A stretch of 54,810 nt of DNA from Phascolarctobacterium sp. (GTDB taxonomy: Bacteria; Bacillota; Negativicutes; Acidaminococcales; Acidaminococcaceae). Under the pieces are notes generated by a model. It was not told the DNA's origin, made no database searches, and saw nothing but the letters and a program-made list of their open reading frames with translations. Location: the NCBI RefSeq assembly GCF_030531065.1, contig NZ_JAUNOQ010000015.1, positions 1-54,810 of the forward strand. The letters run 5' to 3'. How positions within the stretch are numbered: position 1 is the stretch's first letter; each line of letters starts with the position of its first letter. Below are positions 1 to 54,810 of this stretch, piece by piece. Made by a program: the position numbers and the translations under genes.

Positions 1-189
1 TGACTTATCCTCACCAAAAGCTAAAAATTCTTCTGAAAAATTACGGTAATGTGTAAAATTCCGTAAGCGTCCATGAGCTGCAAATATGTCCTAGCCTATT
101 AACTTATACTTAAAAAATCATCTTGGCGTTTGTAAAAATCATCTTTAATTCGGCAAATAAAACGTGGTATAATATTAGACAATCAGATT

Positions 190-211
190 GCGAAAAGGTA
201 CACTTTTTCGC
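190..211. other. hairpin 3' of the serine recombinase gene
   Basis: Inverted repeat GCGAAAAG/CTTTTTCGC just beyond the recombinase stop codon. It has no clear T-run on the minus strand, so it is only a possible weak terminator. The remaining bases from 1 to 189 show no gene. A promoter-like TGGTATAAT at 165-173 (plus) has no gene downstream of it in the window. Confidence 0.35.
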
Positions 212-1012
<801 letters not shown>

Positions 1013-1054
1013 CTAAAAATGCGTAAGATAACCTGTTTTTATATTAACTTGATT

Positions 1055-1378
1055 CTATATCTTATCATCAAGTTGCCGTTCTAGATCCATACCGCCATAA
1101 ATAACACGAATCACATTAACCGTTTCATTAGCGTCATCGATCAAATAAAATACAACATAATTATCCACTGGCATTATACGAAGTCCTCTAGTATACCAAG
1201 GCTCCTTACCATATCTTCTAAACATCGTAGGCATATAGTTAAGTCCAATTATATCTCTTTTGATACGCACTATTTGAGCTCGTGCAATTTCAGGAGCTGA
1301 CAAATTATAGGCAATATAAAAATAGATTTGCCGTAAATCCTCTTTAGCTTCATCGGTAATATTAACAAAATAACTCAT
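1055..1378 (-). CDS. RelE/ParE-family toxin
   Basis: Toxin of a type II toxin-antitoxin pair, 107 residues, the usual size for RelE/ParE proteins. The protein has the fold signature of the family: an N-terminal strand (YFVNITDEAKEDLRQIYFYI), two helices, and a C-terminal sheet with RGLRIMPVDNYVVFYLID and VNVIRVIYGGMD. Its ATG overlaps the stop codon of the upstream antitoxin by 4 nt, which indicates translational coupling and a shared mRNA. RelE-type toxins cleave mRNA in the ribosome and ParE-type toxins poison gyrase. The sequence alone does not let me decide between these. The pair sits next to an orphan recombinase and may belong to the same acquired segment. Confidence 0.85.
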   Translation of the reverse strand: MSYFVNITDEAKEDLRQIYFYIAYNLSAPEIARAQIVRIKRDIIGLNYMPTMFRRYGKEPWYTRGLRIMPVDNYVVFYLIDDANETVNVIRVIYGGMDLERQLDDKI

Positions 1379-1683
1379 ATTCCTAGTTCTTTCTCTAAAT
1401 CAGCAAATACCTTAGAAGCAGGCTGAACCCTACCAGCAAGAACATCCTGATAACCTTTTTCCAGAGATTCATTAAGTTCAGCTTCTGTCATTCTGCTCAT
1501 ATCCAACAAACGTCCAGAAGGAATTTTAACCTCGAAAGGCAATCCTCTTTGCAAAATAATCTGCTTATAAAACATATTGATAGCATTAGATACAGGTATG
1601 CCAAGAGTCGATAAAATATCTTCCGCTTGTTTTTTCACATCCGGCTCAATGCGAGCATAAAGATTAGCAGTTTTAGTTGCCAT
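1375..1683 (-). CDS. RelB/DinJ-family antitoxin
   Basis: Antitoxin partner of the downstream toxin, 102 residues. The N-terminal part (TANLYARIEPDVKKQAEDIL) is the ribbon-helix-helix DNA-binding segment of RelB/DinJ proteins. Next comes LGIPVSNAINMFYKQI, the typical second helix pair. The acidic C-terminus would wrap the toxin. I chose the ATG at 1683, which has AAGGGAG about 9 nt upstream, over an in-frame start six codons earlier. A strong promoter lies directly upstream, and the antitoxin-toxin complex would be expected to repress it. Antitoxin first with a 4-nt overlap to the toxin is the common order. Confidence 0.87.
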   Translation of the reverse strand: MATKTANLYARIEPDVKKQAEDILSTLGIPVSNAINMFYKQIILQRGLPFEVKIPSGRLLDMSRMTEAELNESLEKGYQDVLAGRVQPASKVFADLEKELGI

Positions 1684-1721
1684 AATATCAACTCCCTTCA
1701 ACTAAAAAATCTGTTTTCTAC

Positions 1722-1750
1722 ATTATACACATTTGTAAGTACAAACGCAA
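1722..1750 (-). promoter_or_regulatory. promoter of the toxin-antitoxin operon
   Basis: Minus strand TTGCGT, 17-nt spacer, TATAAT. The start codon of the antitoxin is about 40 nt downstream. The rest of the gap from 1751 to 1921 shows nothing I can assign. Confidence 0.7.
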
Positions 1751-1921
1751 TACTATTTTGTTAGCATCGGTATATGCACTTTTGATAAGCAATCAATGCA
1801 GATTATTTTTCTTTCGTCTTCTTTCCACGGTTCGAACAAACATTATTGCCCTTTTCGTTGGTATCATACTGCATGATGACGCTCAAATCCGCAATAGGAG
1901 ATGCACTGAGAAATATTCTTT

Positions 1922-1968
1922 CAAAAAAATAACCCATGCTTCCCTCGCAAAGAGAGAAACATGGGGTT
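1922..1968 (-). terminator. second (tandem) terminator of the tRNA operon
   Basis: Imperfect long hairpin with arms AACCCCATG and CATGGGTT on the minus strand, followed by ATTTTTTT. It lies behind the first tRNA terminator. Confidence 0.7.
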
Positions 1969-1975
1969 TCTGCAA

Positions 1976-2006
1976 CATAAAAAGGCCGGAAGCAAGCTTC
2001 CGGCCT
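1976..2006 (-). terminator. first terminator of the tRNA operon
   Basis: Perfect 10-bp stem AGGCCGGAAG/CTTCCGGCCT with a 4-nt loop, followed on the minus strand by TTTTT. It lies 9 nt after the tRNA-Trp gene. Confidence 0.9.
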
Positions 2007-2015
2007 AATTTACTA

Positions 2016-2089
2016 TGGCAGGGGCACTAGGACTCGAACCCAGATCGACGGTTTTGGAGACCGTTGCTCTACCATTGAACTATACCCCT
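2016..2089 (-). tRNA. tRNA-Trp (anticodon CCA)
   Basis: Full cloverleaf on the minus strand: acceptor AGGGGTA/TGCCCCT, anticodon loop CTCCAAA with anticodon CCA, T-loop GGTTCGAGTCC. The 3' CCA is encoded. Last gene of a three-tRNA operon. Confidence 0.95.
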
Positions 2090-2090
2090 A

Positions 2091-2165
<75 letters not shown>

Positions 2166-2168
2166 AAA

Positions 2169-2245
2169 TGGCGACCCGGATGGGACTCGAACCCACGACC
2201 TCCGCCGTGACAGGGCGGCATTCTAACCAACTGAACCACCGGGCC
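2169..2245 (-). tRNA. tRNA-Asp (anticodon GTC)
   Basis: Cloverleaf on the minus strand with acceptor GGCCCGG/CCGGGTC, anticodon loop CTGTCAC (GTC) and T-loop GGTTCGAGTCC. The 3' CCA is encoded. First gene of the operon. Confidence 0.95.
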
Positions 2246-2270
2246 ATTGTCAGCTGTCTGACAGGTATAT

Positions 2271-2299
2271 ATATTACCATAAAATTTTCTGCTTGGCAA
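2271..2299 (-). promoter_or_regulatory. promoter of the tRNA operon
   Basis: Minus strand TTGCCA, 17-nt spacer, TAATAT, with a TGG just before the -10. A TGTCAG/CTGACA hairpin (2248-2264) lies between it and tRNA-Asp. Confidence 0.65.
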
Positions 2300-2346
2300 G
2301 TGTTTTTGCTAAAAATTTGCCAAATACCGCCAAGCCGCCGCATATT

Positions 2347-3567
2347 TTATTCCAGCAGTCTGCGCAACACCAACTTATCTATTTTGCCGCTTTCATTCCG
2401 CGGCAGGCGGGGCAGAAAAACAAACTGCTTGGGCAGCTCGTAATCCTCCAGCCTTTCCCGCAGCAGCTTCACCAGCTGCTGCTTGCTGTAATCCCGCGCC
2501 GCCCCTACAAAAGCCGTCAGCACATCGGCGTCATCCACATGCAGGCTCAGCACCGCCGCCTCCTCCACCTGCGCCAGCTCCGTCAGCGCCGCCGCCACCT
2601 TGGCCGCGCTCACCTTGCGTCCGTTCACGCTGCAAATATCGTCCGTGCGCCCTAAAAAATGCAGCCTGCCCTCCGCGTCCACATAGCCGCGGTCCTTTAA
2701 GGAAAACGGCAGCGCAATCCCCTCCACATGGTAAGGAGTATCGATAAAAATTTCCTCCTGCCGCACGCTGATGCGCACCCCTGCAAAGGGCCTGCCAATC
2801 ACAGTGCGGTCGTCCGTCATATCCTTATCCTTAATATATGTAATGTAATTCAGTTCGCTGGCGCCGTAATACAGCGTAATTTCCGTTTTGGGAAAGACGG
2901 CCAGCAGCCTGTCCGCCTCCTGCCGTCCCATGGACTGGGAGCCGCTGATAATGCTGCGCACCCGCGCGTTGGGCTGCGTCATAAATTTAGGCAGCAGCAA
3001 AAGCTTGGACGGTATCAGGTAAAGCGCATTCACCCGATAAGCCTCCATACACTGCAGCCAATGACGCGGGCGAAAGCGCTCCGTCGCCACCAGCGTACCG
3101 CCTGCCGCCAGCACGCCCATATAGATATTTAAATTCCCGGTAAAGGCCAGGCTGCCCTGGCAAAAGATAACTGTATCCTTATCGACGCCAAAAATTCTGT
3201 TCTGCTCCGGGAAAAAGTCGGCCCAGCTCTTATAGCTGCGCCACAGCAGCTTGCTTTTGCCTGTGCTGCCGCTGGTCATTACGCCCATGCAGGCCGCCTT
3301 AGGTATATTAGTGACATCAAACTGCTGCCTGCGGCTAGCCTGCGTAGCGATAACAGGAACCGTCGGCGTGCCGCTGTACGCTAAAAAGTAAAGCAGCTGT
3401 CTGGCAATGCTATCCTCGTGAATGAAAAATACCGGCTGGGAAAAATCCGCCGCTTCGCGCAGCCTGCGCGCTTCTTCTACCAGCTGGCCGTAAGTATATT
3501 CCCGCTCGTCGTCCGCTAGGGCCAGCTTTTCTGCCGGCTGGCCAGCCGTAAGCTCCAAATAGTCCAT
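2347..3567 (-). CDS. AMP-dependent acyl-CoA ligase (ANL superfamily, YhfT/VraA-like)
   Basis: Predicted to activate a carboxylic acid with ATP and load it on CoA. At 406 residues it is shorter than typical 500-560-residue acyl-CoA synthetases, mainly in the N-terminal part. Core ANL motifs are present in order: the phosphate loop TSGSTGKSK, YGASEL, GRTDDICSVNGRKVS, and the C-terminal lysine motif PRNESGKIDK with the catalytic lysine. It is the last gene of a four-gene operon and starts one base after the thiolase stop. The set ligase, thiolase and BioY matches, from memory, B. subtilis yhfT-yhfS-yhfU. With the hotdog protein it also resembles the staphylococcal vraABC genes. The substrate is unknown; a medium-chain acid or a biotin-related acid are both possible. 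There is no carrier-protein or condensation domain, so it is not a peptide synthetase. Confidence 0.8.
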   Translation of the reverse strand: MDYLELTAGQPAEKLALADDEREYTYGQLVEEARRLREAADFSQPVFFIHEDSIARQLLYFLAYSGTPTVPVIATQASRRQQFDVTNIPKAACMGVMTSGSTGKSKLLWRSYKSWADFFPEQNRIFGVDKDTVIFCQGSLAFTGNLNIYMGVLAAGGTLVATERFRPRHWLQCMEAYRVNALYLIPSKLLLLPKFMTQPNARVRSIISGSQSMGRQEADRLLAVFPKTEITLYYGASELNYITYIKDKDMTDDRTVIGRPFAGVRISVRQEEIFIDTPYHVEGIALPFSLKDRGYVDAEGRLHFLGRTDDICSVNGRKVSAAKVAAALTELAQVEEAAVLSLHVDDADVLTAFVGAARDYSKQQLVKLLRERLEDYELPKQFVFLPRLPRNESGKIDKLVLRRLLE

Positions 3568-3568
3568 G

Positions 3569-4705
3569 CTAGTCCACCCTTTCCAGCAACAGCGCCGTAC
3601 CTACGCCGCCTGCCGCCGCCACTCCGGCGCAGCCCAAGCGCCCGCCCCGCTGCCGCAGCGCTTCCAGAAGATGCAGCGTAATAATACCGCCGGAGGCTCC
3701 ATAAGGATGCCCATAAGCCAACGCACCGCCAAAAACATTATATTTTTCCACACTGCTGCCGAAGGCGCGGGCAAAGAGCACGTCGATAACGGCAAAGGCT
3801 TCGTTCACTTCAAAATCGTCGATATCCTGCTCGCGTAAACCATGCTTAGCCAGCAGCTTCTGCAGCGCCGCAACAGCTGTGCGCGGGCTTACCAAAGGAT
3901 CGCCGCCGCAGGCCGCGCTGCCCAAAACCCTGGCCGCAGGCCGCAGGCCATGGCTTTTGGCATAAGCTTCCGAACACAGCACAACAAAAGCCGCGCCGTC
4001 GTTAATCAGGCAGGAATTAGCCGCCGTAATAAACTGACCGCCGGGCAGCAGCTTAGGCATTCTGTCCAGCAGGCGCTGGCTCATGCGGGGACGTACGCCC
4101 TCGTCCTTAACCGCGTCAAAAACCGGCGCGATAATATTTTGCAGCAGACCCTTTGCCTGCGCGGCAGCCGCCAAACGATGGCTGCGCAGTACCCAGGCGT
4201 CCAGCTCCTCTTTAGTAACGCCCTCACGCTGGCAGGCCAGCTCCGCTCCCTCCAGCATTACCGTTTCCCGATGCACGCCGGGCATAAACTTAGCCACGCT
4301 GTACCAGCTGTCGCCTTCATAATCGGGATGATTGGGCGCATAGCCGCGCCGCGGCTGAGTAGAACTGCTTTCAAAGCCCCCAGCGATAATTAAATCGGCC
4401 TCGCCGGCGGCAATCTTGGCCGCTGCCGTCGCAATGCTTTCCAAGCCGCTGCCGCACTGCACATCAACAGTAAAAGCAGGCACAGAAATATCCACGCCCG
4501 CTTCCAGCGCCATCAGTCGCGTAATATTGCCGCCAGCGCCCACGCCGTTGCCGCCGATAATATAATCAGGCCGCAGCGCCTGATATTTATCCATTACCTG
4601 ACGCAGCACCGCCGCGCCCAGCTTTTCTGCCGGAACATGCCGGTACATACCGTTGACCACGCCCACATAGCTGCGCAGTCCGCCTAAAATATATACTTTA
4701 TCCAT
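3569..4705 (-). CDS. thiolase (acetyl-CoA C-acyltransferase family, YhfS/VraB-like)
   Basis: Thiolase-fold enzyme expected to form or cleave a beta-ketoacyl-CoA. The nucleophilic cysteine sits in VQCGSGLES (Cys84). The second catalytic set is visible as NEAFAV, GGALAYGHPYGASG (active-site His) and CAGVAAAGGVGTA (second Cys). Its 378 residues are close to the usual 390. It lies between bioY (2 nt upstream) and the acyl ligase (1 nt downstream), so the three are co-transcribed. Whether it condenses or degrades cannot be read from sequence. The partner ligase and the hotdog protein suggest it acts on an acyl chain made from an exogenous acid. Confidence 0.85.
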   Translation of the reverse strand: MDKVYILGGLRSYVGVVNGMYRHVPAEKLGAAVLRQVMDKYQALRPDYIIGGNGVGAGGNITRLMALEAGVDISVPAFTVDVQCGSGLESIATAAAKIAAGEADLIIAGGFESSSTQPRRGYAPNHPDYEGDSWYSVAKFMPGVHRETVMLEGAELACQREGVTKEELDAWVLRSHRLAAAAQAKGLLQNIIAPVFDAVKDEGVRPRMSQRLLDRMPKLLPGGQFITAANSCLINDGAAFVVLCSEAYAKSHGLRPAARVLGSAACGGDPLVSPRTAVAALQKLLAKHGLREQDIDDFEVNEAFAVIDVLFARAFGSSVEKYNVFGGALAYGHPYGASGGIITLHLLEALRQRGGRLGCAGVAAAGGVGTALLLERVD

Positions 4706-4707
4706 AA

Positions 4708-5262
4708 TTATCTGTCAAAAATGCGGTGGATAGGCCCGGCAATAAAGGCGGCAGCCACGCATTTAACGATATCCAAAGGAATAAAGGGCAGCACGCCGGT
4801 ATAAAAAGCCTTATCCCACGGCATACCCGTTACCAGCTTCAGCTGCAAAAAGCCGAATAAATAAATCAGAGGAATACCCACGATGCAGCCCAGCAGTGCA
4901 TAGCGCTTAAAGCTGTACTTCTCGCCTCTTGCCGCAGCCAAGAAAACAGCGGTGAGCAAAAAGCCAAAAATATAACCGCCCGTCGGCCCGAAGAGCTTGC
5001 CCGGCCCTGCCGTACCGCCGGTAAATACAGGCACGCCGGCCAAGCCTACCAAAAGATATACCAGCATGGTCATAAAGGCCTGCTTAACATTCAAAACATA
5101 GCCTGTCAAATTAACAATCATGGTTTGCAGCGCAATCGGCGACAGCGAAAAGGGCAGCGGGATAATAATATATGCAGAAATGCAGTTCATCGCTACCATC
5201 AGCGCCATTTTCGTCATTTCCGACGTTTTATTGATACCAGGGTTATTAGTTGTCATCTTCAC
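4708..5262 (-). CDS. bioY: BioY family biotin transporter S-component
   Basis: Membrane protein of 184 residues with six hydrophobic segments, the size and pattern of BioY substrate-binding components of ECF-type vitamin transporters. The family core is seen as LTGYVLNVKQAFMTM, GLAGVPVF and the glycine-rich GPTGGYIFGF loop. The start is probably the GTG at 5262; an ATG two codons later is possible. No EcfA or EcfT gene is nearby, so it would use a shared energising module or work alone, as described for some BioY proteins. It is the second gene of an operon that carries a BirA-like palindrome over its promoter. Confidence 0.9.
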   Translation of the reverse strand: MKMTTNNPGINKTSEMTKMALMVAMNCISAYIIIPLPFSLSPIALQTMIVNLTGYVLNVKQAFMTMLVYLLVGLAGVPVFTGGTAGPGKLFGPTGGYIFGFLLTAVFLAAARGEKYSFKRYALLGCIVGIPLIYLFGFLQLKLVTGMPWDKAFYTGVLPFIPLDIVKCVAAAFIAGPIHRIFDR

Positions 5263-5276
5263 AGCACCAGCCTTAC

Positions 5277-5813
5277 TTAAAATTTAATAACAAAGACCTT
5301 AGCAGCTCCCACATAAGCCCGCAGCTCGTTTTCAATACGGTAAACCTTGAGCGCGTCGCCTGCATACACCGGCGACAAAAAGCTGATGCGCCAGTCCAGC
5401 TCCCGCAGCTGCAACGCCCGCTGCAGCCACGCGGCCATGCACAGGCCGGGAACGACAGGGTGGTCGCCCTGATGAATAATATTTTCATCGCCTGTAAAGG
5501 CCACGTAAGCGCCTATTTCCTCCACGGTAAAGCAATGCTCCGCCGCCAGAACGCCCTGCGGCTGTTCCTGCGCAGGCGCCTTGCTGCCCAGTCCTTGCTT
5601 CGGCAGCAGCAAGAATACCCGCAGCTCCTTAACTGCGCCGCCGCTTTGCGCTTCGCCCAGCACCTGGATAATACATTTGCGCTCCTTGCGCAGCAGCTCC
5701 TTATTGGTTAATATGTCTGCATGCCCATGAATATGGGCCTCCGCTCCGGCCAGGACCCAGCCGCCAAAAAATTCAGCGTCGCTGTCCGCCAGCTTATGTG
5801 CAAGCTCTAACAT
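5277..5813 (-). CDS. MaoC-like hotdog-fold protein (VraC-like)
   Basis: First gene of the BioY operon, 178 residues. The second half contains the MaoC/hotdog signature YVAFTGDENIIHQGD followed by PVVPGLCMAAWL. This resembles the active-site Asp/His segment of R-specific enoyl-CoA hydratases and dehydratases. The first half is not recognisable. A staphylococcal protein encoded beside an acyl ligase and thiolase (VraC) has this kind of architecture as I remember it. Probable role: hydration, dehydration or thioester hydrolysis of an acyl-CoA made by the two downstream enzymes. The ribosome-binding site AAAGGATG lies 9 nt before the ATG. Specific function unproven. Confidence 0.65.
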   Translation of the reverse strand: MLELAHKLADSDAEFFGGWVLAGAEAHIHGHADILTNKELLRKERKCIIQVLGEAQSGGAVKELRVFLLLPKQGLGSKAPAQEQPQGVLAAEHCFTVEEIGAYVAFTGDENIIHQGDHPVVPGLCMAAWLQRALQLRELDWRISFLSPVYAGDALKVYRIENELRAYVGAAKVFVIKF

Positions 5814-5839
5814 CTTTATAACATCCTTTCACATAGCAT

Positions 5840-5868
5840 ATTATAAAGCAAGGCGGCAGCGCAGTCAA
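5840..5868 (-). promoter_or_regulatory. promoter of the hotdog-bioY-thiolase-ligase operon
   Basis: Minus strand TTGACT, 17-nt spacer, TATAAT: a near-consensus housekeeping promoter about 27 nt before the first start codon. The -35 box lies inside one arm of the palindrome at 5852-5904. Confidence 0.85.
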
Positions 5869-5904
5869 CTCTTTTGTAAGTTTAAGTTAACTGCGACTGC
5901 CGCC
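5852..5904. promoter_or_regulatory. large palindrome: dinB terminator and candidate BirA operator
   Basis: Arms of about 19 nt (5852-5870 and 5885-5904) flank a 14-nt loop. The core is GTCAAC, 16 nt, GTTAAC. As RNA the minus strand folds into a strong hairpin directly over the dinB stop codon, with only a weak T-rich tail. As DNA the GTTAAC-N16-GTTGAC half-sites resemble BirA boxes of Gram-positive bacteria. They overlap the -35 of the bioY operon. The BirA reading is an inference from spacing, half-site and gene content. Confidence 0.55.
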
Positions 5905-7032
5905 GCGAAAAATAATCCGCTCGCCAAAGCGCGCTTTTAATTTGTCGGTAACGTCGCTGCGCCGCTGGCGCTTAGCGTCCTCTTCAAAGCCCAGCCCCAA
6001 CGGCTGCCCGCTGCCCAGTCCCGCTACGGCAATGCCTAAAAGCCGCACGCCCTTCTGCAAAGCCACCTGCTCCAGCAGCCGCACTGCCAGGGCGTAAATA
6101 TCCTCGTCGCTGCTGATATCGCTTTCACTGGTAATACTGCGCGTAATCGTGCGGAAATCAGCATATTTAACCTTTAAGGTAAGCGTATGGCCGTAATAGC
6201 CCTTGCGCCGCAGCCGGTAGCCCACCATGCCGCTCAGCTCCAAAAGATGGCGGCGGCAGGATTCCTTATCCAATAAGTCCCGCTCAAAGGTAGTTTCCCG
6301 TCCGATGGATTTAGGCTCGCTGTCCGGCGTTACAGGCCGGTCGTCCAGGCCGTAGGCCAAAAGGCGCACCCGTTCGGAGTTCTTCCCAAAGATGCGTCGC
6401 AGCACGATTGCGTCGGCCACAGCCAGCTTGCCGATGCAGTCGACGCCAACCTGCTCCAGCTCCTTTTGCGCCGCAGCGCCAATGCCGAAAATTTTCGTCA
6501 CCGGCAAGGGCGCAATAAAAGCGCGGGCGTTTTCATGGGTAATCACGGTAAAGCCGTCCGGCTTGTGCAAATCCGAAGCCATCTTCGCCAAAAACTTGTT
6601 GGGCGCCAAGCCTACGGACGCAGTAAGGCCAACCTCCTCCTTAATGCGCCGCTTCGCCAGACGGCCCACCTGCTCCGGCCCTCCGTACAAACGCTCCATA
6701 CCCGATACGTCTAAAAATGCTTCGTCGATAGAAAGCTGCTCCACCAAAGGCGATAAATCGTGAAAGATGCTCATAATCCGCCGCGATATCTCCTTATACC
6801 GCTCCATGCGCCCTGGCAGATACACGGCCTCCGGGCACAGCTTGTGCGCCAGCGCCATGGGCATGGCCGAATGCACGCCGTAACGCCGCGCTTCGTAAGA
6901 GCAGGTTGACACCACGCCGCGCAGGGACTGCCCGCCGACGATAATCGGCAGCCCCAGCAGCGCAGGATTATCCAATACCTCTACCGCAGCAAAGAACGCA
7001 TCCATATCCACATGCATAATCCAGCGTACCAT
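5887..7032 (-). CDS. dinB: DNA polymerase IV (Y family)
   Basis: Error-prone translesion polymerase of 381 residues. The catalytic acidic residues are visible in IMHVDMDAFFAAVE at the N-terminus and in QLSIDEAFLDVSG near residue 100. The helix-hairpin-helix and little-finger regions follow (GIGAAAQKELEQVGV, SIGRETTFERDL). I chose the ATG at 7032, which has GGAGG 7 nt upstream, over an earlier in-frame start. It is the last gene of the recD2-comF-permease-dinB operon. A C-terminal beta-clamp-binding peptide is not obvious. The stop codon lies inside a large palindrome that also covers the next operon's promoter. Confidence 0.95.
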   Translation of the reverse strand: MVRWIMHVDMDAFFAAVEVLDNPALLGLPIIVGGQSLRGVVSTCSYEARRYGVHSAMPMALAHKLCPEAVYLPGRMERYKEISRRIMSIFHDLSPLVEQLSIDEAFLDVSGMERLYGGPEQVGRLAKRRIKEEVGLTASVGLAPNKFLAKMASDLHKPDGFTVITHENARAFIAPLPVTKIFGIGAAAQKELEQVGVDCIGKLAVADAIVLRRIFGKNSERVRLLAYGLDDRPVTPDSEPKSIGRETTFERDLLDKESCRRHLLELSGMVGYRLRRKGYYGHTLTLKVKYADFRTITRSITSESDISSDEDIYALAVRLLEQVALQKGVRLLGIAVAGLGSGQPLGLGFEEDAKRQRRSDVTDKLKARFGERIIFRGGSRS

Positions 7033-7045
7033 TCCGCTTCCTCCT

Positions 7046-8173
7046 TCAAAGCAGCAGCGCATAGGTCAGCGAGCCCAGCAAAAGCAGTCCGGCAAAATTA
7101 TAATACAAAAATGTGCGCAGGTACGTGCCCGCCTGATAGGGATGCTCCGCCGCAAATAATTTGTAAGAAATAACGCTGGCCATGGACGCAATCAGCGTCC
7201 CCAGCCCGCCAATGTTCACGCCCAACAAAAGCGCGTCCGCCTCCCGTGTGAGCCCCGCCAGCAGCATGGCAGCAGGCACATTGCTGATGAACTGGCTGGC
7301 AAGCAGCGCCGCTACATACGTCCCGGCAGCCGTGCCCAATACGGACTGCTGCAGATAAGCCGCCGCGCTCGTATGGCTGATGTTGCCAATAAAGATAAAA
7401 AAGCCTACAAAGGTCGCCAGCAGGCTGTAATCCGCCTGCTTAAACAGCCGCCGGTCCAGCAAAAGCGCCGCCACCGCGGTTACGGCCAGCGCCGCAATTT
7501 TATCAACCCAATGCAGCACCGCGCCCACATTCAGCGCCAGCAGCGCCAAAAACAGCGACGTCCGCCAACGCTCCGGACGCTGCAAGGGCGCAAGCTGCAA
7601 GGCTAAAGGCTTATCAGGCCGCCGCAGCGCCAAGAAGGCGATATACGCCGCCGAAAGCGCACCCGGCCACAGCATAACGCTGAAAAAGCCCTGCGCCGTA
7701 TATCCATAGCGCGCGTATAAGAACAAGTTTTGCGGGTTTCCCGGCGGCGTCAGCATACTGCCCAAATTAGCCGCCAAGGTCTGCAAAACGATTATCCGCG
7801 CCATATCCGCCCGCAGTGTTTTGCCAATGACTAAAGCCAAGGGGACGAACGTCAAAAGCGCTACATCGTTAGTCACGAACATGCTCGCCGCATAAGTAAG
7901 CCCCACCAGAGCAGCCGTCACGCCGTGCCAGCTGCGGCAGCGGTTAAGCAGCTCTACCGCCAGCCAGTCTAAAAAGCGGACGCTCTTCAGCCCCGCTACC
8001 ACCAGCATCAGGCTAAGCAGCACGCTGAGCACTTCAAAATCTATATACTCCATACGCGGCTCCTGCAGCAAGCTCGACGCAGCCGCTAAAACCACCGCCG
8101 CGCACAGCACGGCCTCGCGCTTGCAAAAGCCTGTTATTTTCTCCTTCAACGGCTTTATTCCTCGCTTTCCCAA
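7046..8173 (-). CDS. anion/sodium permease (SLC13/ArsB-type ion transporter superfamily)
   Basis: Polytopic membrane protein of 375 residues with about ten to eleven hydrophobic segments. Features of the ion transporter superfamily are the segment SMFVTNDVALLTFVPLAL and LGSMLTPPGNPQNLFLY in the first half. The second half holds the related SQFISNVPAAMLL and NIGGLGTLIASMASVI. The paired NDVALL/SNVPA helices are the pseudo-twofold substrate sites seen in ArsB, NhaD and SLC13 families. The substrate cannot be fixed; a dicarboxylate, an oxyanion or Na+/H+ exchange are all possible. It overlaps comF by 19 nt and ends 13 nt before dinB, so it is embedded in a DNA-uptake and repair operon, which is odd for a transporter. 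Confidence 0.75.
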   Translation of the reverse strand: MGKRGIKPLKEKITGFCKREAVLCAAVVLAAASSLLQEPRMEYIDFEVLSVLLSLMLVVAGLKSVRFLDWLAVELLNRCRSWHGVTAALVGLTYAASMFVTNDVALLTFVPLALVIGKTLRADMARIIVLQTLAANLGSMLTPPGNPQNLFLYARYGYTAQGFFSVMLWPGALSAAYIAFLALRRPDKPLALQLAPLQRPERWRTSLFLALLALNVGAVLHWVDKIAALAVTAVAALLLDRRLFKQADYSLLATFVGFFIFIGNISHTSAAAYLQQSVLGTAAGTYVAALLASQFISNVPAAMLLAGLTREADALLLGVNIGGLGTLIASMASVISYKLFAAEHPYQAGTYLRTFLYYNFAGLLLLGSLTYALLL

Positions 8174-8898
8174 TTATCAGCCGCAGCGGCCAACGCCAGA
8201 GCGTGTACCTCCCGCGCGCCGGCAGCCAGCAGCACTCTTGCCGCTTCGGCCAGCGTGCTGCCCGTAGTATAAATATCGTCGCACAGCAAAATGTGTTTTC
8301 CCCGTACATCGACGCCGCCGTTCAGGCTAAAGCAGCCCGCCAGCTCCTGCCGCCGCTCCAAGGGCTGCAGCTCAAACAAGGGCGCAGTCCGACGCACGCG
8401 CCGCAATAAATCGCCGCAGTAAAGGCAGCTGCCGCCCACAGCCAGCAGCGGAGCAAACAGCTCCTGTGGCACGTCGAAGCCGCGCCGTTCCCTGCGCTCC
8501 GGCGAAGTCGGCACACAGGCCGCAAGGTCGTACTGCGACAGCCAGCGCAGTTTAGCCGCGGGCAGCGCCGCCTCCGCTTCCTCTCTCAGTAAAGGAAGCA
8601 GGCTGGCGTCCGCCGCGAACTTAATTTGCTGCAAAGCCTCCTTAATCGCTCCGTCATATTTATACAGCAGCATCACGCTGCTCAGCACGTCCTCCGGCAA
8701 GGGCGCGGCCTGCCCTGCCAAATATTCCTCCCGCGGCTGGCAGCGCCAAACGCGCCGCAGCAAATAATGCTTGCGGCAGGCAGCGCACACAAGGCCAGTA
8801 TCTATGGTCTGCCTGCAAACGGCGCAGCGGCGTACAAACACCAGCTCCTTAAGCAGCCGTAGATAATAATCTGCTTCCCACAGCCAATGCGGTTTCAT
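8155..8898 (-). CDS. comF: ComF-family phosphoribosyltransferase-like protein
   Basis: Competence-associated protein of 247 residues. The N-terminus has a zinc-finger pair (CAVCRQTID and LVCAACRKHY). The C-terminus has the PRPP-binding loop ILLCDDIYTTGSTL typical of type I phosphoribosyltransferases. ComF in naturally competent bacteria acts on the cytosolic side of DNA uptake. Outside such species the same protein is common and its role is unclear. It overlaps the upstream recD2 by 4 nt and the downstream permease by 19 nt, so the genes are translated as a coupled group. Confidence 0.9.
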   Translation of the reverse strand: MKPHWLWEADYYLRLLKELVFVRRCAVCRQTIDTGLVCAACRKHYLLRRVWRCQPREEYLAGQAAPLPEDVLSSVMLLYKYDGAIKEALQQIKFAADASLLPLLREEAEAALPAAKLRWLSQYDLAACVPTSPERRERRGFDVPQELFAPLLAVGGSCLYCGDLLRRVRRTAPLFELQPLERRQELAGCFSLNGGVDVRGKHILLCDDIYTTGSTLAEAARVLLAAGAREVHALALAAAADNWESEE

Positions 8899-11063
8899 CC
8901 AAAGACCTCCTGATCCTCCTGCAAGCGTTCGGCCAGCAGGCTGTGGCGACGTCTGGTCTTATCGTTTTCCACCGCCGTCAGCACGGCCCGCTTGCTGCCC
9001 ACAACCAACACCTGCTTTTTCGCGCGGGTCACAGCCGTATACAGCAGGTTGCGCTGCAGCATAATATAATGGCTGGGAACCATCAGCAGAATAACGCAGG
9101 GATATTCGCTGCCCTGGGATTTATGCACGCTCATAGCGTAGGCCAGCTGCAGCTCCTCGCACTCGCCCTGAGAATAGGTAACGTAATCGCCCTCCGGCCT
9201 CTCCGGAAAGCCTACGGTTACGCTCTTGCCCTCTATTTTCACGATGCGGCCTATATCGCCGTTAAAAACGTCCTTTTCATAATTATTGCGTATCTGCATC
9301 ACCTTATCGCCCAACCGCAGCACATTGCCTGGAATGCTTACCTCCGGCTTGCGCTCGCTGGGCGGATTGATGTAATGCTGCAAAAGCTTATTCAAATTCT
9401 GCACGCCGCAGGGACTTTTATGCATAGGCGACAGCACCTGCACCCGCCGCCAGTCCCCGTCCAGAGTCATCTGCGCATAGGTTTGCGCCACAAAGGAAGC
9501 GGCAGCCTGCTCGTCGGCAAATTCCTTCAGGCCAAACTCGCTATCGTCGCCGCTAGTAAACTCCGGCATTTGCCCATGATTGATTTTATGGGCGTTGCGC
9601 ACAATGGGGCTTACCTCCGCCTGCCGGAAAACATTTTCCAAGCGTACCACCGGCATCCGTCCCGACCGTATCATATCCTTGAGCACCGATCCTGCCCCCA
9701 CCGACGGCAGCTGGTCCACGTCGCCCACAAAAATTAAGCGGCAGCCGCCGGGCACGGCCTTTAATAAATGATAGGTCAAATTGATATCCAGCATGGAGGC
9801 CTCGTCAATGATGATAGCCTCCGCATCCAACGGATCCTCGTCGTCCTTGCCGAAGCACAGGCCGTCGCTGGTAGGCTGGTATTCCAAAAGACGGTGTACC
9901 GTCAGCGCCGGATGTCCGGCAGAATCCGCCAGCCTGCGCGCCGCACGACCCGTAGGCGCGGCCAGTAAAATACGGCAGCCCGCCTTTTCCAGCACATTCA
10001 AAATTCCCTTAACGACAGTGGTCTTGCCGGTGCCGGGTCCGCCGGTCAAAACAAACACGCCGTGCTCCAGGCTGGTATAAATAGCCTGTCTCTGAGCTTC
10101 CGCCAGCTTAATGCCGGCCTCCCGCTCCCAGGCGGCAATAACCTCATCGGCATTGACGCGGGTAATGGGTTTGCCCTGATCGCGTAAAAACAATAAGCGC
10201 CGGGCAGTCTGCACCTCGGCCCGGTATAAGTATTCCGGATAAATAAAACGTGTGCCGCCCACTTCTTCCAGGCGCAGCCTGTCCTTCTGCAAAAGCTCGT
10301 TAAAAATACGCTGCACCGCCTCGCTGTCCACCGCCAGCGCCCGCGCCGTTTCCCGTACCAAAAGCTCCTCCGGCACGCAGGTATGCCCCGCTCCGGCAGC
10401 AGCAGTCAGCGCGTAGCTGATGCCCGCCGTCAAACGCTCGCTGCAATCATGCTCCATACCCATAGCCATAGCAATGCGGTCGGCAGTTTTAAAGCCAATA
10501 CCTGCCACATCATCCGCCAGGCTGTAGGGGTTTTCCTTCAAGCGCATCATGGCAGTATTACCGTAAGCCGCCTGCAGCTTGGCCGCATAACCGCTGCTGA
10601 CGCCGTGGGTTTCCAAAAACAGCATTAAATCACGCAGGCCGGAAAGCTCGCCATAGGCTTCGCCGATTAAAGCCGCCTTTTTCGCGCTGATGCCCTTCAC
10701 CCGCGCCAGCTGCTCCGGGTACTGCCCTAAAATCTCCAGCGTATCCGTACCGAACATCTCCACAATGCGGGACGCCATCACCGCGCCCACTCCCGGTAAA
10801 GCGCCGGAAGCCAAAAAGCGCTCGATGCCCGCCGCCGACGTAGGCTGTACCACCGTCAGCGACGCTGCCTCAAACTGACGGCCAAAGCGCGCATGCTCCA
10901 CCCAGCCGCCGTTTAACGAAACATTTTCGCCCATATAGGGCGCAGGCCCGCGGTAAACGGCCGTAAAGCGTCCCTGCGCCTTATTGACCACGCGCAATAC
11001 GCTGTACATATTATCTTCGCTTTGAAAAACTATATCGCCAACAACGCCTTCCAGCTGTTCCAC
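8895..11063 (-). CDS. recD2: RecD2-type ATP-dependent DNA helicase
   Basis: Superfamily 1B helicase, 722 residues, the usual size for RecD2, the RecD form found in bacteria without RecBC. It carries N-terminal helix-hairpin-helix-like repeats (FLASGALPGVGAVMASRIV and ARVKGISAKKAALIGE). Walker A is GGPGTGKTTV (near residue 340), Walker B is IIIDEASMLD, and the late motif is AYAMSVHKSQGSEYP with LLYTAVTRAKK. It would act in 5'-3' unwinding during repair. It heads the recD2-comF-permease-dinB operon behind an extended -10 promoter. Confidence 0.95.
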   Translation of the reverse strand: MEQLEGVVGDIVFQSEDNMYSVLRVVNKAQGRFTAVYRGPAPYMGENVSLNGGWVEHARFGRQFEAASLTVVQPTSAAGIERFLASGALPGVGAVMASRIVEMFGTDTLEILGQYPEQLARVKGISAKKAALIGEAYGELSGLRDLMLFLETHGVSSGYAAKLQAAYGNTAMMRLKENPYSLADDVAGIGFKTADRIAMAMGMEHDCSERLTAGISYALTAAAGAGHTCVPEELLVRETARALAVDSEAVQRIFNELLQKDRLRLEEVGGTRFIYPEYLYRAEVQTARRLLFLRDQGKPITRVNADEVIAAWEREAGIKLAEAQRQAIYTSLEHGVFVLTGGPGTGKTTVVKGILNVLEKAGCRILLAAPTGRAARRLADSAGHPALTVHRLLEYQPTSDGLCFGKDDEDPLDAEAIIIDEASMLDINLTYHLLKAVPGGCRLIFVGDVDQLPSVGAGSVLKDMIRSGRMPVVRLENVFRQAEVSPIVRNAHKINHGQMPEFTSGDDSEFGLKEFADEQAAASFVAQTYAQMTLDGDWRRVQVLSPMHKSPCGVQNLNKLLQHYINPPSERKPEVSIPGNVLRLGDKVMQIRNNYEKDVFNGDIGRIVKIEGKSVTVGFPERPEGDYVTYSQGECEELQLAYAMSVHKSQGSEYPCVILLMVPSHYIMLQRNLLYTAVTRAKKQVLVVGSKRAVLTAVENDKTRRRHSLLAERLQEDQEVFG

Positions 11064-11122
11064 ACTGTACCACCACCGCTACTAATTTTATGCAAAAACA
11101 TTTGTTTTGATTTCACCTTTAT

Positions 11123-11131
11123 ATTATACCA
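11123..11131 (-). promoter_or_regulatory. extended -10 promoter of the recD2 operon
   Basis: Minus strand TGGTATAAT about 60 nt before the recD2 start. A -35 at 17 nt would be TGGCGC, which is poor, so the extended -10 probably carries recognition. Confidence 0.55.
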
Positions 11132-11180
11132 TGTCTGCCGCAGTTGCGCCATGTTTTTCGACGCCGCAAACGCATTTATC

Positions 11181-11209
11181 TTTACAAGCGGCAAGATTTT
11201 GGCTATAAT
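11181..11209 (+). promoter_or_regulatory. promoter of the SpeD-like gene
   Basis: TTTACA, 17-nt spacer, TATAAT on the plus strand, 85 nt before the GTG start. Confidence 0.75.
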
Positions 11210-11293
11210 AAAATACACAAAAAGAAACTTCTGTAAGCGCGCGTCGGTCGCGCCAAAGTAACCATGCTTTAATATTTTTTTAGGGGTGTAATT

Positions 11294-11776
11294 GTGAAGC
11301 CAAAGAATTTTATCGGTAAATTAATCGCTATAGATATGTATAATTGCGGCACGGAAGAAATTTCCGATCCCAAACTGGCCGAAGAGCTGCTGCTCAAGGG
11401 CTGTCAGGAATTTTCCCTGCAAAACCAGCAAATCATCTGCTGCCAGGAGGAAGGGCAGAACGAATACTCCTTGTTTGCTATCTGCCGCCAAGGCCACGTC
11501 ACGTTGCACGTCTATCCTGAATTCGGCTTTATGACCGCCGATATTTTCAGCTGCTTCGCCAAAGCCGACCCTGCCGCGATGGCCCGTTACCTGCGCGAAG
11601 CCTTCGACGCTGATAAATCCAAAATCACGCTGCTGGACCGCGGTGACTTTGGCAGCAAAAACGATATGAAGCCCACCCATCGGTCTAAAATTAAATTTAT
11701 TCGCCGCACGCAGAACGTAACGCAAAATGTCGGCGACAGATTGAAAAAGATGATGCTCAGGCCTCGTTCTCTGTAA
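11294..11776 (+). CDS. S-adenosylmethionine decarboxylase-like protein lacking the pyruvoyl serine
   Basis: 160-residue protein of the SpeD/AdoMetDC family. The conserved core reads CRQGH-VTLHVYPEFGF-MTADIFSC. Aligned with the T. maritima enzyme, His72 matches catalytic His68 and Cys87 matches Cys83. The autoprocessing Glu-Ser pair is replaced by Gln66-Gly67. Without that serine the proenzyme cannot form the pyruvoyl cofactor known for this family. The C-terminus is longer and basic (FIRRTQNVTQNVGDRLKK). GTG start with AGGGGTG upstream, own promoter, own terminator. No spermidine synthase or other polyamine gene is adjacent. It is therefore probably not a decarboxylase; a binding or regulatory role is possible but not shown. 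The fold assignment is more certain than the function. Confidence 0.75.
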   Translation: MKPKNFIGKLIAIDMYNCGTEEISDPKLAEELLLKGCQEFSLQNQQIICCQEEGQNEYSLFAICRQGHVTLHVYPEFGFMTADIFSCFAKADPAAMARYLREAFDADKSKITLLDRGDFGSKNDMKPTHRSKIKFIRRTQNVTQNVGDRLKKMMLRPRSL

Positions 11777-11785
11777 AAACGCACA

Positions 11786-11815
11786 AAAGCTGCCAGCAAA
11801 TTGGCAGCTTTTTTC
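11786..11815 (+). terminator. terminator of the SpeD-like gene
   Basis: AAGCTGCCA, 6-nt loop, TGGCAGCTT, then TTTT on the plus strand, 10 nt after the stop codon. Confidence 0.9.
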
Positions 11816-11848
11816 TATAGCACACGCTGTATTACGGGAGGAAAAGTT

Positions 11849-12544
11849 ATGAACTATCTTATGTGGGACGTCGACGGCACGCTGCTCTTAACCGGCGGCG
11901 CAGGCAAGGACGCGCTGATAAACGTCATTAAGGATTATTATTTTCTGGATGCCTTTGATTTTACTCAGTCCCTGGCCGGACGTACCGATTCCGACATTAT
12001 CAAAAAGGTTGTCACACGCCTGCGCGGTCGCTGCAATACCGCCGAAGCGGCAGGCATTCTGATTCGCTATCACAGCGAGCTGCCCAAGCAGCTACCCCTG
12101 CACCGGGGCAGAGTGCTGAAAAATGTGGAGCGCACTCTCGCCTACTTCCGGCGTCCGGACAGCAAATATCTGAACTGCCTGCTTACGGGCAACACTCGCA
12201 CGGGCGCTCAAGAAAAGCTGGCCTACTACAACCTGGACAAATATTTCTGCTTCGACCACAGCGTTTTCGGTGAAGTCAGCGAGAACCGGCAGGAGCTGGC
12301 GCGCATCGCCTTCTCCCGCTTGTATCTGGCTAATAACCAAAGCCTGTCGCCCAAGCAGCTCATCTTTATCGGCGATACGCCCAACGACGTGCTTTGCGCT
12401 CAGGCTATCGACGCCCGCTGCCTCATTGTTTTGGACGGATCCAGCTACCAAAGGCAGGATTTCGACAGCTGCCGTCCCTGGCGCGTTATCGACTGCCTGC
12501 CGGACGACCCGGCGCAGCTGGAAGCAATGCTGAACGAAGAATAA
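11849..12544 (+). CDS. HAD-superfamily phosphatase
   Basis: Haloacid dehalogenase-type hydrolase of 231 residues, subclass with a helical cap. Motif I is WDVDGTLLL, with both aspartates (D8, D10 region). Motif II is CLLTGNTRTG, and motif IV is FIGDTPNDVLCA. It probably dephosphorylates a small phosphometabolite such as phosphoglycolate or a sugar phosphate; the substrate is not readable. I chose the ATG at 11849, which has GGGAGG 7 nt upstream, over an earlier in-frame start that would run through the terminator before it. The next gene follows after 33 nt on the same strand and may be co-transcribed. Confidence 0.85.
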   Translation: MNYLMWDVDGTLLLTGGAGKDALINVIKDYYFLDAFDFTQSLAGRTDSDIIKKVVTRLRGRCNTAEAAGILIRYHSELPKQLPLHRGRVLKNVERTLAYFRRPDSKYLNCLLTGNTRTGAQEKLAYYNLDKYFCFDHSVFGEVSENRQELARIAFSRLYLANNQSLSPKQLIFIGDTPNDVLCAQAIDARCLIVLDGSSYQRQDFDSCRPWRVIDCLPDDPAQLEAMLNEE

Positions 12545-12577
12545 CCATATCAAGCTAACAGCTTTAAGGAGAAAAGT

Positions 12578-13336
12578 ATGTCTACCAAAAAAATTCTTAT
12601 TTATATTTATACAACCGCCCTGTTGGCCTGCCTGCCGCTTACAGCTCAGGCTTACAGCAACAGCGATTTGGCAGCCGTACAAAACGGCGCCAGCTGCGTC
12701 GGCGGCGACCTTTCCGGCGCAGACCTTTCCGGCATGGATCTGACGGGCCGCGATTTTACCGGCGCAGATTTTACCGAAGCGCGTTTGGAAGGCAGCAAGC
12801 TAGACAAAGCCAAGCTGCATAACGCCTGCTTCCGCAAGGCCATCCTGCACCGTGCCAGCCTGCGGGGAGCGTCGCTGGACGGCAGCGATTTCAGCTACGC
12901 TACGGCTACGGACGCCGACTTCACCAACGCTAACCTGCAAAGCGTACAGCTGTACCGCAGTCAGCTGCAGGGAGCCCAGCTGCTCAACGCCCAGCTGCTC
13001 AACGCCCAAATTCAGGAGGCTGTGCTGGACGGCGTCACAGCGGATTACGCCGATTTCAGCTACGCCAGCCTGCCCTATTCCTGGCTGCGGCAGGCCAGCT
13101 TGAAAAACGCCGTGTTTTACGGAGCTAATATGTACAGCACCCATCTGCAGCAGGCAGACCTGACAAACGCCGACCTGCGCAGCAGCAGGTTAGGCCACAG
13201 CGATATGCAGCGCAGCAAGCTGAATAAAGCCTTGCTGGACCGCGCCGTGCTGGAAAACGCCGACCTGCGGGGAGCAGATTTGGAGTATACGCAATTCGGC
13301 AGCGCCTTTAAGGACAACGCCAAAATGGATAAATGA
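12578..13336 (+). CDS. exported pentapeptide-repeat protein
   Basis: 252 residues. The N-terminus is a clear signal peptide (KKILIYIYTTALLACLPL, likely cut after AQA). From about residue 43 to the end the protein is built of tandem five-residue repeats of the form A(D/N)LXX, for example GADLSGMDLTGRDFTGADF and LENADLRGADLEY. This predicts a right-handed quadrilateral beta-helix. No additional domain is seen. Export is unusual because well-studied members that protect gyrase are cytoplasmic. In a diderm cell this one would act in the periplasm or on the outer membrane. Function unknown. AAGGAG ribosome-binding site 7 nt before the ATG. Confidence 0.85.
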   Translation: MSTKKILIYIYTTALLACLPLTAQAYSNSDLAAVQNGASCVGGDLSGADLSGMDLTGRDFTGADFTEARLEGSKLDKAKLHNACFRKAILHRASLRGASLDGSDFSYATATDADFTNANLQSVQLYRSQLQGAQLLNAQLLNAQIQEAVLDGVTADYADFSYASLPYSWLRQASLKNAVFYGANMYSTHLQQADLTNADLRSSRLGHSDMQRSKLNKALLDRAVLENADLRGADLEYTQFGSAFKDNAKMDK

Positions 13337-13353
13337 ATTATACATACCATGGC

Positions 13354-13387
13354 AAAAAGCCGCCTGACAAAAATCAGACGGCTTTTA
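13354..13387. terminator. bidirectional terminator between the pentapeptide gene and tRNA(CAU)
   Basis: Stem GCCGCCTGA/TCAGACGGC with an A-rich loop, with A-run and T-run on either side. It serves the plus-strand pentapeptide gene and the minus-strand tRNA. Confidence 0.85.
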
Positions 13388-13431
13388 TTATGCACAAAGT
13401 TAAGCTTAGGCAGTTCGTACACATAGAGGAT

Positions 13432-13506
13432 TGGTGGGCCCAGTAGGGTTCGAACCTACGACCAGCCGGTTATGAGCCGGCGGCTCTACCACTGAGCTAT
13501 AGGCCC
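13432..13506 (-). tRNA. tRNA with CAU anticodon (elongator Met or Ile2)
   Basis: Cloverleaf on the minus strand: acceptor GGGCCTA/TGGGCCC, anticodon loop CTCATAA, T-loop GGTTCGAACCC, encoded CCA. The CAU anticodon reads Met unless C34 is changed to lysidine, which would make it Ile2. The sequence alone does not settle which. It is not an initiator, because the anticodon stem lacks the three G-C pairs next to the loop. Confidence 0.9.
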
Positions 13507-13528
13507 ATACAAGCTACCAAACAGTAAT

Positions 13529-13557
13529 ATTTTATAATAGTATTTAGTTTATGTCAA
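13529..13557 (-). promoter_or_regulatory. promoter of tRNA(CAU)
   Basis: Minus strand TTGACA, 17-nt spacer, TAAAAT, placed between the rpoD stop and the tRNA. Confidence 0.8.
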
Positions 13558-13560
13558 GAT

Positions 13561-15171
13561 CTACTCTAAAAAGTCCTTCAGCTTTTTGCTGCGACTGGGA
13601 TGACGCAGCTTGCGCAAAGCCTTGGCTTCAATCTGACGGATACGCTCGCGGGTTACGCCGAAATGCTGGCCGACCTCTTCCAGCGTACGCGACCGCCCGT
13701 CCTCCAGGCCAAAACGCAGCTCCAGCACACGCTTTTCGCGCACCGTAAGGGTTTCCAGAACCTCCTCCAGCTGTTCGCGCAGCAGAGTAAAGGAAGCGGC
13801 GTCCGCAGGCGCAGGCGCGTCGTGATCCTCGATAAAATCGCCTAAATGTGAATCCTCTTCCTCGCCAATAGGCGTCTCCAAGGACACAGGCTCCTGAGCG
13901 ATCTTCATAATTTCACGCACCCTGTCCACCGTCGTATCCATTTCCTTAGCGATTTCTTCCGGCAACGGCTCGCGCCCCAGCTCCTGCAGAAGCTGACGGG
14001 AAACGCGAATCAGCTTGTTGATAGTTTCCACCATATGTACAGGAATGCGGATAGTGCGCGCCTGATCGGCAATAGCGCGGGTTATGGCCTGACGAATCCA
14101 CCAAGTAGCGTAGGTGCTGAATTTGAAGCCTTTATTATAATCGAATTTTTCAACTGCTTTGATAAGGCCCAAATTACCCTCCTGAATCAAATCCAGGAAT
14201 AGCATGCCGCGCCCTACATAACGCTTGGCAATGCTGACTACCAAGCGCAGATTGGCTTCGGACAAGCATTTCTTAGCATCGTTGCCCTGCTGGCGCACTG
14301 CCTTAAGCAGCTTATCATAGTTTTCGCTGAAATCAAGGTATTGCCCTGCCAGAGTCGTATCCTTTTCACGACCGTCGGAAAGCCGGGCCTTCAGCTCGTC
14401 CAGCAGTGCCTTTAATTGATAAAGATTATGGATATCCTTATCGCTGGTAGGACGGTTGACTACCAACCGCTCGCATTCGGGAATCAGGCATTTCTGCTCC
14501 ACCATCAAGCGCTGCAAATGCAGGCGTTCGTCACGGGTAAATTCAAAAATCAAATCCTGATAGTCCTCTATTTTATAAGGATTGCCCTCCTCCTGACGCT
14601 CCCGAATCATCTGCAGAACCTTGAAAACAGAACGCATATTGGTCATATGCCATTCTTCCTTCATATACTGTCCGATTTTATCCAGTAGCGCCTTACTGTC
14701 GTCAGCAACGCTGAAAACCGGCGCGTCCAGCGTAATCATTTTCCCGCGCAACAAACGCTCGGCCTGACGGCCCTTATCCATGCGCTTAGCCAGCTTAATC
14801 TCGTCCTCGCCCACCAGCAGAGGCACGCGCCCGATCTCCTTCAGATACATACGTACCGGGTCGTCAATGCTGATGCCTTCGGGAACGGAAAGGTTGGCTA
14901 ATTCGGCCTCGTTGATTTCTTCTGTTTCCACATTATCGTCATTTTCGACCATGGGCAGCACGTCTTCATCAGCGGAATTGTCATCAACTATCTCCATACC
15001 CTTGCGTGTAATAACCTCGTACAAATGCTCCACATCATCTGAGGATACGGTGTCTAACGTGCTGATAGCACTCATAATGTCACGATAAGTGAGAACACCA
15101 TTCTGCGATTTGCCCTTCTGCAGCAGCTCTTCAATTTGCTCCTGTGACAGCTTGTTAGTAGTTTCTTCCAT
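13561..15171 (-). CDS. rpoD: RNA polymerase primary sigma factor
   Basis: Housekeeping sigma factor of 536 residues. Region 1.2 ([17 protein letters not shown]) is at about 103-119. Regions 2.1-2.4 ([19 protein letters not shown] to [18 protein letters not shown]) are at about 304-370. Region 3 follows, and region 4.2 ([20 protein letters not shown]) is at about 496-515. It is much longer than the 371-residue B. subtilis SigA because about 160 residues (roughly 135-297) separate regions 1.2 and 2.1. The place corresponds to the non-conserved region of proteobacterial RpoD. The ATG at 15171 has GGAGGG 6 nt upstream; earlier in-frame starts lie inside dnaG. It follows dnaG directly, the order known from many Firmicutes. 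Confidence 0.97.
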
Positions 15172-15190
15172 GGTGTTCCCTCCTTCCATA

Positions 15191-16975
15191 TTATTTGTAA
15201 TTTCCATAGAGCTTTTTGATTTCATCCTTGATCCTTTGAGTCTCCACCAATTCATCCATAAAGCGCTCATCCGACGACCTTTCGTATTCGTCCGCCAGCA
15301 AACGGTGCTTTTCGTATTCCCGCTCCCAATAGCTGCGCTGCAGCTGACGGAGATAATCCGCCAAAAGCTTATTTGCGTCGCCCGCCGGTATCTGACGAGT
15401 TCTGATGCCGGCCAAAGCCGACTGTGCGGCGTCCTCCAAGGCATCGTTTAATTTATCAACAGTAAAAGCGTCCTTCGCCTGCAGCTCGCACAGCTTATCA
15501 AAAATCTGCGCCAGCTGCGGCGTGCTGAAGCCGGTTTTCCCAACTGTTTCCAGGCACTCATACGCCAAAAGCGGCTGCTCTAATAGCACTGCCAAGAGCA
15601 GTTCCTCCGCCTGCTGGCCTGCGTTCGCCTGCTTGCGCTGGGGCAGGCGCATATTTACAGGTTCATTCTTAGCTCCGCCTTTTTTTGCCGCCTTACGATA
15701 TTCCTCAGCAATGAGTCCTTCGTCTATGGTCAGCCTTTGAGCCAGCCTGCGGATATGCTCTGCCGCTTCAATCTCGCTTTTACATTCTAATAGGAATGGT
15801 AGTATATTCGACACAACGTCGACTTTTCCTGCCAGATTCGTTACATCACCCTGCAAAATTGTTTCTTCAATCTGAAAATCGATACCGTCCTGAGCCGCGG
15901 CAATGACCTGCATAAAGGCCTCCTTGCCGTGATGCCGGACAAATTCGTCCGGATCCTTGCCCTCCGGCACGCCGGCAATACGCACCTTCAGCCCCGCCGC
16001 TCTGGCAATGCTCACCGCCCTTACGGAAGCACGCCGGCCGGCGCTGTCGCTGTCGTAGCAAAATACAACTTCGTCCGCCATACGCTTGAGCAAAGCGGCC
16101 TGCTCCTGGGCGAAAGCAGTGCCCATGGAAGCCACGACATTGCAGATGCCCGCCACGTGCAGGCTGATAGCGTCCATATAGCCTTCGACGATAATTGCCT
16201 GCCTGCTGCTACGGATAGCCTTATACGCAATATCCATACCAAAAAGCAGCCGCCGTTTATTAAACCAGACCGTCTCGCTGGTATTGAGATATTTAGGAGT
16301 GCTGTTGTCCAGCACCCTGCCGCCAAAGCCCACGATGCGCCCCTTTGGATCCTTAATAGGAATCATCACCCGGTTACGAAACTTGTCGTAAAAGCCGGAC
16401 TTACCTCTGGCAGCAAGGCCCGCGTCCTCCAGCTCCTGCGACGCATAGCCACGTTTGCCCAGACTCGTTACCAAGGCGCCGAAGCTGTTGACAGCATAGC
16501 CAATGCCAAAGCTGTCGATAATCTCCCTGGTAATGCCGCGTCCGGCAAGATAAGCCAGCGCCTGTCGGCCGTATACGGTTTGCAAAAGACAGGCCTGAAA
16601 AAATCTGGCCGCTGTTCCGTTCGTCTGAAAGATACGCTCTCTTTGCTTTTCCTGCTTGATTTCAGCCGCCGTCTTTTGCTTTTCCGGCACAGGTATACCA
16701 TAGCGCCCGGCCAGCAGCTTCATGGCGTCCATAAAGCCGCAGCTTTCGATCTTCATAATAAACTTAAAAATATCTCCGCCTTCATGGCAACCAAAGCAAT
16801 AAAACATATTCTTGCCCGGATTAACGGCAAAGGACGGAGTTTTTTCGCCGTGAAAGGGGCAGCAGCCCCAAAAATTCTGACCGCGTTTTTTCAGCGGCAC
16901 ATAGCTGGAAATCACTTCGACAATATCAGCGGCGCTTCGCACCTGCTCTTTAAAATTTTCAAACGCTCCATCCAT
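15191..16975 (-). CDS. dnaG: DNA primase
   Basis: Replicative primase of 594 residues. The N-terminal zinc domain has the CHC2 pattern [11 protein letters not shown] and YCFGCHEGG (residues about 40-65). The TOPRIM catalytic core shows [13 protein letters not shown] and the acidic [12 protein letters not shown]. The C-terminal part is the helicase-binding region. Start: ATG at 16975 with GGAGG 10 nt upstream; a GTG two codons earlier is only 4 nt from GGAGG. Followed by rpoD after 19 nt, so the two form the usual macromolecular synthesis pair. Confidence 0.96.
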
Positions 16976-17080
16976 GGCCACTTTTCCTCCGCCGCTAAAT
17001 TACACATAAGTTATATTCAATGTTTAGCGGCAAAATCCTCTTTTTTCTTGGAAAAATCTTCAAAAAATTGCTTACAGCGC

Positions 17081-17109
17081 TTGCAGTGCAGAGCAAAAAA
17101 TACTATAAT
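17081..17109 (+). promoter_or_regulatory. promoter of the LptA/OstA-like gene
   Basis: TTGCAG, 17-nt spacer, TATAAT, about 85 nt before the ATG at 17195. Confidence 0.7.
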
Positions 17110-17194
17110 ATTTATTACGCTAAAAATAAATCCAGCGGCAGTTTTTTTGCAGCCGCTGTTTTACCGAGCTTGTGTTCATGATGAGGTGCCGTCT

Positions 17195-17719
17195 ATGAAA
17201 AAATTTATTTTATCCGTCGTTATGCTGCTGATGCTGCTGCCTTCCTTGTGCTGGGCCGTAGAGCCAGTAATCACCAGCGACAGCCGTACTTTTAATCCTC
17301 TTAAAGGAATTTACGATTTGCGTGGTAACGTCTTTGTACAGTTTCCAGCCAACGATACCACGCTGACTATTACCGGCGATACAACCCAAGTTCATCTTTA
17401 TAATATGGAGGTTCACGGGCAGGGAAATATTACGCTGAGCTTTGGCGAAATGCATTTTAAGTGCGATAAGGTGGATGTTTATCATAGCGACCGCACAGCT
17501 TATGTCAACGGTAATTTAAACTTTCAGGACGAGGCAATCAATATCACCGCCGACAGCGGCAGCTATTGCTGGAAAACCAAACTGGCCGCCTTTCACGGCA
17601 ACGTAAAAATTAACGGCGAACCGCAAAGCGGAGATGCGGTTTATAACGTGATGACAAAAGAAATAATAAAACAAAACCCTGAAGCAAATACTACGCAAGC
17701 AAAAAATCCGAAGCCCTAA
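17195..17719 (+). CDS. exported LptA/OstA-like protein
   Basis: 174-residue periplasmic protein with signal peptide (KKFILSVVMLLMLLPSLCWA). The mature part has repeated short beta-strands around D-N-G turns: NPLKGIYDLRGNVFVQF, MHFKCDKVDVYHSDRTAYVNGNLNF and ITADSGSYCWKTKLAAFHGNV. This is the beta-jellyroll pattern of OstA/LptA domains that carry lipopolysaccharide across the periplasm. It supports an outer membrane in this organism. No lptB, lptC or kdo genes are next to it; it stands divergently from dnaG with its own promoter and terminator. It could be LptA or a paralogue. Start ATG with GAGGTG 7 nt upstream. Confidence 0.75.
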   Translation: MKKFILSVVMLLMLLPSLCWAVEPVITSDSRTFNPLKGIYDLRGNVFVQFPANDTTLTITGDTTQVHLYNMEVHGQGNITLSFGEMHFKCDKVDVYHSDRTAYVNGNLNFQDEAINITADSGSYCWKTKLAAFHGNVKINGEPQSGDAVYNVMTKEIIKQNPEANTTQAKNPKP

Positions 17720-17734
17720 AGCTTCGGATTTTTA
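17703..17734. terminator. bidirectional terminator
   Basis: AATCCGAAGC, 6-nt loop, GCTTCGGATT, with A-run and T-run flanks. It overlaps the last codons of the LptA-like gene and lies just after the opposite-strand regulatory kinase gene. Confidence 0.85.
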
Positions 17735-17748
17735 TTATGTTTTGCTTA

Positions 17749-18582
17749 TTAACCTTCGTGGTGTCTTTCCTTATTCTTACGCACGTAATCCATAATAATA
17801 CCGGCAGTTTCTTCAATAGCGCGGTTGGATACGTTGATAATCTGGCAATGCAGACGGCGCATAATGCCTTTGGCGTAGGTAAGCTCGTCGTTGATACGCT
17901 GCATATCGGCATAAACGGCAGTATCGCTCAGGCCCATGGTCTTTAAGCGCTCGCTGCGAATCTCGTTAAGCTTAAAGGGATCGATCAGCAGCCCGATGAT
18001 TTTGTACGGCGGTACCTTAAACAACTCCTCCGGCGGCGCCAGCTCCGGCACCAAAGGCACGTTGGCTACCTTGATCTGCTTGTGGGCAAGATACATGGAA
18101 AGCGGCGTTTTAGAGGTACGCGAAACGCCGATAATAACTACGTCGGCCTTCAGCAGGCCCAAAGGATTTTTGCCGTCGTCATACTTAACGGCAAATTCCA
18201 CAGCTTCTACGCGCTTAAAGTATTCGTGGTCCAGCGAATGGATAAGCCCGGCCTGATTGCGCGGCAAAAGCCCCGTGGTTTTTTCAATGGACTTCAGCAT
18301 GGGACCCAGCACATCCACTACCTCCACGTCCATGGCTAACGCTCTGTCAGCCATGTGCTCGCGCAGTTCGGGAGACACAATAGTATAGCAGACTACCGCT
18401 CTGTTAGCCGCAGCCTCCTCGACAACCTTATCGATCTGCTCCTTATCCTTAACGTATGGAACGCGGATCACATCGAACTTTTCTTCTACAAACTGGCTGG
18501 TAGTGGCCTTGACCACGGATTCCGCAGTTTCGCCAATAGAGTCAGATACAGCGTAAATAATCGGATTAACCTTCGGTAGTAT
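17749..18582 (-). CDS. PEP synthase/PPDK regulatory kinase-pyrophosphorylase (DUF299 family), probable non-AUG start
   Basis: Bifunctional enzyme that turns pyruvate,phosphate dikinase or PEP synthase off and on by threonine phosphorylation and phosphorolysis. Family motifs are IIGVSRTSKTPLSMYLA (phosphate loop, mid-protein) and LLIDPFKLNEIR. The conserved N-terminus IIYAVSDSIGETAESVVKA is fully present, but 30 codons of it lie before the first ATG/GTG/TTG (GTG at 18516). The frame contains no standard start back to the TAG at 18652. The best start is the ATA at 18582, 8 nt after GGGAGG; the ATC at 18585 (5 nt) is the alternative. It overlaps the ccpN-like gene by 17 nt. The ccpN-yqfL pairing is the same as in B. 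subtilis. No ppdK lies in the window. Confidence 0.85.
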   Translation of the reverse strand: MLPKVNPIIYAVSDSIGETAESVVKATTSQFVEEKFDVIRVPYVKDKEQIDKVVEEAAANRAVVCYTIVSPELREHMADRALAMDVEVVDVLGPMLKSIEKTTGLLPRNQAGLIHSLDHEYFKRVEAVEFAVKYDDGKNPLGLLKADVVIIGVSRTSKTPLSMYLAHKQIKVANVPLVPELAPPEELFKVPPYKIIGLLIDPFKLNEIRSERLKTMGLSDTAVYADMQRINDELTYAKGIMRRLHCQIINVSNRAIEETAGIIMDYVRKNKERHHEG

Positions 18583-19234
18583 GATAATTACCTCCCTTGC
18601 CCTCTGCCAAATCCACCAGCAAACGGGTAAAATTTGTTTTTGTAATGCGGCCTACGACCTGATAGCTGCGCTTGCACTCGTCGACGGCTTTTACCACCGG
18701 CAGGCAGTCTATCTCATTATCGATAAGCCTGCGGGCTGCCGAAGCGGCGGGTTCGTCCGGCGCTGCCACAATAATTTTAGAAATAGGCGTCATCACCATC
18801 ACCACGGGAATATCGCGCAGGTCGCTGTTATTGATAGCGGCCTTGAGCAAATCCTTACGGGATACGATACCTGTCAGCAGACCATTCTCGTCCAGCACGA
18901 AGACAGTGCCTACATCCTCTAAAAACATGGTGACTACGGCCTCGTAGGCGCTTTTATCGTTGGCGATAGCTACGGGTACGGACTGCAGGTCCTGCACCTC
19001 GATGGCGGAGATTTCTTCCATAAGCATACCCAAGGTATTTTTACCCGTATAAAAATAGCCTACCTTGGGACGCGCATCCAAAATACCGCCCATAACAAGA
19101 ATCGCCAAATCACTGCGCAAAGCGGCGCGCGTTACGTTAAGCCTTTCCGCAATATGCTCGCCGGTGATCGGCCCTTCAAGACGTACTATTTCAGCAATTT
19201 GTTTCTGTCTGTTACTTAAAGAAATAATCCTCAC
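18566..19234 (-). CDS. CcpN-like transcriptional repressor (HTH plus two CBS domains)
   Basis: 222 residues. An N-terminal winged helix-turn-helix (SNRQKQIAEIVRLEGPITGEH to RAALRSDLAILVMGG) is followed by two CBS domains. The first is around VPVAIANDKSAYEAVVTMFLED and the second around VMVMTPISKIIVAAPDEPA. This is the architecture of CcpN, which represses gluconeogenic genes in B. subtilis and senses ATP and ADP through its CBS domains. Its downstream partner is the PPDK-type regulatory enzyme, as in Bacillus, so both would control the pyruvate/PEP node. The GTG start at 19234 has an AAAGGG only 1 nt away. A better AGGAG lies upstream of a 12-codon reading frame that overlaps this start. Confidence 0.88.
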   Translation of the reverse strand: MRIISLSNRQKQIAEIVRLEGPITGEHIAERLNVTRAALRSDLAILVMGGILDARPKVGYFYTGKNTLGMLMEEISAIEVQDLQSVPVAIANDKSAYEAVVTMFLEDVGTVFVLDENGLLTGIVSRKDLLKAAINNSDLRDIPVVMVMTPISKIIVAAPDEPAASAARRLIDNEIDCLPVVKAVDECKRSYQVVGRITKTNFTRLLVDLAEGKGGNYHTTEG

Positions 19235-19247
19235 ACCCTTTCGTCAT
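19212..19247 (-). other. short upstream reading frame overlapping the ccpN-like start
   Basis: ATG at 19247, 6 nt after AGGAG, encodes MTKGCEDYFFK and a stop, out of frame with the GTG start at 19234. It could couple or limit translation of the regulator. It may also be chance, since it is only 11 codons. Confidence 0.3.
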
Positions 19248-19405
19248 CAAATTCTCCTAATATATTTATAGTATACACTATTGGGCTCAAAATAGCTAGA
19301 TTGAGTCACAAATATTTTTGCAGAAAAGTAAAATGCCAGCCAACTATTACCGGCAACCATATTTCGTATATGCTATTTTCGATGGCCTGCTTCTTGCACC
19401 CCGCG

Positions 19406-19441
19406 CATAAAAATACCCGCTGCGGCAAACAGCGGGTATTT
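19406..19441 (-). terminator. terminator of the ribose operon
   Basis: Perfect stem AATACCCGCTG/CAGCGGGTATT with a 7-nt loop and a minus-strand TTTTTA tail, about 50 nt after rbsB. Confidence 0.9.
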
Positions 19442-19491
19442 TGCTTCACAAGTTGTCAGGTTGTGCTTTCAAACAGCTACAGGGGTTAAGC

Positions 19492-20406
19492 TTATTTCTT
19501 TTCAATAAGCTTCAAGGGTGCGGAAACCTTAGCGTCAACCTTTTCGCCCTTAGCGGCCTTTACGGCTACCTCCAGGCCCTGCTGGCCCATAACCTCCGGC
19601 TGCTGCGCGATGGTGGCGCTCATAGCGCCGCTTTCTACAGCCTTTACGCCGTCGGCAGTACCGTCAAAGCCCACGATGAAAATTTGCTTGTTGGCAGATT
19701 TAGCAGCCTCGATAGCGCCCAAAGCCATTTCGTCGTTCTGCGCGAAGATAGCCTTAATGTCGGGGTTAGCCTGCAGCATATTTTCAGCTACGGTCAAGCC
19801 CTTGGAGCGGTCAAAATCAGCGGATTGCTTAGCTACTACGGTCAGCTTGCTGTCGGCAATCTTGTGGAAGCCTTCGCCGCGTTCACGGGAAGCGCTGGCG
19901 CCGGGAATACCTTCCAATTCAGCAACCTTTACCTTTTCGCCCAGCTGCTTAACGATGTATTCCGCAGCCATTTCACCGCCCTTTACATTATCGGAAGCAA
20001 CTAAAGAAGCGACAGTGCCTTCGTCAGCGCTACGGTCTAGGCAAACAACGGGGATATTAGCCTTGTTGGCAGCCTTTACGGAAGTGGAAATAGCGGCGGA
20101 GTCAACCGGGTTTACCAGCAGTACGCTGATGTTCTGCTGCAGCAGGTCGGCAACGTCGTTAGCCTGCTTAGCAGGGTCGTTCTGCGCGTCTACAACCTTT
20201 ACGGTTACGCCCAGCTCTTTAGCCTTGGCGTCTACGCCCTTAGCCAAAGAAACAAAGAAGGGGTTGTTCTGAGTGGATACGGAAAAGCCTACGACAAGCT
20301 TTTTCCCGCCGTCCTTAGCGGCGTCCTTTTTCTCGCTGCCGCCGCAGCCTACAATCATCATGGCCAGAGCCACGATGCAGGTAAGTACCAATAAGATTTT
20401 TTTCAT
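19492..20406 (-). CDS. rbsB: ribose ABC transporter substrate-binding lipoprotein
   Basis: 304 residues. The N-terminus is a lipoprotein signal with lipobox MIVGC, so the mature protein is anchored through Cys21. The body is a type I periplasmic binding protein: GFSVSTQNNPFFVSLAKGV, VVDAQNDPAKQ, DIKAIFAQNDEMALGAIEA and IFIVGFDGTADGVKAV are typical ribose-binding segments. It is the last gene of the rbsKDACB operon and is followed by a strong terminator. Its codon choice is cleaner than its neighbours, as expected for a highly expressed binding protein. Other sugars such as allose or autoinducer-2 cannot be fully excluded, but rbsD and rbsK beside it favour ribose. Confidence 0.92.
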   Translation of the reverse strand: MKKILLVLTCIVALAMMIVGCGGSEKKDAAKDGGKKLVVGFSVSTQNNPFFVSLAKGVDAKAKELGVTVKVVDAQNDPAKQANDVADLLQQNISVLLVNPVDSAAISTSVKAANKANIPVVCLDRSADEGTVASLVASDNVKGGEMAAEYIVKQLGEKVKVAELEGIPGASASRERGEGFHKIADSKLTVVAKQSADFDRSKGLTVAENMLQANPDIKAIFAQNDEMALGAIEAAKSANKQIFIVGFDGTADGVKAVESGAMSATIAQQPEVMGQQGLEVAVKAAKGEKVDAKVSAPLKLIEKK

Positions 20407-20420
20407 GGAAAAAATTCCTC

Positions 20421-21350
20421 CTAAGATTTTTTGCGGTCCATCAGGACTGCCAGCAAAATTACAATACCCTTGACAACTTGTTGGTAAAAGCTGGATACGT
20501 TTAAAATATTCAGGCCGTTATTCAGCGTGCCGATAATCAACGCGCCGATAATAGTGCCCGCAATGCGTCCCTTGCCGCCGGACAGGCTGGTACCGCCCAA
20601 AACCACGGCGGCGATAGCGTCCAGCTCATAGCCGGTGCCCGCAGTGGGCTGCGCGCTGTTCAAACGGCTGGTCAAAATAGCGCCCGCCATACCGCACAGC
20701 ATACCTGTAATAGTATACGCAAAAATTTTGATGCGGTCAATCTTAATACCGGCAATAAACGAAACCTTTTCGTTGCCGCCTACGGCGTAGGTTTTGCGTC
20801 CCAGCGTAGTTTTGTGCAGAATAAAATAGGAAACGGCGAACATTAAGAGCATCATAATAGCGGGCACGGGCAGACCCATCAAATATCCCTGACCAAATTC
20901 ATGGAATACTTCGCTGTCCGTCAGGCTGCTGATAGGGTTGCCGTTGGTATAAACCAAAGTCAAGCCACGGAAAATAGTCATCGTAGCCAGGGTAGCGATA
21001 AAGGGAGCCACCTTGCCGTAGGTAATTACCAGGCCGTTGACAGAGCCTAAAACAGCGCCAATAACGCAGGCCAGCACAATGCCCAGAACCGGGTCCATAC
21101 CGCCCTTGATAAAGCTGCCCATAAGCACGCTGGACAGGGCCAGAATACTGCCTACGGACAAATCGATGCCGCCGGTCAGGATAACGAAGGTCATGCCAAA
21201 GGAAATCAAGGCATTGATGGATACCTGGCGCAGCAGGTTTTTCAAGTTGCTGGGGTCGATAAAGCTGCTGTTAAGGCAGGAAATGACCGCAAACAACGCC
21301 ACCAGTCCGATAACGGAGCCGGATTTTTTTAAAATCGCTTTGATATTCAT
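20421..21350 (-). CDS. rbsC: ribose ABC transporter permease
   Basis: 309-residue inner-membrane permease with about eight to ten hydrophobic segments. The family motifs FVILTGGIDLSVGSILALSSV and the C-terminal AIAAVVLGGTSLSGGKGRIAGTIIGALIIG are present. It forms the membrane channel with the ATPase RbsA and receives sugar from RbsB. It starts 6 nt after rbsA and ends 15 nt before rbsB, so it belongs to one operon. Confidence 0.95.
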   Translation of the reverse strand: MNIKAILKKSGSVIGLVALFAVISCLNSSFIDPSNLKNLLRQVSINALISFGMTFVILTGGIDLSVGSILALSSVLMGSFIKGGMDPVLGIVLACVIGAVLGSVNGLVITYGKVAPFIATLATMTIFRGLTLVYTNGNPISSLTDSEVFHEFGQGYLMGLPVPAIMMLLMFAVSYFILHKTTLGRKTYAVGGNEKVSFIAGIKIDRIKIFAYTITGMLCGMAGAILTSRLNSAQPTAGTGYELDAIAAVVLGGTSLSGGKGRIAGTIIGALIIGTLNNGLNILNVSSFYQQVVKGIVILLAVLMDRKKS

Positions 21351-21355
21351 TATAC

Positions 21356-22837
21356 TTATTGCCCTCCCGTTGCCAGCGACATAATTTTTTCCTGATCGGC
21401 TTCGTCGTGCAGTAGCTCTCCGGCAATGCGCCCTTCATGGATAACCATAATGCGGTCGCTCATGCCCAAAACCTCCGGCAGCTCCGAGGAAACCATAATG
21501 ATAGAAACGCCGCTAGCCGTTAATTCATTCATCAGCTCGTAAATATCGCGTTTAGCGCCTACGTCGATACCGCGGGTAGGCTCGTCCATAATGATGATGT
21601 CAGGCTGCATGCCCACCCATTTGGCAATAACCACCTTCTGCTGATTGCCGCCGGACAAGGCTCCGGCCTCCAGGCCCAAATTCTGCGCCTTAACGCCCAG
21701 CTTAGCGGCCATTCTATCGGCAAAAGCAGTTAATTTTTTAAAATTGATAACGCTGTTTTTAGCGAAAGCGTCCACACTGGGCAAGGCAATATTGCGCATA
21801 ATGGAAAAATCCAGAATCAGGCCCTCGCTCTTGCGGTTTTCCGTTACAAAGCCAATGCCTGCGTTAATAGCGTCCTCCGGCTTTTGAATGACCAGCCTTT
21901 GCCCGTTGAGCACCAGCTCGCCCTTCTTGCAGCTATCCACGCCGAAGATAGCGCGCATAATTTCCGTGCGACCTGCGCCCATCAAACCGGCCACGCCCAA
22001 AATTTCGCCCTTGCGCAGGTTGAAATTGATATCGTGGAACAGCCCCGGCTGTTCAAAATGCTTAACCTCCAGCACTACCTCGCCGGGCTTATTGCGCCGT
22101 GCAGGATAAAATTCGGTAATGGAGCGGCCCACCATATCTCGGACAATCTGTCCCAATGCGTATTCACCCACCGGCTTAGTCGCCACGGAAACGCCGTCCC
22201 GCATTACGGTAATAGTATCGCAGTTATTAAAAACCTCCTCCATGCGGTGGGAGATATAGACCATAGCAACGCCCCGCTGCTTCAGGGAGCGCATCACCTC
22301 GAACAGCTTTTCCGTCTCACGCTCCGTCAGCGCCGCCGTCGGCTCGTCCATAATGACTACCTTAGCGTCCAGCAGCAAATTACGCACAATCTCCGTCATC
22401 TGCTGCTGCCCCACGGAACATTCGCCAGCTTCCATATCCAGCGGCAGCTCGATGGATATTTCGCGGCATTTTTCCTCCGCAATACGGCGCATAGCCTTGA
22501 AATCCACAACGCCCATGCCGTTGGTGATGCTGTGCATCATAAACAGATTTTCCAAAATGCTCAGATTAGGCCAAATATTTAATTCCTGATGAATAAAAGC
22601 AATACCGTTGGCTTCGGCCTCCAAGGGATTTTTAAAGCTTACCTCGCGCCCGTCCACAAAAATCTGACCCTTATCCTGCTTATGGATGCCCGTCAGAATA
22701 TTCATCAGCGTGGATTTACCGGCGCCGTTTTCGCCCATCAAGGCGTGTACCTCACCGCTTTTCAGCTTCAGGTTAACGCCCTTGAGTACCTCGTTGGAGC
22801 CAAAGGCCTTGTGGATATCTCTTAACTCTATTTCCAT
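21356..22837 (-). CDS. rbsA: ribose ABC transporter ATP-binding protein
   Basis: Double ATPase of 493 residues with two nucleotide-binding halves. In the first half Walker A is GENGAGKSTLM, the signature is CSVGQQQM and Walker B is VVIMDEPTA. The second half has a degenerate Walker A (GLMGAGRTEI) with signature LSGGNQQKV and IIMDEPTRGID, as is usual for sugar importers of this type. I chose the ATG at 22837, right before EIELRDIHKAFG; earlier in-frame starts add residues unlike the family. Energises RbsC. Confidence 0.95.
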   Translation of the reverse strand: MEIELRDIHKAFGSNEVLKGVNLKLKSGEVHALMGENGAGKSTLMNILTGIHKQDKGQIFVDGREVSFKNPLEAEANGIAFIHQELNIWPNLSILENLFMMHSITNGMGVVDFKAMRRIAEEKCREISIELPLDMEAGECSVGQQQMTEIVRNLLLDAKVVIMDEPTAALTERETEKLFEVMRSLKQRGVAMVYISHRMEEVFNNCDTITVMRDGVSVATKPVGEYALGQIVRDMVGRSITEFYPARRNKPGEVVLEVKHFEQPGLFHDINFNLRKGEILGVAGLMGAGRTEIMRAIFGVDSCKKGELVLNGQRLVIQKPEDAINAGIGFVTENRKSEGLILDFSIMRNIALPSVDAFAKNSVINFKKLTAFADRMAAKLGVKAQNLGLEAGALSGGNQQKVVIAKWVGMQPDIIIMDEPTRGIDVGAKRDIYELMNELTASGVSIIMVSSELPEVLGMSDRIMVIHEGRIAGELLHDEADQEKIMSLATGGQ

Positions 22838-22903
22838 AAATATACCCATCCTCAAAACGCGCCGACAGCGGCCGGATACCGTTACGCCGCCGCGCATTTT
22901 TTC

Positions 22904-23302
22904 TTAAAAGAATACGTTGCTGTGCAAAATAACATTGGCGTAAGGCGTAATCTCGCCGGTGCGGATAACGCATTTCGCTTTTTTGGTAGCCTCCTTGAAT
23001 GCCTCGTGGTCAACGTCCACCAGCCACTGCTCCGTGGGGAACAGCGCTTTCATAGCGGCGAAAACCTGCGGATTGCGGCCTTCCATCTCCCCCGCGATTT
23101 CCACCTTTTCGATGACCATATTTTTAGCCACCTCGGTCACAACCTCCATAAAGGAAGGCGTGCCGAGCTTCAAGGCCAGATCTATTTTCTGCACGCCGGC
23201 AGGCACGGGCAAGCCGCAGTCGCCGATAACGATAGTATCCGTATGACCCAGATCCGCCAGCACCTTAGCGATAGCGCTGTTTAACATACCACCCTTTTGC
23301 AT
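22904..23302 (-). CDS. rbsD: D-ribose pyranase
   Basis: 132-residue enzyme that interconverts the pyran forms of ribose so that the furanose can be phosphorylated. The active-site segment LGHTDTIVIGDCGLPVP, with catalytic His near residue 20, and the C-terminal VIRTGEITPYANVIL are intact. Its ATG overlaps the rbsK stop (TAATG), giving tight coupling. Length and ends match the family. Confidence 0.95.
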   Translation of the reverse strand: MQKGGMLNSAIAKVLADLGHTDTIVIGDCGLPVPAGVQKIDLALKLGTPSFMEVVTEVAKNMVIEKVEIAGEMEGRNPQVFAAMKALFPTEQWLVDVDHEAFKEATKKAKCVIRTGEITPYANVILHSNVFF

Positions 23303-24183
23303 TATTTCAACATCTCCTCTACATCCTGCAAATACGGCATCCCGCTTTGCGCGCCCAGCTTCTGCACCGACAGCGCCGCAGCCGCATTAGCAAAGCTGAT
23401 GCTGTCGTACAGGGATTTGCCGTTGGCCCGCGCTACGGCAAAAGCGCCGTTAAAGGTATCGCCTGCTCCCGTAGTATCCACGGGCTGCACCTTAAAGCCC
23501 GGCACATTATATACCTGACCCTTTTCCGCATAGGCCACGCCCTTGCTGCCCAAGGTCATGATTACCTTCCCCTGGTTGCGTCCCAGAATATCGGCCTTGC
23601 CCTGACCGGCAAACAATACTGCCGCCTCGTGCTCGTTAGGCGTCAGATACGTTACCTTATCTAAAAGCTCCTGCGGCACGGGCGCTACCGGCGCAGGATT
23701 CAGCAGCACGGGTACGCCTGCAGCCGCGCATTTTTCAATAACGTAGGTATTGACCGCCGCCGGAATTTCATGCTGCAAAAGCACCATATCCGCCTGAGCA
23801 ATGGTTTCCCAGGCCTCGTCAACCAGGGCCGGCGATACTAAATCGTTAGCGGCCTTGATAACGATAATGCTGTTGTCGTTTTCCGCCACGGTAATGTGCG
23901 CCGTGCCACTGTTTTCGCCGGGCAGCACCTTTACATAATCAGTATTGATATTATTTTTCTCCAATGCCTCCAGCATCAGCTTGCCGTAGACGTCGTCGCC
24001 TACGCAGCCCACCATGGCTACCTCCGCGCCCAAACGCGCTGCGGCTACGGCCTGATTGGCGCCCTTGCCGCCGGGAGAAATGGTCAGACCCTTGCCGAAG
24101 ATGGTTTCGCCCGGCTTAGCCCAACGCTCGCATTCCACCGTAACATCAATATTACAGCTGCCGATTACTACAATTTTTGCCAT
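23302..24183 (-). CDS. rbsK: ribokinase
   Basis: PfkB-family sugar kinase of 293 residues that makes ribose 5-phosphate. Motifs are VIGSCNIDVTVECE at the N-terminus, GGKGANQAVAAARLG for sugar and dimer contacts, and the anion hole with catalytic Asp in DTTGAGDTFNGAFAV near residue 250. I chose the ATG at 24183, with GAGG 8 nt upstream; a TTG two codons earlier is less likely. It is the first ribose gene. No rbsR regulator and no promoter are visible before it, so expression may continue from the pyk transcript 27 nt and one gene upstream. Confidence 0.94.
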   Translation of the reverse strand: MAKIVVIGSCNIDVTVECERWAKPGETIFGKGLTISPGGKGANQAVAAARLGAEVAMVGCVGDDVYGKLMLEALEKNNINTDYVKVLPGENSGTAHITVAENDNSIIVIKAANDLVSPALVDEAWETIAQADMVLLQHEIPAAVNTYVIEKCAAAGVPVLLNPAPVAPVPQELLDKVTYLTPNEHEAAVLFAGQGKADILGRNQGKVIMTLGSKGVAYAEKGQVYNVPGFKVQPVDTTGAGDTFNGAFAVARANGKSLYDSISFANAAAALSVQKLGAQSGMPYLQDVEEMLK

Positions 24184-24210
24184 AGTCAAAACCTCAATCT
24201 ATCACTATAT

Positions 24211-25149
24211 TTAACAAATACGCTCCAGCAGCTCATGATACGCGCCGGTTACGGCGCTGGGCTGCATTAAATCCTCTAAAAAACGCGCCTGACGGCGGCT
24301 GGTTTTAGGTAGCGAACGCTGCCAATAGCCGATAGCCAGCTGCAAAAGCCGCCGCAGCTCCTGAAGGCGCTTTTCATCGTTAGCCGCAAGCCGCCACAAA
24401 AACTGATACCATTGACGGAAAATTTCCATATCGTCCTGCATAGTGCTGCGGGCGGCATTGCTCACTAAATTGCGAATACTGCGCAGCGTCAGCAGCAAAT
24501 AGGCCGCCTGCTCGCCAGTGTCCGCACCGGCGCGACCGGCCCGCCTTACAAGCAGCAAATATAGAAGCGGCAGCTCCGGATAGGCGGCGCAGGCTTTAGG
24601 AAAGCCGTCCCAGCGGGCGAACACCGTAAAATGCAGCGTCAGCCGCGACAGCAGCCGCTGCCAAAAGGCAACGTCACGCCTGCGTACAACTCCCCACACT
24701 ACCTGCCGCAGCAAAAAGCGCGCCTGCAAGCGCCAGCCCCGGCGGGCAAGCCGCGCCGTCAGGCTCAGCCATTCATTCCAAAAGCCGTCGGTCGAATCGC
24801 TGCCGCCGTGTACCCGCAACCAGCGGCGTACAAGCGTCTGCAGTATGGGCAGCTCTGCTTCCAGCTGCCGGTCGCACATAGCAAAAGCCAGATTTTGCAG
24901 AAACGCGCAGCCCGCCTGCTCCTCCTGGCCGACAGCAACCTCCAGCCGTAGCTGCGCCTCCAGCAGCCAGTCGGTAAACAAGTCCTGACGGCGGCGGCGC
25001 AGCGCCGCCAATAAAGCGTCGCCCGCAACTCGCAGCAAGGCCGCGTCCGCCGTATTCTGTAAAACGCTGCTGAAAGCGGCTCGCGCCTCCGCATCTTTAT
25101 TTTGCCGCACATACAGGCAAATTTCTAAAGCTAAAGCCCTGTCGTCCAT
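24211..25149 (-). CDS. hypothetical protein between pyk and the ribose operon
   Basis: 312 residues with no family that I recognise. The sequence is rich in Leu, Ala and Arg and predicts as all-helical, with repeated amphipathic helices such as LEICLYVRQNKDAEARAAFSSVL and LLLLVRRAGRAG. No signal peptide, long membrane segment or catalytic motif is seen. The helix-pair spacing resembles TPR- or HEAT-like solenoids, which is only an impression. It starts 5 nt after the pyk stop and ends 27 nt before rbsK, so it is co-transcribed with both. A role linked to carbon metabolism would be inference from position only. Confidence 0.7.
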   Translation of the reverse strand: MDDRALALEICLYVRQNKDAEARAAFSSVLQNTADAALLRVAGDALLAALRRRRQDLFTDWLLEAQLRLEVAVGQEEQAGCAFLQNLAFAMCDRQLEAELPILQTLVRRWLRVHGGSDSTDGFWNEWLSLTARLARRGWRLQARFLLRQVVWGVVRRRDVAFWQRLLSRLTLHFTVFARWDGFPKACAAYPELPLLYLLLVRRAGRAGADTGEQAAYLLLTLRSIRNLVSNAARSTMQDDMEIFRQWYQFLWRLAANDEKRLQELRRLLQLAIGYWQRSLPKTSRRQARFLEDLMQPSAVTGAYHELLERIC

Positions 25150-25154
25150 AAGGC

Positions 25155-26906
25155 CTACAGGTTAATATCACCTTCGTAAACGTCGCCGCTGACCGGGTCC
25201 ACCGTTACCAGCGCGCCGTCCGGCAGCAGACTGGTAGCCTTGGCCGCGCCTACGATAACGGGCAGGCCGCAGGTAATGCCTACGATAGCCGTCGAAGAAG
25301 TCAAGCCGCCCTCCTCGGCAATGATGGCCGCCGCCTTAGCGGAAGCGGCGGGAACATATTCGTCGTTCAAAACGTCCACGACCAGTATATCGCCCTTTTG
25401 CAGCTTATCGCGGAAGTCGCTTGCGCTGCTGGCGATGCAAATGCGCCCGGTTACGGATTTGCGTCCGATGCCGGTGCCGTTAATAAGTTTGTTGCCCACA
25501 GTAACCACCTTAATTAAATTGGTACTGCCCGGAGTGCCGATAGGTACGCCGGCAGTTATAACAACGGAAGCTCCGTCGCCGATAGCGCCGTTATGCAGAG
25601 CGCATTGCAGCGACAGCTCGATCATTTCGTCAGTATTAGCCGAATAGGGTCCCAGAATAGGCTGAACGCCCCAATACAGCTGCATGGCGCGCACGCTCTT
25701 TTCCAAACGGGACACAGCCACAACCGTAGAACAGGGCTTGTACTTGGCAATCATCCGCGCCGTAAAGCCGGATTCGGTAATGGTTAAAATAGCGTCCGCC
25801 CTGATTTCCTGCGCAATCTGCACCGTGGCATGGCTGATAGCGTCCGTGGAATGAATGCGCTCGCTGATGCCCTTCTTTCTAAACAACGCCACATAGTCCA
25901 GGGACTGCTCCGTGCGCATGGCAATCTTAGCCATGGTCTGCACAGCCTCCAAAGGATATTTGCCCGACGCTGTTTCGCCGCTGAGCATGATAACGTCCGT
26001 GCCGTCGAAAATAGAATTAGCCACGTCGCTGGCTTCGGCGCGGGTAGCGCGGTAGCTGCTGATCATGCTTTCCAGCATCTGGGTTGCGGTGATAACAGGC
26101 TTGCCCGCCTTATTGCAACGGCTGATAATATCCTTCTGCACCAAAGGCACATCCTCCGTAGGAATTTCCACGCCCAAATCGCCGCGAGCCACCATGATGC
26201 CGTCGGACACGTTAATAATTTCGTCGATATGCTCTACGCCGGCTTCATTTTCAATTTTAGAAATGATGCCCATGCGCACTCCGGCTTCCTCCAGCACCTT
26301 GCGGATAGCGATAACGTCGTCCGCTTTCTGCACAAAGGAAGCGGCTATATAATCCATATCGTGCTGCGCGGCAAAAAGGATGTCGGCTCTGTCCTGCTCC
26401 GACAGGAAGGGCAGCTTGAGCTCCACGCCGGGGCAGGCCACGCGCTTGCGGGAGCTCAGCTCGCCGCCGTTGACTACCACCGTATGAATTTTGCAGCCCT
26501 CGATAGCCGTAACGCGCAGGGACAAAAGACCGTCGGCCAGCAAAATACGGCTGCCTGCTTCTAATTCCTGCGGCAGTCCCGCGTAATTAACATGGGCCAT
26601 CTGTTGGTCGCCCAAATAATCCTCTGTAGTCAGGGTGAATTCGTCGCCCTCCTGCAAAAATATTTTATCGTCGGCAAAAAGGCCTAACCGCATTTCCGGA
26701 CCCTTGGTATCGGCAATAGTAGCGACTACCTTACCGGCCTGAGCCGCCGCCTGACGCACCAGCGCCAAACGCTTTGCATGATCCGCATGGCTGCCGTGGG
26801 AAAAGTTGAAGCGCGCCAAATCCATACCGGCCTCAATCATCCTTTGCAGCAGCTCTGCGTTATCCGTACTGGGGCCTACTGTACAAATGATTTTCGTCTT
26901 TTTCAT
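25155..26906 (-). CDS. pyk: pyruvate kinase
   Basis: Converts PEP and ADP to pyruvate and ATP. The protein has 583 residues, the long Firmicute form. The catalytic core includes KKTKIICTVGPSTDN, LARFNFSHGSHADH, ATIADTKGPEMRLG and the active-site region NVSDGIMVARGDLGVEIP with TATQMLESM. The extra C-terminal domain (ILVVDVLNDEYVPAASAKAAAIIAEEGG and GITCGLPVIVGAAKATSLL) is the PEP-utilising mobile domain typical of this form. Start ATG at 26906 directly before KKTKII. It is preceded 14 nt upstream by a small conserved protein gene. It would oppose the PPDK-type activity controlled from the ccpN locus. Confidence 0.96.
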   Translation of the reverse strand: MKKTKIICTVGPSTDNAELLQRMIEAGMDLARFNFSHGSHADHAKRLALVRQAAAQAGKVVATIADTKGPEMRLGLFADDKIFLQEGDEFTLTTEDYLGDQQMAHVNYAGLPQELEAGSRILLADGLLSLRVTAIEGCKIHTVVVNGGELSSRKRVACPGVELKLPFLSEQDRADILFAAQHDMDYIAASFVQKADDVIAIRKVLEEAGVRMGIISKIENEAGVEHIDEIINVSDGIMVARGDLGVEIPTEDVPLVQKDIISRCNKAGKPVITATQMLESMISSYRATRAEASDVANSIFDGTDVIMLSGETASGKYPLEAVQTMAKIAMRTEQSLDYVALFRKKGISERIHSTDAISHATVQIAQEIRADAILTITESGFTARMIAKYKPCSTVVAVSRLEKSVRAMQLYWGVQPILGPYSANTDEMIELSLQCALHNGAIGDGASVVITAGVPIGTPGSTNLIKVVTVGNKLINGTGIGRKSVTGRICIASSASDFRDKLQKGDILVVDVLNDEYVPAASAKAAAIIAEEGGLTSSTAIVGITCGLPVIVGAAKATSLLPDGALVTVDPVSGDVYEGDINL

Positions 26907-26920
26907 CGGAACTGTTCCCC

Positions 26921-27115
26921 CTAGCATTGAAACTTATTTTCACACAAAACCTCGTAAGCGTCCTCCGCTTCGGAAACGGGCACGCAGATTTCGTAAGCCT
27001 TGGTATGCTTGCCGCCTGCGCTCTTTACCCGCACCAAAAAGCCGTTGTCCGTCAGCAGCTTTTGCAGCCGCTGGGCCATAGCCTCGGTTTGAGCGATATA
27101 CAAAACTTTCCACAT
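26921..27115 (-). CDS. small conserved protein upstream of pyk (DUF2007-like)
   Basis: 64 residues starting MWKVLYIAQTEAMAQRLQ, with LLTDNGFLVRVKSAG and a C-terminal EICVPVSEAEDAYEVL. The beta-alpha-beta layout resembles the small putative signal-transducing proteins of the DUF2007 type. I recall similar proteins beside pfkA/pyk in clostridia, where some are mislabelled as glutamate decarboxylase. It has no decarboxylase motif. The ATG at 27115 was chosen because the longer frame adds an unrelated leader. It lies 14 nt before pyk and is probably co-transcribed with it. Confidence 0.65.
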   Translation of the reverse strand: MWKVLYIAQTEAMAQRLQKLLTDNGFLVRVKSAGGKHTKAYEICVPVSEAEDAYEVLCENKFQC

Positions 27116-27164
27116 GATTCGTACAACTCCATTGTGATTGATAGCTTCACTTATATGCAAAGTA

Positions 27165-27203
27165 GCTAGAGGCAGGCTGAATAGGATTCAGTGCGCCTCT
27201 AGC
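27165..27203. other. hairpin between etfA and the pyk transcript
   Basis: Nested inverted repeat: outer stem GCTAGAGGC/GCCTCTAGC, inner stem CTGAAT/ATTCAG. It has no T-run, so it is either a weak terminator for etfA or an mRNA 3'-end stabiliser. Confidence 0.5.
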
Positions 27204-27215
27204 CGTATAAATTAT

Positions 27216-28415
27216 TTATTCCTTATAGGCCTTGATTTTAGCGATCAGCTTAGGCAATACGACGTTCACATCGCCTACGATGCCGTAATGAGCCACGGTG
27301 AAAATAGGCGCGTTGGCGTCCTTATTGATAGCCACAATGATATCCGATTCTTTCATGCCGGACAAATGCTGAATAGCGCCGCTGATGCCGCAGGCGAAGT
27401 AAATGCGCGGAGCGACGGTTTTGCCGGATTGGCCTACCTGCTGGGAATGCGTGAGCCAGCCTTCGTCCACAACTGCGCGGGAGCCCGCTACGGCGCCATT
27501 TTCAAACAGGCCTGCCAACTCTTCCAGCAGTGCGAATTTATCCTGGCTGCCCATGCCGCGACCGCCTGCCGCGATAACCTCGGCGTCCTCGATTTTAATG
27601 GTATTACCGCCGGCCAGAGGAGCCTTGCTCAGCAGCTCAACCTTGGATTCAGCGCCTGCTGCCGGGGTAAAGGCGATAACCTCGCCGGTGCGTCCTGTAT
27701 CCGGAGCCAGTGCCTTGAACACCTTGGGACGAACGGTGCCCATTTGCGGACGGTGCTCGTCACAAACGATGGTGGCGTAAATATTGCCGCCCAAAGCCGG
27801 ACGGGTCCAGGCTACCAGCTTATCCTCGGTCATATCCAGAGCGGTGCAGTCGGCGCACAGGCCGGTGTGCAGGCGTGCCGCTACGCGCGGAGCCAGGTCG
27901 CGGCCGTCGCTGGTAGCGCCCAGTACCAGGGCAGAAGGCTTATATTCCTTAACCAGCTGGCAAACTGCATCCGTATATAAATCAGTATTATAATCCGCAT
28001 ATTGAGCGCCCGTTACCACATAAACCTTTTCTGCGCCTGCGGCGATCAGCTTCTGCGGAATATCGCCCGCTTCGGCGGCTATCAGCACGGCGCAGCATTT
28101 TTCACCGGCCTTTGCAGCCAGCTCGCTGGTAGCGCCCAGCAGCTCGTAGGTAACTCCCATAGGCTCGCCGTTTTCCAGCTCGGCGATAACCCACAGGTCC
28201 GCGCCCTGATTATTTTCCACAGCCTGCTTCTCAGCGGCAGCAGCTTCCGGAGCGATAGCCTCTACCGGGCATTCTCCCACGCAAGCGCCGCAGGAAATGC
28301 AGGACTCGCCGTCGACCATAGCCTTACCGTCAACCATACTAATTGCGCCTACGGGGCAAACTGCCTCACAGGATTGGCAGCCAATACATTCTTCTCTATT
28401 TACTTTCATTGCCAT
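27216..28415 (-). CDS. etfA: electron transfer flavoprotein alpha subunit with N-terminal ferredoxin domain
   Basis: 399 residues. The first 60 hold two [4Fe-4S] motifs, CIGCQSCEAVCPVGA and CISCGACVGECPVEA. The EtfA body then runs from DLWVIAELENGEP to the C-terminal FAD site with GAVAGSRAVVDEGWL, GQSGKTVAPRIYFACGISGAIQH and the final HYGIVGDVNVVLPKL. Fused ferredoxin domains occur in EtfA proteins of some anaerobes and can pass electrons between the flavin and a ferredoxin or dehydrogenase partner. It follows etfB after 10 nt. No acyl-CoA or lactate dehydrogenase gene lies beside it, so the electron donor is not evident. The ATG at 28415 has GAGG 8 nt upstream; a GTG three codons earlier is possible. 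Confidence 0.94.
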   Translation of the reverse strand: MAMKVNREECIGCQSCEAVCPVGAISMVDGKAMVDGESCISCGACVGECPVEAIAPEAAAAEKQAVENNQGADLWVIAELENGEPMGVTYELLGATSELAAKAGEKCCAVLIAAEAGDIPQKLIAAGAEKVYVVTGAQYADYNTDLYTDAVCQLVKEYKPSALVLGATSDGRDLAPRVAARLHTGLCADCTALDMTEDKLVAWTRPALGGNIYATIVCDEHRPQMGTVRPKVFKALAPDTGRTGEVIAFTPAAGAESKVELLSKAPLAGGNTIKIEDAEVIAAGGRGMGSQDKFALLEELAGLFENGAVAGSRAVVDEGWLTHSQQVGQSGKTVAPRIYFACGISGAIQHLSGMKESDIIVAINKDANAPIFTVAHYGIVGDVNVVLPKLIAKIKAYKE

Positions 28416-28425
28416 TACATTCACC

Positions 28426-29220
28426 TCAGCGAGAAATAATTTTTGCTGCTACCAGCTTATCGAACAGCATATCCACGGCCTTATCGGCATCCTCTTCCGC
28501 AATAATTTCGCTATGGATTTCAGGCGGAACCGGCGTAAAGGACTTTTTAACCTTAGTCGGAGAACCAACCAGACCCACGGCGGCCTCGTCAATACCCAGG
28601 TCGGCGACGGTCAGCGTCGGGATCTTAGCCTTGCGGGCCTTCATCTTGCCTTTAATGCTGGCAAAGCGCGGCTCCTTTTCCGCTTTGGTAATGGTAACCA
28701 GCAGCGGCGCAGGAGCAGCCATGGTCATAGAGCTGCTTTCAGTTTCGCGCTCGGCGATAAATTTGCCGTCCACATATTGCAGGCTCAAAGCGCCGGTAAT
28801 CTGGGGAATGCCCAAATGCTCGGCAATTTCCGGGCCAACCTGAGCGGTATCGCCGTCCACAGCCTGCTTGCCGCACAGAATCAAATCAAATTCGCCCAAA
28901 TGCTTAATAGCGGCAGCCAAAGCCAGGCTGGTAGCCAGTGTGTCGGACCCGGCCAAAGCGCGGTCGCTGAGCAAAGCGGCCTCATCCGCGCCCATCGCGA
29001 TAGCTTCCTTCAAAACGTCGGTAGCCTGGGGCAAGCCCATGGAAACGACGGTAACCTTAGCGCCCTCTTTATCCTTGAGGCACAAAGCGGTTTCCAAAGC
29101 CTGGCGGTCGAAGGGGTTCATGATATTCTCCACGCCCTCGCGCAACAAGGTGCGCGTTTCCGGATTAAACTTGACTTTTTCCGTATCCGGCGTTTGTTTA
29201 ATACATACTATAATATTCAT
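28426..29220 (-). CDS. etfB: electron transfer flavoprotein beta subunit
   Basis: 264 residues, standard size. It opens MNIIVCIKQTPDTEKVKFN, continues with the conserved NPFDRQALETALCLKD and the nucleotide-binding region DLILCGKQAVDGDTAQVGPEIAEHLG, and ends in the typical C-terminal arm that embraces EtfA. It pairs with the downstream etfA. Strong ribosome-binding site AAGGAGG 6 nt before the ATG. A promoter is predicted in the 79-nt gap behind dnaE, so EtfBA can be expressed apart from dnaE. Confidence 0.95.
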   Translation of the reverse strand: MNIIVCIKQTPDTEKVKFNPETRTLLREGVENIMNPFDRQALETALCLKDKEGAKVTVVSMGLPQATDVLKEAIAMGADEAALLSDRALAGSDTLATSLALAAAIKHLGEFDLILCGKQAVDGDTAQVGPEIAEHLGIPQITGALSLQYVDGKFIAERETESSSMTMAAPAPLLVTITKAEKEPRFASIKGKMKARKAKIPTLTVADLGIDEAAVGLVGSPTKVKKSFTPVPPEIHSEIIAEEDADKAVDMLFDKLVAAKIISR

Positions 29221-29262
29221 TTGCAGCCTCCTTGCAATTCTTATAAGCATATTCTTGTATAT

Positions 29263-29292
29263 ATTCTAACATTTTTACTAATGGCCTTGCAA
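29263..29292 (-). promoter_or_regulatory. candidate promoter of etfBA
   Basis: Minus strand TTGCAA, 18-nt spacer, TAGAAT, about 43 nt before the etfB start and just after the dnaE stop. Confidence 0.5.
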
Positions 29293-29299
29293 GCTTAAT

Positions 29300-32200
29300 C
29301 TACATAAAGCATCCGCGACCAAGGATTTTTTCTATATCCGCTTTGAAGCCGTCCGTATCGCTGCTCACCCAAAAATTAGGCGTCGTTTTAATCACTCTGC
29401 GCGAGCCCAGCAGCCGCAGGTAAACCACATCGCCGCCGGGATATTTTTTAAACACCTGCATCAGCTCCCGCTGCACCAAAGCGTTTTCCAGGTAGCCTGG
29501 TATCCGCAGGCGTACCTCCTTAGGTCCGGCGTTGGATAGCTTGCGCACGGACATCGCGACAATTTTATTTTCCCGCTCGTCCACGCTGAAGCGCCCTTCG
29601 ACAGAAACGATATTTTCCTGATAAATCTCCTTCAAGCATTGATGATAGGTTCTGGCAAAAACCAGCACTAAAAACCTGCCGGTAAAATCCTCCAGCGTCA
29701 ACAGCGCCATGGTTTCGCCTTTTTTGGTCGTCTTAATAGTGCAGGAGGAAATGATACCCGCCACGCGCACCGTCTGCCCGTCCGCAATAGCGGAATCGCC
29801 CATAAACTGATGCAGCGGCATATACTGCTTCATAACCTCTTTATATTCGCTTAACGGATGGTCGGTAACGTAAAATCCTATCAGCTCTTTTTCATTCTGC
29901 AAAATAGTCTGCTTGGGCATTTCCGGCACATCTGGCAACTTAATATCTGCGGCAGCCAAATCGGCGTCGTCGTCAAACAGTCCCAACTGACCGCTGGCCT
30001 GATCCTTTTGATAAGCCATGCCCAAATCCACAACTCTGTCCAAAACGGCCATCAACTGGGAACGCTTGGCGCCAAAGGAATCCATAGCGCCGCAGCAGAT
30101 CAGATTTTCAATAACCCGTTTATTGACACTGCGCATATTGACGCGGCTGCAAAAATCCAACAGGCTGGTAAAAGGCCCTTCCTTATCCCGAGCCGCAATA
30201 ATCTCGTCCACCGCCGAATCGCCCACGCTCTTGATACCCGCCAGGCCGAAACGAATGGCCTTATTTTTGTCTACGGTAAAGTGCAGGCCGCTCTTATTGA
30301 TATCCGGCGGCAAAATAGCAATATTGGCATTGCGGCATACCGAAATATACCAGCTCAGCTTATCGCTGTCCAAAATTACGCTGTTCAAGAAAGCCGCCAT
30401 AAACTGCGGCCGCCAGTGAGCCTTTAAATAAGCAGTCTGATACGCCACCAAAGCGTAAGCTACGGAGTGGGATTTATTAAAGCCATAACCGGCAAAATGC
30501 TGCAAAAGCGCAAAAACCTTCTCGCTCAAAGCGCGGGGAATGCTATGCTCCCGCTGCGCGCCCTCGATAAAGGCCTGCCGCATGGAATCCAGCTCCTTGG
30601 CCTTTTTCTTGCCCATAGCGCGGCGCAGAATATCGGCCTGACCCAGGGAAAAGCCTGCCAAAGCGGAGGTTATCTGCATAACCTGCTCCTGGTACAGAAT
30701 AACGCCGTAGGTATCCTCCAAAATCGGCTCCATCAACGGATGCAGCACCTCGGCGGTACGCTGCCCGTGACGTCCGGCAATAAAGTCCTCGGCCATGCCG
30801 GTGCCTAAGGGGCCGGGGCGGTACAAAGCCACCAGCGGTATTAAATCCTCAAAGCTTTCTGGAGCCAAATCCACTACCAATTTAGTAATGCCCGCCGATT
30901 CCAGCTGGAACACGCAGGAAGTATCGCCCTGACGCAGCATGGCGCAGGTCGCCTCGTCCGCCAGAGGAATATTATCTATATCTATTTTTTCACCCGTCGT
31001 CTGCTCGATGAATTTAATACAATCGCCAATAACCGTCAAGGTACGCAGGCCCAAAAAGTCCATCTTGAGCAGCCCCAGATTTTCCACCTTGTCCTTGTCG
31101 TACTGGGTAATAACGCCCGTACCCTCGCTGCTCAGCTGCAGGGGCACATAATTGCACAAATCGTGGGGCGCTATAATAACGCCTGCGGCATGCGTACCGG
31201 CGTTGCGGGGCAGCCCCTCCACGCTTTTAGCCAGGTCGATAATCTGCTTGACCTCCGGCCGCGTATTATAGGCCTCCTTTAAATCGTTGCTGGCAACCAG
31301 CGCCTTGTCCAAAGTCATGCCAAGCTCACGGGGGATGAGCTTGGCAACCTCGTCGCAAATGCTGTAGGACATACCCAGGGCCTTGCCCACGTCGCGCACT
31401 GCCGCCCGCGCCTGCAAAGTGCCGAAGGTAATAATCTGCGCTACCCGCTCCTGACCGTAGCGGCGCACCACATAATCCAGCACCTGATTGCGCTTCATAT
31501 AGCAAAAATCCGTATCGATATCGGGCATGCTGACGCGCTCCGGATTCAGAAAGCGTTCAAAAAGCAGATGATAGCGCAGCGGGTCGATATTCGTAATCCG
31601 CAGCAGATAGGCCACGATACTCCCGGCAGCGCTGCCGCGTCCCGGTCCTACTAAAATATCGTGCTTCCGGCAATAGCTGATAAAATCCCACACGATGAGG
31701 AAATAGCAGGCATAGCCCATTTCGTTGATAATATGCAGCTCAAAATCAAGACGCTTCCGTACCTCGTCGGTTATCTCCGCATAATGCGCCGGCAAAGCCT
31801 GCTCGCACAAATAGCGCAGATAGCTGGCGGCGTCGTAGCCATCCGGCACGGGGAACTCCGGCAGCAGCAAATGGGCAAAATCCAGCTGCACATTGCAGCG
31901 GTCGGCAATGAGATTAGTATTCTCCAACGCTTCGGGGCAATCGCTAAAAGCTGCCGCCATTTCCTCATAGCTCTTCAGATAAAAGCTGTCGTTGGGAAAG
32001 CGCATTCTGTTAGGCTCGTCCACCGTGCTGGTAGTCTGAATGCACAGCAGAATATCCTGCGCCGCAGCGTCCTCCCGGCGCACATAATGCAGGTCGTTGG
32101 TCGCCACCACCTTCAGTCCGAATTCCTGCGCCAGCTGCTTCAAACCGGCGTTAGCCCGGCGTTCCTCCTCTAGGTCGTGGTTCTGCAGCTCCAAAAAATA

Positions 32201-32704
32201 ATTATCCTTGCCAAAAATATCTATATATTCCTGCACGCAGCGGCGGGCACCGTCCATATTGCCCTGGGCAATCAGCCGCGGCAGTTCGCCTGCAATACAG
32301 GCGCTCAGACAGATAACGCCCTCACTGTTGGCGCGCAGCACGTCCTTATCCACGCGGGGACGGTAATAAAAGCCCTCCAGATGCCCGATGCTGACAATCT
32401 TCATCAGGTTATGATAGCCCGTATCGTTTTCTGCCAGCAGAATTAAATGGTACATATCGCGGTTGTTTTTTTCCAGATGCGAGCCCGGCGCCAGATATAC
32501 CTCGCAGCCGATAATGGGCTTGATGCCCTGCTTTCTGCATTCCTGATAAAACTCTACCGCGCCATACATCACGCCATGGTCGGTAATCGCCAGGCTGTCC
32601 ATCCCCAGCTCCTTGGCGTAGGCCACCAGCTCCGGAATTTTAGACGCGCCGTCCAGCAGGCTGTATTGCGTATGCACATGTAAATGTGTAAATCGTTTCG
32701 TCAT
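29300..32704 (-). CDS. dnaE: DNA polymerase III alpha subunit (DnaE)
   Basis: 1134 residues. The N-terminal PHP domain opens FTHLHVHTQYSLLDGAS. The polymerase core includes VGPGRGSAAGSIVAYLL and the catalytic aspartates in MPDIDTDFCYMKR (near residue 400). FAGYGFNKSHSVAYALVAYQTAYLKAH precedes the helix-hairpin-helix region (IENLICCGAMDSFG). The C-terminal OB-fold shows VRVAGIISSCTIKTTKKGETMALLTLED. It is the DnaE1 form, the replicase type of most bacteria. A PolC polymerase, if present, lies elsewhere. Upstream a sodium symporter gene ends 30 nt before dnaE. Confidence 0.97.
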   Translation of the reverse strand: MTKRFTHLHVHTQYSLLDGASKIPELVAYAKELGMDSLAITDHGVMYGAVEFYQECRKQGIKPIIGCEVYLAPGSHLEKNNRDMYHLILLAENDTGYHNLMKIVSIGHLEGFYYRPRVDKDVLRANSEGVICLSACIAGELPRLIAQGNMDGARRCVQEYIDIFGKDNYFLELQNHDLEEERRANAGLKQLAQEFGLKVVATNDLHYVRREDAAAQDILLCIQTTSTVDEPNRMRFPNDSFYLKSYEEMAAAFSDCPEALENTNLIADRCNVQLDFAHLLLPEFPVPDGYDAASYLRYLCEQALPAHYAEITDEVRKRLDFELHIINEMGYACYFLIVWDFISYCRKHDILVGPGRGSAAGSIVAYLLRITNIDPLRYHLLFERFLNPERVSMPDIDTDFCYMKRNQVLDYVVRRYGQERVAQIITFGTLQARAAVRDVGKALGMSYSICDEVAKLIPRELGMTLDKALVASNDLKEAYNTRPEVKQIIDLAKSVEGLPRNAGTHAAGVIIAPHDLCNYVPLQLSSEGTGVITQYDKDKVENLGLLKMDFLGLRTLTVIGDCIKFIEQTTGEKIDIDNIPLADEATCAMLRQGDTSCVFQLESAGITKLVVDLAPESFEDLIPLVALYRPGPLGTGMAEDFIAGRHGQRTAEVLHPLMEPILEDTYGVILYQEQVMQITSALAGFSLGQADILRRAMGKKKAKELDSMRQAFIEGAQREHSIPRALSEKVFALLQHFAGYGFNKSHSVAYALVAYQTAYLKAHWRPQFMAAFLNSVILDSDKLSWYISVCRNANIAILPPDINKSGLHFTVDKNKAIRFGLAGIKSVGDSAVDEIIAARDKEGPFTSLLDFCSRVNMRSVNKRVIENLICCGAMDSFGAKRSQLMAVLDRVVDLGMAYQKDQASGQLGLFDDDADLAAADIKLPDVPEMPKQTILQNEKELIGFYVTDHPLSEYKEVMKQYMPLHQFMGDSAIADGQTVRVAGIISSCTIKTTKKGETMALLTLEDFTGRFLVLVFARTYHQCLKEIYQENIVSVEGRFSVDERENKIVAMSVRKLSNAGPKEVRLRIPGYLENALVQRELMQVFKKYPGGDVVYLRLLGSRRVIKTTPNFWVSSDTDGFKADIEKILGRGCFM

Positions 32705-32734
32705 TGTGGTTTCCTTTTACCTTTTATATAATAC

Positions 32735-34111
32735 TTACTCTTTCCTTCCCCACCACAGTCCTATGGCCAAAAAAATCAAATTATAGAACAGCGCGGGGAA
32801 CAAGCTGTTGATCTGCCAAGGGCTGATATACTTCCAAAAGACAGCCGCAAAAATACCGGCCGCCATAGCCGCCACGCCCATGGACGCGCGTACCCTGCCC
32901 GGAAAGAAAATGCAGAAGGTCAGAGGCAGGAAGATGCCGCTGCCGCGCAGAGCCATGGACAAATAATTCCATTCCAGCACCGACGAATCCAAATGGAAGA
33001 AAACAAAGATTACGGCGCAGACAGCCGCCGTCAACACGCTGAAACGGCTGGCCCACAGCAAATTAGCGGACGTAGCGCCGCGCCACAGCTTACTGATAAT
33101 ATCACGGGAAAGCATGGTGCCGATGCCCAGCGAAAGCCCGGCAATAGAGGACAGCGCCGACAGCAGCACCGCCGCCAGTCCCACGCCCCCCAGCCAATCT
33201 GGCAGATAGGTAGCAAGATACAGCGGCAGCGCGTCGATGGAGCTTATTTGCGGATGCTGCGCATGCATGAACATGCCGATAACAACGGAAGGCAAGCCCA
33301 CGGGAATAATAACCACAGCCGCAGCCACGCAGCCAGCAGCAGCAGTTTTGCTGTCCTTAGCGCTGAACAAAGCCTGCACATAGGTCTGCGTGGAAATAAC
33401 GCCCACGACCATGGAAGCCAGGCTTACCAGTCCGTCCTCCATGCCGCGGCCGAAAAGGCTGAACCAGGGATGCGCAGGGAAAGCCGCCTGCAGACCCTGC
33501 CAGCCGCCTGAATCCGTAAAGGCTAAAAAGCCGCCGACAAAGATAGTGCAGAAAATCAGGCAGATTTTAATAAGCCCCGCCATGCCGCTGCCGCTAATGC
33601 CGCCGAAAAAGACAAAGCCCGCAGTAATCAGCACAATAAGTACACCTGCCGTCGTCAGATTCACGTTAAAAATACCGGCCACTAAATGCAGCGCCGTCAG
33701 CGTACTGGCTACAATACTGAAAAAAATACCGGCAGAGGACGACAGGGTAGCCAGCCACCCCGCACGCTTACCGTAATTCGTCACTAAAAATTCCGCCACT
33801 GTGGTCAGTCCGCTGCGGCGCAATGGTCTGGCGTAAAAAGCCGCCATAACCAGCAGCGCGATGCCGCTGCCCAAGGTAAACCACCAGGCCGTCAGGCCCA
33901 GCGTAAAGCCCAGCTGCGCAGTACCTACGGTAGCAGCGCCGCCGACCAGTGTGCCGATGATGCTGCCTGCGACGAGCCCCGCTCCGGCGCTGCGTCCGCC
34001 CACATCATAATCGTCAGCCGATTTAATTTTTCTGGCAGCAAGAATGCCGGGCAGCATAGTCAATACAATGGTCACAACCAGACTTACTAAATGTACTGCC
34101 GATAACTTCAT
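32735..34111 (-). CDS. sodium:solute symporter family protein
   Basis: 458-residue membrane protein with about 12-13 hydrophobic segments. It shows the start of the SSS family fold: SADDYDVGGRSAGAGLVAGSIIGTLVGGAATVGTAQLG, followed by GLTAWWFTLGSGIALLVMAAFYARPLR. The central LASMVVGVISTQTYVQALFSAKDSKTA and ALLSSIAGLSLGIGTMLSRDI are also family traits. It probably couples Na+ entry to uptake of an organic solute such as a sugar, amino acid or carboxylate; the substrate is unknown. I took the ATG at 34111 over the adjacent GTG. It may be transcribed into dnaE, since only 30 nt separate them. Confidence 0.85.
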   Translation of the reverse strand: MKLSAVHLVSLVVTIVLTMLPGILAARKIKSADDYDVGGRSAGAGLVAGSIIGTLVGGAATVGTAQLGFTLGLTAWWFTLGSGIALLVMAAFYARPLRRSGLTTVAEFLVTNYGKRAGWLATLSSSAGIFFSIVASTLTALHLVAGIFNVNLTTAGVLIVLITAGFVFFGGISGSGMAGLIKICLIFCTIFVGGFLAFTDSGGWQGLQAAFPAHPWFSLFGRGMEDGLVSLASMVVGVISTQTYVQALFSAKDSKTAAAGCVAAAVVIIPVGLPSVVIGMFMHAQHPQISSIDALPLYLATYLPDWLGGVGLAAVLLSALSSIAGLSLGIGTMLSRDIISKLWRGATSANLLWASRFSVLTAAVCAVIFVFFHLDSSVLEWNYLSMALRGSGIFLPLTFCIFFPGRVRASMGVAAMAAGIFAAVFWKYISPWQINSLFPALFYNLIFLAIGLWWGRKE

Positions 34112-34182
34112 CACTAATACACCTTCTTCATATAACTGTCAGCACTTTACTACTGGGGACTAGCACACAAAACACCATATTA

Positions 34183-34191
34183 AGTATACCA
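34183..34191 (-). promoter_or_regulatory. extended -10 promoter of the symporter gene
   Basis: Minus strand TGGTATACT about 70 nt before the symporter start. No -35 at proper spacing. Confidence 0.45.
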
Positions 34192-34303
34192 CATTTCCGT
34201 CAAATTGAAAAATCTATCTGCTCATATCAAAATAAACCCGCTGCCGCGCCGCTTTTCTCACACCACTGTAACTATCTGTACATATAATTAAGGGCCGACA
34301 TCC

Positions 34304-34332
34304 TTGCGGAAAGCAAAAGTTTTCGCTATAAT
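34304..34332 (+). promoter_or_regulatory. promoter of the hydrogenase operon
   Basis: TTGCGG, 17-nt spacer, TATAAT, about 50 nt before the ATG at 34383. Confidence 0.75.
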
Positions 34333-34382
34333 ATAATGTATACCCAAATTTTAATTAGTGTATGCTTTTTTGGAGGATGAAT

Positions 34383-36233
34383 ATGAGTCGTTTAAAAATT
34401 GAAACACCTGACCAAGCCCAATTAACAGTCGAACGCTTATATAAAGACCTTGAGCGACACATCATCGCCAGCCCTCCGGGACTGTGCCCTGTAGATCTGC
34501 AGCTTTCCTTTTTAAAAGTCTGCCACGCTCAAACCTGTGGTAAATGCGTTCCCTGCCGCGTTGGCCTTGCGCAGCTGCAAAACCTGATGGAAGACGTTCT
34601 AGACGGCAAAGCAACCATGCAAACCCTTGACCTTATCCAAAGCACCGCCGAAAACGTGGCCAACAGCGCCGACTGCGCCATCGGCTACGAAGCGGCCAAA
34701 ATGGTGCTGGCAGGTCTGGAAGGCTTCCGCGAAGATTATATTAACCATATAAAGAAGGGCAAATGCTCCGTGCATGTGCATCATTCCATTCCCTGCGTGG
34801 CCCTGTGCCCGGCGCAGGTGGATATTCCCGGCTATATTGCCTTGGTCGGCGCAGGCCGCTACGCCGACGCCGTAAGGCTCATCCGCAAGGATAACCCCTT
34901 CCCCACCGCCTGCGGCCTCATCTGCGAGCATCCCTGCGAGGCCCGCTGCCGCCGCAATATGATTGACGCTTCGGTTAACATCCGCGGCTTAAAGCGTATG
35001 GCCGTGGACAACGCTCCCAGCAATACCGTACCGGTTCCGGACAAGCAGCCTGCCACAAATAAACGCATCGCCATCATTGGCGGCGGTCCCAGCGGCCTTG
35101 CAGCAGCCTATTATTTAGAGCTTATGGGCCATCACGCCGTCGTTTTTGAAGAAAAGAGCAAGCTGGGCGGCATGCTGCGTTACGGCATTCCCGCCTACCG
35201 CTTCCCCCGCGAACGCCTGCAGGAGGATTTGGACGCCATCCTGTCCACCGGCGTAGAGGTACACCTTAATTGCAAGGTGGGCAACGGCGAGGGAGAAATC
35301 CCCTTTGAAAAGCTGCGTCAGGAATTTGACGCCGTTTATATCGCTATCGGCGCACACACCGATAAAAAAATCGGCATCGACGGCGAGAATTCCCGCGGCG
35401 TCATCAGCGCCGTAGAAATGCTGCGCTCCATCGGCGAAGATAAAATGCCCGATTTCGCAGGCAAAACCGTCGTCGTTATCGGCGGCGGCAACGTAGCCAT
35501 GGACTGTACCCGCAGCGCCGTGCGTCTGGGAGCAAAAAAAGTCGTCATCGCTTACCGCCGCCGTCAGGACGATATGACGGCGCTGCCGGAAGAAATCGAA
35601 GGCGCCGTAGCCGAGGGCGCAGAGCTGTACGGCTTAAAGGCCCCGCATCACATCGAAGCCGACGCCGACGGCAACGTGGCCGCCCTGTGGGTAGAACCGC
35701 AGATTATCGGCCCTATCGACGCCTGGGGACGCGCCCGTCCCATTCACGCCGACGTAGAGCTGCAGCGCATTCCCTGCGACATTATCGTCGTAGCCATCGG
35801 CCAAGGTATCGAGCTGCGCCCCTTTGAGGAAGCCGGCATAAAAATCAAGCGCGGCACTATTTCCGCTCTGTCCAGCAGCGAGCTGGCCAATACCGAAGGC
35901 GTTTTTGCCGGCGGCGACTGCGTAACCGGCCCCGCCACCGTCATCCGCGCCATTGCCGCAGGCAAGGTGGCCGCAGCCAATATCGACGAATATTTAGGCT
36001 ACCAGCATATTATTACCTGCGACGTGGATATTCCCGATCCGGCCATCGACGATAAGCGCCCCTGCGGCCGTATCCAGCTGACCAATCACGAAGCGGGCCA
36101 GCGCAAGAGCAATTTCGAGCCCATCGAACGCGGCATGACCGTACAGGAAGCCTGCCAGGAGGCAGGACGCTGCCTGCGCTGCGATAAATTTGGCTTCAGC
36201 ACCCTGAAAGGAGGCAGAACCTTAAAATGGTAA
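34383..36233 (+). CDS. NuoF-tail/GltD-like NAD(P)H oxidoreductase subunit linked to hydrogenase
   Basis: 616-residue fusion. Residues about 45-110 match the C-terminal [4Fe-4S] domain of NuoF: QTCGKCVPCRVGL plus the distant CAIG cysteine. The FMN and NADH-binding part of NuoF is absent. From about 135 the protein is GltD-like. It has the double-cluster N-domain (CVALCPAQVDIPGYI, CGLICEHPCEARCRR), the FAD loop IAIIGGGPSGLAAAYYLE, the NAD(P)H loop VVVIGGGNVAMDCTRSAVRLGA and the closing GVFAGGDCVTGPATVIRAIAAGK. It overlaps the hydrogenase gene by 7 nt. It probably passes electrons between NAD(P)H and the hydrogenase. This pairing is, as I recall, what defines the poorly studied group A2 [FeFe] hydrogenases. 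ATG at 34383 has GGAGG 6 nt upstream. Confidence 0.88.
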   Translation: MSRLKIETPDQAQLTVERLYKDLERHIIASPPGLCPVDLQLSFLKVCHAQTCGKCVPCRVGLAQLQNLMEDVLDGKATMQTLDLIQSTAENVANSADCAIGYEAAKMVLAGLEGFREDYINHIKKGKCSVHVHHSIPCVALCPAQVDIPGYIALVGAGRYADAVRLIRKDNPFPTACGLICEHPCEARCRRNMIDASVNIRGLKRMAVDNAPSNTVPVPDKQPATNKRIAIIGGGPSGLAAAYYLELMGHHAVVFEEKSKLGGMLRYGIPAYRFPRERLQEDLDAILSTGVEVHLNCKVGNGEGEIPFEKLRQEFDAVYIAIGAHTDKKIGIDGENSRGVISAVEMLRSIGEDKMPDFAGKTVVVIGGGNVAMDCTRSAVRLGAKKVVIAYRRRQDDMTALPEEIEGAVAEGAELYGLKAPHHIEADADGNVAALWVEPQIIGPIDAWGRARPIHADVELQRIPCDIIVVAIGQGIELRPFEEAGIKIKRGTISALSSSELANTEGVFAGGDCVTGPATVIRAIAAGKVAAANIDEYLGYQHIITCDVDIPDPAIDDKRPCGRIQLTNHEAGQRKSNFEPIERGMTVQEACQEAGRCLRCDKFGFSTLKGGRTLKW

Positions 36234-37954
36234 ACCTAAAGATTGACGGCTTCGACGTAGCCGTTCCCGAAGGCACAACAATTATGCAGGCCGCTGCCGC
36301 CGCAGGCATCGACATTCCCCGTCTGTGCTATTTAAAGGGCGTCAACGAAATCAGCGCCTGCAAGGTCTGCGTAGTAGAAATACAGGGACAGAACCGCGTA
36401 GTTACCTCCTGCACCACGCCGGTACAGGAAGGACTTGTCGTATATACCAATTCTCCCAAGGCCCGCAGCGTGCGCCGCACCAACGTAGAACTTATTTTGT
36501 CCCAGCACGACTGCCTGTGCGCCACCTGCGTGCGCAGCGGCAACTGCAGCCTGCAAAAGCTGTCCAACGATCTGGGCATTTACGATATTCCCTTTGAACG
36601 CGACGTAGTGGATACCCCCTGGAACCAGGACTTCCCTCTGATCCGCGACTCAAAAAAATGTATAAAATGTATGCGCTGCGTCCAAATCTGCGATAAGATT
36701 CAGGACCTGCACATCTGGGACGTTCAGAACACCGGCGCACGTACCACCGTGGACGTAGCCGGCAATATCTCCATCGAAGCCTCCAACTGCAGCCTGTGCG
36801 GCCAGTGCATCACCCACTGCCCCGTAGGCGCGCTGAAGGAGCGCAACGACGTGCCCAAAATTTACGAAGTGCTGGCCGATCCCGCCAAGGTAACGGTAGT
36901 GCAGGTGGCTCCCGCCGTGCGCACTGCCTGGGCCGAAGCCTTTAACCTGCCGGAAGAACTGGCTACGGAAGGACGCATGGTCGCAGCCCTCAAGCGCGTA
37001 GGCTTCGATTACGTTTTCGACACCACCTTCGCCGCCGACGTAACCATCATGGAGGAAGCCAGCGAACTGCTGGAGCGTTTGCACAACCCCGACGGCCACC
37101 GCTGGCCCATGTTTACCTCCTGCTGCCCCGGCTGGGTAAGTTATGTGACGAAAAAATATCCCTCCTTCGTTGCCAACCTATCCACCACCAAATCGCCGCA
37201 GCAGATCTTCGGCGCTATCGCCAAATCCTTCTTTGCCGAAAGGAAAGGACTTAAGCCCAAAGAAATCTGCTCCATTTCCATCATGCCCTGCGTTTCCAAA
37301 AAGCGCGAGGCAGCACTGCTGTCCATGCGCAGCAGCGGCGCTCACGACGTCGATATCGTGCTCACCACCCGCGAGCTAATCCGCCTGCTGCGGGCCGAGC
37401 ATATCAATCCAGCCACTCTGCCGGAGGAGCCCTTCGATAACCCGCTGGGGCAAAGCACCGGCGCAGGCATCCTCTTCGGCGCAACCGGCGGCGTTATGGA
37501 AGCGGCGCTGCGCACAGCCTATCACGCCGTTACCGGTCAGGAAGCTCCCTTTGACGCCTTCGTCAGCGTGCGCGGCGAGGATGGCCGCAAGGTCAGCGAA
37601 TTTACTATCGGCGGCGTTACTCTGCGCACCTGCACCGTTAGCGGCCTGGGCAATGCCGGACGCCTGCTGGACGACCTGAAAGCAGGCAAGGTGCATTACG
37701 ATTTTGTCGAGGTTATGGCCTGTCCCGGCGGCTGCGTAGGCGGCGGCGGTCAGCCCATCCACGACGGCCAGGAACGCGCCGGGATGCTGGGCAAAAAGCT
37801 GTATAAGCTGGATGAAAAGCGCTGCCTGCGCCAGTCCCACAATAATCCCGACGTCATCGCGCTGTACGACGGCTTCTTCGGCAAGCCCCTGAGCGAAAAG
37901 GCTGAAAAGCTGCTGCATTCCGACCATCTGAAAGAGAAAAATTATTTAGTATAA
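36227..37954 (+). CDS. [FeFe] hydrogenase, catalytic subunit (probable group A2)
   Basis: 575-residue soluble hydrogenase. In order it has a [2Fe-2S] domain (RLCYLKG, ACKVC, SC near residues 34-62), the His-Cys3 [4Fe-4S] motif HDCLCATCVRSGNC, and a two-cluster ferredoxin domain (CIKCMRCVQIC, CSLCGQCITHCPVG). The H-cluster domain follows with L1 TSCCPGW, L2 MPCVSKKREA and L3 ACPGGCVGGGGQP. All H-cluster cysteines are present. There is no signal peptide, so it is cytoplasmic. It shares an operon with the GltD/NuoF fusion protein and is followed by a strong terminator. Maturases HydEFG are not in the window. The direction, H2 evolution or uptake, is not readable. Confidence 0.93.
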   Translation: MVNLKIDGFDVAVPEGTTIMQAAAAAGIDIPRLCYLKGVNEISACKVCVVEIQGQNRVVTSCTTPVQEGLVVYTNSPKARSVRRTNVELILSQHDCLCATCVRSGNCSLQKLSNDLGIYDIPFERDVVDTPWNQDFPLIRDSKKCIKCMRCVQICDKIQDLHIWDVQNTGARTTVDVAGNISIEASNCSLCGQCITHCPVGALKERNDVPKIYEVLADPAKVTVVQVAPAVRTAWAEAFNLPEELATEGRMVAALKRVGFDYVFDTTFAADVTIMEEASELLERLHNPDGHRWPMFTSCCPGWVSYVTKKYPSFVANLSTTKSPQQIFGAIAKSFFAERKGLKPKEICSISIMPCVSKKREAALLSMRSSGAHDVDIVLTTRELIRLLRAEHINPATLPEEPFDNPLGQSTGAGILFGATGGVMEAALRTAYHAVTGQEAPFDAFVSVRGEDGRKVSEFTIGGVTLRTCTVSGLGNAGRLLDDLKAGKVHYDFVEVMACPGGCVGGGGQPIHDGQERAGMLGKKLYKLDEKRCLRQSHNNPDVIALYDGFFGKPLSEKAEKLLHSDHLKEKNYLV

Positions 37955-37968
37955 CGCTAACCCGCAAC

Positions 37969-38008
37969 AAAAATAGGATTCATTTGGCAATAAGTGAATC
38001 CTATTTTT
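37969..38008 (+). terminator. terminator of the hydrogenase operon
   Basis: Stem AATAGGATTCA/TGAATCCTATT followed by TTTTTT, 15 nt after the stop codon. Confidence 0.9.
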
Positions 38009-38067
38009 TATATATTCCCTAATTTTATCTGCCAGCGTCAAGTCTGTACTAATATAAAAATGTAGAG

Positions 38068-38073
38068 TATAAT
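38068..38073 (+). promoter_or_regulatory. -10 element of the rqcH promoter
   Basis: TATAAT 72 nt before the rqcH start; the -35 (TGTACT at 17 nt) is weak. A small hairpin CTCCC/GGGAG with a short T-run follows in the leader. Confidence 0.45.
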
Positions 38074-38144
38074 AATGAAATAAAGCGATAGATGGAGCCT
38101 CCCTCAACGCGGGAGCGTTTTCTGCATCCGAAAGGAGCTCATAC

Positions 38145-39884
38145 ATGAATCTGGAAGGACTTACTCTCAAGCTGCTCGCTGACCATTTAAACGGCGAGCT
38201 TTTGGGCAGCAAAATCTATAAGATCTTTATGCCCAATCCCCACGCGCTTTTGCTGCTGGTGCGCCGCAGCCGCGACGTCTCCGCTCTCATGGGCGATATC
38301 AGCGGCGGCAGCCCCGCCCTGTACATTCCCGATAAACTACCGGAAAATCCCGAAACGCCGCCCAGCTTCTGCATGCTTTTGCGCAAGCATTTAGAGGAAG
38401 GCCGCATTACGAAAATCAGCCAGAGCGGTCTGGACCGCATTATTACTTTAGAAATCGATTTGCTGGGACAATCCAGCCGCATCATTACCAAAAAGCTGAT
38501 TTTTGAGCTGACGGGCAAAAACGCCAATATTCTGCTAGTGCAGGACGATATAATTATCGACAGCCTCAAGCACATCGGCGCGGCTCAAAGCAGTTACCGT
38601 ACTGTTTTGCCGGGCAAGCCTTACGTCGCGCCCCCGCCCCAGTCCGGCCTGAATATTTTGACCGACGACCCGGCTGCCATCGTCAGCGCCGCCAACAGCC
38701 TGCCCAGCGCTAATTTTGCCAAAGCTTTCGTCAGCGCCACCACGGGCGTGGGCAAAGCCACCTCAGGCGAGCTGCTGGCCGTTGCGGATATCCTGCCGCA
38801 AACCGTGCGTTTGGAAATGTCGGAAGCCAAAGCACTGACAGCTGCCATCAAAGCCTTGCAAGAACGCGTCAACAGCGGCAGCGCTCCGGTTTACACCATC
38901 GTCAGCCGTACTAATCAGGTTAAAACCATTTTAACGCTGCCGCCGCAAAATTTAGAGCCGGGCGCCAGCGTCAAGGAATTTGCCAATATCAACAGCGCTA
39001 TCAATTACGCCGTCAGCCTGCGGCCCATGCAGCTGCCCCAGCACGAGCAGCTGCAAAAGCTGGTAATTGCCGAAACGGGCAAGCTCAACAAAAAGCTACA
39101 AGCCTTGCAGCAGGATTTGGCCCACGCCGACGATGCGGAACAGCAGCGCATCCTGGCCGACACGCTTATGGCTAATATTTACCAAATAAAAAAAGGGCAG
39201 ACCTCGGCCCAGCTGCTGAATATTTACGACGGGCAGCCGGTGCAGATTGCGCTGTCGCCCGTGTTGTCGCCTACGGAAAACGCGCAGGCCTATTACAAAC
39301 GCTACAATAAATATAAGCGCGCCCAAAGCGAGGTGCGTTTGCAAATCGCCGCCGCCGAAGAGCTGCTGCAATACCTGGCCAGTCTGGATTCTTCGCTGCT
39401 GACAGCCACCACTAAAAACGAGGTCGAAGAAATCCGTCAGGAAATGATTGCCGCCGGCCTGCTCAAGCTGCCGGGCAAAAAGAAATATAAAAATACGCTG
39501 CAAAAATCCCAGCCGCTACATCTTAAAATCAGCGCCGATACGGATTTATATATCGGTAAAAATAATAAGCAGAACGATTACGTGACCTTTACCTTAGGCG
39601 GCCCAAAGGATTTGTGGTTCCACACCAAGGATATCCCCGGCTCCCATGTGATTATGAAAACAGCGTTGCCCCAGCCCAGGCAGGAGGATATCGCTTTGGC
39701 GGTGCAGCTGGCCGCCTACTTCAGCAAGGCTCGCGAAGGCAGCAACGTGCCGGTGGACTGCGTGCAGCGCCGTTATGTGAAAAAGCCAGCGGGCAGCAAG
39801 CCGGGCTTCGTCATTTTCACCAACCAAACCACCTATTACGCCACGCCGGACAGCGCCGCGCTGGCCAAATATACCGGCGAATAA
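38145..39884 (+). CDS. rqcH: NFACT family ribosome-quality-control protein RqcH
   Basis: 579 residues. RqcH binds 50S subunits with stalled peptidyl-tRNA and directs C-terminal alanine tailing. The NFACT-N domain starts GLTLKLLADHLNGELLGSKI and contains FCMLLRKHLEEGRI, the loop that includes the residues essential for tailing. A helical middle with coiled coil (LNKKLQALQQDLAHADDAEQQRI) follows. The NFACT-R domain is near 480-560 with DLWFHTKDIPGSHVIMK. Older annotations call it a fibronectin-binding protein. Good ribosome-binding site AAAGGAG. The next gene follows after 28 nt, so the two may be co-expressed, both in translation quality control. Confidence 0.93.
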   Translation: MNLEGLTLKLLADHLNGELLGSKIYKIFMPNPHALLLLVRRSRDVSALMGDISGGSPALYIPDKLPENPETPPSFCMLLRKHLEEGRITKISQSGLDRIITLEIDLLGQSSRIITKKLIFELTGKNANILLVQDDIIIDSLKHIGAAQSSYRTVLPGKPYVAPPPQSGLNILTDDPAAIVSAANSLPSANFAKAFVSATTGVGKATSGELLAVADILPQTVRLEMSEAKALTAAIKALQERVNSGSAPVYTIVSRTNQVKTILTLPPQNLEPGASVKEFANINSAINYAVSLRPMQLPQHEQLQKLVIAETGKLNKKLQALQQDLAHADDAEQQRILADTLMANIYQIKKGQTSAQLLNIYDGQPVQIALSPVLSPTENAQAYYKRYNKYKRAQSEVRLQIAAAEELLQYLASLDSSLLTATTKNEVEEIRQEMIAAGLLKLPGKKKYKNTLQKSQPLHLKISADTDLYIGKNNKQNDYVTFTLGGPKDLWFHTKDIPGSHVIMKTALPQPRQEDIALAVQLAAYFSKAREGSNVPVDCVQRRYVKKPAGSKPGFVIFTNQTTYYATPDSAALAKYTGE

Positions 39885-39912
39885 TTTCAAAAAAATTCAG
39901 GAGGAATCGCTT

Positions 39913-40395
39913 ATGTCCATTGAAAAGGTGCGCGCTTATCTGCGCCAATTTAAAATAGAAGACCGCATTATTGAATTTGCCAGCTCCAGCGCTACCGTAG
40001 AGCTGGCGGCTCAGGCCGCAGGCTGCGAACCGGCCCGCATCGCCAAAACTCTGTCCTTTAAATTACAGGACGGCAGCTGCCTGCTCATCGTAGCCGCAGG
40101 CGACGCCAAGGTGGACAACGCCAAGTTTAAGCACTTCTTCGGCTGCAAGGCTAAAATGCTCAGTGCGGAAGAAGTAGAGCCCCTTATCGGCCACGCTATC
40201 GGCGGCGTGTGTCCCTTCGCTATTAACGACGGGGTTAAAACTTATTTAGACATTTCCCTCCAGCGCTTTACTACCTTCTTCCCCGCCTGCGGCAGCCACA
40301 ACAGCGCCATCGAGCTGACGCCGGAGGAGCTGGAAAAATACGCCGCCAACTGCCAGGGCTGGCATGATTTATGCAAAGGCTGGCAGGAAAATTAA
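39913..40395 (+). CDS. YbaK/EbsC-type aminoacyl-tRNA deacylase
   Basis: 160-residue single-domain editing protein. The family core is seen as EFASSSATVELAAQAAGCEPARIAKTLSFK, the second strand set LLIVAAGDAKVDNAKFKHFFGCKAKML and the invariant glycine turn IGHAIGGVCPFAI. The lysine in AKTLSFK corresponds to the catalytic lysine of YbaK/ProX proteins. Relatives hydrolyse Cys-tRNA(Pro) or Ala-tRNA(Pro). The exact substrate cannot be assigned. AGGAGG lies 9 nt before the ATG. It follows rqcH and precedes a strong bidirectional terminator. Confidence 0.88.
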   Translation: MSIEKVRAYLRQFKIEDRIIEFASSSATVELAAQAAGCEPARIAKTLSFKLQDGSCLLIVAAGDAKVDNAKFKHFFGCKAKMLSAEEVEPLIGHAIGGVCPFAINDGVKTYLDISLQRFTTFFPACGSHNSAIELTPEELEKYAANCQGWHDLCKGWQEN

Positions 40396-40412
40396 AACGC
40401 AGCGCCAAAAAG

Positions 40413-40462
40413 CAAATCCCCTTGCAAGCAGAACCTCCGCTCTGTTTGCAAGGGGATTTTCA
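40413..40462. terminator. bidirectional terminator between the deacylase gene and pgi
   Basis: Long stem AAATCCCCTTGCAA/TTGCAAGGGGATTT with an inner CAGA/TCTG pair. T-run on both strands. It serves the two converging genes. Confidence 0.88.
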
Positions 40463-40516
40463 ATTTTACGATTGCGTTTTCATTATGGATTTATAAACCA
40501 AAAACAGAAGGACAAT

Positions 40517-41950
40517 TTACAGCTGCGCTTTCATAATGCGTTTGTAAACCTCTACGCCGGGCTGGTCGTAAGCGTCCACGTCCGCCAGCTCGCCCTCGTA
40601 GGCCACGCTGAGCATTAAGAAGTACATCATCTGGCCCAAATAATATTCGTTAAGCTTGGGCAAAGTGAATTTGGCGTTATAACGGTTATCGCTGCTCAAG
40701 GCCGCTTCGTTAGCCGCCAGCGCTACCTTCAGCGCCTTATTCATATCCAAGCCGTCGTATTTTTTGAAGAAGGGCACGTCGGCAAAGGGATTATGGATAA
40801 CCGCTTCTTCCTCGGGGTTAGCAATCTCCAGGAACTGTACCACTTTATTTAAACGCCCGTCCTGGTGCTGCTGGGTTTGCGCGTGCATATCCGTCGTGCC
40901 CACAGCCACGATGGGCGTTCTACCGTAGTTGACTATTTTGCCGTTGCGGTCGTAGCGTTTGCCCAGGGATTCCGCCAAAAGCTGCACATACCATTCGCTC
41001 AAGGATTTCAGATGCATACTGTAGGGCATAAAGACTTCTATTTCGCGGCCCTTAAGGTAAGCCATATATTTCAGCAGCGCGTTTAAAAGCGCCGGGTTTT
41101 CCTCCAGCTCCGCCTGTTGGCAGAAGCGGTCCATTTCCCGCGCACCGCGCAGAAACTCCTCGATATCGCTGCCCAAAGCGGCCATCGTCACCAGTCCGGG
41201 ATCGGTCATGACGCAGAAGCGTCCGCCGATGCCTTCCTTAATATCGAAGCGCTCCCAGCCGAAACGCTGCGCCAGCTGCAAAAGCGGCGCCTGCTCCATA
41301 TCGGCGTTTAAATCGGTAACTACAGTACAATCCAGCTCGATATCCAGGTCTTTTTGGAATACGTCGTAGAAATAGGTAAAGGCAGAAATAGTTTCCAGCG
41401 TCGTTCCCGATTTGGAAATCGGCACCAGCATCACCTTCAGCTTTTGCCCGCGTTCTACATGCCTGGCTGCCAGGCGCTCCACCTCGTACACCAAACCGTT
41501 GCAGTCCACCGGGTCCAGATTATTGCCGGAAAAATAAATGCGCGGCTGTCCCTGACGCATGGTGCTGTTGGTATTCCAATGGCAGCCGCCGAAAGCGTCG
41601 AACAACACCTTATTGCCTAAATAGGAACCGCCCACGCCCAAAAAAACTACTACGTCCTGCCGCCGCAGAGCCTTGCTGTATTTCAACAGCTTAATAATAG
41701 AAGCCTCGGTATTAGGATTGCCCTCCGCCACATAAGGCATTCTCGTAAAATATACATGCTCCGGCGTCCCATCCTTGGACAAATGATTTTTCGCAACGCC
41801 CTCGGCACGAATGCTCCTCACCGCGGCATCCGCCCGGCCGCCGCATTCGGCGATGGCCTGCGCCACCTCGTCCTGCCGCAGGCGGTTCTCGCCGAACATA
41901 TTGGTAAAATCAAAGATCAAACCGCTGGGCATGGTAATTTTAAATTTCAA
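40517..41950 (-). CDS. pgi: glucose-6-phosphate isomerase
   Basis: 477 residues. Interconverts glucose 6-phosphate and fructose 6-phosphate. Signature segments are FLGVGGSYLGNKVLFDAF, the phosphate-binding VPISKSGTTLETISAF, the catalytic region EGIGGRFCVMTDPGL and the C-terminal lysine-containing QPGVEVYKRIM. It is more divergent than the well-known Bacillus form but has all main motifs. The start appears to be a TTG at 41950, with GGGAG 8 nt upstream. An in-frame ATG six codons later lacks a ribosome-binding site. It stands alone between two converging terminators. Confidence 0.93.
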   Translation of the reverse strand: MKFKITMPSGLIFDFTNMFGENRLRQDEVAQAIAECGGRADAAVRSIRAEGVAKNHLSKDGTPEHVYFTRMPYVAEGNPNTEASIIKLLKYSKALRRQDVVVFLGVGGSYLGNKVLFDAFGGCHWNTNSTMRQGQPRIYFSGNNLDPVDCNGLVYEVERLAARHVERGQKLKVMLVPISKSGTTLETISAFTYFYDVFQKDLDIELDCTVVTDLNADMEQAPLLQLAQRFGWERFDIKEGIGGRFCVMTDPGLVTMAALGSDIEEFLRGAREMDRFCQQAELEENPALLNALLKYMAYLKGREIEVFMPYSMHLKSLSEWYVQLLAESLGKRYDRNGKIVNYGRTPIVAVGTTDMHAQTQQHQDGRLNKVVQFLEIANPEEEAVIHNPFADVPFFKKYDGLDMNKALKVALAANEAALSSDNRYNAKFTLPKLNEYYLGQMMYFLMLSVAYEGELADVDAYDQPGVEVYKRIMKAQL

Positions 41951-42030
41951 ACCCTACACTCCCTACAAACTCTCTCAGAGCTTTTTATCATTAAATATGA
42001 TTTTAACACAAATTTATTGAATATGCAAAT

Positions 42031-42060
42031 AACCCCTGGAGCTAAAAACAACTCCAGGAG
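42031..42060 (-). terminator. weak terminator of the DEAD-box helicase gene
   Basis: Minus strand CTCCTGGAG/CTCCAGGGG hairpin followed by TTATTTG. The T-run is interrupted. Confidence 0.55.
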
Positions 42061-42078
42061 TATTACTTTACTTACTTT

Positions 42079-43332
42079 TTATTTTTTCGGCCCCTGGCGG
42101 CGGTTGCTGCCTGTCTTAGGCGCTTTGCGCTTATCGGCCACGGCGTTGCGTCCGCGTTTGGGCCCGGCGGGCTTCTTCGCCTTCGGCGCGGCGCCGCTCA
42201 CACGGCGGGCCACGGTTTCGCCCTCCAAATTCTGCCGCTCCAGCAAAATTCCCAGCTTAGTTTCAATATTGCGCAGCCATTTCACTTCCTCCGGCGTATA
42301 TAAGGTAATCGCCACGCCGTCGTTGCCCGCGCGTCCCGTGCGACCGATGCGGTGCACGTACCAATCCACATCATGGGGAATATCGTAATTGATAACGTGG
42401 GTCACGCCCTCCACGTCCAACCCCCGCGCCGCCAAATCGCTGGCTACCAGAATCTGGATTTTGGCGTCGCGAAAAGCTTTCATCACCGTCTTGCGCTTAG
42501 CGGGCGACATTTCGCCGTGCAGCACATCCGTATTATAGCCCTGCGTCCCCAGCCAATCGCCCAGCTCCTTCGTGCGCTCCTTGCTCTGGCAAAAAACGAT
42601 CATCAGATACGGGTTCAGCCTGTCGATGAGCGCGGCCACCGCACGTTTTTTATATTCGTCGGTAGTTTTTAAGCAAATCTGTTTAATCTTATCCACCGTC
42701 GCTTTATCCGGATTGATGTCGATAAGCGCGCTGTTTTTCGTCAGCTTGCGCCCCAGCTTACGCACTTCTTCGGAAAGCGTGGCGCTGCACAGCATAGTCT
42801 GGTGCTCCGGCGCAGTCATGGCGATCAAATCCAGCGCTTCGTTCATAAAGCCCTGCTCCAGCATCTCGTCCACTTCGTCCAGCACCAAATACTTTACGCC
42901 GCCCAAATCCGTATTGCCCTTGCGGATATGGTCCAGCAAGCGCCCCGGCGTGCCGATAAGCACATGGCTGCGGCCCTCCAGCTTATACTTCTGCGTTTCA
43001 AAATCGCGGCCGCCAGTAACGGCCAAAACCTTGACCGGGCTTTCGCCCAGCACGCGCTTCAGCTCGGCGGCAATTTGCTGCGCCAGCTCGCGGGTCGGCG
43101 TAATCACCAAAGCCTGCGCATAGGGCTTCGCCGCGTCAATCTTTTCTGCCAAAGGCACCAGAAAGGCCAGCGTTTTGCCGGTTCCGGTCTGTGCGCGGGC
43201 AATAACGTCACGCCCGGCAAACAGCGCCGGAATCGCCTGCTCCTGTACGGGCATCGGCTTTTTAACGCCCATCTTATTCAACTGCGCCAGCGTATGGGCG
43301 CACACCTTTAAAGCTGCAAATTCATTAGTCAT
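42079..43332 (-). CDS. DEAD-box ATP-dependent RNA helicase
   Basis: 417 residues with all helicase motifs: the Q-motif region (MGVKKPMPVQEQAIP), Walker A AQTGTGKTLAF, motif Ib TPGRLLDH, motif II VLDEVDEML, motif III SATL and the C-terminal HRIGRTGRAG. Motif II reads DEVD instead of DEAD. The C-terminus (about 45 residues) is lysine- and arginine-rich and disordered, as in CshA/RhlE-like proteins that bind rRNA or cold-shock mRNA. Start ATG at 43332 with AAAGGA upstream; the TTG two codons earlier is unlikely. It lies just beyond the right end of the decayed element. Confidence 0.93.
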   Translation of the reverse strand: MTNEFAALKVCAHTLAQLNKMGVKKPMPVQEQAIPALFAGRDVIARAQTGTGKTLAFLVPLAEKIDAAKPYAQALVITPTRELAQQIAAELKRVLGESPVKVLAVTGGRDFETQKYKLEGRSHVLIGTPGRLLDHIRKGNTDLGGVKYLVLDEVDEMLEQGFMNEALDLIAMTAPEHQTMLCSATLSEEVRKLGRKLTKNSALIDINPDKATVDKIKQICLKTTDEYKKRAVAALIDRLNPYLMIVFCQSKERTKELGDWLGTQGYNTDVLHGEMSPAKRKTVMKAFRDAKIQILVASDLAARGLDVEGVTHVINYDIPHDVDWYVHRIGRTGRAGNDGVAITLYTPEEVKWLRNIETKLGILLERQNLEGETVARRVSGAAPKAKKPAGPKRGRNAVADKRKAPKTGSNRRQGPKK

Positions 43333-43430
43333 CTTCAATTCCTTTATCCTTCTTTAAATTTCTTCATTATAAATCCAGCTGCATTGCGGACGCACATGCA
43401 AACGCTTCATTTCGCAGCGCGAGAAAATAT

Positions 43431-44555
43431 TCAGCTCTGCGCATCTGCTTTTTCTAACAGCACTACTGTCTCGACTTGTTCTTCATTGTCCAAACTGATA
43501 TTCATATATTCCTCGATGACAGGCAGCCTGAACTTGATAGATTTCAGCCACTGGCCGTTTGGCTGCCGTTCCTCATGAATCTGGATTTCGGAAATCAATA
43601 CCTCCATAATCTGCCGCTGTTCCTGCTCATTCATGGCATCATACAACTTATCAAAGTAAATCAACACTTTATAGATATTGTCTCCGGTCAGTTTCTCAGC
43701 TTCAACAGCCTGCTTTTTGGCTCTGGCCGCAATCAACAGAGATTCGGTATCTTCGATCTTATATACATCTTGTAAAGGCGGTCATCTAGGTCTGCCTTAC
43801 GCCGTACATAGTGCCAGTCATCCGGATCAAGAGAATCAATTTTCTCCGCCAGCTTTGCCTTGATAGAATAATGTTGGCGAAGCTGTTTCTCGTAATTTGC
43901 AATCTCCTGGTCAATGGCGGCAGTATCTACTTTCCTATTGATCTTTTCCTGCATCATGGCAGCAAACTTCGGATTGCTCACCAGCTTTACAATGACCTCC
44001 GCCACAGCATCGTCCAAAAGTTCTTCCCGAATCTGCTTTTTGTAATCGCACTTGTGCCCACGAATCATGGAGCGATGTTTGCATCCGTAATAATAAAAGT
44101 CTTTATACTTGGTGCCATCTTTCTTGTGCTTGATACTTTTGTTCCCATACATCCCTGAACCGCAGACAGGACAGAAATCATCAATTTGCCTGCGTCTTTG
44201 GAAGAATTAATGCCATCCTCCACGCACACCAGATTGACGCCAAAGTCCTGCATCACCTGAAGGGAAGAAAGCACATCCGCCGCATTTCTGCCGAAGCGGG
44301 ACAATTTGAACACCAGCACATAAGATACGCCGTCTTTACGGATTTGATGTCCTCCATCATCTGGCCAAACTGTGCCCGCCCCTCAATGGCTTTGCCGGAC
44401 TTGCCAGCGTCCTCATATTCGCCAGCAATCTCATAATCGTTGTAATCTGCGTAGGCTTTCATCTTGGCCTTTTGCGCATCCAGAGAATAGCCGTCCACCT
44501 GCATAGTAGTGGAAACTCTGGTATATGTGTAAACTTTTATCTTTTCTTTCTTCAT
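43431..44555 (-). pseudogene. large serine recombinase of an integrative element, broken
   Basis: Remnant of a large serine recombinase. The N-terminal catalytic part is KVYTYTRVSTTMQVDGYS to the expected SYVLVFKLSRFGRNAADVL. A base is missing near 44340, which shifts the frame inside MMEDIKS. At about 44166-44185 the catalytic domain is joined directly to the zinc-ribbon region (DFCPVCGSGMYGN), so most of the central recombinase domain is deleted. Another base is missing near 43762, after RLYKMY. The coiled-coil and C-terminus then continue to the stop at 43431. The end NEEQVETVVLLEKADAQS lacks the long tail I expect in this family and looks like the natural end of an RlmD protein. The gene cannot be functional. 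Confidence 0.85.
43462..43478. repeat. candidate attachment site at the recombinase end
   Basis: ACTACTGTCTCGACTTG (plus strand), inside the recombinase codons for QVETVV. It matches 14 of 17 positions of the site at 48290-48306 in the same orientation. Confidence 0.6.
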
Positions 44556-44593
44556 CTCATCATCCTCATATCATGCAGGTCAGACAACATCTA

Positions 44594-45664
44594 TCAATCC
44601 TGTTTCTGCGTTTCATGCAAATCAGAACCGTCAGCTTGTTTTTTTACCTCCATCTTTGCAGCTTCTCCCAACTGTCTAATTGTCTGTAGGTATTCTTCTT
44701 CGACAGGGGAAAGAGTTTGTGTCTGATAGCGTTTATATTCCGCCTTTGCTTTTTCCATCGCCTGTGCATGGCTGATTTTCCCTGCATGAGTCAGCACTTC
44801 TTCTCCGGTGACCCGCAGGATGTTGTCCAGCTGCTCCACATAATCGCTCATATACATGAGCCGATGGCGAATAGCCTGTACCTCAGCAAAGTCGAAGTAA
44901 CCGGATACCATCTGATTCAGTACTCGCAGCTCTTCCTCTGTCAGATAATTCTTGGCGATCCCTATATCTTTTGCTGTTGGAAAATCGCCGGAAAAGGTGG
45001 TAAGCCCCATAAACGGCTTATCAGCATCGGCCCGCTCATAGATGACCTCAGCAGCCGTATGTCCATGCGCTGCATAATGAAGCTTGTTCTGCACCATTTT
45101 GAAGAACGCTATGGATTCTGCACTTCTGGGGTTATAATCCACACTGGTTGCGTATAAATCCAATACCTGGCGATACATCACCTTTTCCGAGGAGCGAATA
45201 TCCCGAATCCGTTCCAGCAACTCATGCCAATAGCTGCCGCCGCCCAGATTTTTCAAGCGTTCATCATCCATCGTGAAGCCCTTGATCATATACTCTTTGA
45301 GTCGCTCGGTAGCCCATCTGCGGAACTGCGTAGCAATCAGAGATTTCACTCTGTAACCAAGGGAAATAATCATATCCAGATTATAAAAAGGAAGCTCCCT
45401 TGTTACCTGCCGATTGCCTTCCATACGAACCTGTCGGAATTTCCGACAGGTTGAAGACTCATCCAATTCGCCTTCTTCATAGATGTGTCCGATATGCTCT
45501 ACGATGTTGCTTCTGGATGTATGAAACAACTCTGCCATCTGCTGCTGTGTCAGCCAAACTGTCTCGTCTACAAACCGGCATTCTACTTTTGTGAGTCCAT
45601 CTTCAGCCTGGTAAATTACAATCTCGCCCTGGCTCTGATCCGCTCTATTCTTATCATCCGCCAT
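44594..45664 (-). CDS. rhuM: RhuM family protein
   Basis: 356 residues. RhuM proteins, first named from a Salmonella pathogenicity island, are widespread on mobile islands. Their biochemical role is unknown to me. The conserved N-terminal region reads FVDETVWLTQQQMAELFHTSRSNIVEHIGHIYEEGEL, a likely helix-turn-helix. It is followed by ELPFYNLDMIISLGYRVKSLIATQFRRWAT, like KilA-N/Bro-type regions. A helical second half contains a Fic-like-looking YERADADKPFMGL stretch, but no Fic motif is present. ATG at 45664 with GGAG upstream, own promoter at 45757-45785. It is the only complete gene left inside the decayed element. Confidence 0.85.
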   Translation of the reverse strand: MADDKNRADQSQGEIVIYQAEDGLTKVECRFVDETVWLTQQQMAELFHTSRSNIVEHIGHIYEEGELDESSTCRKFRQVRMEGNRQVTRELPFYNLDMIISLGYRVKSLIATQFRRWATERLKEYMIKGFTMDDERLKNLGGGSYWHELLERIRDIRSSEKVMYRQVLDLYATSVDYNPRSAESIAFFKMVQNKLHYAAHGHTAAEVIYERADADKPFMGLTTFSGDFPTAKDIGIAKNYLTEEELRVLNQMVSGYFDFAEVQAIRHRLMYMSDYVEQLDNILRVTGEEVLTHAGKISHAQAMEKAKAEYKRYQTQTLSPVEEEYLQTIRQLGEAAKMEVKKQADGSDLHETQKQD

Positions 45665-45756
45665 TTGTTCACTCTCCTTTCTGATTGCATTTTCTATGTT
45701 CAAGAGAATGGAGCAAACAGCTTCCATTCTCTTGTTTGGACACTTATATCATGTCT

Positions 45757-45785
45757 ATTATATCGTGCAGCAATTTTGTCTGCAA
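45757..45785 (-). promoter_or_regulatory. promoter of rhuM
   Basis: Minus strand TTGCAG, 17-nt spacer, TATAAT, about 95 nt before the rhuM start. Confidence 0.65.
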
Positions 45786-45846
45786 CTGCTTCCGGCCTGA
45801 AATCAGAATCTTTTTTATCTGCTGCCATGCTGTCCTGATCGCCAGG

Positions 45847-45954
45847 CTATACTATCGGTGCAGGCAGATTCTCAATATCCAATTCCGAAGCATACTTCTC
45901 AATCAGTGTGGCCAGCAGGTCTGCAAAACCGCTTCACTCATCTATCATAGGCAT
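45847..45954 (-). pseudogene. broken small gene in the element
   Basis: GGAGG and an ATG at 45954 begin MPMIDE, then an in-frame TGA. The frame continues with ADLLATLIEKYASELDIENL to a TAG. It reads like a small element gene with a nonsense or frameshift change. The family is not recognised. The rest of the gap 45665-46072 holds the rhuM promoter, an unplaced 42-codon frame and GC-rich debris ahead of the primase. Confidence 0.45.
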
Positions 45955-46072
45955 TTACCTCCATAAATTGATTATATGTTATGACTGAACTCTCAAAACC
46001 CCTGCTCCCCCTGCACCGTTCTGCGCACGATGAGCAGAGTGAGCGGGCTATTTTCACTTCAGCGCCAGCTTT

Positions 46073-47161
46073 TTAATCCCAGGGGAAGGGTGCATCTACC
46101 GGCACAAATGGATTCAAGTCCACGTTGTGAAAGCCTCGGTTTGTTCCGATACATTTATCATCATAGATGATTCCCAATGACTTCTGGTGATCCCTCAGAT
46201 GGTGGATAAACGTAGCCGCCGCAAACGGCTTTTCCAGATTATCCGGGCACCAGCGCATATAGACCTTATAGAAATCCATGGATTTGCATTTGGTTCCTGC
46301 TTTGATCTCAAAGTACCCCTCTGATTTCAAGAACGACAGGATATTATTTCTCTACTCCATAGCAGCTTCCAGATTATCCGCCGTCCTCTGGCTGATGGTA
46401 AACTGATAGTTGTTCTTTATCAGCCGGTGCAGCCCCTCCAAAGCCCACAGGAAAATGCCGTCACGCTCTGTCCTCAGTTTGTCGATCAGAAACGGATCGT
46501 CCTTTCTGTCTGCCGGTTGTTCTCTGGTGGTCAGAAGCAGCTGCCTGCGGTAAAAGCCGTTGGATTTATCATGAAGTGCGTGGAGACTGCCATTGACAAA
46601 GCAGGCAAACCGGGAATACAGTGTTCCCTGAACGCTCTGCACGCCTTTCCGCTCAATGTCGATCTTGTCCTCCAGCGTGACAATGGTCTTGATGTTGTTG
46701 GTCTGCGGCAGCGCCTCTACAAACAGCTGATGCCACTCCACATCCTCCGGTTTGGGGGCATCCCGCTCTTTCCAGTCCTCCAGCAGATGAAGATAACCGA
46801 CGTAGGCTCGGAAGCATCTTTGTTTCGCCTGCCGCTGCCGCAGCTCCTCTCTGATTTTTGGCTTGACCGGCTTTTTCATCGGCGGGTCATGCCCTCTGGC
46901 GTCATAGCTGACACCAAAATCCGCCGCCAGTTTCAAGGCCGCCTCCTTCACACTCAGCCCGAACAGTTTCGCCGTGAAATCGATCACATCGCCGTCCGCC
47001 TGACAGCCAAAACAATGGTACCGCCGATCCACATTCATGCTGGGATTTTTGTCGTTGTGGAACGGACAGAGGCACATGCCGCTGCGCCTGACCGGAATCC
47101 CATAGGCTTCTGCCGCCTGCCTTGTGGTCACGGCCTCCTTGACCGCTTCAAATACATTCAT
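46073..47161 (-). pseudogene. CHC2 primase fused to D5-type primase, interrupted by a stop
   Basis: The first part (MNVFEAVKEAVTTRQAAEAYG) is a CHC2 zinc-binding primase fragment with CLCPFHNDKNPSM and YHCFGCQADGD. Around 46703-46712 it passes directly into the C-terminal part of a D5/phage-type primase-helicase (IKTIVTLEDKIDIERKGVQ, SNGFYRRQLLLTTR). This implies a deletion between two formerly separate element genes. At 46352-46354 a TAG interrupts the same frame after LEAAME. The frame then goes on with NNILSFLKSEGYFEIKAG and ends at 46073 with APFPWD. No TOPRIM or Walker motif survives, so it is non-functional. Start ATG at 47161 with GGGAG 8 nt upstream. Confidence 0.75.
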
Positions 47162-47222
47162 ACAATCACTCCCTTCCAAAGAAAAAGGCACCGCCATTCC
47201 AAAACGGAGATGGTGATGCCGC

Positions 47223-47564
47223 TCATAATTCCTGTTCGTGTTTTTTCATTGGACGCTGTTTCCTCTCTGCATCCCGCCGGGCAACGTCCTCCCGGCCTTG
47301 TTTCAGTTTCGCTATAATGGACGTTCTGGCCCGCTCTTTGATCTGCTCCGTGACCGGCTGCTTGACCTCCGGCTGCAACAGCTTCTTTTTGAGCTTATCC
47401 AGCGTAGTCTGCATGGCGTTTTTGATTTTCCCGATTACCCCGTCCAGCCTCGCCAGCGCATAATCCCGTTCCTTTTGGGACGCTTTCCGCTCCGGGGAAC
47501 GCAGCCAGCTTTTTGTTCCCTCAACCAGTTTGATGTTCTCCTGATGAGTCTGTGTATCCGCTGA
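47223..47564 (-). pseudogene. 5'-truncated charged coiled-coil protein of the element
   Basis: An open frame without a start runs from about 47564 (SADTQTHQENIKLVEGTKSW) to a stop at 47223. It is lysine- and glutamate-rich (DKLKKKLLQPEVKQPVTEQ, DAERKQRPMKKHEQEL). The 5' end is cut off where the opposite-strand zinc-ribbon fragment begins. It may be the C-terminus of a relaxase-like or other element protein; I cannot tell. A 63-codon remainder starting at the ATG at 47414 could still be translated. Confidence 0.5.
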
Positions 47565-47980
47565 TTACCTATTACCTAAATCGGCTGAACGATTGGGGAC
47601 TCTATTTCCTGAAATGTAAAATCTGTGGGAAAGTGTTCCTTGCCAAAAGCCAGCGGTATGAGCTTTGCAGCGATAAATGCCGCAAAAAACAGTCCCTTCA
47701 GAACAAGCGTGAATTTGATGAACGAGCCAGGAAAAACAATTATGACCTGTGTTATAAGAATGAATGTCAGAACTGGCGAAATAAAATCAATAAGGCAAAG
47801 AAAACACCCGGATTTCCTGCTGATAAACCGGAAGAAATGCTGGCTGCTTTTGAAACTTTCAAAAAAGAAGCCTTGCAGCGGAAACAGGCTGTGAAAAAGA
47901 AAGAAGCCAGCCCGAATGAGTTTTCGGACTGGCTACTCCAGCAGAGTAATATTATTGTAAATTTATCTGAGTTTGTTTAA
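47552..47980 (+). pseudogene. 5'-truncated zinc-ribbon protein (DUF6076-like)
   Basis: 142 codons on the strand opposite to its neighbours. The N-terminal part has LKCKICGKVFLAKSQRYELCSDKCRKKQ, a four-cysteine zinc ribbon. It is followed by a basic helical stretch with CYKNECQNWRNKINKAKK and EFSDWLLQQSNIIVNL. Such C-terminal parts belong, as I recall, to DUF6076-type proteins of gut-Firmicute elements, which are longer. The first codons (MYPLI) come from the junction with the truncated gene on the other strand, so the original start is lost. The function of the family is unknown. Confidence 0.55.
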
Positions 47981-47994
47981 AGTCAAATAGCTCA

Positions 47995-49641
47995 TTAAAT
48001 CATCTGAAAATACTTTAATGCATCTATAATCGCTTTTTCCTTTTCCAACGGACACTGGGGCTGCCTGGAATTCTCAGCCTTCGCCTTATTATAATTTTCC
48101 CTCTCAATGATACCGCACTTCTGCTTCACCTGTGCGATATACAGGCTGCTGACTTTCAAGCCGCTATGCTCCAGCACATACGCCTTAATCTCGTCATGGG
48201 TAGCCTTGCTCTCCGCCGCTGTCAAATCCAGCTCGTCCAGATTCAACTCCACCTCGATATGCTGCTTGGCATTAAGTTTGGACAAAAGTACTACCGTCTC
48301 CACATGATTCGTCATCGGGAACATATCCACCGGCTGCGCCACCAGCGCCTTATAACCGTGCTGCTCTAAAAAAGCTAAATCGCGAGCTAACGACGCCGGA
48401 TTGCAGGACACATAGACAATGCGCTGCGGCTCTACGCCCGCCATAGCGGCCAGCACCTTTTCCTCGCAGCCCGCGCGGGGCGGGTCAACCACAATCACGT
48501 CCGGGCTCACGCCGCCTGCCAGCAACGTCGGCAGCTCCGCCGCCGCGTCGCCCAAAATAAATTCCGCGTTGCCGCACTTATTCTCCAAAGCGTTTTTCTT
48601 AGCGTCCTCGATGGCCGGAGCCACAATCTCAATACCGTATACCTTTTTGGCGTGCTTGGCCAGATACAGCGAAATCGTACCCGTACCGCAGTACACGTCC
48701 ACCACTGTTTCGCCGCCGCTCAAAGCGGCAAATTCCAACGCCTTATTGTACAGCTTTTCCGCCTGCTCACTGTTCACCTGAAAAAAAGATTGAGGCGAAA
48801 TATTAAAGCTTATCGCACCCAAGCTGTCCTTAATATTTCCGTCGCCGTATAAAACCCGCGTTTTGCTACCCATAACCACATTTGTCGGCTTCTTATTGAT
48901 ATTCTGCACCACGCTCACTAAGCCTGGCACATACTTCGTCAGCCATTGGATAAGCTCCTTGCGATGAGGTATATCGTAAGCGGAAGTCACCAGCACTGCC
49001 ATCACCTGCCCGCTGTGTACGCCTACGCGCCCCATCACATGGCGCACCAGCCCCTTGCCCGTTTTTTCGTCGTAAGCGCTGACGCCAAAGCGACGCATCC
49101 ATTTGCGCACCGTCAGCAGCACCTGATTATTGGCCTCCTGCTGAATCATACAACCGTCCGTATCGACCACGCTGTGAGTTGCCGCAGCATAGCAGCCGAT
49201 GCTCAGCGTGCCTTCGGCGTTGACGGCCGCAGGAAACTGCATTTTATTGCGGTAATTCCAGGGATTGGCCGCGCCTAAAACCGGCAGCACCTCCGCGTCC
49301 ACATGACCAATGCGGCTTAAAGCGTCCTGCACCTGTTGGCGTTTACATTTCAGCTGGCCTTTATAGCTTAAATGCTGCAGCTGGCAGCCGCCGCATTCTT
49401 GATATACGGGGCAAACAGGCTCCACCCGCTCCGGCGCCTCCTCCAGCACGGCGTCCAAGCGGCCTACGGCATAGCTTTTTTTGACCAGCGTAATTGTAGC
49501 CTGCACCGTTTCCTGAGGCAGCGCGCCTTTTACAAAAACGGTAAAGCCTTCGTATTTGCCCACGCCCTCGCCGTTGCTTCCCAAGCCGGTAATCTGCACG
49601 GCGATACTGTCGCCCTGTTTTACGGGTATCTGCATTTTCAT
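47995..49641 (-). CDS. rlmD: 23S rRNA (uracil-5-)-methyltransferase, with element-derived C-terminal tail
   Basis: SAM-dependent RNA m5U methyltransferase of the RumA/RlmCD type, 548 residues. Residues 1-60 form a TRAM domain. The four-cysteine iron-sulfur motif begins CPVYQECGGCQLQ. The methyltransferase core has VDVYCGTGTISLYLA and VDPPRAGCEEKVL, with catalytic Cys in YVSCNPASLARDL. The usual family end is reached at NHVETVVLL (about residue 445-453). About 95 more residues follow (from SKLNAKQHIEVELNL to DALKYFQMI). These are not part of the family and resemble the C-terminus of large serine recombinases. The core is intact, so activity is expected. The tail marks the left end of the decayed element. 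Confidence 0.92.
   Translation of the reverse strand: MKMQIPVKQGDSIAVQITGLGSNGEGVGKYEGFTVFVKGALPQETVQATITLVKKSYAVGRLDAVLEEAPERVEPVCPVYQECGGCQLQHLSYKGQLKCKRQQVQDALSRIGHVDAEVLPVLGAANPWNYRNKMQFPAAVNAEGTLSIGCYAAATHSVVDTDGCMIQQEANNQVLLTVRKWMRRFGVSAYDEKTGKGLVRHVMGRVGVHSGQVMAVLVTSAYDIPHRKELIQWLTKYVPGLVSVVQNINKKPTNVVMGSKTRVLYGDGNIKDSLGAISFNISPQSFFQVNSEQAEKLYNKALEFAALSGGETVVDVYCGTGTISLYLAKHAKKVYGIEIVAPAIEDAKKNALENKCGNAEFILGDAAAELPTLLAGGVSPDVIVVDPPRAGCEEKVLAAMAGVEPQRIVYVSCNPASLARDLAFLEQHGYKALVAQPVDMFPMTNHVETVVLLSKLNAKQHIEVELNLDELDLTAAESKATHDEIKAYVLEHSGLKVSSLYIAQVKQKCGIIERENYNKAKAENSRQPQCPLEKEKAIIDALKYFQMI
48290..48306. repeat. candidate attachment site inside rlmD
   Basis: ACTACCGTCTCCACATG (plus strand), the codons for HVETVV of RlmD. 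Direct repeat of 43462-43478 with three mismatches. All coding sequence beyond it (47995-48289) appears element-derived. Confidence 0.6.
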
Positions 49642-49701
49642 CTATAGCCACGCTCCTAATAAATCATAATTTTTCTTCTAAAATTATAACACGGCGGCAC
49701 A

Positions 49702-49738
49702 TAAAAAGAAACGGCACAGCCGCAAAGCCGTACCGTTT
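49702..49738 (-). terminator. terminator of glyQS
   Basis: Minus strand AAACGGTACGGCT, short loop, GGCTGTGCCGTTT, then CTTTTT, about 65 nt after glyS. Confidence 0.85.
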
Positions 49739-49803
49739 TTATGAAGTTCCTTTTATTGATCGTTTACAAGCTGTGACGAAGTATAATGGTGCTTATAACG
49801 CTT

Positions 49804-51975
49804 TTACTGCACGATAGCGTTAAGATCGCCCACCGCATGCGTCACATCCTTCACTGCGGACAGCAGCGCCAAGCGGTTATTCTTCACCTTTTCGTCCTCG
49901 GCCATAACCATAACGTCGTCAAAGAATTTATTGATGGGCGCAACCAGCTTCACAGCTTCCGCCAGCACGCTCGCGTAATCGTATTTCACGGACGCGGCCA
50001 AGACCTCCTTGCTGGCGCTCTGAACTGCATTATGCAGCGCAGTTTCCGCTTCGGCTTCAAAAAGCTGCGGATTGATGGCGGTTTCCGTTTCTATTTTTTT
50101 GCACAGATTTGCTACGCGGGTAGCGGCTTGAATTACAGCGGGCGCTTCTTCGCTGGCCACAAATTTATTGAGCGCGACGGCGCGGGCGTACAGGTCGGCA
50201 AAATCATCGTTGCGTTCTTCCGCCAGCACAGCGTCCACCACGTCGTAGCGGATGCCCTGGTCGATGAGCATATTGCGCAGGCGCTGCTTCATAAATTCGC
50301 CGATCTGCGGCACCAGCTTGCCGGTCTGCTCCGGCGCAATGTTAAGCAGGTACAGCGCCCCGGCGATAACCTTGTAAAGAGAAACATGGTAATCAGCGTC
50401 CAGCAGAATATTTATAATGCCCAAAGCCTGACGGCGCAGCGCATACGGATCCTGCGAGCCGGTCGGCGCTAAGCCGCGGCTAAAGGTTGCGCAGATATTG
50501 TCCAGCTTATCGGCAATGCCTACGATGCGGCCGATGTCCGTCCCGGGCAGCTCGTCGCCGGCAAAGCGCGGCAGGTAATGCTCGTAAATGCCCGTCGCCA
50601 CAGCCTCCAGCTCGCCGTCCAGCTTAGCGTATTCGCGGCCCATAACGCCCTGCAGCTCGGTAAATTCTACAACCATACCGGTTACTAAATCGCATTTGCA
50701 CAGCAGCGCGGCGCGATCCAATTCTTCTTTATTCACTTTAGCGTTCAACGCCATCATCAACATGGTGGAAGCCTGCACCAGACGCCTGCTCTTATCGTTC
50801 ATATTGCCTAAGCCTTCCTGGAAGGAAACGGTCTTGAGTTTTTCCAAACGGTCGGCCAGCGTTTGCTTGCGATCCTCGTTGAAGAAGAATTCGGCGTCGC
50901 TCAAGCGGGCGCGCAGCACGCGCTCATTGCCGTGAGCTACAATGCCAAGGTATTCCTTGCCGCCGTTGCGCACGGTGATAAATTTATTCATCAAGCTGCC
51001 GTCGTCCGCCAAAACAGGGAAGTAACGCTGATGCTCGCGCATCGGGGTAATGATGCACTCCTTAGGCAAAGCCAGGAATTTCTCTTCAAAATCGCCGCAC
51101 AAAGCAGTGGGCCATTCTACCAGATAATTTACTTCCTCCAGCAAATCTTCGTCGATTTCCGCATTACCGTTTTGCTCGTTCGCCAAATCGATAACCTGCT
51201 GGCGAATCACCTCGCGGCGTGCGTCCTGGTCGACCATGACGAAATTATCGTACAGAACTTTTTCGTAAGCGTCGGCATTAGGAATTTCTACCGCGCCGTA
51301 AGTGCCGATAACTGCGGAAGCCACAGAATTTTTAACTTTGCTGGCCGCTTTATCGAAAACAGCTTTAGCGGCGTCCAGCACCGACTCGTGTTCCTTAGCG
51401 GCGTCAATTGCAGAAGGACGCAGGAAACGATGGCCGCGGCTGAATTTGCCGGACTTAACGCCGGTAATTTCCACAGGTATAACTTCGTCGCCAAACAAAG
51501 CTACCAGCCAGCGGATAGGACGCACAAATTTAAATTCGTGATCTGCCCAACGCATATTCTTGGGGAAAGTCAGGCTGGTAAGAATATCCAGCAGCAAATC
51601 CGGCAGCAAATCCTTAACCGGAGCGCCGGCCAAATGCTTAACGGCGTAAACATAATTATCGCGGACAACCAAATCCTTAACGTCCACACCCTGACCGCGG
51701 GCAAAGCCCAAAGCGGCCTTAGAAGGAGCGCCGTTGACAAAAGCGATTTTTGCGGAAGGGCCTTTAGCTTCTACCGTGCTGTCAGCCTGCGTTTCGGCAA
51801 CGCCGCTGGCGATGAAAGTCATGCGGCGCGGAGTGCCGTACACCTTTACTTCTTCAAAGGGAATGCGCAGCTCGCCCATCTTTTTAGCGGCCATCTCCTG
51901 CAGCTGCGCCAAAATACCGGGCATAAACTTTGCGGGAATTTCTTCGGTGCCAATTTCAAAAAGTAATTTTTCCAT
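49804..51975 (-). CDS. glyS: glycyl-tRNA synthetase beta subunit
   Basis: 723 residues, slightly longer than the usual 680-700. The N-terminus KLLFEIGTEEIPAKFMPGIL is the family hallmark. The core carries FPKNMRWADHEFKFVRPIRWLVALFGDEVIP and ECIITPMREHQRYFPV. The HD-like region is EYAKLDGELEAVATGIYEHYLPR, and the anticodon-binding C-terminus ends with FFDDVMVMAEDEKVKNNRLALL. It binds tRNA-Gly together with the alpha subunit. Its ATG overlaps the glyQ stop (TAATG), giving equal synthesis. The operon is controlled by the T-box leader upstream of glyQ. Confidence 0.97.
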   Translation of the reverse strand: MEKLLFEIGTEEIPAKFMPGILAQLQEMAAKKMGELRIPFEEVKVYGTPRRMTFIASGVAETQADSTVEAKGPSAKIAFVNGAPSKAALGFARGQGVDVKDLVVRDNYVYAVKHLAGAPVKDLLPDLLLDILTSLTFPKNMRWADHEFKFVRPIRWLVALFGDEVIPVEITGVKSGKFSRGHRFLRPSAIDAAKEHESVLDAAKAVFDKAASKVKNSVASAVIGTYGAVEIPNADAYEKVLYDNFVMVDQDARREVIRQQVIDLANEQNGNAEIDEDLLEEVNYLVEWPTALCGDFEEKFLALPKECIITPMREHQRYFPVLADDGSLMNKFITVRNGGKEYLGIVAHGNERVLRARLSDAEFFFNEDRKQTLADRLEKLKTVSFQEGLGNMNDKSRRLVQASTMLMMALNAKVNKEELDRAALLCKCDLVTGMVVEFTELQGVMGREYAKLDGELEAVATGIYEHYLPRFAGDELPGTDIGRIVGIADKLDNICATFSRGLAPTGSQDPYALRRQALGIINILLDADYHVSLYKVIAGALYLLNIAPEQTGKLVPQIGEFMKQRLRNMLIDQGIRYDVVDAVLAEERNDDFADLYARAVALNKFVASEEAPAVIQAATRVANLCKKIETETAINPQLFEAEAETALHNAVQSASKEVLAASVKYDYASVLAEAVKLVAPINKFFDDVMVMAEDEKVKNNRLALLSAVKDVTHAVGDLNAIVQ

Positions 51976-52856
51976 TATTTTTCCTCCCCTTTCTTCAGCA
52001 GCGGGAAGCCCATTTTTTCACGTTGCTCCACATAAGCGGCGGCGCACAGGCGGGCCATAGCGCGCACGCGGCCGATATAAGCGGTACGCTCGCTGACGCT
52101 GATAGCGCCGCGGGAATCCAGCAGGTTAAAGGTATGCGAACATTTCAGCACATAATCGTAAGCTGGACGGATATATCCCAGCTCGATAACGCGTTTGGCC
52201 TCTGCTTCATACTTATCAAACAAATCGAAGAGCAGCGCCGTATCGGCTACCTGGAAATTATAATAGGACTGTTCTACCTCGTTGGTATGGAACACGTCGC
52301 CGTAAGTAATGTCGTCCACCCATTTAATATCGAAAACATTTTCCACGCCCTGGATATACATTGCCAGTCGCTCCAGGCCATAGGTAATTTCTACGGTTAC
52401 TGGCTTTACGTCGATGCTGCCCACCTGTTGGAAATAAGTGAACTGGGTGATTTCCATGCCGTCCAGCCAAACCTCCCAGCCTAAGCCCCAGGCGCCCAAG
52501 GTCGGAGATTCCCAGTTGTCCTCTACAAAACGGATATCGTGCTCTTCCTGATGAATGCCCAGCTCGGCCAAACTTCTCAGGTACAGCTCCTGAATATTTT
52601 CAGGAGAAGGCTTCACGATAACCTGAAATTGATGATGCTGGAACAAACGGTTGGGGTTGTCGCCGTAGCGGCCATCCGCCGGACGGCGGGACGGCTCTAC
52701 ATAAGCCACGCGCCAAGGCTCGGGGCCCAGTACGCGCAAAAAGGTGGAAGGGTTCATCGTGCCCGCGCCCTTTTCCACATCGTAGGGCTGCGCCATGATG
52801 CACTTCTGCTCAGCCCAGAATTTTTGCAGCTTCAAAATAATTGTTTGAAAATCCAT
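51975..52856 (-). CDS. glyQ: glycyl-tRNA synthetase alpha subunit
   Basis: 293 residues, the catalytic subunit of the alpha2beta2 enzyme. Conserved segments: [29 protein letters not shown], the class II motif region [25 protein letters not shown], and [19 protein letters not shown] chose the ATG at 52856, with GTAGGAGG 6-7 nt upstream; the earlier in-frame start lies in the T-box antiterminator region. The heterotetrameric form fits Firmicutes and most Gram-negatives. First gene of glyQS. Confidence 0.97.
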
Positions 52857-52865
52857 GTTCTGCCT

Positions 52866-53141
52866 CCTACTATCAGTATGCAAAATTGTTGTTACAAAGA
52901 CGATTGCTTACCAGCTGCCCTGCGGCAAATAAAATAAGCACCTTCGTCCCGGTAACTTACTGTTACAGGGACGGAGATGCCTGTATGCGAACTCCGCGGT
53001 TCCACCCTGCTTGACTGCAAAATGCAGCCCGCCTCAATCCATATGCTTTTACAGCTCCAAAGCGCCTTCGCCCGCTCTTGCCGTCTTGCACCCTCACGGC
53101 TCGCTAAGCTTGCAGGCTACTCCTCTTCTTCTCAGCTTAAC
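52866..53141 (-). promoter_or_regulatory. glycine T-box leader of glyQS
   Basis: The minus-strand leader contains the conserved T-box GCAGGGTGGAACCGCGG at 52995-53010. It is followed by a terminator hairpin at 52925-52980 (arms GCATCTCCGTCCC and GGGACGAAGGTGC) with a TTATTTTATTT tail. Upstream lies a long structured Stem I region with the AGTA/GAGTAG-type bulge near its base. Uncharged tRNA-Gly would pair with the T-box and with a glycine codon in the specifier loop and stop termination. I could not place the specifier with certainty (GGC is present in the right area). This fills the 378-nt gap upstream of glyQ. Confidence 0.92.
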
Positions 53142-53145
53142 ACAT

Positions 53146-53174
53146 AGTATATAAAACTGCGCGGCGTTTGTCAA
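53146..53174 (-). promoter_or_regulatory. promoter of the glyQS T-box leader
   Basis: Minus strand TTGACA, 17-nt spacer, TATACT: near consensus, with the leader starting about 5-10 nt later. Confidence 0.88.
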
Positions 53175-53234
53175 GGTAGAAGAAAGAAGTACGGTAAATA
53201 CCACCAGTCAATAATAGAATGCCGCATCAATAAT

Positions 53235-54146
53235 TTACTTTACAAATACTACAGAACCATTATTTAATACAGCTGTTTCTTCATCAGCAATCAAAATTCT
53301 ATCCCCGTCCTCTACAGAGACAACGACATTCACCTTATTGATAGAATTTTTTCCGCCTTTAACCAACTGCGCTTTTATCACCAACGGATTTTCCCCAGCG
53401 CGCGTATCGCCGCCGGTCGCAGCTTGCAGGTCATTGGAATATTCCACCATTCCCTGTGAAATCGCTAAATCTCTATCAATATTCCGTACTCCATAAATGG
53501 CGCGGCCGTTAATATCATAAATCACAGGAGAAAAAGTAGGACTCAACCCCAAGCCGCTGGCGTCTATTACTACGCCTGTATAAGCCACTTTCCGCAGTTC
53601 CCCAACCTCCTGCGCCGATAACGATGTCTGACCAACAGCCGAAGCAGCTTGCTCCTTATCGCCCGCTTTCATCTGCGGAAAAGCAATCGCCGCCAAGCTT
53701 CCTGTTTTTCCATATAAAGGAACGCTCATTTCCACATAATAGCTCCCATCCAAATTGCTGCCCTCGTCAATAATAGTTGCACCTTTAACCAAGGCGCTTA
53801 CCTGTGCCCTGACGGTATCGCTGGCAATAGTCAAATCCTCCATTACCGTATCGCCGTCAATTTGAATGCCATTGATTGTTTCTGCCAAGCTGCGATATGC
53901 GTCTACAATCGCAGCCCTGCGCGCCAAAGCTGTTCCCCTTGCGCCGGCATTTTCAGGAGGCAGGCCGATGCCAAGGGCAGTAACATTTGCTTGGGAGCCT
54001 TTAGTCCAATTTACGTTTCCCCGCATGTCCTGCTTAACTGCCGTTTCCATATTATTAGCATATACATTTTCAGGAATCATTGCCGCATTAACGCATAAAC
54101 CTAATATGACGGCGGCAGCAAGTCTTTTAAGCTGAATGTTTTTCAT
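53235..54146 (-). CDS. exported LPP20-family-like protein
   Basis: 303 residues with a signal peptide (KRLAAAVILGLCVNAAMIPENVYA). No lipobox cysteine is seen, so it is secreted rather than lipidated. The conserved block is GTALARRAAIVDAYRSLAETINGIQIDG followed by SDTVRAQVSALVKGATIIDEGSNLDGSYYVEMSVPLYG. This corresponds to LPP20/FlgP-type domains. A second half (YTGVVIDASGLGLSPTFSPVIYDINGRAIYG) resembles domains found in outer-membrane-associated proteins of diderms. I chose the ATG at 54146, with AAGGTGG upstream, because it directly precedes the signal peptide. It follows another exported protein gene after 16 nt. Role unknown; envelope or surface-organelle assembly is a guess. Confidence 0.7.
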   Translation of the reverse strand: MKNIQLKRLAAAVILGLCVNAAMIPENVYANNMETAVKQDMRGNVNWTKGSQANVTALGIGLPPENAGARGTALARRAAIVDAYRSLAETINGIQIDGDTVMEDLTIASDTVRAQVSALVKGATIIDEGSNLDGSYYVEMSVPLYGKTGSLAAIAFPQMKAGDKEQAASAVGQTSLSAQEVGELRKVAYTGVVIDASGLGLSPTFSPVIYDINGRAIYGVRNIDRDLAISQGMVEYSNDLQAATGGDTRAGENPLVIKAQLVKGGKNSINKVNVVVSVEDGDRILIADEETAVLNNGSVVFVK

Positions 54147-54162
54147 TTCTTCGTCCACCTTC

Positions 54163-54750
54163 CTAAATTTTATTAGTATCAATTTTTATATCTTTCAAAG
54201 CCTTTTCAAACGCTCTAAAATAAGCTTTTTCAAAAGAAGGCGCTCCCATGTAGATAGCGGTGCTCTTTCCTTCCGTAAGAATCTGCTTCATAAAAGTGTA
54301 TTCGCCCTTAGCAACATTCATTACCCTGGCGTCGCAAGTAATATTTGTCTTGGCAGTTACGCTCATAAAACCAGAGGAATAACGTGGAACGTCGTTTGTT
54401 AAACGAACAAAGAAAACATAATCGCAAGCAAGATTCTTGCCAATTTCCTGCACGTTTTCTTTCTTCATAGGCACGGCATAACCGCTCCAACCGCTGGAAA
54501 CCACGGAAGCCATATCGTGCTCTTCCCGATATAGTTGGATTGCCGATAAGCTATCGCTCAACGGCAGAATATCAAATTTATCTTTAGTGAAAATAAGTTG
54601 CGCCTTTTCGTCCACCATGGTGTGTACCTTTTCATCATTACAAAAGGTCAAAGGAGCCTCCAAAAAAATCGCCACTTTTTGCTGGGCAAAAACTGTAGCA
54701 CAAATAAACATCATAAATACACATATAACTAAGCTTTTTAATTTAATCAC
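54163..54750 (-). CDS. exported protein of unknown function, partner of the LPP20-like protein
   Basis: 195 residues with a clear signal peptide (KLKSLVICVFMMFICATVFA). The mature part begins QQKVAIFLEAPLTFCND. It has a central GKNLACDYVFFVRLTNDVPRYSSGF and a C-terminal ITCDARVMNVAKGEYTF followed by SFEKAYFRAFEKALKDI. This layout recalls CsgG/FlgO-like periplasmic domains that bind oligomer partners; the similarity is by eye only. GTG start at 54750 with GAGGAGG 8 nt upstream. It is the first gene of the pair. The last 60 nt of the window (54751-54810) hold an AT-rich leader with a possible -10 (TATTAT). Confidence 0.6.
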   Translation of the reverse strand: MIKLKSLVICVFMMFICATVFAQQKVAIFLEAPLTFCNDEKVHTMVDEKAQLIFTKDKFDILPLSDSLSAIQLYREEHDMASVVSSGWSGYAVPMKKENVQEIGKNLACDYVFFVRLTNDVPRYSSGFMSVTAKTNITCDARVMNVAKGEYTFMKQILTEGKSTAIYMGAPSFEKAYFRAFEKALKDIKIDTNKI

Positions 54751-54810
54751 ATTAAATCCTCCTCGTATAATATATTCAGAAGCGAAAAAACAGCTTCTAT
54801 AAATTAATAT

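Follow-up and report, generated by a model that had tools for sequence, protein, structure and literature searches.

A BioY operon of Phascolarctobacterium with a probable role in the reductive, biotin-repressed extension of an acid by two carbons

A four-gene operon of Phascolarctobacterium sp. places a biotin transporter component together with three acyl enzymes, and it probably serves a biotin-repressed, reductive extension of an acid by two carbons. The substrate is the least certain part of this reading and may be a shortened biotin vitamer, a pimelate precursor or a fatty acid. The operon lies on the minus strand of a window of 54,810 nucleotides, the whole stretch of DNA that was analysed. 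A sequence-only reading had described four tightly packed genes here, and all four were recovered, with gaps of 14 bp between the hotdog and BioY genes, 2 bp between BioY and thiolase, and 1 bp between thiolase and ligase. The genes and the elements in front of them are as follows.

5277 to 5813, minus strand: MaoC/hydratase-2-type double-hotdog protein, 178 aa, by its predicted fold a likely (R)-3-hydroxyacyl dehydratase/hydratase; D109, N111, H114
4708 to 5262, minus strand: BioY, S component of the biotin ECF transporter; PF02632
3569 to 4705, minus strand: thiolase-superfamily condensing enzyme, 378 aa; TIGR01930; C84 (CxS), N301 (NEAF) and H333 (GHP) kept, CxG Cys replaced by Ala
2347 to 3567, minus strand: AMP-forming acyl ligase, 406 aa; PF00501 and PF13193
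5864 to 5891, minus strand: predicted BirA-type operator GTTAAC-N16-GTTGAC, half-sites GTTAAC (5891-5886) and GTTGAC (5869-5864)
5863 to 5868, minus strand: -35 element TTGACT; TTGAC invariant in 10 homologous promoters
5840 to 5845, minus strand: -10 element TATAAT after a 17-bp spacer; invariant in 10 homologous promoters
5824 to 5829, minus strand: ribosome-binding site AAAGGA of the hotdog gene, from the sequence
5848 to 5906, minus strand: long GC-rich hairpin around the operator, probable dinB terminator; -36.4 kcal/mol, z -7.2

The near-consensus promoter and the palindrome over its -35, both noted in the sequence-only reading, are present as TTGACT-N17-TATAAT with the -35 inside GTTAAC-N16-GTTGAC; the right half-site of the operator holds the -35 and the left half-site holds the dinB stop codon. 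The source genome encodes a BirA of 335 aa with HTH_11, BPL and BPL_C domains. At high biotin, BirA carrying biotinyl-AMP would bind this palindrome and cover the -35, and when biotin is scarce the operon would be transcribed. The bare pattern GTTRAC-N15-17-GTTRAC occurs at five places in the 2.37-Mb genome, and since about three are expected from composition alone this count is uninformative; it was dropped as evidence and the positions were used instead. Four of the five places lie directly upstream of bioB, bioD (two sites) and the BioY operon. The check proposed earlier, a search for the same palindrome before other biotin genes, thus found it at bioB and, twice, at bioDA-S-bioWF, where one box overlaps its -35 exactly as the box of the BioY operon does. 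Across named homologous loci, GTYAAC-N15-17-GTTRAC stands upstream of the module in 48 of 78, and in none of 344 other upstream regions within the same loci, which served as controls. The exact pattern is missing in the other 30 loci, many of which have a near form, and for several genus g2 loci, L133 and L135 among them, a strict box was not found in front of the module. Because the box recurs at genuine biotin operons of the source genome and is conserved in many relatives, comparison of the sequences supports BirA-type control of the BioY operon.

The hairpin that encloses the operator is probably the dinB terminator, and the palindrome might owe its presence to that hairpin and have no operator role. 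The palindrome does lie within a very stable structure at the dinB stop codon, and the hairpin recurs with paired changes in two related genomes (G057 and G058). Nevertheless, such an explanation is highly improbable. The hairpin is absent in G036 and G014, and the half-sites are kept without its arms where the upstream gene is different or divergent (G036, G014-G019 and Clostridia); within the source genome they recur at bioB and bioD.

Regulation of this type is not new, because bioY and yhfST of Bacillus and Staphylococcus are already known to be under BirA, and the wiring of BirA, BioY and enzymes is of a known kind. In Staphylococcus aureus, BirA binds and represses the yhfS-yhfT promoter (Staphylococcus aureus study, PMC6391492). 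The likeness to this system extends to the palindrome, the BirA-repressed thiolase-like and ligase genes and the presence of bioY in the regulon (PMC6391492; PMC7235819), whereas here BioY and a MaoC-type dehydratase share one operon with them; the two systems are likened by kind of gene. The bioY-yhfT-yhfS set of Bacillus subtilis likewise joins BioY, ligase and thiolase under BirA (PMC11089781). The products of these BirA-controlled sets are called only putative in the literature found. The B. subtilis set is not known to include a dehydratase gene. The kinship with the Bacillus and Staphylococcus sets that had been proposed is suggested by profiles: the best NCBIfam model for the ligase is PRK07638 and the best specific model for the thiolase is PRK06690, second to the broad TIGR01930, with both scores below cut-off. 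We take these models to be the Bacillus counterparts of the ligase and thiolase (YhfT/YhfS-type).

The individual proteins suggest a sequence of reactions. BioY, which scores 136 bits against a cut-off of 25 in a Pfam profile search (PF02632) and is the sole member of that family in the source genome, would import biotin or a related acid. The ligase matches PF00501 and PF13193 above cut-off in Pfam; its N terminus is shorter than usual, its A3, A5, A7 and A10 motifs read TSGSTGKSK, YYGASE, GRTDD and NESGK, and the core motif residues are invariant in close relatives. It would activate a free carboxylic acid, onto either ACP or CoA; for YhfT, formation of acyl-AMP and loading of ACP rather than CoA have been reported (PMC10988940).

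The thiolase exceeds the cut-offs of PF00108 and PF02803 in Pfam and of TIGR01930 in NCBIfam (336 bits against 240.55). Alignment to solved thiolases, to homologues of the order and to 80 named homologues shows that the CxS nucleophile and the NEAF and GHP motifs are kept. The second catalytic cysteine, that of the CxG loop, is replaced by alanine in the source protein, and at this position the 80 named homologues have alanine in 78 cases and cysteine in none, which is also a new observation. In thiolases this cysteine is the proton-abstracting base (PMC3406046). Because the base for deprotonation of acetyl-CoA is lost, we propose that the enzyme would join the activated acid to a malonyl unit by decarboxylation; the loss could also reflect an altered, non-decarboxylative mechanism.

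What had been called simply a hotdog protein appears, from its predicted fold and from alignment, to be a MaoC/hydratase-2 double hotdog with an invariant D-x-N-x-x-H motif, an assignment that is new here. The AlphaFold model (pLDDT 93.9) is a double hotdog, for which the best VIA match is HtdX (Z 16.8 over 162 residues) and the best Foldseek match is the hydratase 2 domain 1s9c (E 2.8e-8), and the motif (D109, N111 and H114) is invariant in 26 hotdog homologues. Although fold and motif are shared with (R)-hydratase 2 of the MaoC/HtdX type, identity is 10-20%, the loop past the catalytic His is short, and the source protein has no Pfam match above cut-off (PF01575, 14.7 bits against 27). The same profile matches weakly in 13 of the 26 homologues (E up to 0.1; best 4.4e-5). 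In the extension that we consider probable, a housekeeping ketoreductase would reduce the condensation product, a ketoreductase gene being absent from the four-gene operon; the MaoC-type protein would then dehydrate it, and an enoyl reductase would saturate the product. This last enzyme may be a housekeeping one or, in some of the operons, a trans-2-enoyl-CoA reductase encoded after the ligase (L265, L281 and L282).

Beta-oxidation uses the same three enzyme classes, ligase, hydratase and thiolase, and the profile names agree with a degradative set that shortens an imported acid. This direction is improbable, given the loss of the CxG cysteine in nearly all of the thiolases, the lack of an acyl-CoA dehydrogenase or hydroxyacyl dehydrogenase as a recurrent neighbour at module loci, and the reductive direction of the extra acyl redox enzyme, the trans-2-enoyl-CoA reductase, where one is present.

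A contig scan run with the thiolase alignment recovered homologous loci, including relatives in Clostridia, in keeping with the earlier claim of a module conserved across distant Firmicutes. Carriers include gut Negativicutes, Lachnospiraceae and C. difficile. A close thiolase was not found on plasmids. Neighbours vary, and the added reductase, thioesterase and bioB genes are likewise newly noted: 4HBT thioesterases follow the ligase in L306 and L324, such thioesterases and the reductases being confined to a minority of loci; bioB lies inside the operon in L259, L263, L264, L265 and L267, an arrangement found in some Lachnospiraceae; and in other lineages a FabA-like hotdog stands at the opposite end of the operon (L140, E 1.4e-8; L150, E 4e-4).

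How the module relates to biotin synthesis bears most directly on the substrate. Some genomes that carry the module have neither BioF nor BioW, and some lack BioB, an observation that is new here. In genus g2, seven of nine genomes (G001, G002, G004-G007 and G009) have the module but neither BioF nor BioW; in G045, G060 and G010, bioB is present and bioF and bioD are unmatched; and among 50 named carriers bioB is matched in 31 and unmatched in 19. A strict link to bioB was rejected, as it was good within the order and failed outside it; the association within the order (Fisher p 0.003) comes from related genomes tallied by hand and was not relied on. A link to BioW was also discarded, since it is common both for carriers to have no BioW and for genomes with BioW to have no module.

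The sequence-only reading had offered two functions, the making of a precursor acyl-CoA (taken here as pimeloyl) and the processing of biotin relatives. For the first, the operon would extend a glutaryl (C5) to a pimeloyl (C7) unit for use by BioW/BioF, acting as a thiolase-fold equivalent of BioZ. The source genome encodes a BioW-BioF fusion, BioA, BioD and BioB, and BioC was not found in any genome of its family; BioC as an alternative source of pimelate was set aside, being present in only 1 of 63 genomes, from another family. BioZ, of the alpha-proteobacterial pimeloyl-ACP route, is a biotin-linked condensing enzyme that adds two carbons to a short acid, extending glutaryl-CoA with malonyl-ACP through Cys, His and Asn (PMC7645780), and the module thiolase keeps the same three residues. 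However, BioZ is a KAS III (FabH-like) enzyme whereas the operon enzyme matches thiolase profiles, and many module carriers lack BioF. Because so many carriers are without BioF, BioW and sometimes BioB, the pimeloyl precursor is weakened as a general answer, and we regard it as doubtful. The second function fits the distribution somewhat better, and since genomes that lack BioF, BioW or BioB still keep the module, an acid of the biotin family whose side chain is shortened is favoured over a pimelate precursor as the substrate. In its most specific form, which is offered tentatively and is itself rather unlikely, this would be a biotin-repressed salvage: BioY would import bisnorbiotin (for operons that include bioB, its dethio form), the ligase would load it onto ACP or CoA, and the thiolase-fold decarboxylating synthase, the MaoC-type dehydratase and reductases would add two carbons to give biotin or dethiobiotin. 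No paper on bacterial bisnorbiotin salvage was recognised in the open-access literature.

It is also possible, at a low probability, that fatty acids, exogenous or cellular, are what the module activates and lengthens while biotin is too scarce for acetyl-CoA carboxylase. Independence from the biotin synthesis genes fits the distribution, the dehydratase and ligase belong to families of lipid enzymes, and in B. subtilis YhfT helps to supply the 3-hydroxy fatty acids of surfactin (PMC10988940). Yet a decarboxylating condensing enzyme needs malonyl units, which a shortage of biotin would limit; bioB-less genera of the same order, in which the need should peak, have BioY alone (g9: L145 and L182-L184; g15: L146); and in G027, which lacks bioB, the module is frameshifted.

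Taken together, the possible functions of these BirA-controlled sets are narrowed, with a dehydratase as a regular fourth part, a thiolase that has lost its base, and a reductase, thioesterase or bioB added in some operons, and the module is independent of BioF, BioW or BioB. For gut Negativicutes, Lachnospiraceae and C. difficile, an annotation puzzle is thereby reduced to a few candidate substrates that are open to in vitro tests.

The module genes of the window lie on the minus strand and are separated by gaps of only 14, 2 and 1 bp, in agreement with the four packed genes that had been proposed from the sequence alone:

5813-5277 (-), 178-aa hotdog protein, double hotdog by AlphaFold
5262-4708 (-), BioY, Pfam match over cut-off
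4705-3569 (-), thiolase, Pfam match over cut-off; TIGR01930
3567-2347 (-), short AMP-forming ligase, Pfam match over cut-off

The Pfam search of the operon proteins gave no match for the 178-aa protein. A tRNA-Trp, tRNA-Gly and tRNA-Asp cluster (2016-2245, -) follows directly after the ligase in the same orientation. The window also has a ParE-type toxin (1055-1701, -), with a short upstream gene resembling its antitoxin, and, close to its left end, a serine-recombinase/resolvase-like open frame (212-862, -).

The promoter and BirA-like palindrome of the sequence-only reading were also recovered. The promoter consists of a -35 TTGACT (5868-5863), a 17 bp spacer and a -10 TATAAT (5845-5840), and the palindrome is formed by GTTAAC (5891-5886), 16 bp and GTTGAC (5869-5864), with the -35 within the right half-site and the stop codon of the upstream gene dinB within the left. 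This box forms the core of an extended inverted repeat (5848-5906, -; RNA fold -36.4 kcal/mol, z -7.2). In two relatives in which dinB is also upstream (G057 and G058), the arms are of other sequence and pairing is kept (z -5.4 and -3.3), while in G036 and G014 the box itself alone pairs well. In our reading, the outer arms represent a dinB terminator that became fused to the operator.

The sequence-only reading had posited a conserved module across distant Firmicutes, and it is indeed found in 78 named loci from Phascolarctobacterium, Lachnospiraceae, Clostridioides, Propionispira, Anaerovibrio, Selenomonas and others. GTYAAC-N15-17-GTTRAC occurs in 48 of the 78 module upstream regions; the 344 regions upstream of other genes in these loci never contain it. 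Many loci without the exact pattern carry a near form, and the strict box is absent from several, for example in genus g2 of the order Acidaminococcales. A comparison of ten close upstream regions shows no change in TTGAC, in TATAAT or in much of the right half-site, while much of the remainder differs.

The palindrome is likewise present at true biotin operons of the same genome. A search of the 2.37-Mb genome for GTTRAC-N15-17-GTTRAC found five places, a number that is uninformative because base composition alone predicts about three; it is their locations that are informative. One is at the module operon, one directly upstream of bioB, just downstream of the -10, and two precede the bioD operon, where one overlaps the -35 TTGACT exactly as at the module operon and the other spans the start region. 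Only the fifth, inside a large gene on contig C23, resembles chance. The bioD operon (L009:1804-6668) comprises bioD, bioA, a 157-aa ECF S-component-like membrane protein without a Pfam match, which may import a biotin precursor, and a bioWF fusion. Two biotin protein ligases are encoded in this genome, a 335-aa BirA (HTH_11, BPL and BPL_C domains) and an HTH-less one (L012:1945-2688), so that both group I and group II are represented. In S. aureus, BirA binds and represses the yhfS-yhfT promoter in a biotin-responsive way (PMC6391492; PMC7235819). Given the box positions, their conservation and this precedent, the module operon is very likely controlled by BirA, a control that is not new in kind.

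The thiolase passes TIGR01930 (336 bits, cut-off 240.55) and retains the CxS cysteine, NEAF and GHP. In thiolases, the CxG cysteine acts as the base abstracting the substrate proton (PMC3406046). Alignment to solved thiolases places an alanine here in the window protein, as in those homologues of the order that reach the position; among 80 named homologues, 78 have Ala and none Cys. Enzymes of the superfamily that obtain their nucleophile by malonyl decarboxylation do not need this cysteine. With the base gone and malonyl-using enzymes requiring none, we infer from sequence that the module thiolase is decarboxylating and synthetic. BioZ, an enzyme of the Cys-His-Asn KAS III type, uses glutaryl-CoA and malonyl-ACP to make pimeloyl-ACP (PMC7645780).

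The hotdog protein has a confident AlphaFold model (pLDDT 93.9) with a double-hotdog fold, best matched by HtdX (Z 16.8, 162 residues, 15% identity), followed by itaconyl-CoA hydratase and hydratase-2 domains. D109, N111, H114 and G123 do not vary among 26 homologues with identities as low as 17%, the first three corresponding to the D-x-N-x-x-H of hydratase 2, and 13 of the 26 match PF01575 weakly. In other families of the order (L148, L150, L140), BioY-thiolase-ligase lacks the leading MaoC-type hotdog and is followed by a small FabZ/FabA-like one (two match FabA-like PF07977), as if one dehydratase had been substituted for another. G033 has a solitary hotdog gene apart from BioY, and its thiolase-ligase-BioY set has an altered gene order and its own box (L040:1277-1816 and L173).

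The ligase carries AMP-ligase motifs, and its nearest NCBIfam model, PRK07638, scores below cut-off. B. subtilis YhfT is reported to form acyl-AMP and no CoA thioester, and to transfer to ACP (PMC10988940). The gene following the ligase encodes a trans-2-enoyl-CoA reductase in L265, L281 and L282 and a 4HBT thioesterase in L306 and L324. Five clostridial loci include bioB in the operon, with BioY divergent. No ketoreductase was seen in the module operons examined.

The sequence-only reading had also suggested synthesis of a precursor acyl-CoA, and a pimelate precursor is one candidate acid. We searched 63 genomes of the order for hotdog, bioB, BioY, BioW, BioC, BioF and BioD, and read about 70 BioY or module neighbourhoods. 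The module occurs together with BioW/BioF in genera g1, g6 and g18, without either in seven of nine g2 genomes, and with bioB as the sole one found of bioB, bioD and bioF in G045, G060, G010 and G007. In the bioB-free genera g9 and g15, BioY is alone wherever found. G027, with no bioB or BioW match, has intact hotdog and BioY genes, while its thiolase and ligase are split across multiple frames (L043:4759-7109), from either decay or assembly error. Outside the order, bioB was matched in 31 of 50 carriers and in none of the other 19, some of which are large isolate genomes. The module is therefore untied to any single biotin-synthesis step, which makes it less likely that its general function is a pimeloyl one; precursor synthesis is kept as a candidate. 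A fatty acid is another.

Both the BioY-ligase-thiolase trio and this type of regulon, that of BirA, are already known; in the literature searched, we found no description of a dehydratase as a recurring fourth component, of the absent CxG cysteine or of the added reductase or thioesterase. Taken as a whole, the module is, on balance, most likely a biotin-repressed system that reductively lengthens a free acid by two carbons. Made when biotin is scarce, it would activate the acid through the ligase and extend it by two carbons through the malonyl-using condensing enzyme, with the dehydratase, and at times an enoyl reductase and thioesterase, completing the extension. A candidate substrate is biotin or dethiobiotin with a shortened side chain, which would account for BioY, BirA, the presence of bioB in some operons and the lack of dependence on BioF.

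Follow-up and report, generated by a model that had tools for sequence, protein, structure and literature searches.

An extended SpeD homologue of the Negativicutes that has repeatedly lost its self-cleavage serine may work as a pseudoenzyme

The class 1b AdoMet decarboxylase SpeD is represented by the T. maritima enzyme (TM0655, PDB 1TLU and 1VR7), in which self-cleavage at a Glu-Ser pair provides the pyruvoyl group and which is also available as a non-processing S63A mutant (1TMI). SpeD homologues with new activities are already known: PMC10407285 describes SpeDC and SpeDA, which are ornithine or arginine decarboxylases instead of AdoMet decarboxylases, are sometimes found as second copies in a genome, and conserve the equivalents of Ser63, His68 and Cys83. 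The AdoMet decarboxylase fold also occurs without cleavage in the trypanosome prozyme (PMC5201418) and in the degraded second domain of a SpeD fusion from Victivallis vadensis (PMC10407285).

The present analysis concerns a SpeD-like gene located in the window, i.e. the whole stretch of 54,810 nucleotides of Phascolarctobacterium sp. DNA that was analysed. Its open reading frame (11294-11776, + strand) is intact, internal stops being absent, and the following features were recognised in and around it.

11181..11209, + strand: sigma-70-like promoter TTTACA-17-TATAAT (11/12 consensus positions; consensus match only)
11294..11776, + strand: gene of the probable SpeD-derived pseudoenzyme, 160 aa, GTG start (PF02675, 74.6 bits)
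11315..11641, + strand: AdoMet-decarboxylase-fold core, about residues 8-116 (predicted structure, pLDDT >90 over most of it)
11489..11497, + strand: Gln66-Gly67-His68, replacing the self-cleavage Glu-Ser-His (translation, profile alignment, column table)
11507..11509, + strand: His72, counterpart of the catalytic His68 of T. maritima SpeD (profile alignment, column table)
11552..11554, + strand: Cys87, counterpart of the catalytic Cys83 of T. maritima SpeD (profile alignment, column table)
11639..11674, + strand: family-specific C-terminal motif RGDFGSKNDMKP, residues 116-127 (alignment of full-length members)
11675..11773, + strand: basic tail, residues 128-160 (charge count; helix predicted with low confidence)
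11785..11812, no strand assigned: hairpin with flanking A/T runs, just 3' of the stop codon (terminator scan)

On the upstream side lies the divergent recD2 (8895-11063, - strand), found within 7 kb of the SpeD-like gene in 27 of 30 loci of family f1; on the downstream side come the hairpin, to which the scan gives a terminator score for the - strand alone and at chance level (1 found vs 1.2 expected), a HAD-type hydrolase and a pentapeptide-repeat protein. The latter (12578-13336, + strand) shows by eye a signal-peptide-like start and exceeds one NCBIfam cut-off (Alr5209 family), and its gene adjoins the SpeD-like gene in 20 of 30 f1 loci. A tRNA (13434-13506, - strand, 70.9 bits) is located between the pentapeptide gene and a sigma-factor-like ORF.

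The window protein is homologous to class 1b SpeD over the whole domain (Pfam PF02675 AdoMet_dc, residues 12-117, 74.6 bits, E 9.4e-21, Pfam cut-off 25) and remains under the cut-off of the enzyme-level equivalog model NCBIfam TIGR03330 (62.8 bits, cut-off 75.65). Gln66-Gly67-His68 aligns on Glu62-Ser63-His64 of T. maritima SpeD (1TLU), His72 on His68 and Cys87 on Cys83, all with unchanged spacing (profile alignment, column table). The catalytic His and Cys of class 1b SpeD are retained and the Glu-Ser pair is missing; with Gly67 at the position of Ser63, the protein also lacks the serine shared by SpeDA and SpeDC. A preliminary description had reported these same substitutions and spacings, and is confirmed in every particular. 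It had also inferred that the fold was kept, in agreement with AlphaFold2 models built with 50 or 142 relatives, in which most of residues 8-116 have a pLDDT >90. Aligned with VIA-align, the first model gives Z 18.2 and rmsd 1.7 with T. maritima SpeD (115 aligned residues, 21% identity), Z 18.1 with the non-processing mutant 1TMI and Z 16.0 with 2III, another SpeD from bacteria. Beyond class 1b SpeD, the highest-scoring structure (Z 10.8) is the N-terminal domain of human spermine synthase, which serves dimerisation and is not known to self-process; Med18/20, Iml3, DcrB and others matched below Z 8. Model confidence is low at the C-terminus, with pLDDT of about 56-62 in the last four ten-residue blocks (142 relatives) and about 59 for the motif and tail when the protein is modelled without a partner, which may weakly hint at a part needing a partner, of which such values are expected.

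Chance or sequencing error was ruled out as the origin of the serine loss: the closest homologue, at 79% identity in Phascolarctobacterium sp. and the only one found by the scan of genome contigs, likewise displays QGH, and Gly occupies the cleavage position in 106 of the 172 distinct rows aligned from fetched loci, the others having Ser (46), Ala (7), Cys (5), Thr (3), Phe (2), His (1), Val (1) or a gap (1). Once L002, a canonical SpeD that lacks the extension, and the two halves of a split gene (L139) were dropped, 169 full-length members from 169 genomes remained; Ser is kept in 45 of them and absent in 124, and the full Glu, Ser, His, His, Cys set is found in only 23. The split gene, in genome G114 (L139, L140; family f15), extends over two frames and is either a pseudogene or an assembly error. 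The tripeptides now present at the cleavage site include EGH, QGH, DGH, RGH, GGH, NAH, HCH and others, and members of the class have lost Ser many times over; QGH was not found to mark one clade and is one of many end states. Sorted by group code, Ser is present in every sampled member of 15 groups, in no sampled member of another 15 and in part of the members of 4, the named Acidaminococcaceae record being counted separately from f1. A FastTree phylogeny of 170 rows (146 columns, three site columns excluded) implies at least 12 Ser/not-Ser changes, a figure giving an order of magnitude since this unrooted tree, used for the change count only, is poorly resolved, its branches being long and many of its forks open. 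The best fit is an ancestor that bore Ser, followed by repeated loss, as it is unlikely that precisely the Glu-Ser-His/His/Cys set would be regained. Nothing points to a relocated cleavage nucleophile, such as the neighbouring serine that had been considered, since no other Ser, Thr or Cys at residues 57-90 attains 80% conservation among the 124 members without Ser.

The family is characterised by a C-terminal motif of the form RGDFGxxxD-M-K-P placed after the core and followed by a basic tail, and the window protein has both. The pattern [DE][MILVA][KRM]P, defined post hoc from the alignment, is present together with a tail of 26-51 residues in 169/169 full-length members. The net charge of this tail is +6 to +20 in all of them (median +9), so that the basic tail pointed out in the preliminary description is real and a hallmark of the family. 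Its amphipathicity is only a tendency, 77 of the 169 members falling under the 10% level of shuffles vs about 17 expected; the window protein (0.195) is not among these 77. All of 142 non-redundant members share Asp14, Arg116 and Pro127, and among them Cys18, His68, His72, Asp83, Thr112, Gly117 and Asp124 reach at least 90%. The gene is under purifying selection, with dN/dS of 0.013-0.120 in 19 pairs (some dS values being saturated) and of 0.064 between the window protein and its nearest relative.

Active-site positions and binding-loop positions have had different fates in the 124 Ser-less members. Asp14, Cys18, His68, His72 and Asp83 are still conserved at 93-100%, His72 being replaced by Arg, Gln, Asp or Asn in some members, and Cys87 is kept in only 67%. 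Cys18, His68, His72 and Asp83 are equally conserved in canonical SpeD, where position 14 is Glu or Asp. The binding-loop residues Phe52, Pro55, Gln56 and Gly57, found at 96-100% in the 23 intact members and at 100% in 24 canonical SpeDs, lose their conservation in the Ser-less group, and the window protein has Glu52, Gln55, Asn56 and Glu57 instead. The canonical Phe corresponds to Phe49 of T. maritima SpeD, which stacks on the adenine. The earlier suggestion that the pocket is largely kept and may bind AdoMet is unsupported, because binding-site residues were lost together with the Ser.

A profile built from 50 relatives matched the extended SpeD in 197 of 200 Negativicutes genomes sampled at >=90% completeness, and the three genomes without a match (G011, G125, G031) all come from the window's own family. 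The names of class and families rest on one named relative, a Phascolarctobacterium, together with general taxonomy. In a phylum sample of 199 genomes (6 in the class, 193 outside), 138 matched, hence by subtraction 132 of the 193 outside; among the outside-class matches listed, all stop at model position <=125, the exceptions being in G297, G326 and G398, where the match continues past a stop codon. None of the 24 outside-class proteins whose last 50 residues were inspected carries the D-M-K-P motif. An extension outside the class was rejected, as the read-through sequence beyond the stop in G297 and G398 (one match each, of the three genomes) has no motif. The hypothesis of a mobile or phage gene was also rejected: phages gave no match, plasmids a single weak one, and PHROGs and PADLOC only SpeD families or noise.

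The window protein is the single PF02675 protein of its genome. This situation is shared, as counted by eye, among 54 of the 197 genomes (the window genome included) which have no other PF02675 protein, so that in these the extended protein has no active SpeD to serve; two or more PF02675 matches are found in each of the 45 genomes that keep Ser (also by eye). A class 2 AdoMet decarboxylase (PF01536) was sought as a replacement and matched in 0 of 13 genomes and not in the window genome, in searches whose control was equally silent and which do not establish its absence. The window genome contains a gene run encoding a PLP-type decarboxylase, SpeE, a carboxynorspermidine synthase-like protein (under its cut-off), NspC, AguA and AguB. 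Its SpeE (G000:C19:141572-142384; L278:6570-7412, + strand) is above its NCBIfam cut-off, and the same gene order is found in L284-L286 of family f15. The SpeE of the window genome thus occurs without a recognisable active AdoMet decarboxylase that would account for its aminopropyl donor; judging from gene content, spermidine could come from the aspartate-semialdehyde route described in PMC11999265, for which no AdoMet decarboxylase is needed. SpeE was found in 169 of the 200 class genomes and the SpeD-like gene is kept in 30 of the 31 others; G001 and G006, from the same genus as the window, have the SpeD-like protein and no SpeE. Being kept in genomes without either, the gene is tied neither to active SpeD nor to SpeE.

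Elsewhere than in f1, the usual neighbour is a ctsR-mcsA-mcsB-clpC block on the opposite strand (CtsR and McsA named by eye; McsB, ClpC, RadA-like and DisA by Pfam domains). Of 121 loci, 44 have ctsR and 46 have clpC within 7 kb, and ctsR lies 20-271 bp from the SpeD-like gene in 7 of 29 further short loci. In these seven (L115, L117, L119, L123, L125, L126, L128) ctsR is divergent, and a shared intergenic control region is possible. The link is found in 0 of 42 loci of family f15. McsB (PF00217) was identified in 144 of the 200 class genomes, much more weakly in family f34, and no f1 (Acidaminococcaceae) genome is listed among them. CtsR-type boxes, searched by consensus upstream of the 169 members, do not exceed the shuffled level, and membership of the CtsR regulon was rejected. 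We take the adjacency as an ancestral position and not as a functional tie. No riboswitch naming a ligand was found in window positions 9000-14000 or in 20 short loci, and the loci examined contain neither a conserved operon pointing to a pathway nor a recognised polyamine gene adjoining the SpeD-like gene.

Taken together, we consider it somewhat probable that the extended SpeD is a class-wide Negativicutes pseudoenzyme, working via its fold and C-terminal tail and not by catalysis. An ancestral class 1b AdoMet decarboxylase would have gained the C-terminal extension (RGDFGxxxDMKP and a basic, probably helical tail) and a second, extension-dependent function; the enzymatic function would then have become dispensable, and Ser would have been lost many times while fold and extension stayed under selection. 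The SpeD-fold core, presumably dimeric as in known class 1b enzymes, may be a scaffold presenting the D-M-K-P motif and the charged tails to a partner that would be anionic (RNA/ribosome or inner-membrane surface) or a protein, the whole playing a structural or regulatory role that involves no catalysis; we infer the dimer, the partner and the role of the tail as working part. That Ser was lost repeatedly while nearly all genomes kept the gene, under purifying selection and with a new motif that does not vary, argues that for the conserved function the pyruvoyl group was either never required or dispensable from early on. The retention of His68 (98%) and His72 (93%) in the Ser-less group could mean remaining chemistry or ligand binding and counts against the pseudoenzyme reading, as do an amphipathicity that is only a tendency and the want of a conserved operon pointing to a pathway. 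As a rather improbable elaboration, this pseudoenzyme would be a core protein that occurs almost throughout the diderm Negativicutes and defines this class, and whose motif and tail dock the scaffold at the inner membrane or the ribosome to control a class-specific polyamine process, e.g. diamine supply for the polyamine-modified peptidoglycan tethering the outer membrane.

The main rival is a ligand sensor, in which the remodelled pocket would bind a polyamine, agmatine, another cation or a nucleoside and the tail would relay the signal. It holds this place because members without Ser still conserve His68, His72 and Asp83, as they do Cys18; moreover, relatives of the fold bind AdoMet, ornithine or arginine (PMC10407285), and the class-wide presence of the gene parallels the polyamine-linked peptidoglycan reported for Negativicutes (PMC10628300). 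We nevertheless judge such a sensor unlikely, given that the canonical Phe52, Pro55, Gln56 and Gly57 are unconserved in the same members, that neither a riboswitch nor an adjoining recognised polyamine gene was found and that 30 of 31 sampled genomes without SpeE keep the gene. The retained Asp14, Cys18, His68, His72 and Asp83 could also belong to a pyruvoyl-independent enzyme with a new reaction based on the kept Cys/His/Asp, which is possible but less likely because Cys18, His68, His72 and Asp83 are conserved in ordinary SpeD as well, with Glu or Asp at position 14, and may serve the fold; the unconserved pocket loop, the partial retention of Cys87 and the substitutions of His72 further disfavour it.

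A role as an activator that pairs with either an active SpeD or SpeE has precedents in the dead trypanosome paralogue that pairs with AdoMetDC (PMC5201418) and in human spermine synthase, whose SpeD-like domain, matched here at Z 10.8, pairs with its transferase domain. The second PF02675 match of all 45 Ser-keeping genomes (by eye) and the SpeE of the window genome would suit such a role, which is made quite improbable by the 54 of 197 genomes (by eye), that of the window among them (G000), whose sole PF02675 match is the extended protein itself, and by G001 and G006, which have the protein without SpeE. The divergent position of the gene near the ctsR block in many families outside Acidaminococcaceae and f15, within 7 kb of ctsR in 44 of 121 loci and at 20-271 bp in 7 of 29 shorter ones, would fit a proteostasis factor tied to the CtsR-McsA-McsB-ClpC locus; we hold this to be very improbable since the link is missing from all 42 f15 loci, no f1 genome figures among the 144 of 200 with McsB and yet the gene is kept there, and upstream CtsR boxes, searched by consensus, do not exceed the shuffled level. 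A decaying relic of SpeD, finally, is hardly credible: catalytic and binding residues are eroded, one gene is split into two frames (G114) and 3 of 200 genomes lack it, but dN/dS and the retention in 197 of 200 genomes already contradict decay, as does the invariant motif. The pseudoenzyme reading is retained over these alternatives. The class-wide retention, the repeated Ser loss and the fixed C-terminal motif make a second, non-enzymatic SpeD function directly testable, and for these gut and oral bacteria the database label 'AdoMet decarboxylase' can suggest more spermidine synthesis than there is.

Compared with known systems, the window protein shares with class 1b SpeD the fold over residues 5-125 and the His72/Cys87 positions, and differs by the missing Glu-Ser, an altered binding loop and about 45 extra residues bearing the D-M-K-P motif and basic tail. 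SpeDC and SpeDA depend on self-cleavage at Ser, whereas the extended Negativicutes family dispenses with it. The prozyme and the V. vadensis domain resemble the window protein by their uncleaved AdoMetDC fold, but both are coupled to an active SpeD, none of which was found in the window genome. The AdoMetDC-like domain of human spermine synthase (PDB 3C6K) is fused to an aminopropyltransferase, while the window protein stands alone with its own extension. A class-wide extended SpeD family was not found described in the open-access literature, most subscription journals lying outside this search. Dead AdoMet decarboxylases are already known from the prozyme and the degraded V. vadensis domain, and what may be new is the class-wide extended family: those found in the literature are partners of a live enzyme, whereas here the protein is kept also where no other SpeD was found.
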